Virus record (IMG/VR): IMGVR_UViG_3300037189_018980 | Coordinates: 1 to 24,114 of that record | DNA length: 24,114 nucleotides | Reading direction: 5' to 3' (one strand) | Source of the DNA: a virus | Part shown: piece after piece, positions 1 through 24,114 of the stretch | Position numbering within the stretch: the stretch's first letter is position 1 | Layout: each line of letters starts with the position of its first letter | The notes under the pieces: generated by a model | Seen by the model: the letters and a program-made list of their open reading frames with translations, nothing else | The model's database searches: none | What the model was told of the DNA's origin: nothing | Position numbers and translations under genes: made by a program

Positions 1-831
1 GGACGTCCTATCTATGCTGGTGGACTGGGCGCAGGTGTTGATGGAGAAACCGGTGTTTTACAACAGCTTGATTCGGCCAAGCCTGAAGATGTCAAAGTAA
101 TAGGAAGACGTGGCGGCCATACCTTGGTCATGGACGATGGTAACCTGGCTGGCAATGACAGTCTGATTAGAATCCGCACCAGCAAAGGACATCAGATTAC
201 CATGAGTGACGATGGCAATTGTTTCTATATTACACACGCCAACGGTCAGGCCTGGATTGAACTTGGCCAGGAAGGCACCGTGGATGTGTTTAGCACCAAC
301 AGTGTGAATGTTCGCACTCAGGGCACTATAAACTTGCATGCTGACGAGGATATCAACATGTATGCTGGCAAAAAAATTAATATCAAAAGTGTAGATGGCA
401 CAGCCATACAAAGCGACGGTAGTTTGAATGTGGCCTGCAAAAAAGATTTGACCCTGTTTGCTACCACACAAATTGGAGTCAAAAGCAATGGCACTCTGGC
501 ACTCAAAGGCAAACTGGGCAGCATGGAAGCCGCAGGTCCGTTGATTCTCAAAGGGGCACTAATTAATCTCAATGGTGCTCCTGGCTTGCCTATAACCACG
601 CCCAAGGGCATCACCAAGACTCTCATGCCAGAATCTGAATTTAATTCCAGCACCGGCTGGACCGTGAGCCCCACCGGAATAGAAAGCATTGTGACCAGAG
701 CACCCACACACGAACCTTATCCGTATCACAATCAAGGTGTGGCTGTGAACGTGTCTCTGGAAGAAGGCCAAAGCACACCTCCTCCGGGTGCTCCTGAAGT
801 TCCAGATGAATGGAGCATTACCAAAAAATGA
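1..831 (+). CDS. gp5: gp5-like baseplate central spike/hub protein, C-terminal part (5'-truncated)
   Basis: The frame is open from base 1 to the TGA at 829-831, giving 276 residues of a protein whose start lies left of the window; the first internal ATG (124) is not a credible start because coding sequence continues upstream of it. The first ~95 residues contain GGHTLVMDD and GHQITMSDDG, the strand-rich connector typical of T4 gp5/VgrG-type proteins. Residues ~95-185 are short alternating beta strands (TINLHADEDINMYAGKKINI and following), the pattern of the gp5/VgrG trimeric beta-helix that forms the membrane-piercing needle. A C-terminal tail with a TRAPTHEPYPYHNQG segment follows, which I remember from gp5 homologues of aquatic T4-like phages. 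In T4, gp5 sits at the centre of the baseplate under the tail tube. The OB-fold and any lysozyme domain would lie outside the window, so their presence cannot be judged. The gene overlaps the next by four bases (ATGA). Confidence 0.85.
   Translation, partial: GRPIYAGGLGAGVDGETGVLQQLDSAKPEDVKVIGRRGGHTLVMDDGNLAGNDSLIRIRTSKGHQITMSDDGNCFYITHANGQAWIELGQEGTVDVFSTNSVNVRTQGTINLHADEDINMYAGKKINIKSVDGTAIQSDGSLNVACKKDLTLFATTQIGVKSNGTLALKGKLGSMEAAGPLILKGALINLNGAPGLPITTPKGITKTLMPESEFNSSTGWTVSPTGIESIVTRAPTHEPYPYHNQGVAVNVSLEEGQSTPPPGAPEVPDEWSITKK
812..815 (+). promoter_or_regulatory. Shine-Dalgarno GGAG that decides the start of the 608-aa gene
   Basis: GGAG lies 12 bases before ATG 828. It lies downstream of the in-frame ATG at 810, so it cannot serve that codon. 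Together with the ATGA stop/start overlap at 828-831 this favours 828 as the start. The spacing is long, so coupling to gp5 translation probably contributes. Confidence 0.45.
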
Positions 832-2654
832 GCCAGTTCAAATATGTTCTTCCCAGCGGTTCAGAATTTGTGGTCAATGGACCCGCCGGCGCCACACAGA
901 TTCAAGCAGATAAAGTTTTTTATGAACAAGTGGCCGCAGGCAGCCTGGTAGGATATGAATCAGGACAAACATTGACCAGTTCAGCCACTAGGCTAAACAA
1001 GTTTGAACTGAGTCGATTGGAAAGAGGCACAGCTGGAGTTGAAACACCCACTATTCTAGCCATTGTGGCAGGATTGCCTATTGTGGCAGGAGTGCCAAAT
1101 CTAAATAATACTCCATTGAATAATCCTATCAATCAAGCAGACATTGTATTGATCAAAGGTGACACACTGGGCCCTACGGCCATTGGACCCTTATCATCCT
1201 ACGATGTTCAAAAAATTCAGGCACAAATTAAAAATTATGTGGATCAAAATTACACTGAAATAAGCAACAACAAAGGTATTGGCCAATATGGATTCACAGC
1301 CTATGCTCTTGAAGAAGCTGGATATGTCAAACCCGGAACCAGCCTGAGATTTTTTGCAGTTAACCCGGAAGATTTTGTTTCGGTGATGAGTAGTCCTAGT
1401 GTATGGACTGGATACAACGGTATTTACAGTTTGGTTGATTTGTTGACTTCAGCAGAAACACAGACCTTGGTGCAAACAGAAATCATGGAACAGGGTTACG
1501 CAAGTTTGCAAAGTGCAGGCGTGATCACAAATGTTCCTCAAGCTGCAATTAAACTCAGTCAAGGTCAGGTATTCACCAATAGCGGACTTGCATCAGTTTC
1601 ACAACTGATAGGATTGAATGCCGCCGGGGTTGGTCTTGGATCCTTGCAAGGATTGGTACGTAATGCTTTGACTTCCAACACCAGTCTCAATAAATTGTTG
1701 GCCGCTGGCAACATAAATTTGTCCACCATTGGTTCGGGTGCAATTAACAGCTTAGGTGCTGGACTTGGTGGACTAGGCAATTTAGCAAATTTAAATTTTT
1801 CTAGTTTATCAAACAGTATAACTTCTAAAATCACCGGCGACGTGGGAGCATTGGTTGCCAATGCCAGTAAGTTTGGATCACAGGCCGCGTCCTTGTGGTC
1901 TCAATCCGGATTAGGCGGCACACTTTCCAATCTCACCGGAGGACTCAGCGGCCAACTCAGCGGTATTACCGGACAATTAACAAGTTTGCCAGGCGGCCTT
2001 ACCAATGGACTAAATCAAATCACCGGGCAACTAACAAATTTAATTCCAGGTTCTCTAAGTAATTTGACTTCAAGCATGGACTTGCTGGGCAAAGGTTCTC
2101 AGTTTGCTACAGTGTTTGCTAATCCGCTGGGTAGTTTAGGAAATCTTGGCAATCTTGGCAATCTTGGCAATTTGTCAAGTTTGCCAAATTTAGGAGCTCT
2201 TCAAGGACAACTCACTGGAGCACTGTCTGGACAACTGGGATCGCTGAGTGGAGCACTGAGTGGGCAACTGGGACAACTCACTGGACAACTGTCTGGACAA
2301 CTGTCTGGAGCATTGAGTGGTGCTTTAGGTAATTTAGGTGGCCTGGCCAATTTTGGTGCTGTGGGTGGTTTGTTTGGCGGCGGTGGTGATCTGGTGTCTG
2401 GAACGCAAGTAGCAGCCGGATTCAACAACACTGTGAACCGTGCCACGGTTGATTCGGCGTTTAGAAGAATTCTTGGCAGCAATAAAATTCCAGTACCCAG
2501 CTATGAATATCCTGGATTCCCATCCTTGGGTGCCAGATTAGATATACAACAAGCTCAAAACTTTTTGCAGAACCAATTGCGTGGCGCAACAGCAGGCATC
2601 GGCCAGGCTGTTTCTGGTCAAGTCACGGGAGTTGCTAGAAGTCTTTTTGGATAG
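828..2654 (+). CDS. Baseplate-associated structural protein with possible lysozyme-like domain and glycine-zipper-like repeats
   Basis: 608 residues from ATG 828, which overlaps the gp5 stop as ATGA; an in-frame ATG at 810 is less likely because the only GGAG lies after it. Residues ~130-235 contain GIGQYGFTAYALEEAGYVKP (from residue 150) and a VWTG segment (W193), which resemble the lysozyme/transglycosylase-like fold of other phage hub proteins; I cannot point to a certain catalytic glutamate. Residues ~265-520 are dominated by Leu, Gly, Ser, Asn and Gln with 3-4 residue periodicity. Residues 423-520 contain no Asp, Glu, Lys, Arg or His at all. The last ~85 residues return to ordinary sequence (AGFNNTVNRATVDSAFRRIL) and look like a conserved anchoring domain. 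Position between gp5 and gp25 places it in the baseplate hub or tail tip. A role in local cell-wall opening or membrane contact is inference; a plain structural role is equally possible. Confidence 0.8.
   Translation: MSQFKYVLPSGSEFVVNGPAGATQIQADKVFYEQVAAGSLVGYESGQTLTSSATRLNKFELSRLERGTAGVETPTILAIVAGLPIVAGVPNLNNTPLNNPINQADIVLIKGDTLGPTAIGPLSSYDVQKIQAQIKNYVDQNYTEISNNKGIGQYGFTAYALEEAGYVKPGTSLRFFAVNPEDFVSVMSSPSVWTGYNGIYSLVDLLTSAETQTLVQTEIMEQGYASLQSAGVITNVPQAAIKLSQGQVFTNSGLASVSQLIGLNAAGVGLGSLQGLVRNALTSNTSLNKLLAAGNINLSTIGSGAINSLGAGLGGLGNLANLNFSSLSNSITSKITGDVGALVANASKFGSQAASLWSQSGLGGTLSNLTGGLSGQLSGITGQLTSLPGGLTNGLNQITGQLTNLIPGSLSNLTSSMDLLGKGSQFATVFANPLGSLGNLGNLGNLGNLSSLPNLGALQGQLTGALSGQLGSLSGALSGQLGQLTGQLSGQLSGALSGALGNLGGLANFGAVGGLFGGGGDLVSGTQVAAGFNNTVNRATVDSAFRRILGSNKIPVPSYEYPGFPSLGARLDIQQAQNFLQNQLRGATAGIGQAVSGQVTGVARSLFG
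2142..2168 (+). repeat. Three perfect tandem copies of a 9-base unit
   Basis: AATCTTGGC occurs three times head to tail at 2142-2150, 2151-2159 and 2160-2168, in frame, encoding repeated Asn-Leu-Gly. A diverged fourth copy follows. Being a multiple of three, gain or loss of a unit would keep the reading frame. Confidence 0.9.
2211..2324 (+). repeat. Degenerate 12-base tandem array encoding LSG(Q/A) units
   Basis: Thirty-eight codons (residues 462-499 of the 608-aa protein) are built almost wholly from a four-codon unit reading Leu-Ser/Thr-Gly-Gln/Ala, interrupted by two three-codon units (LGS and LGQ). Gly falls nearly every fourth residue and Leu every third or fourth. The DNA units differ mainly at third positions, so the array is old or selected at protein level rather than a fresh expansion. 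Confidence 0.85.
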
Positions 2655-2669
2655 AGTAAATACATTATC

Positions 2670-3044
2670 ATGGCAACTTTCATTGGATTCAACACAATTG
2701 ATCAAAACAAAAAATTTACCTTGGTAGATTTTGACCTAGTCAAACGTGACCTATTGAACGCTTTAAACATACGTCAAGGTCAGTTGGTAGGAAGGCCGGC
2801 CTATGGCACAGTAATTTGGGACTATGTGTTTGAAAATCAAACACAAGAAACCGAACGCCAGATCACAGCAGAAATACAGAGAGTGGCCGGCGGAGATCCT
2901 AGATTGTTTGTCAGCAGTATTGAATATTTCCCCCAACAAAATGGCATTCTCATACAGTTAGAAATTACTGTAGTTCCCAGTACCAATGCAGAAAGATTGG
3001 CCATATTTTTTGATCAGGCACAACGCAGAGCCAGCTACGTTTAA
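2670..3044 (+). CDS. gp25: gp25-like baseplate wedge protein
   Basis: 124 residues, close to T4 gp25 (132). The GPW/gp25 family pattern is clear: RQG at residues 35-37, PAYG at 43-46, W50 and FE at 54-55, then an amphipathic helix with ETERQITAEIQRV and a final beta hairpin (GILIQLEITVV). In T4, gp25 joins the gp6/gp53 wedge to the hub and contacts the first sheath ring through a handshake strand; this family was once called an acidic lysozyme but is structural. The gene starts 15 bases after the 608-aa gene and is followed 46 bases later by gp6, its known partner. No good Shine-Dalgarno precedes ATG 2670 (only GGA at 2649-2651), so translation may depend on coupling or re-initiation. A weak late-promoter-like AGTAAATA at 2655-2662 is too close to the ATG to give a normal leader. 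Confidence 0.93.
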   Translation: MATFIGFNTIDQNKKFTLVDFDLVKRDLLNALNIRQGQLVGRPAYGTVIWDYVFENQTQETERQITAEIQRVAGGDPRLFVSSIEYFPQQNGILIQLEITVVPSTNAERLAIFFDQAQRRASYV

Positions 3045-3063
3045 GTACGCCGTTTTTGATTTC

Positions 3064-3071
3064 CATAAATA
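3064..3071 (+). promoter_or_regulatory. T4-type late promoter motif upstream of gp6
   Basis: CATAAATA matches the T4 late -10 octamer TATAAATA at seven of eight positions. It lies in the 46-base gap between gp25 and gp6 and ends 20 bases before ATG 3091. By T4 geometry transcription would start near 3077, leaving a short leader that contains the AGGAAG ribosome site (3082-3087). Late promoters of this type are read by a gp55-like sigma with the sliding clamp and need no -35 box. Confidence 0.6.
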
Positions 3072-3090
3072 ATAAAAACACAGGAAGACC

Positions 3091-6000
3091 ATGGCCACAA
3101 CCACTAGACAAACTGCTATATTTGGTGTCGAAGATTGGAAACGTATCTATCAAACCTATCGCGAAGGTGATTTTCAAAGCTATGATTTTGAAACCCTGCG
3201 CAAGAGTTTTGTGGATTACTTGCGCCTGTACTATCCTGAAACATTCAATGACTACATTGAAAGTTCTGAGTTTATTGCCCTGCTGGACGTCATGGCGTTC
3301 ATGGGTCAGGCCCTTGCATTTCGTACAGATTTAAACACCAGAGAAAACTATTTAGACACAGCCGAACGCAGAGATTCAGTTGTAAAATTAGCAAATTTAG
3401 TCAGCTACACGCCCAAACGCAATACCTGTGCTTCGGGTTATCTCAAAGTGTTTTCTATAACAACAACAGAAAATGTCATTGATTACAACGGCATTAACTT
3501 GGCCAATGTCACAGTAAACTGGGCAGATCCTACAAATCTGGATTGGCAGGAACAGTTCACGGCCATCATCAACGCCAGTCTAGTAGATACTCAACGCATT
3601 GGTCGTCCTGGCGCTAGAAACACTATCCTTGGTGTTCGTACCGACGAATACACTGTAAATCTGGTTCCTGGATTTTTACCGGTCATACCCTATACAGCCA
3701 CGGTCGACGGGGTCAATATGCCGTTTGAAGCGGTCAATGCCACCGCTGCTACTGGAGATTTTGTTTTCGAACCCAGCCCACGACCCAATGGAAGATTCAA
3801 CGTGTTGTTTCGAAATGACGAGCTGGGATTTTCCAGCGCCAACACTGGATATTTTTTCTTGTTCAAGCAAGGAGTTTTGCAAAATCAAGACTTTAACTTA
3901 CCTGAGCGAGTGAGCAATCGCGCAGTAAACATCAACATTGAAGGCATCAATAACACAGACCGTTGGTTGTATCAATTAGATAATTTAGGCAACATTGCCC
4001 AAGAGTGGCAATATGTAGAAAATGTCTATGGTGCTGCCATTGAACAATTGGCCCCAGGCACACGTACAATTTTTGCTACCACGTCTAGAACCAACGATCA
4101 AATAACTCTGAACTTTGGTGATGGTGTATTCTCCACAATTCCTGTGGGTCTTTTCCGTGCCTATGTGCGTTCCAGCAATGGCCTGCAATACATTATCAAC
4201 CCAGAGGAAATGCAAAGTGTCCAGATACCAATCAGTTATGTGAGCCGTACAGGACAAATTCAAACCATAACATTTACCTGTGGTATTACAGAACCTGTGT
4301 CAAATGCTCAGGCACGCGAAACCATTGAAGAAATCAAGCAACGGGCCCCAGCTCGTTACTACACACAGAACCGCATGGTCAATGGCGAAGACTACAATAA
4401 TTTTCCATTTACTGCTTATAATTCAATTATAAAAAGCAAAGCACTCAACCGTGCTTCAATTGGTACCAGTCGATATCTTGAGTTGGTCGACAACACTGGA
4501 AAATATTCCAGCACCAACACATTCAGCAGTGACGGAGCCTTGTATGAATATGATGCTTTGCCAGCTTTTCAGTTTACTTGGTTGACCACCAACGACATCA
4601 GTGATACCATTGTTAATCGCATCAATCCTTTGTTAATATCAAACGGAGCCCAACAGTTTTATTATGCCAACTACACTAGACCTGATCTGTCAACATTAAA
4701 TTACACTTGGAATCAAAGCACTACCCTGGCCAACGAAACCACAGGTTATTTTGAAAACAGTTTTGGAATTCCACAACCCGTTGGTAGCTTTGCTGGCAAC
4801 AACATGAAATATGTAACCGTGGGCAGTCTGGTGAAATTTATCCCTCCGCCTGGTTACTATTTTGATCAAAACAATCGCTTGCAGGCCGGCGTGCCAATTC
4901 GAGCCGGTGACAAAACTGTGATCTGGGCCAGCCCCACTGCTGTATATGTTGATGGCACCAATCAAGGCGAAGGAAATTTAGAAAACGGCCAAGGTCCTGT
5001 GGTTCTCAACAATTTTGTACCCACTGGTGCGGTTGCCAATCGAGTTATTCCTTTGTTTGCCACAGATTTTAGTACAACCTTACAACAAAGCATCATTGAT
5101 CAAATCAGTTTAAATCAAAATTTTGGTTTGGGCTACGACAACCTGACATCAACTTGGTATCTAATTACTGCCAATAATCTTGACGTCAATGCGCCCTGGA
5201 GTTTGGCCGACGCTGGCGATACCTCAGGGACCAATGCCGATGCCAGTTGGTTTATACAGGCCACTACAGACGGGGAAAATTACACTGTGGTTTCTCGTAG
5301 TCTAGCTTACTACTTTGGTAGCGTTTTACAAACAAGATTTTTCTTCTTTGGTGATCAAAAAATCTACGACAGCAGAACTGGCACAGTAATTTCAGACTTT
5401 GTAAATGTGCTGAAAACCAATAGTCGTCCCGATTCAAGCCTTCCACTGGAAGGTGATATACGATTAAAAATTGTTGGACAGCCAGTCGAAAGCGACGGCT
5501 TTGTTGATGATTTTCAAGTCTTGGTTGGCTTTGAAGATCGAGACAGCGACGGCGTGCCAGACAATCCAGATTTTTTCAATGACATTGTGGCACCATCAGT
5601 AAACTCAAATCAAAAACTAGTGTTTTTGCAACAAACTGTAGATTTTGATAATTTACAAAGATATCTCTTGGTCGAGCCCGGAGTAGTTGACAGCTCTTAC
5701 GCCACCCTAAACAACATAGAACTGGTAAAAGATGAATATGTTCCGGGGCAGATATTTTATGCCTATGAACAATTGATTGAGAATGTGGTCACACCAACCT
5801 TCTACACACTGGCGCTGGACGGAAACGGAAATAGAATCTTGGTGATCAACAATGAGTTTATTGCCAGAACTGGTAGACAAGATCTATACTTTCAATACAG
5901 ACACAACAGTCCATTGACCAGTAGATTAGATCCTGGAACAACCAACATTATTGATCTGTATGTGGTGACTTTGAGTTATTACACGGCCTATCAGAATTGG

Positions 6001-6516
6001 ATCAAAGACAGTACAGGAACCGTGGCAGAACCTACTCCGCCTACCATTGATGAGTTAACAACCACTTATGCTGGATTGCAAAATTACAAAATGATTTCAG
6101 ACAACATGATTCTTAACAGCGTGGAATTCAAACCTTTGTTTGGAGCCAAAGCCAGCGAAGAATTGCGTGCCACAATTAAGGTTATAAAATCAGCCCAGAG
6201 CACTGCCAGTGTAAGCGAAATAAAAAATCTAGTGGTATCCAACATGGACGCCTATTTCAGTATTGACAAATGGGATTTTGGAGATACATTTTATTTCTCC
6301 GAATTGGCCGCATACATTCATGCACAAATTGGAGATATTGTAAGCAGTGTTGTTATAGTGCCGTTGAATCAGCAAAAATACTTTGGAGATCTTTACGAAA
6401 TACGGTCGTCTCCTAACCAAATTTTTGTCAATGCTGCCACAGTCAATGACGTTGAAGTTATTACAGCACTTACATCAACCAACATTAGAACCGCACCCGG
6501 AAGTGGAGTAATTTAA
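3091..6516 (+). CDS. gp6: gp6-like baseplate wedge protein, enlarged
   Basis: 1141 residues, against 660 for T4 gp6. ATG 3091 has a good AGGAAG ribosome site at 3082-3087. The first ~130 residues (VDYLRLYYPETFNDYIESSE and a helical RENYLDTAERRDSVVKLANL segment) and the block at ~405-470 (IKQRAPARYYTQNRMVNGED) are the conserved gp6 core, related to the baseplate J family. In T4, gp6 homodimers form the continuous ring that joins neighbouring wedges and re-arranges when the tail contracts. Residues ~470-990 are a large extra region, beta-rich, with an Asp-rich loop at 816-827 (DRDSDGVPDNPD) like a thrombospondin type 3 calcium loop. Residues ~998-1141 (from NYKMISDNMI) are a conserved C-terminal block of aquatic homologues. 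The stop overlaps the start of the giant gene by one base (TAATG), so the two are probably translationally coupled. Confidence 0.93.
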   Translation: MATTTRQTAIFGVEDWKRIYQTYREGDFQSYDFETLRKSFVDYLRLYYPETFNDYIESSEFIALLDVMAFMGQALAFRTDLNTRENYLDTAERRDSVVKLANLVSYTPKRNTCASGYLKVFSITTTENVIDYNGINLANVTVNWADPTNLDWQEQFTAIINASLVDTQRIGRPGARNTILGVRTDEYTVNLVPGFLPVIPYTATVDGVNMPFEAVNATAATGDFVFEPSPRPNGRFNVLFRNDELGFSSANTGYFFLFKQGVLQNQDFNLPERVSNRAVNINIEGINNTDRWLYQLDNLGNIAQEWQYVENVYGAAIEQLAPGTRTIFATTSRTNDQITLNFGDGVFSTIPVGLFRAYVRSSNGLQYIINPEEMQSVQIPISYVSRTGQIQTITFTCGITEPVSNAQARETIEEIKQRAPARYYTQNRMVNGEDYNNFPFTAYNSIIKSKALNRASIGTSRYLELVDNTGKYSSTNTFSSDGALYEYDALPAFQFTWLTTNDISDTIVNRINPLLISNGAQQFYYANYTRPDLSTLNYTWNQSTTLANETTGYFENSFGIPQPVGSFAGNNMKYVTVGSLVKFIPPPGYYFDQNNRLQAGVPIRAGDKTVIWASPTAVYVDGTNQGEGNLENGQGPVVLNNFVPTGAVANRVIPLFATDFSTTLQQSIIDQISLNQNFGLGYDNLTSTWYLITANNLDVNAPWSLADAGDTSGTNADASWFIQATTDGENYTVVSRSLAYYFGSVLQTRFFFFGDQKIYDSRTGTVISDFVNVLKTNSRPDSSLPLEGDIRLKIVGQPVESDGFVDDFQVLVGFEDRDSDGVPDNPDFFNDIVAPSVNSNQKLVFLQQTVDFDNLQRYLLVEPGVVDSSYATLNNIELVKDEYVPGQIFYAYEQLIENVVTPTFYTLALDGNGNRILVINNEFIARTGRQDLYFQYRHNSPLTSRLDPGTTNIIDLYVVTLSYYTAYQNWIKDSTGTVAEPTPPTIDELTTTYAGLQNYKMISDNMILNSVEFKPLFGAKASEELRATIKVIKSAQSTASVSEIKNLVVSNMDAYFSIDKWDFGDTFYFSELAAYIHAQIGDIVSSVVIVPLNQQKYFGDLYEIRSSPNQIFVNAATVNDVEVITALTSTNIRTAPGSGVI
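6505..6508 (+). promoter_or_regulatory. Shine-Dalgarno GGAG for the giant gene inside the gp6 end
   Basis: GGAG ends seven bases before ATG 6516, within the last codons of gp6. With the one-base TAATG overlap it fixes the start of the 4892-aa gene. Confidence 0.75.
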
Positions 6517-6935
6517 TGGCACAAATACGTTCGGTTGAATTTTTACCAGAAATATTTCAAACTCCGGTAAATCGTCAGGTCCTGGGAGCAACCCTGGATC
6601 AACTGATTCAAGAACCGTCTTTTGTTAAGACGCAAGGATACGTGGGTCGCAAAGTTGGACCTGGTGTAAATCCAGCCGACAAATATGTTATAGAACCTAC
6701 CAAAAGTCGCAATGATTATCAACTTGAGCCTGGAGTCATCAGCCTGGACCCAGACACAAACAATATCAATGACGCTATCACATACCCTGGAATTACCGAC
6801 GCTCTTAAATTACAAGGAGCTGTTACTGACAACGCTAACAATCTCTACACCAGCGAATACTATACTTGGGATCCATTTGTAGACTTTGACAAGTTTGTTA
6901 ACTACAGCGAATATTACTGGTTACCCGGAGGTCCA
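6516..6935 (+). other. Domain: conserved N-terminus of the giant baseplate protein (residues 1-140)
   Basis: Dense in aromatic and charged residues (FLPEIFQT, EYYTWDPFVDFDKFVNYSEY), unlike the Thr/Asn/Val-rich remainder. It is the part most likely to dock on gp6 and the wedge, since it is the segment that recurs among large structural proteins of aquatic T4-like phages as I remember them. Confidence 0.55.
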
Positions 6936-9900
6936 TTGTCCGTGGATGTCAGTGCCACTGGAGTGCCATTGACTGACAATTTTGTGGTCACACGTGCCAA
7001 TGGCGTCTACACATTCAGTGGAGTACAAGGTACAAATCCGCCAATAACTCTTGTCCGTGGAGGTGAGTACACTTTTCAGGTAGCACAAAATAGCAAAGAA
7101 ACTGTAAATTTTAGAGTAACCAACAACGCTACCAGTGCTTACGTGATTGATTATGAAAACAATCCAACCTTGACTCTGGTTCGTGGCAACACCTATGTGT
7201 TTAATTTGTCGCTGGATCGTCCACTGCCTTTTTTTATCAAAACTTTGGCAACCCTGGGCAACACCAACCTCTACAATAACGGAGTAGAAAATAACGGAGC
7301 CAGCAGTGGCCTAATCACATTTGTTGTGCCACAAGATGCACCCAACACCTTGTATTATGCCAACAGCACACAGTTCAACATGCGAGGAGTCATTAACATT
7401 GTTGACGCTGTGCCCGGTACTGGTCCTGGTTTCTGGATTCAAACCAATCCTGGCGTCAGTGGAAAAATTCCAGCCACGCCCAATATCAGTTCAAGAGATG
7501 TGCTAGGCGTTGTCAACAACGGAGAAGATCTTGGTACAGTCACGTTTGATGTGCCTTACAGCACTGCTCAAAATTTTTACTATTCCTTGGACACCATTGG
7601 CAACATACCTGGCAAAGTATCAGGCACAATAGATCTTGTCACAAATTTAAAATTCAATCAAATCAATAATATTTTTCTGGAGCCTTTTCTTGAAGCCAAT
7701 CCCAATGGCATTGACGGAATCAAAGAACTCAATGGAAAAACCATTGTCTTTTTAAATCAAACAGACAATGCCGAAGACGGTGGTTGGCAAATTACCACTC
7801 AGTTTGACCCATTGCCCAATGAAGGTCAAACTGTTAGCCCTGTGGGATCTTTTGACACAACCGAATTTGATCAAACAACTGATATTACCTCACAGGCACA
7901 AAGATACAGTGTCTGGCAAATCAATTACAACACCACCGCTGGCGGCCAGGTTTTTATGACTTTGAGCAGTGTATTGCCAGTAGATGAACTTCAAAAGTTT
8001 TCTGTGCAGTACGGAACAGCGTATGCCAACACCGGATGGTACAAAAACGCCAGTGGGTATTTTGAACAGATACCGTTGTTGACAGCAATCAAAAGTGTTT
8101 TGTACTACCAAGACGGAACCGATCCAGAAATTTTTGGAACCATACGTTTGCTTGACCCAGGGCAAGCTTCGACAATCTTCATTGAAGACATTTTAAATCA
8201 ACAAAATTATGTTAGTCCCAATGGAGTAACATTTACCAATGGACTTACAGTTGTGTTTCGCGGAGATGTTGAACCGGCTAGCTACCAAAATCAAGAATAT
8301 TATGTAGAAGGAGTTGGTACCGCTATCAAATTGTTACCGGTTGCAAATTTTGTCACTCCAGAACCTTATACCAACAGCGAAACTTTGCCGTATGACAGCA
8401 CACCATACGATTTTGGAAATTATGACGCCACACTCAATGCTCCTCAAGTTCCAGACTATTTGACAATCAATCGCGCCAGCTCCGATCTCAACGCCTGGAC
8501 ACGCAGTAATCGTTGGTTTCATATAGATGTTATCTATGCCAGTGCAGAATACAACAACACCACACCGGTCGTTGACAATCTATTGAGAGCACGCAGACCA
8601 ATTTTGGAATTCAGAGCCGGCACCAAACTTTTTGATTTTGGCACAGAAGGAAAACAACCAGTCAACATCATCGACTTTGAAGAAACAGATGCCCTTAGCA
8701 ACATCAACGGCACCACTGGTTACAGTCTTGATGGTTATAGTTTGATACAAGGGTCTCGAATAATTTTTGCTGCAGACATAGATCCGCAAGTCAGAAATAA
8801 AATTTATCAAGTAGAATTTATTATACCTGACACAGTACCGCCGTTGATAGCACAGCCAATCATAAACTTGGTTCCAGCCAGTGATGCTACGGTGCTGGTA
8901 AATCAAAGCACAGTTTGTCTCAGTGGTATTACACTGCAAGGCAAGAGCTTTTACTTTGATGGAGTAGAGTGGCTACCAGCGCAAGACAAAGTCAAAGTCA
9001 ATCAAGCTCCTTTGTTTGATGTGTACGATCAACAAAGCATCAGTTTTGGAAATCGAGAAAAATATCCCAGCACATCGTTTGCAGGCAGCAAGTTGTTTAG
9101 CTATGCTACAACCAGTAGCGGAGTTGCAGATACTGTGCTAGGTTTTGCTTTGAAATATCTCAGTCTTACCAATGTTGGTGACATTGTGTTTGACAACAAT
9201 CTATATTCTGACACATTTACCTACGTTGCTGGCGCAGTTGGGCAAACCAAAGATGTCAGCGAAGGCTTTGCAAGACAATACAGTGATCGAATCAATTTTG
9301 TCAAAGAAATTGGATGGCAAACTGCTGCAACAAAGAGTCAAATAAGACAGCAGTTTCAGTTTGTTTACGACGGTAGTCCTTTAAAACTGGATGTGGCAGT
9401 CGAGTCAACCAACGTTGTAAGACTCAATGGATCTGTGCCTGCCATTCAGTTGTTTGTAAACAGTCAGTTTCAAGAGCCATCAAACTATACCTATACCACA
9501 ACTACCAACGCCACAACAATAACTCTGACCACTACCTATGTTCCAGGAGATGTCATTGAAGTTGCGGTATTAAGCAATCAGATCAGTCAGCAGGGATTTT
9601 ATCAAGTACCGATCAATCTGGAAAACAATCCACTCAATGCCAACAGTCCAACATTTACCTTGGGCACAGTTCGCAGTCACTATCAAACTATTGGACAAAA
9701 TCTTATAGATCTGCAAGGCCCTATTATTGGAGCCAATAACAGCAGAGATCTTGGCAACATAATTCCGTATGGCCTACAGATACTACAACAAAGTTCACCA
9801 TTGACACTGTCTGGTTATTTCATGAGAAATCAAAACTATGACATTTTTGGTGCCATAGAATACAACAGCAAAGAATACATCAAATTCAAAAATCTCATGC

Positions 9901-12900
9901 TGGACACTGTGATCCGCAATGAATATCCGTTAGATATGGCTGTAGCAGAAATTTTGGACTCGGTGATAGCCGAAATAACAGATGGCCGAACCAGCATCAA
10001 TCCATTTTATTGGAGCGACATGTTGCCAACAGGCAGCGTGTACACTGAAACTGTTGATGTAATAACACCTATATCTACCAATACATTTAACACAGTACAA
10101 ACCTATAATTTTACTTCTGCCAATTATTTGGGGCTATTGGTTTATCTCACAAGAACTGTTGATGGCGTACAACAAACTATTCTATTGGAACGAGACTATC
10201 AATATGAGGTGTCTACCGAAGGCCCCACATTTACTGTAACCACGCCTTTGTTGGTAGGGGATGTTATAACAATCAGAGAATACAGCAATACCTCTGGAAA
10301 TTTTGTACCCAACACTCCTAGCAAGATGGGTCTCTATCCCAAGTATAGACCAAATCAGTTTTATGACACCAACTATGTAAGTCCTACCTTGGTAATTCAA
10401 GGACACGACGGTAGCATTACTGTGGCCTTTGGCGACATACGAGATCAAATATTGTTGGAATTTGAAAAACGCATATACAACAATATCAAAGTTGACGACA
10501 ACCCAATTCCACTGACCACGGCCGATGTCATTCCTGGATTTTTTAGAACCACAGATTACAGTCTCACACAGATCAATAACATTCTTGGCGAAAGCTTCTT
10601 GACCTGGGTAGGCTACAACAAGTTGGATTACAAAGCACAAGATTACAATGTCAACAATGCTTTTACATACAATTACAGTGCTGCTGGAAACAAAATCAAT
10701 GAACAATTGTTGTTGGGTGCCTGGAGAGGAATCTATAGATATTTCTACGATACCACCAGTCCTAATTTAACACCATGGGAAATGTTGGGATTCAGCGAAC
10801 AGCCAGACTGGTGGGAAACCCGTTATGGCCCATCTCCATACACCAGTGATAACTTGATTTTATGGGATGACCTGGCAGCCGGATATGTGGCCGATCCTGT
10901 GGCCCCATATTTTAAACCAAAATATGCAAGACCCGCATCTTATGGATCTGCTAACGAACAAGAACGAGATGCACCCTGGAGTGAACCTCCATACCCTAGC
11001 CTGTTGCCAGTGATACCCACAGGCACTTCTGGACAATTATTAACTCCTCTTCAGAGTGTGGTAGGACAGTATGATCCCACAGCGTTTCGCAAGAGTTGGG
11101 CAGTGGGTGATGGCGGCCCAGTAGAATATTCTTGGTGGTCCTCTAGCAGTTATCCTTTTGCTGTGATGCGTCTATTGGCTCTGACTCGTCCTGCAGAATT
11201 TTTTGCCTTGTTTGCCGATAGAGATCTATACCGATTTGACCCAGAACTCAATCAATATTTGTACAATGGTCGTTATAGATTGGATGCCAACGGCGTTCAG
11301 GTCTACGGCAACGGAGTCAGCAAAGCCAGCTATATCAATTGGATTGTTGATTACAACCGTCAACTTGGAAGAAACAGCACAGACGATTTGACCAAAGACC
11401 TGGCCAATCTTGATGTGCGATTGTGTTATCGCATGGCATCGTTTACAGACAAACAGTACCTCAAAATCTTTGTTGAACGTAGCAGTCCAAACTCCACAAA
11501 CAGCAGTTTGTTGTTGCCAGATGACAGTTACAAATTGTTGCTCTACAAAAATCAGCCATTTAGTAAAATTATTTACAGTGCATTGATCATTGAAAAAGTC
11601 AACGACGGATACGCTGTGTATGGTTACAACAATGCATCACCTTATTTTAATATTTTGGCCAGTTTTAGCAATGGATTGACTCAAACAGTCTCAGACGGGG
11701 ACACAACTGTCAAAGTGCCAGCTCAATATACCGATACTGTGGTTCAAGTTCCTTATGGCTATGTGTTTACCAACACCACTACTGTGGTTGACTTTATTCT
11801 GAGCTATGGTGCTTATCTTAAAGAACTTGGTTTGATTTTTGCAGATCAAGAAAATGGATATGTTCTTAATTGGAATCAAATGGCCACTGAATTTTTGTAT
11901 TTTAGCCAACAAGGCTGGGCCAACGGTACCATAATCAATTTGAATCCATCGGCCACTAACTTGCGAGCCTATCGTGAAGGAGAGGTAGTAGATACTATTG
12001 TCAGCACCACTCCAGAAAACATGTTGTTGGATCAAAATCGGCAGGCTCTGCCTACCAGAGATTTGATTGTTGACCGCGAAGGCAATTCATTCAGTATTAC
12101 CAGTGCAAGCAATCAATCAATATCATTTTTAAATCTCAAGTTTACCAGTTATGAAAACATGGTTGTGTTGGATAATCTCAGTGTTTTTAGTGATCTGGTT
12201 TACGATCCTACCACTGGAGCCAGACAAAATCGTATCAAGATCGCAGCTGCAACCTCTACAGACTGGAATGGAACTATAGATGCTCCGGGATTCATACTCA
12301 ATCAAAACAACATCAAACAGTGGCAATCAAATCGAAAATATGCCAAAGGAGAAATTGTTCTTTACAAAAACAACTACTGGTCAGCACAGACCATAGTTCA
12401 GCCCAAAGTAGAATTTGATTTCAATGATTGGGTCAAGAGTGATTACACAAGAATTCAAGAAGGATTATTACCTAATCTTGCCAACAAGGCCAACCAGTTG
12501 TCTAACAGTTATAACACACAGGTAGCAAATCTTGAACGTGACAATGACTTGTTTAGTTATGGATTAATTGGATTCCGTCCAAGGCAATACATGACTGATT
12601 TAAATTTAGATGACATAAGTCAGGTCAATCTCTATCAACAGTTCTTAAAGAACAAAGGCACAGTACGGGCCGCAGAAATCTTCACGCAGGCCAACCTTGG
12701 CAAGGAAGCAGGCGAATATAATATTTTTGAAAACTGGGCGGTATTGGTCTCCACATATGGTGCAAACGCCAACCGCAGTTTCTTTGAATTGAGACTCAAT
12801 GAATCCAATCTTAAATCTGATCCATGCACAATACAAGTAATACAACCAGACCAGCCTAGCCAAGCCAACCAGACAATTTTTTTAGATGATATCTGGAGAG

Positions 12901-15900
12901 AAAGCTACAAAATTACTTCCACCGATATACTGCCAACCACTTACACCACCGAGCAAGACGCGGCTTTACCAACTGCTGGATATGTAAACATCAACGATGT
13001 TGATATCACAGCATTCAGCCTGGATGATCCTTCCAGCATCGAGGCATCTATAGACAGCATAGGTGTAGGAACTACCATTTGGGTGGCCAAAAGCAATAGC
13101 TATGACTGGAATGTTTATAGATGTGCCAAAGTTCCAGGACAAGCTACCACAATCACTGACAATTTAAATTCTACCACACTGGTAGAATTTAATGCTTCTC
13201 ATGATCTGTCTGTGGGAGATTTAATTATAATCAAGTTTTTTGACAACAGTATCAATGGAGTGTATCGTGTGTTGTCAGTGCCAGGTGTGACCAGTATTGT
13301 AATTGCTTATGCATTTACAAATTCAAATCAAACGTCTGTGTCTGGCACCGGTATTGTATTTTATTTGCAGAGTATGCGAGTGGCACAAGCCAGCGACACA
13401 GCCTTGTTGCCGTACTCTAACTCTCTTATTCCGGGCGCTCGCGCCTATGTAGACAGTTTTGTCAATGGACATTGGGCTGTAATTGAAAAACAAAGTCCAT
13501 TTGTATCCTATGATCTTATCAGTCCTGATCCTTTGGAATTGAATTCCAGATACGGAGTCAGCGTTGCTCAAACTGAAAATTTGTTCTCGGCCCTGATAGG
13601 AAGTCCTGAAATCAATGGATTACCTGGAAAAGTTTACGCATATCGAGTAGACGAAAATCAAAATTATGTTCAAGAGGTTGCTCTGACCTTGCCAGCTGTT
13701 GATGTGGTTGGATATGGCAACACAGTAAAGTTTGGAAAAAACAATTGGGCTGTGGCTGGAGCCAGTGCCAGCCGTAACAACACCGGCTACGCAGCCACTT
13801 TGTTTAGAGATTCAACAACCGGTGGATACACCACCACACAATTGTTGCTGTCTCCCGATCAAAATTTTGGAACTACTCAATTTGGCACTGCTGTGGCCAT
13901 GAGTCTGGATGAAAGATGGATGTACATTGGTGCTCCCTTTACAGACACCGGAGGAGCAGTTCATGCATATGGACGAGTAAATGTTGAGCAACAACAAGTG
14001 GTTTATAGGACCGATGGCACTACCAAGACCTTTAATTGGTCCAATCACATAGCCGTAAACTATGCGCAACCAGATCAGTTAATTGTTATCTTAAACAATC
14101 AGACCCTGACTGCCAATGTTGATTTTACAGTTGATGTTAATAATGTGATTTTTAATGTTGCACCGGCTGCAAAATCATTGTTGACCATTGTGCGTAGACA
14201 ATCAATTCAGTTGGACAAACAAGATTATTACAATGTTGCACCCAATACAACAAGTCCCCCTGGCGGCACCGGAGCCAAATTTACAGTCAACGTGGTACGT
14301 GGGCAGTACAATGCAACTATCACAGATGCAGGCAGTGGATATGCGCCCGGCGATGTACTTACAATCCTGGGCACACAGCTCAATGGCTCGGCTCCGGCCA
14401 ACAACTTAGTGATTACTGTGACCGGTGTCAACACCGGCATTGAGTCGTTTACATTTACAGGATCTGGCCCTGTGACCACAGCGCCGTGGTCATTGAATCC
14501 ATATCTGTACACAGCCACCGATATCTATTCATTTACAGTGTTGGTCAACAGTGTGATACAACGTCCAAAAATTGACTATGAGTTTGACAGTGACAGTACC
14601 ATAGGCACTCAGGACCTGGTGTTTTTAACCAATCCTCCGCCTGGTGCAATTATAGATGTAATTGCCGAAACCTACTGGCAATATTGCGATACCATTTCTG
14701 TAACAGCTTTGTCTGCTGATTTAAAATTTGGCATTAGTTTGTCAACCACCACAGATGGCCGTCAATTGTTTATAGGAGCCAGCAGAGACAGCGCAGTGGA
14801 TGCCAATAATTTGATCATTAGAAAGGCTGGATCTGTTTATGCATTTGATCGCAGTGTGGTCCGTTATTTTGTACAAGATGTTGACACGGTAGTCTATGCT
14901 ATACCTACTCCAGTTACTGGACCAGTAAGTGTGATGTTGAATAGTCAGTTCCTAAACATCAGAGAGTTCACAGATGCCAATGGGTTTGTGACCATTCAGT
15001 ATATCAATGGCGGAGTTGACGTTGATCTTTTCAACAATGAAATTACAATTTTATCGTCAACCAGTTTGACTGTGGGCGACTCAATTGAGATTGAAACCAA
15101 TCAATTTCAACAAATACAAAAAATCACAGCCGATTCGCCAAAAGACGAAAGTGCATTTGGCACAGCAGTTGACATTTGCCCAACCAATTGTAGTTTATAT
15201 GTAGGTGCACCCACCGATAGTGTTTTGGTCAATGGACTTTTTATTCCACAATCTGGATCAGCACAGCGAAGCGTAAATCAAAGCAGAGTATATGGTGTTA
15301 TCACCAGTCTGATAGCCAATCCGCCCTTAACAGCCGGAGATTTGCTAAGGATCAACAACGTAGAAGTTGCGGTTCCGTCCACTTATGTTAAAGACGGAAT
15401 AACTTTACCCGGTAATAATGTGGCTGGACTAGTGGCCGCCATCAATTCTGCTGGAATTCCTAACGTTATTGCCACACCCACTCCCAATGTTGAATTTATT
15501 GGCAATGGCATAACCAAGGTGTTTAATGTTGGCACCATCTACACTGACGCTGACAGTTACACTCCACAAGTATATGTTGGCAGTGTTTTACAAATTAACA
15601 ATGTTGATTACAGTTATGACAACAATACTCAACAGATATTTTTTGTAAGTGCTCCGGTCAATGGAAGTATCATAGTTGTGGTATCGGGCCGAATGACTCT
15701 TGGTATTAAAAACTCAGAGGCAGCCACCGGCGGAAACAAGCTAACAGTATTGCCCGGCACTTCAAATTCAGTATTCAATGACTTGGGATTTGAAACATTT
15801 GTGTTTACTCAACAAATAACAAGTCCACAACCCAGTGCGTATGCCTTGTTTGGACAATCATTGAGCGTCAACAGCAATGCCACCAATATTGTGATTGGAG

Positions 15901-18900
15901 CCCCCAACGGCAACGTGTACGAACCTACTACGTTTGACGGTGGAGAAACTTATTTTGATCAACGCAGTACTGTATTTTCAAACTTGGTACAAAACAGCGG
16001 AGTTGTTTATACCTATGATTACCTGCCCAGTGCCACAGACACCATAAATGATCCAGGACAATTTGCATTTGGACAACAAATTTATTATGATGAGCTGGAC
16101 AGTTTTGATCAGTTTGGTTTGGGATTGAGCTACAGAAATGGTAGGCTGGCTGTGGGGGCACCTGGAAACGATGCTGGTGACAGCTCAGTCAACTATGGAT
16201 TGGTATCAATATTTAATAATCCAACTAGAAGTCCAGCCTGGGCTGTGATTCATGAGCAACAGCCAGTGGTTGATGTAAATTTGATCAACGGTGTGTTCAT
16301 GTATGATCGATTGACTTCAAACACACAAACTTATTTTGATTTTATTGATCCATTGCAAGGAAAAATTCTTGGTGCAGCACGCAGAAACATAGACTACATT
16401 GGTGCGGTAGATCCTGCAAACTACAACGTAGGATCAGTTCGTAACAACGGCAACAGTTGGGGATCTGAACATGTGGGAGAAATATGGTGGGACACTGACA
16501 CTGTTAGATTTATAGATCCCAATCAAGATGACATTGTGTACGCCAGCCGCAGATGGGGACAAACATTCCCTGGCAGCAGTGTAGATGTTTATCAATGGAT
16601 ATCCAGTTCAGTTCCGCCGGTGTCATACACAGGACCTGGTATTCCTTTGAGCACCAGTAGTTATTCAGTGCGTAGCACTCTCAACAACGAAAATATATTT
16701 GTAACTTCTTATTATTTTTGGGCACGAGGAATCAATACCATCAACACCAAGGCAGGTAAAACCTTAAGCACCACAGGAATTTCAAGATACATTGAAAGTC
16801 CACGTGCCAGTGGCATTCCATATATTGCTGCTTTGAACAGTAGCACCATTGCCATATACAACGGTCTTGAATATATTTCTGCTGCAGACACAATATTGCA
16901 TGTTGACTATGACCGTGAGCTCACAGATGCCAATATTCATACGGAATACCAGCTTATTGCTGACGGAGTTCCTGACAGTTTCTTAAACGACACCCTGTAT
17001 CGCAAATTGCAAGACAGCTTTTGCGGAGCAAACTCTCAAGGTGCTGTTGTTCCAGACCCGTTTTTAAGCCCACCGGAAAGATATGGAGTTCAGTTTAGGC
17101 CAAGACAAAGCATGTTTGTCGATAGATTCATGGCCTTACAAAATTATCTCACAAGAGTAAATGCGGTGCTAAAGCAGTACCCAATTATTGAAACCAGCAG
17201 ATTGAATTTGTTAAACAGCGAAGAGCCAGAACCCAGCTCTGGCAGCGGAGCGTGGAACAAACGAGTGGCCAATCTTGAAGAATTAAGTTATCAAAATCTT
17301 GAGGTTGTGGATTTTGGGTATAGATATCTGGTTGACAGCGATAGTTCGCAAAATGGCTTATGGACCATCTATGAGGTAGTGTCATCGGATACAGTTGCTG
17401 GACAAAAAACATTGTTGTTGATCCAGGTTCAAAACTACGATACAAAACTGTACTGGGACCACATTGACTGGTACAAGGTTGGCTACAACAGCAGCATCAA
17501 ACCCATAGCAGAAGTTCCTGTATATTCGGCCTTGGACACTTTGAGTTTGAGCACAGTGCCTGTTGGCAGTAGTGTGAGAGTTTCTGCCAATGCACAAGGA
17601 AAATTTGAAATTTATCTGCGTACAGATCTAGGTTGGGAACGAGTGGGTCTTGAGGATGGCACATTACAATTCAAAGAAGAATTGTGGAATTACAGTGTTG
17701 GTAATTTTGGGTTTGATGTTGAAGTGTTTGATGCACAGTATTTTGATCAAGAACCTGTGATAGAAACAAGAAAAGTCATACAAGCTATCAATGAAGAATT
17801 ACTTGTTGATGAATTGGCCATTGAACGTAATCGTGCTTTGATTTTGATGTTCAATTATGTCTACAGCGAGTTTACGGCCCCAGAGTGGCTGATCAAGACC
17901 AGCTTGATAGATGTTGAACACAAGATAAGAGCCTTGTTGCCATTCCAATCGTACTTGCAAGATAATCAAACTTTTGTGCTTGATTATATTCAAGAAGTCA
18001 AACCTTATCATGTTCAGATTAGAGAATTCAACTTGTCCTATTTTGGACAAGACGATTACCCAGGTTATATCAGCGATTTTGATGTGCCGGCCTACTATAA
18101 TATCACTTTGCCAATACCGGCCTACACCAGTCCGGTGCTGACTCCTTACACAGCATCTGGCAGTTTGATTGAATCATTCGATAGCGATGCTGGGCCCGAA
18201 GCAGAAATCTGGACACAGGAACCCTGGAAGGCATGGTTCAACAACTACTTGTTAGAATTACAATCGGTCAGTGTGGTCGACGGCGGGTTGGGATACACTG
18301 TGGCTCCACAAGTGGAAATTCAAGGAACTTGTATTGAAGAACCTGTGCTGGAGGCAGTGGTCAACAGTGCTGGCAAAGTAGTGGCAATCAATATAATTGA
18401 TCCTGGATTTGGCTTTTCAACCAACTGTGTTATAACCTTGGTTGGCGGCAATGGCGTTGGAGCACGTGCTGTGGCAGTCCTGGGCAACAATCTTGTTCGC
18501 AGTATTGGGACCACAATCAAATATGACCGTTGCGAATATTCACGAACAATTGTTGATTGGGAGCCAAATGTAAATTATGACAATGGAACAATTGTAAGAT
18601 ATCTCAATCGACTATGGCAAGCCGACAGCGATGACAGTACTGGCATTGAAGGGCCAACCTTTGATATCACACAGTGGCAAAAAGTTGATCCTGGATTGGT
18701 AAGTCTACAGTATGACAGTCAAGGCAATTACTACGAAATAGTACCAGGCAGCACTTACATCAGCGGTGCCAATAGAACCATGGGATACTACACACCCACG
18801 GTCAATGAACCCGGGCTGAGTTTGCCATTGTTGATTGATGGAATAGACTATCCAGGAGTGCAGGTAAAAGGAGTTGAATTCAATCAGAACACTGGGTTTG

Positions 18901-21194
18901 ATGTTGGAAACTTTGATATCAATCCGTTTGACAATATCAGCTACGGACCAGAGGGTCGTCCAACCTACGATCCTGCCATTCTTGATGCAATATATGAAAG
19001 CAACTATCTAGATCCATATCTGGGAATATTACCTGCACCGGCCTACAATGGTGCACCACCCAACGACACCAACGCAGTAGTAGTGGCCGGCGGCGCCTAT
19101 GTAGACACCTATTCAAGTCATGCTCCAGAAGAACTTGTTCCAGGCGCAGAATACGACACCTTGGATTTAAAGGTGTTTACCCGTCCTGGCAGTGATTGGG
19201 AATTGAATGGACATGGATTTCCAGAAGAAGTGGTAAGTTTTAGTTATACTGGATCCAGTGACATTTTCAGTTTTGCAGATGTAGTGCCTTATCCTGCGGT
19301 AATTGTAGTGTTCAATCAGACCACCGGACAAGAACTGTATCCTGTTTTAAATTACTCAGCAAATTGGCCCAATCAAACTGTCAGCGTGATCAACAATGCC
19401 AGTTATGGCGACGTGATTTCTATATTTGTGTATGAATTGGGCGGGGGTAATCAACTCTACAAACAAACATACCAGGGACAAACAGTGGGCAACACCTTGC
19501 TGGTTCCAGTGGCATTTGGCGAAATTCAAGAGTTTGCAATATTTGTAAACGGACAATATCTATCAGCCGAACTAAATGATTCCACAGAAAATTATGTTTA
19601 CACTGCTGTGGGAGCCAATCAAACTCGGGTCACATTCTTAAACACTTACACATCCAGCGACTTAATAAGTTTGATAGTGTTTGGAGTCACAATTGTTAAT
19701 AATCAACCAATTGACTACAGTTGGAGTGTGCCACAAACTCAAATAATTGTTGCCGATGGATCCATGGAATACACTCTGACCAACAGTTTAGAATATACCA
19801 ATCCAGACAATCTGATTGTAGAAGTCAATGGTGTGCGTGCCAGATCAAGTGCTGGTGCCGAGTACACCGCCGACGGCAGCAGCGCATACATGTTGCCACA
19901 AAGACTGGGCTTTAGTCAGTCCTTGATCAGCAACAACGAAGTTCATGTTTACCTAAATGATATTCAACAAGTATTTGGAGTTGACTTCACTCTAGAAACC
20001 TATGATCCAGTTGACATCAGAGAGGTTATTTTTACAACTCCTCCGGCCATCGGTACAAATATTTTAATTTATGTTGATACCAACACACAGGCCTATGTAA
20101 ACGGAAATCAATTAGTATTTAGACCCAACAGTGGATTAACGCCAAGCCTAGGAGACATAATTTCTGTAACAACCTGGAATGATACCAGACAACAAAACAT
20201 TTTAACCAAGGTTTTTGTGGGTCCTGTGGTCAGAGGAATTACCGTAGGCGAACCATATGACAGCGTGGATTTTGATTTGGCCACAGTCAGCAACACTCCT
20301 GGAAGTTTTGATTACAGCACCGGAGCCGTGGTCACTGTAAACGATCTTCAGCTGGGTCGAATAATAACAGACCCCAGCAGGTTGTGGGTAACTCTCAATG
20401 GAGTTAGACAATTTTCAGGAGTAGATTTTGTTCTCAATGGCGAAGAGATGATTTTACACAGTGGTGTTTTACAAACCACAGATGTGGTCATGATTACCAT
20501 GTTTACTGACAGTGTTGTGCCCGAAGCCATGGGCTTCCGCATTTTCCAGGACATGCGAGGGGTTCAGGCCACGTATCGTATTACCAATGCCAGTTCAACA
20601 CTGCTCACTCAACCTTTGTCGGCAGACGGGGACACAATTTATGTACAAGATGCAAATAATTTGGGACAACCTTCTCTTAATTCAAATATCTGGGGAATTT
20701 TGATTGTCAACGGTGAGCGTATCATGTATCGAGCACGCAACACAACGAACAATACCATCAGTGGTTTACTAAGAGGCACAGCCGGAACAGCAGTTGCCGC
20801 ACATGCTGTGGGTGCTAGAGTCGATGATCTCGGCCGCGGTAACTTGTTGCCAGAACAGTATCAAAATTACATAGTTAGTAGCACCGAACTAGCCGACGGA
20901 ACTCAAACCACATTTATTGCTCAAGATATTGATATCAGTAGCATGGACAGCACAGAAATTGATGAGGCCGTAGAGGTTTATGTTGGGGGTACTAGAATTC
21001 TAGCCGGATACACAGTTACAGGTGATAGTCCAGTGAGCATAGTGTTTTCTATAGCTCCACCCAATGGTGTAGAAGTAACTATATTGATTCGCCGTGGAGT
21101 AACCTGGTATGCACCCGGTGCAGGAACTCCCAGTGACGGTAGGCCGTTGCAAGAAACCAACACTCAGGCCGCAAGGTTTTTACGGGGCGAATAA
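6516..21194 (+). CDS. Giant multidomain baseplate/virion structural protein in the gp7 position
   Basis: 4892 residues in one uninterrupted frame (T4 gp7 is 1032 aa). Start ATG 6516 overlaps the gp6 stop and has GGAG seven bases upstream. Residues 1-140 (SVEFLPEIFQT, ATLDQLIQEPSF, YVGRK, NYSEYYWLPGGP) match the N-terminus I remember from very large structural proteins next to gp6 in marine T4-like phages. Further parts, in order: two cupredoxin-like domains (~216-375); beta-sandwich modules at ~956-1020 and ~1190-1258; a CBM5/12-like module (1933-1977); a seven-repeat FG-GAP-like propeller (~2346-3235) with inserted modules; a conserved helical block around 3360-3500 (RPRQSMFVDRFMALQNYL); Gly-Tyr-rich modules near 2606 and 3924; a second CBM5/12-like module (4010-4059); and a run of beta-sandwich modules to the C-terminus. 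There is no signal peptide or membrane segment and very little Cys. Assignment as gp7 equivalent rests on position and N-terminus, not on similarity to T4 gp7. It could also take over roles of gp8 or gp10. Confidence 0.88.
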   Translation: MAQIRSVEFLPEIFQTPVNRQVLGATLDQLIQEPSFVKTQGYVGRKVGPGVNPADKYVIEPTKSRNDYQLEPGVISLDPDTNNINDAITYPGITDALKLQGAVTDNANNLYTSEYYTWDPFVDFDKFVNYSEYYWLPGGPLSVDVSATGVPLTDNFVVTRANGVYTFSGVQGTNPPITLVRGGEYTFQVAQNSKETVNFRVTNNATSAYVIDYENNPTLTLVRGNTYVFNLSLDRPLPFFIKTLATLGNTNLYNNGVENNGASSGLITFVVPQDAPNTLYYANSTQFNMRGVINIVDAVPGTGPGFWIQTNPGVSGKIPATPNISSRDVLGVVNNGEDLGTVTFDVPYSTAQNFYYSLDTIGNIPGKVSGTIDLVTNLKFNQINNIFLEPFLEANPNGIDGIKELNGKTIVFLNQTDNAEDGGWQITTQFDPLPNEGQTVSPVGSFDTTEFDQTTDITSQAQRYSVWQINYNTTAGGQVFMTLSSVLPVDELQKFSVQYGTAYANTGWYKNASGYFEQIPLLTAIKSVLYYQDGTDPEIFGTIRLLDPGQASTIFIEDILNQQNYVSPNGVTFTNGLTVVFRGDVEPASYQNQEYYVEGVGTAIKLLPVANFVTPEPYTNSETLPYDSTPYDFGNYDATLNAPQVPDYLTINRASSDLNAWTRSNRWFHIDVIYASAEYNNTTPVVDNLLRARRPILEFRAGTKLFDFGTEGKQPVNIIDFEETDALSNINGTTGYSLDGYSLIQGSRIIFAADIDPQVRNKIYQVEFIIPDTVPPLIAQPIINLVPASDATVLVNQSTVCLSGITLQGKSFYFDGVEWLPAQDKVKVNQAPLFDVYDQQSISFGNREKYPSTSFAGSKLFSYATTSSGVADTVLGFALKYLSLTNVGDIVFDNNLYSDTFTYVAGAVGQTKDVSEGFARQYSDRINFVKEIGWQTAATKSQIRQQFQFVYDGSPLKLDVAVESTNVVRLNGSVPAIQLFVNSQFQEPSNYTYTTTTNATTITLTTTYVPGDVIEVAVLSNQISQQGFYQVPINLENNPLNANSPTFTLGTVRSHYQTIGQNLIDLQGPIIGANNSRDLGNIIPYGLQILQQSSPLTLSGYFMRNQNYDIFGAIEYNSKEYIKFKNLMLDTVIRNEYPLDMAVAEILDSVIAEITDGRTSINPFYWSDMLPTGSVYTETVDVITPISTNTFNTVQTYNFTSANYLGLLVYLTRTVDGVQQTILLERDYQYEVSTEGPTFTVTTPLLVGDVITIREYSNTSGNFVPNTPSKMGLYPKYRPNQFYDTNYVSPTLVIQGHDGSITVAFGDIRDQILLEFEKRIYNNIKVDDNPIPLTTADVIPGFFRTTDYSLTQINNILGESFLTWVGYNKLDYKAQDYNVNNAFTYNYSAAGNKINEQLLLGAWRGIYRYFYDTTSPNLTPWEMLGFSEQPDWWETRYGPSPYTSDNLILWDDLAAGYVADPVAPYFKPKYARPASYGSANEQERDAPWSEPPYPSLLPVIPTGTSGQLLTPLQSVVGQYDPTAFRKSWAVGDGGPVEYSWWSSSSYPFAVMRLLALTRPAEFFALFADRDLYRFDPELNQYLYNGRYRLDANGVQVYGNGVSKASYINWIVDYNRQLGRNSTDDLTKDLANLDVRLCYRMASFTDKQYLKIFVERSSPNSTNSSLLLPDDSYKLLLYKNQPFSKIIYSALIIEKVNDGYAVYGYNNASPYFNILASFSNGLTQTVSDGDTTVKVPAQYTDTVVQVPYGYVFTNTTTVVDFILSYGAYLKELGLIFADQENGYVLNWNQMATEFLYFSQQGWANGTIINLNPSATNLRAYREGEVVDTIVSTTPENMLLDQNRQALPTRDLIVDREGNSFSITSASNQSISFLNLKFTSYENMVVLDNLSVFSDLVYDPTTGARQNRIKIAAATSTDWNGTIDAPGFILNQNNIKQWQSNRKYAKGEIVLYKNNYWSAQTIVQPKVEFDFNDWVKSDYTRIQEGLLPNLANKANQLSNSYNTQVANLERDNDLFSYGLIGFRPRQYMTDLNLDDISQVNLYQQFLKNKGTVRAAEIFTQANLGKEAGEYNIFENWAVLVSTYGANANRSFFELRLNESNLKSDPCTIQVIQPDQPSQANQTIFLDDIWRESYKITSTDILPTTYTTEQDAALPTAGYVNINDVDITAFSLDDPSSIEASIDSIGVGTTIWVAKSNSYDWNVYRCAKVPGQATTITDNLNSTTLVEFNASHDLSVGDLIIIKFFDNSINGVYRVLSVPGVTSIVIAYAFTNSNQTSVSGTGIVFYLQSMRVAQASDTALLPYSNSLIPGARAYVDSFVNGHWAVIEKQSPFVSYDLISPDPLELNSRYGVSVAQTENLFSALIGSPEINGLPGKVYAYRVDENQNYVQEVALTLPAVDVVGYGNTVKFGKNNWAVAGASASRNNTGYAATLFRDSTTGGYTTTQLLLSPDQNFGTTQFGTAVAMSLDERWMYIGAPFTDTGGAVHAYGRVNVEQQQVVYRTDGTTKTFNWSNHIAVNYAQPDQLIVILNNQTLTANVDFTVDVNNVIFNVAPAAKSLLTIVRRQSIQLDKQDYYNVAPNTTSPPGGTGAKFTVNVVRGQYNATITDAGSGYAPGDVLTILGTQLNGSAPANNLVITVTGVNTGIESFTFTGSGPVTTAPWSLNPYLYTATDIYSFTVLVNSVIQRPKIDYEFDSDSTIGTQDLVFLTNPPPGAIIDVIAETYWQYCDTISVTALSADLKFGISLSTTTDGRQLFIGASRDSAVDANNLIIRKAGSVYAFDRSVVRYFVQDVDTVVYAIPTPVTGPVSVMLNSQFLNIREFTDANGFVTIQYINGGVDVDLFNNEITILSSTSLTVGDSIEIETNQFQQIQKITADSPKDESAFGTAVDICPTNCSLYVGAPTDSVLVNGLFIPQSGSAQRSVNQSRVYGVITSLIANPPLTAGDLLRINNVEVAVPSTYVKDGITLPGNNVAGLVAAINSAGIPNVIATPTPNVEFIGNGITKVFNVGTIYTDADSYTPQVYVGSVLQINNVDYSYDNNTQQIFFVSAPVNGSIIVVVSGRMTLGIKNSEAATGGNKLTVLPGTSNSVFNDLGFETFVFTQQITSPQPSAYALFGQSLSVNSNATNIVIGAPNGNVYEPTTFDGGETYFDQRSTVFSNLVQNSGVVYTYDYLPSATDTINDPGQFAFGQQIYYDELDSFDQFGLGLSYRNGRLAVGAPGNDAGDSSVNYGLVSIFNNPTRSPAWAVIHEQQPVVDVNLINGVFMYDRLTSNTQTYFDFIDPLQGKILGAARRNIDYIGAVDPANYNVGSVRNNGNSWGSEHVGEIWWDTDTVRFIDPNQDDIVYASRRWGQTFPGSSVDVYQWISSSVPPVSYTGPGIPLSTSSYSVRSTLNNENIFVTSYYFWARGINTINTKAGKTLSTTGISRYIESPRASGIPYIAALNSSTIAIYNGLEYISAADTILHVDYDRELTDANIHTEYQLIADGVPDSFLNDTLYRKLQDSFCGANSQGAVVPDPFLSPPERYGVQFRPRQSMFVDRFMALQNYLTRVNAVLKQYPIIETSRLNLLNSEEPEPSSGSGAWNKRVANLEELSYQNLEVVDFGYRYLVDSDSSQNGLWTIYEVVSSDTVAGQKTLLLIQVQNYDTKLYWDHIDWYKVGYNSSIKPIAEVPVYSALDTLSLSTVPVGSSVRVSANAQGKFEIYLRTDLGWERVGLEDGTLQFKEELWNYSVGNFGFDVEVFDAQYFDQEPVIETRKVIQAINEELLVDELAIERNRALILMFNYVYSEFTAPEWLIKTSLIDVEHKIRALLPFQSYLQDNQTFVLDYIQEVKPYHVQIREFNLSYFGQDDYPGYISDFDVPAYYNITLPIPAYTSPVLTPYTASGSLIESFDSDAGPEAEIWTQEPWKAWFNNYLLELQSVSVVDGGLGYTVAPQVEIQGTCIEEPVLEAVVNSAGKVVAINIIDPGFGFSTNCVITLVGGNGVGARAVAVLGNNLVRSIGTTIKYDRCEYSRTIVDWEPNVNYDNGTIVRYLNRLWQADSDDSTGIEGPTFDITQWQKVDPGLVSLQYDSQGNYYEIVPGSTYISGANRTMGYYTPTVNEPGLSLPLLIDGIDYPGVQVKGVEFNQNTGFDVGNFDINPFDNISYGPEGRPTYDPAILDAIYESNYLDPYLGILPAPAYNGAPPNDTNAVVVAGGAYVDTYSSHAPEELVPGAEYDTLDLKVFTRPGSDWELNGHGFPEEVVSFSYTGSSDIFSFADVVPYPAVIVVFNQTTGQELYPVLNYSANWPNQTVSVINNASYGDVISIFVYELGGGNQLYKQTYQGQTVGNTLLVPVAFGEIQEFAIFVNGQYLSAELNDSTENYVYTAVGANQTRVTFLNTYTSSDLISLIVFGVTIVNNQPIDYSWSVPQTQIIVADGSMEYTLTNSLEYTNPDNLIVEVNGVRARSSAGAEYTADGSSAYMLPQRLGFSQSLISNNEVHVYLNDIQQVFGVDFTLETYDPVDIREVIFTTPPAIGTNILIYVDTNTQAYVNGNQLVFRPNSGLTPSLGDIISVTTWNDTRQQNILTKVFVGPVVRGITVGEPYDSVDFDLATVSNTPGSFDYSTGAVVTVNDLQLGRIITDPSRLWVTLNGVRQFSGVDFVLNGEEMILHSGVLQTTDVVMITMFTDSVVPEAMGFRIFQDMRGVQATYRITNASSTLLTQPLSADGDTIYVQDANNLGQPSLNSNIWGILIVNGERIMYRARNTTNNTISGLLRGTAGTAVAAHAVGARVDDLGRGNLLPEQYQNYIVSSTELADGTQTTFIAQDIDISSMDSTEIDEAVEVYVGGTRILAGYTVTGDSPVSIVFSIAPPNGVEVTILIRRGVTWYAPGAGTPSDGRPLQETNTQAARFLRGE
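7161..7406 (+). other. Domain: cupredoxin-like beta-barrel 1 with lost ligands (residues 216-297)
   Basis: The pattern PTLTLVRGNTYVFNL, then PFFIKT, NNGVENNG, ITFVVPQDAPNTLYYA and a final NMRGVINI strand follows the layout of small plastocyanin-like domains. In copper-binding relatives of this layout the PFxI segment begins with His and the LYYxC-xxH-xxM segment carries Cys, His and Met. Here the His is replaced (RPLPFF), the Cys is Ala282 and the second His is Phe287; only Met289 is kept. Copper binding is therefore unlikely and the fold probably serves as a structural or adhesive unit. Confidence 0.5.
7431..7640 (+). other. Domain: cupredoxin-like beta-barrel 2, degenerate (residues 306-375)
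   Basis: FWIQT, LGVVNNG, GTVTFDVPYSTAQNFYY and SGTIDLV repeat in order the FFIKT, NGVENNG, ITFVVPQDAPNTLYY and RGVINI landmarks of the preceding domain, so this looks like a second copy in tandem. It has no Cys or His at the ligand positions. The earlier TLVRGGEYTFQV segment near residue 177 may be the first strands of a third, incomplete copy. Confidence 0.45.
12312..12446 (+). other. Domain: CBM5/12-like carbohydrate-binding module 1 (residues 1933-1977)
   Basis: W1936 followed by RKYAKGEIVLYKNNYWSAQ and a closing W matches the chitin-binding type 3 (CBM5/12) layout W-x-Y-x-x-G-x-x-V-x-Y-x-x-x-x-Y/W-x-A ... W. The length (~45 residues) is that of the family. In phage tails such modules usually touch surface polysaccharide or peptidoglycan; the ligand here is unknown. 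Confidence 0.55.
13551..16220 (+). other. Domain: seven-repeat FG-GAP-like beta-propeller with inserted domains (residues ~2346-3235)
   Basis: Seven segments begin with Phe/Tyr-Gly and end ~15 residues later in (I/V)G(A/S)(P/S) or VAGAS: starts at Y2346, Y2400, F2456, F2738, F2881, F3112 and F3200 (for example FGTAVAMSLDERWMYIGAP). Each is usually followed by a GxVYAY/GAVHAY-type strand. This is the FG-GAP blade signature of integrin-alpha-like propellers, and seven is the usual blade number. The Asp-rich calcium loop of classical FG-GAP repeats is missing. Blade spacing is 54 and 56 residues for the first two steps, then 282, 143, 231 and 88, so further domains are inserted after blades 3, 4 and 5. 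Confidence 0.6.
18543..18692 (+). other. Domain: CBM5/12-like carbohydrate-binding module 2 (residues 4010-4059)
   Basis: DWEPNVNYDNGTIVRYLNRL followed by WQAD and, after a longer loop, a closing TQWQKVD gives the same W, Y-x-x-G-x-x-V-x-Y and W spacing as the module at residues 1933-1977. It follows directly on a Gly-Tyr-rich module (GLGYTVAPQVEIQG and GFGFSTNCVITLVGG, ~3915-3995). Confidence 0.5.
19230..21116 (+). other. Domain array: tandem fibre-like beta-sandwich modules at the C-terminus (residues ~4239-4867)
   Basis: About six modules of 60-80 residues share a pattern: an opening strand with T-x-F/Y, a central (V/I)xVNG or VYVGG strand, a VDF/xDY turn and a closing (I/V)xFxxxPPxGxxIxI strand. 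Examples are LWVTLNGVRQFSGVDFVLNG, VHVYLNDIQQVFGVDFTL and VIFTTPPAIGTNILIYVDT. The layout resembles the N-terminal domain of T7-type tail fibres. The same module occurs at residues ~956-1020, 1190-1258, 2495-2563, 2664-2724, 2789-2864 and 2991-3060. A separate block at ~4699-4778 has the VNGERIMYRAR ... LLRGTAGTAVAAH pattern seen in other phage tail proteins. Confidence 0.5.
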
Positions 21195-21199
21195 ATCAG

Positions 21200-21206
21200 C
21201 TAAATA
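21200..21206 (+). promoter_or_regulatory. CTAAATA late-promoter-like motif before the 49-aa gene
   Basis: CTAAATA is the variant of the T4 late motif that I remember being proposed for marine T4-like phages. It sits in the 16-base gap after the giant gene and ends only four bases before ATG 21211, so a T4-style start would fall on or just past that ATG. Confidence 0.4.
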
Positions 21207-21210
21207 AATC

Positions 21211-21360
21211 ATGACACAAAACAATGAAACAAAAAATTCAGAAGTAGTGCCAAATTCTTCAAAACGGCCGCCAAATGAAACGGGCACAATTACCGTAGAA
21301 GGATTTATAAAAATATTTGATCCAAACAGCAAAGAAACATTTGTGGAGAAACGAGCATGA
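21211..21360 (+). CDS. 49-aa mini-protein, paralogue of the N-terminus of the next gene
   Basis: ATG 21211 to TGA 21358-21360. Residues 1-29 are polar and low-complexity (Asn, Thr, Ser, Lys, Pro). Residues 30-48 (EGFIKIFDPNSKETFVEKR) align without gaps to residues 10-28 of the downstream 205-aa protein (EGFVKITDPNSGEILLDKK), 11 of 19 identical. The stop comes where the neighbour continues NAIHYEN. No Shine-Dalgarno precedes the ATG. The stop overlaps the next start (ATGA at 21357-21360), so translation of this ORF could feed the next gene. It may be a real leader peptide or small virion part, or the remnant of a duplicated copy of the neighbour. The homology supports coding descent; present-day expression is unproven. 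Confidence 0.55.
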   Translation: MTQNNETKNSEVVPNSSKRPPNETGTITVEGFIKIFDPNSKETFVEKRA

Positions 21361-21413
21361 TTGTGCCAGGTTTGTGTAAAATTGAGGGATTTGTAAAAAT
21401 TACTGATCCAAAT
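21298..21413 (+). repeat. Diverged direct repeat (21298-21327 and 21384-21413)
   Basis: Two 30-base segments, each reading GA(A/G)GGATTT(A/G)TAAAAAT then GATCCAAA, are spaced 86 bases apart start to start. They encode EGFIKIFDPN in the mini-gene and EGFVKITDPN in the 205-aa gene. The frames differ (86 is not a multiple of three), so each copy is kept in its own gene's frame. Confidence 0.75.
21345..21348 (+). promoter_or_regulatory. Shine-Dalgarno GGAG for the 205-aa gene
   Basis: GGAG ends eight bases before ATG 21357, inside the last codons of the mini-gene, and supports 21357 as the start of the 205-aa protein. Confidence 0.7.
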
Positions 21414-21974
21414 TCTGGCGAAATTTTGCTTGACAAAAAGAATGCCATACACTATGAAAACATCAGCATAGCCATGGCACAAACACTCAGTGATCGAACC
21501 AGTGCTCAAGGCGGTGGTTGGATCTATGAAATGGCCTTTGGCAATGGTGGAAGCAGCGTGGATCCCACAGGTGTGATCACGTATCTGCCGCCAAATACCA
21601 CAGGACAAAATGCAGACCTTTACAACGAAACTTATTACAAAGTTGTCAACGACAACTCAGCTTCTGACACAGACCCAGCCAACAACAAAATGACAGTTTT
21701 ACACACACCCGGTAAACCTTATACTGATATTTTGGTCAGCTGTTTGTTGGATTATGGCGAACCGGGCGGGCAACAAGCATTTGATAATTCAACCAATTTC
21801 AATGGAGAATACGTGTTTGATGAACTGGGACTCAAATGCTGGAACGGCAGTGCCACGGATTTAAGACTTATTACGCATGTGATTTTCCACCCGGTACAAA
21901 AAAGTTTGAATAGACAGATTCAAATTGACTATACATTGCGTATACAGACTTTGACGAATTTAAGTGCTGCATAA
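21357..21974 (+). CDS. 205-aa virion structural protein, function unknown
   Basis: Start ATG 21357 is supported by GGAG at 21345-21348 and the ATGA overlap with the mini-gene. The N-terminal EGFVKITDPNSGEILLDKKN AIHYEN region is followed by a helix, then WIYEMAFGNGGSSVDPTG, a pattern I remember from unnamed virion proteins of aquatic T4-like and other large phages. The middle is polar with acidic loops (DNSASDTDPANN). The C-terminal half is beta-rich (YVFDELGLKCWNG, LRLITHVIFHPVQKS, IQIDYTLRIQTL). No enzymatic motif, signal peptide or transmembrane segment is visible. It is not recognisably T4 gp8, although it occupies roughly that position. Likely a peripheral baseplate, wedge-tip or fibre-connector protein; this is inferred from context only. 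The stop codon is embedded in the late-promoter-like CATAAATA at 21970-21977. Confidence 0.8.
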   Translation: MIVPGLCKIEGFVKITDPNSGEILLDKKNAIHYENISIAMAQTLSDRTSAQGGGWIYEMAFGNGGSSVDPTGVITYLPPNTTGQNADLYNETYYKVVNDNSASDTDPANNKMTVLHTPGKPYTDILVSCLLDYGEPGGQQAFDNSTNFNGEYVFDELGLKCWNGSATDLRLITHVIFHPVQKSLNRQIQIDYTLRIQTLTNLSAA

Positions 21975-21977
21975 ATA
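21970..21977 (+). promoter_or_regulatory. Distal late promoter-like motif, overlapping the 205-aa stop
   Basis: CATAAATA, seven of eight matches to the T4 late octamer, contains the TAA of the preceding gene and ends 45 bases before ATG 22022. A start near 21983 would put the palindrome at 21986-21999 into the 5' leader. Confidence 0.45.
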
Positions 21978-21999
21978 TGTATACATTATTGCGCAATAA
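21977..21999. other. Two abutting perfect palindromes in the 421-aa gene leader
   Basis: ATGTATACAT (21977-21986) and TTATTGCGCAATAA (21986-21999) are each identical to their reverse complements and share one base. The second can form a 5-bp stem with a GCGC loop. The first begins on the last base of one late-promoter-like octamer; the second shares five bases with the other. No U-run follows, so this is not an intrinsic terminator. An operator for a dimeric protein or an RNA processing hairpin are the readings that fit. Confidence 0.6.
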
Positions 22000-22002
22000 A
22001 TA
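21995..22002 (+). promoter_or_regulatory. Proximal T4-type late promoter motif for the 421-aa gene
   Basis: AATAAATA matches the T4 late octamer at seven of eight positions and ends 20 bases before ATG 22022, the same spacing as the motif before gp6. The predicted start near 22008 leaves a short leader carrying GGAG (22010-22013). Confidence 0.6.
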
Positions 22003-22004
22003 AA

Positions 22005-22013
22005 AGGACGGAG
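22005..22013 (+). promoter_or_regulatory. Double Shine-Dalgarno (AGGA and GGAG) for the 421-aa gene
   Basis: AGGA (22005-22008) and GGAG (22010-22013) precede ATG 22022; the second has the ideal eight-base spacing. This fixes the start and suggests strong translation. Confidence 0.75.
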
Positions 22014-22021
22014 TAAAAAGA

Positions 22022-23287
22022 ATGGCATATACAATTAACTTAACTGACGGCACCATATTTGCGGTGATTCCTGACGGTACTATCAATACTCAAAGTGCTA
22101 TGACTTTGATTGGTAAGAACTATGCAGGATATGGAGACTTTTTAGATGAAAACTTTATTCATCTTTTAGAAAATGGGTCAAACACCACAGCCCCAGGTGC
22201 TCCATTGACTGGACAACTTTGGTGGGACAAAACCAATAATCTTTTAAAAGTTTACAATGGTTCAACTTTTAAAACAATCAGTGCAGCTACTTCAAGTGCC
22301 ACAGCACCCACCAGCAATGTCACTGGTGATCTTTGGTATGATACCACCAATGAATTGTTAAAAGTTTGGACTGGCACAGATTTTCTTACCGTTGGCCCTT
22401 CGGTGGTAGCAGGAACCGGAGCTCAAGCAGCAACAATTGTAGATAACCTAAGCAACTCACATGATGTGATTGAATTCTTTGTTGACAATACTTTGATGGG
22501 TATCATCAGCAAAGATGCCACGTTTACTCCAGCATCGGCCATCACGGGTTTTGCCAATATTCGTCCGGGATTTCAACTCAGTAGTTCAAGTGCAAGTTAC
22601 TTGTTCCAGGGAACTGCTACCGAGGCACAAACCTTGGATGGGTTGGATTCCACACAATTTTTACGCAGTGATGCCAATGACAGTACCACAGGAACCTTGG
22701 CCATACTCACCGACTCAGGGATGACAGTGGGTGCTGACCAAGACCTACAATTCAGTGTCAGTGGTATCAACACAATTATTAAAAACAACACCTCCAACGG
22801 CAATATATCCTTTGGTGTCAACATAGGTGGAACTCCAACCACAGTTATGACAATCAACGGCGCCAACGGTACAATCAGCGGCACACAAATTACAGCCAAC
22901 TATGCTGACGTAGCAGAACGTTTTGCTGCCGACGCAGAATACAAAGCAGGTACCGTGGTCGAACTTGGAGGTTCTGCAGAAATCACCTGTTCTAACACTG
23001 AATTAAGCGAAAGTGTGTTCGGGGTCATAAGTACACGTGCAGCTTACCTAATGAACAGTCAAGCAGGCTCAGACGCTACACATCCCCCAGTTGCAATGAC
23101 TGGACGAGTTCCTGTAAGAGTTGTTGGGCAAGTTCGCAAAGGTGACAGATTGGTTGGTGCTGGCAACGGTATGGCCAGATCAGCCAAGGCAGGCGAAGCT
23201 ACAGCATTCAATGTGATTGGGCGTAGCCTGGTAAACAAAACAGATTTGGACGAAGGCACAGTTGAAGCCATTGTCACTATTAAATAA
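22022..23287 (+). CDS. Fibre-like virion protein with tandem repeats and Peptidase_G2-like C-terminus
   Basis: 421 residues. The N-terminus (YTINLTDGTIFAVIPDGTIN, then IGKNYAGYGDFLDENFIHLL) is a layout common in tail-fibre-like proteins of marine phages. Two tandem copies of a ~38-residue unit follow (TGQLWWDKTNNLLKVYNG and TGDLWYDTTNELLKVWTG, residues ~63-125), each a short W-D-x-x-N-x-L-K-V hairpin. The middle is Thr/Ser/Asn-rich beta structure with a GLDSTQFLRSDAND segment typical of phage fibre shafts. Residues 294-421 begin YADVAERF and contain VFGVIST, MTGRVPVRVVGQVRKGDRLV; the order resembles the Peptidase_G2 domain of the GA-1 preneck appendage protein. No S74 chaperone follows. Likely a short trimeric fibre or peripheral baseplate spike that contacts the host. 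It has its own late-promoter-like motifs and double ribosome site, consistent with high late expression. Confidence 0.82.
   Translation: MAYTINLTDGTIFAVIPDGTINTQSAMTLIGKNYAGYGDFLDENFIHLLENGSNTTAPGAPLTGQLWWDKTNNLLKVYNGSTFKTISAATSSATAPTSNVTGDLWYDTTNELLKVWTGTDFLTVGPSVVAGTGAQAATIVDNLSNSHDVIEFFVDNTLMGIISKDATFTPASAITGFANIRPGFQLSSSSASYLFQGTATEAQTLDGLDSTQFLRSDANDSTTGTLAILTDSGMTVGADQDLQFSVSGINTIIKNNTSNGNISFGVNIGGTPTTVMTINGANGTISGTQITANYADVAERFAADAEYKAGTVVELGGSAEITCSNTELSESVFGVISTRAAYLMNSQAGSDATHPPVAMTGRVPVRVVGQVRKGDRLVGAGNGMARSAKAGEATAFNVIGRSLVNKTDLDEGTVEAIVTIK
22208..22399 (+). repeat. Tandem ~114-base repeat in the 421-aa gene
   Basis: The unit beginning ACTGGACAACTTTGG (22208) recurs 114 bases later as ACTGGTGATCTTTGG (22322), in frame. 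The encoded units share TG-LW-D-TN-LLKV and an aromatic-rich hairpin. Confidence 0.75.
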
Positions 23288-23290
23288 TTT

Positions 23291-23294
23291 AGGA
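23291..23294 (+). promoter_or_regulatory. Shine-Dalgarno AGGA for the last gene
   Basis: AGGA ends seven bases before ATG 23302 and fixes that start. A weak TTAAATA (23280-23286) overlapping the preceding stop could be a degenerate late motif, but I would not call it a promoter. Confidence 0.65.
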
Positions 23295-23301
23295 AACAGC
23301 A

Positions 23302-24114
23302 ATGACATATTCAGTGGGCGGAGTAATACAGGCAACAGATTATAATGGATTTGTTAGCACCACAACAAATGCCAATATCAATGCCACATGGGGACAGTCA
23401 ACCAGTACCAGTGGGTATGGACAAGGCAATATTAGCACAGTCAGCGCCGGCGGAACAGTGACAGCCACTCAGTGGGCCACATTAGTCAACAGAATTAGTT
23501 CTATGGCCAGTCATCAAGGCACTGGAATCACATCGCGTACAGCTCCGGTAGCAGGAAATGTCATTGCAGTGCTGAACAATGTCAACACAGACATAACAAA
23601 TTGCTACACCAATCGTAACAATGCTGCAGCACTAGGCACACAGGTTGGAACCTTCAGCGGAACCACATCAAAAACAACTGCCACAGGATCAGGTTCTGCG
23701 GCCTGGACCATAACATTTACCCACACCGTAACTTTTGCCAACAGCGCAGCATTTTTTAACTTTTTCAATTCGGGCGGCATTGTCAAATGGCAAGTGGGCA
23801 AATCCTCAACTGGAACAGTGGCCGACCCAGAATGGAATGACATAGCCGGCACCTTGAGTGGAGCAATCTTCTTGACCGGTGCAGCAGCAGCCAAGACCAT
23901 TGCTTCAACATCCTACACAGGAACAACCAAAGTTGGTGGAACAGGATCGCCAACCGTGCTGTCCACCAGTACCGGAGCCTATGCACTGACCACAACAGCA
24001 ACAACAATATACAAACAGTTTGCTGACACTTCGCCCTACACAGGACAGTTCATTCAGCTGAATGCGTCAGTGGACAGTAATTCTGCACCCACAGTGCTAA
24101 CATACTCAACAACC
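23302..24114 (+). CDS. Fibre-like virion structural protein, N-terminal part (3'-truncated)
   Basis: ATG 23302 opens a frame of 271 codons that runs off the right edge with no stop. It begins MTYSVGGVIQATDYNGFVST. Residues ~40-110 (GGTVTATQWATLVNRISSMA SHQG, then VIAVLNNVNTDITNCYTNR) form what looks like a helical N-terminal domain I remember from unnamed structural proteins beside fibre genes in aquatic T4-like phages. From ~110 on it is Thr/Ser/Gly/Ala-rich beta structure (TGSGSAAWTITFTHTVTFAN, ATTIYKQFADTSPYTGQFIQ). No enzymatic motif is seen. It starts 14 bases after the 421-aa gene with AGGA at 23291-23294, so the two are probably co-transcribed. Likely a fibre or baseplate periphery protein; whether it carries a receptor-binding tip cannot be judged from this part. 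Confidence 0.8.
   Translation, partial: MTYSVGGVIQATDYNGFVSTTTNANINATWGQSTSTSGYGQGNISTVSAGGTVTATQWATLVNRISSMASHQGTGITSRTAPVAGNVIAVLNNVNTDITNCYTNRNNAAALGTQVGTFSGTTSKTTATGSGSAAWTITFTHTVTFANSAAFFNFFNSGGIVKWQVGKSSTGTVADPEWNDIAGTLSGAIFLTGAAAAKTIASTSYTGTTKVGGTGSPTVLSTSTGAYALTTTATTIYKQFADTSPYTGQFIQLNASVDSNSAPTVLTYSTT

Follow-up and report, generated by a model that had tools for sequence, protein, structure and literature searches.

A predicted seven-bladed FG-GAP_2 propeller with changing inserts in the giant baseplate-region protein of uncultured jumbo phages

The baseplate-region locus and the repeats of its giant protein

The window, by which we mean the whole stretch of DNA analysed, is an IMG/VR virus record of 24,114 bases. 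It begins with genes that match phage baseplate families: the end of a gp5-like gene (1-831), a gp25-like wedge protein (2670-3044) and, directly before the giant gene, a gp6-like wedge protein (3091-6516). The giant gene (P0002; 6516..21194, plus strand) is an intact ORF of 4892 amino acids, whose residues 999-1933 match the virion structural protein profile phrog_10938 with an E-value of 0. Fibre-like genes follow downstream, still within the window. The orthologue in the Pseudomonas phage PA5oct, gp355, occupies the same position after two wedge genes and is annotated with an ESI-MS/MS detection note, which marks it as a virion protein. A previous description made from the letters of this DNA only (the sequence-only reading) had called the product a phage baseplate protein, in agreement with this gene order and with the mass-spectrometry note. 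When profiles of three conserved regions were used, the giant protein matched neither T4 gp7 nor other solved baseplate proteins, so that its putative placement in the baseplate is based on gene order; it resembles the T4 gp7 wedge protein in that respect alone, and a homology to gp7, which we had considered, was undetectable. Elsewhere in the giant protein there is a CBM_5_12-like carbohydrate-binding stretch (two stretches; window 18558-18620, residues 4015-4035), which scored just below the cut-off (E 2e-5) and is present in 8 of the 10 giant proteins scanned, from cultured as well as uncultured phages.

Seven FG-GAP repeats span residues 2337-3235 of this ORF. Their FG/YG...GA(P/S) motifs start with YG at residues 2346 and 2400 and with FG at 2456, 2738, 2881, 3112 and 3200, giving steps of 54, 56, 282, 143, 231 and 88 residues. 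These are the values reported previously, although only the first two steps, rather than three, are of blade size. Pfam-A analysis revealed FG-GAP_2 (PF14312, curated cut-off 23) at 45.4 bits (E 1e-11) for the whole of P0002 and at 52.4 bits, in four stretches, for the segment alone (P0001); the protein thus scores over the curated cut-off and holds several repeats of this family. PF01839, the calcium-type FG-GAP family of integrin alpha, for which a search had been proposed, was not among the Pfam-A matches up to E 1. A regular-expression scan of the motif returned 8 starts in the segment (overlaps counted) and zero in the remainder of the giant protein; 2000 shuffles had 0.14 starts on average and at most 3. 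A profile of the blades, partly built from the window's own blades, gave exactly seven matches across the 4892 residues, with a best shuffle score of 2.3 bits (20 shuffles); the Pfam result is independent of that profile. These results confirm the seven motifs originally noticed in one stretch.

Neither the segment nor a divergent relative had a match by tblastn among 50,697 phage records. The genome_contigs search for prophage or cellular close relatives found none, and a single-sequence search of the PDB with the segment found nothing. With the segment alignment, a profile search of the entire PDB placed integrin alpha-IIb at the top rank, weakly (E 0.011). Among the papers covered by our literature search, none dealt with FG-GAP repeats in baseplates of phages.

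Predicted fold and placement of the inserts

An AlphaFold2 model of residues 2276-3262, based on a 134-sequence alignment, had a mean pLDDT of 94.1 and a pTM of 0.92. According to the DSSP strand order, blades 1-6 are built as A-B-C-D and blade 7 as A-C plus flank strands, so that the prediction contains seven four-stranded blades in one closed ring, with the pairing of the closing strand inferred. Foldseek matched the model to integrin alpha headpieces with target TM-scores of 0.57-0.63 (9ind_A 0.63, 4wk4_A 0.59). Among the viral propellers matched were a Harvfovirus protein of 411 residues (TMt 0.76) and, with 17% identity, A0A6J5L8L4, a distant relative from an uncultured phage. These fold matches are to complete propellers of seven blades. 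Within the limits of prediction, a seven-bladed propeller of the integrin-alpha type is nearly certain, as the sequence-only reading had suggested.

The propeller is preceded by N-flank strands (..ARAYVD..HWAVIEK; residues 2287-2328, 13374..13499; here and below, window positions are on the plus strand), which are found in the alignment and the model and also in L234, a relative that lacks the propeller. The next strand (residues 2329-2336, 13500..13523; DSSP strand 55-60 of the model) would, through residues 2330-2335, close blade 7 in the manner of a velcro, judging from the strand order and the fold matches. Blade 1 (residues 2337-2396, 13524..13703) and blade 2 (residues 2397-2452, 13704..13871) follow without interruption. 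Strands A-C of blade 3 (residues 2453-2489, 13872..13982) are separated from strand D (residues 2719-2728, 14670..14699; model) by insert 1 (13983..14669), in which model and alignment resolve three modules, one more than the sequence-only reading had counted: a T7-fibre-like module (2495-2563), a GSGY module (2584-2652) and a second T7-fibre-like module (2654-2720). Strands A-C of blade 4 (residues 2729-2787, 14700..14876) lead into insert 2 (14877..15074), which is carried on long C and D strands of 14-15 residues that would lift it off the disc; alignment and model place a conserved IEIETNQFQQIQ in strand D of this blade (residues 2854-2872, 15075..15131). Between strands A-C (residues 2873-2927, 15132..15296) and strand D (residues 3092-3102, 15789..15821; model) of blade 5 lies insert 3 (15297..15788). 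One module each had been expected after blades 4 and 5, but the blade 5 insert is an outer module with a T7-fibre-like module (2991-3059) nested in it. A hook-IN-like identity of the outer module, suspected by eye, had no Pfam support. Blade 6 (residues 3103-3191, 15822..16088), strands A-C of blade 7 (residues 3192-3235, 16089..16220) and the C-flank strand (PAWAVIHEQQP; residues 3236-3250, 16221..16265), which L234 retains, complete the region.

In the model, blades 3, 4 and 5 carry all large inserts between their C and D strands, which places these inserts on one face, on one side of the disc. The opposite face bears the B-C loop of blade 6, GAPNGNVYEPTTFDGGETYFDQRSTVF, which has 28 residues and an almost constant length and is a candidate contact site.

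The three T7-fibre-like modules match one another, and the same module recurs in the giant protein at residues 4473-4518, 4616-4649 and 4792-4856. The insert region of one relative (L209) matched PF03906, the N-terminal domain of the T7 tail fibre, just below its cut-off, with E 7e-5 and 23 bits (cut-off 25.2); for the window's own inserts, PF03906 was not among the Pfam-A matches listed.

Conservation of blades, turnover of inserts and origin

Scans of viral contigs located at least 184 places encoding relatives of the segment; for the C-flank the number was at least 478. Among the loci fetched, 221 giant proteins span both flanks, 135 of them distinct. The seven FG positions are filled in 134 of these 135, in accordance with the conserved motif count anticipated from the single sequence. 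At a threshold of 3 bits, 129 of 134 relatives had all seven blade-profile matches and no extra one. Three of the five exceptions (L243, L245 and L249) have seven repeats in another register, with blade 3 free of an insert and a large insert after blade 4; one repeat each in L245 and L249 scores only 1.4 and 0.5 bits, respectively. The model of L243 was poorer and only of fair quality (pLDDT 72, pTM 0.73), because the inserts of this protein come after blade 4 and not after blade 3, a place at which the alignment slips; the part where it fails is disordered in the model. FG-GAP_2 was detected in all eight relatives scanned with Pfam, over the cut-off in seven. An arrangement of chance or degenerate motifs that form no propeller could be argued from the weakness of each repeat alone and from single matches in DNA searches, which fall below the family cut-off, but in view of the family score, the conservation in 134 relatives and the confident model, we find it hardly credible.

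Across the relatives, the first two steps (1-2 and 2-3) measure close to 55-57 residues and the last one (6-7) measures 88. The lengths of step 3-4 (169 to 409) and step 5-6 (146 to 270), by contrast, fall into discrete classes. On a FastTree phylogeny of the flanks, computed without a support test, insert 1 (long or short) changed state at least 14 times and insert 3 (three classes) at least 18 times. In the alignment, the relative L002 lacks the GSGY middle module of insert 1, and L004 lacks both this module and the nested one of insert 3. Constant blade steps together with frequent changes of insert state indicate that the blades are constant and the inserts modular, the very pattern that the sequence-only reading had proposed to look for in homologues.

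All propeller-bearing sequences formed one fully supported clade in a tree of about 1400 flank residues. Eight cultured jumbo phages (PA5oct, Atu_ph07, Phosso, RaK2, PBECO4, CBB, SCTP-2 and Vibrio 2.275.O), a sample of the 84 records with the shared core, possess the giant protein, in which FG-GAP repeats are absent. In L234 (6683-17893) the whole propeller is missing as a natural deletion and both flank strands are retained (GARVWVN..HAVYQK and AWAMLHE, about 30 residues apart); this is a 19-kb contig whose ORF runs to the contig end, so that a chimeric assembly is conceivable. The simplest reading of these sequences would be one gain of the propeller on the stem of the uncultured jumbo-phage clade and one loss in L234.

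A plausible candidate source of the inserted propeller is a set of stand-alone proteins that hold about seven FG-GAP_2-like repeats in about 393 residues. They are encoded by two phages that share the giant protein: gp320 of the Agrobacterium phage Atu_ph07 (393 aa) and proteins 129 and 130 of Phosso (394 and 392 aa). They differ from the inserted propeller in being separate genes, and they have no significant pairwise match to it. The Atu_ph07 gene (NC_042013.1, 243018-244199; L254:5019-6200) is annotated 'hemagglutinin protein' and adjoins annotated tail sheath genes. The Sinorhizobium phage Phosso (PV764938.1, 48338-68978, L255, and 92124-94532, L256) has 55 FG-GAP_2 matches. The majority fall in two giant proteins encoded next to each other (3162 and 3692 aa) and the others in the two compact proteins; all four are annotated as hypothetical. 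The 3692-aa protein (108) resembles the bacterial 14-repeat protein described below with E 3e-46.

Comparison with known propellers and possible function

The FG-GAP_2 protein WP_207563213.1, encoded by a Sulfurimonas aquatica plasmid, shares with the phage propeller the repeat family, the calcium-free A-B loop and a repeat number that is a multiple of seven (14). Cellular FG-GAP_2 repeats are tandem, near-identical and about 56 residues long, whereas the phage blades have diverged and three are split by inserts. In plasmid pSULFM1 (L253:1-2703) the 14 repeats form two runs of seven, with a stretch between them that appears cadherin-like by eye, and the gene lies beside an integrase gene. DxDxDG-type calcium loops between strands A and B are lacking from the window's seven blades, and the pattern occurs in only 5 of 938 blades (absent in 933). 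The loops had indeed been described as absent, but also as a departure from cellular FG-GAP proteins; since the Sulfurimonas protein is likewise without them, their absence is a trait of the FG-GAP_2 family and not specific to the phages. The integrin alpha propeller (PF01839-type; PDB 9ind and 4wk4) also has seven FG-GAP blades, and the phage propeller differs from it in having no calcium loops, integrin leg or I domains and in belonging to a phage virion protein.

Propellers with inserted sandwiches are already known from phage tails, and the design is thus less unusual than initially supposed. The T7 gp12 nozzle is a seven-bladed propeller with velcro closure and an excursion from blade 3 (PMC6702177), and the gp44 muzzle of a crAss-like phage carries Ig-like domains both within blade 3 and between that blade and blade 2 (PMC10172136). 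Both line the central tail channel of short-tailed phages in six copies around the DNA, in contrast to the myophage baseplate-region protein described here. FG-GAP repeats are not reported in the passages of the two papers that we compared, and our comparison concerns the architectures described there. New features of the jumbo-myophage propeller are its FG-GAP type, its location within a giant protein of the baseplate region and the gain and loss of modules on a fixed disc.

Where present, the inserts are about as conserved as the blades, and in pairs of relatives matched by flank identity they are only slightly more divergent. In the same matched pairs, blades and inserts both diverge faster than the flanks, gp6, a 205-aa protein and the alignable part of the fibre-like protein encoded downstream; these rate contrasts are rough, because the flanks were picked for conservation and the fibre was compared on its alignable part only. 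Such a pattern would suit an exposed part, not a hypervariable receptor-binding tip, or the faster evolution could instead reflect relaxed constraint.

We consider the probable and best explanation to be that the closed FG-GAP_2 propeller acts as a rigid, exposed tail scaffold carrying fibre-like modules. In this explanation a calcium-free, integrin-alpha-like, seven-bladed propeller entered the giant protein a single time, in a lineage of uncultured jumbo myophages, and lies between two flank strands that exist without it too. The disc may be held at the edge of the baseplate, its C-D face displaying the fibre-like sandwich modules, which would touch the cell envelope or further proteins of the tail when the phage adsorbs. 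The sequence family, the repeat number, the model, the single gain and the turnover of modules on one face are what the analysis shows; they argue for this explanation, as do the T7-fibre-like module that recurs in the protein and the faster evolution of blades and inserts, and the scaffold function is inferred.

The similar conservation of blades and inserts could also fit a structural spacer or clamp inside the baseplate, with disc and inserts locking the wedge subunits and making no host contact. The propellers of T7 gp12, which contact subunits and gate the channel (PMC6702177), would be a precedent. We regard this as somewhat unlikely, since the domain is dispensable, being lost in L234 and absent from the giant protein of cultured relatives, and since frequent gain and loss of modules fits an exposed part better than a tight interface.

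Host recognition by the propeller or its inserts, as originally put forward, is possible, although inserts that are conserved much like the blades and diverge only slightly faster do not bear it out. In one form of this idea the propeller is itself the receptor-binding part, its face opposite the inserts binding a host protein or sugar as integrin heads do and the inserts only positioning it. In its favour are the presence of integrin alpha propellers among the closest solved structures, the faster divergence of the domain compared with the neighbouring wedge genes and the CBM_5_12-like stretches elsewhere in the same protein. Against it, no loop is conspicuously hypervariable, the B-C loop of blade 6 on that other face combines near-constant length with ordinary conservation, the calcium sites are absent and the downstream fibre-like genes are better candidates for receptor binding, which makes this form unlikely. 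Bolder, and in our judgement improbable, is the proposal that the baseplate bears an adhesive head like the integrin alpha propeller, one face binding a host ligand while module swaps on the opposite face retune the array; if true, this would be a phage-side counterpart of integrin adhesion.

For the scaffold explanation that we favour, the findings suggest what part of a protein of nearly 5000 residues, annotated only as a virion structural protein, might do. An FG-GAP propeller of the integrin-alpha type is now placed in the baseplate region of contractile-tailed jumbo phages. The propeller recurs in more than 100 distinct uncultured relatives, has a single clear origin and one natural loss, and keeps its number of blades while the inserts change. 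It is therefore a good system for studying how tail modules can be added and exchanged in phages while the baseplate stays intact.
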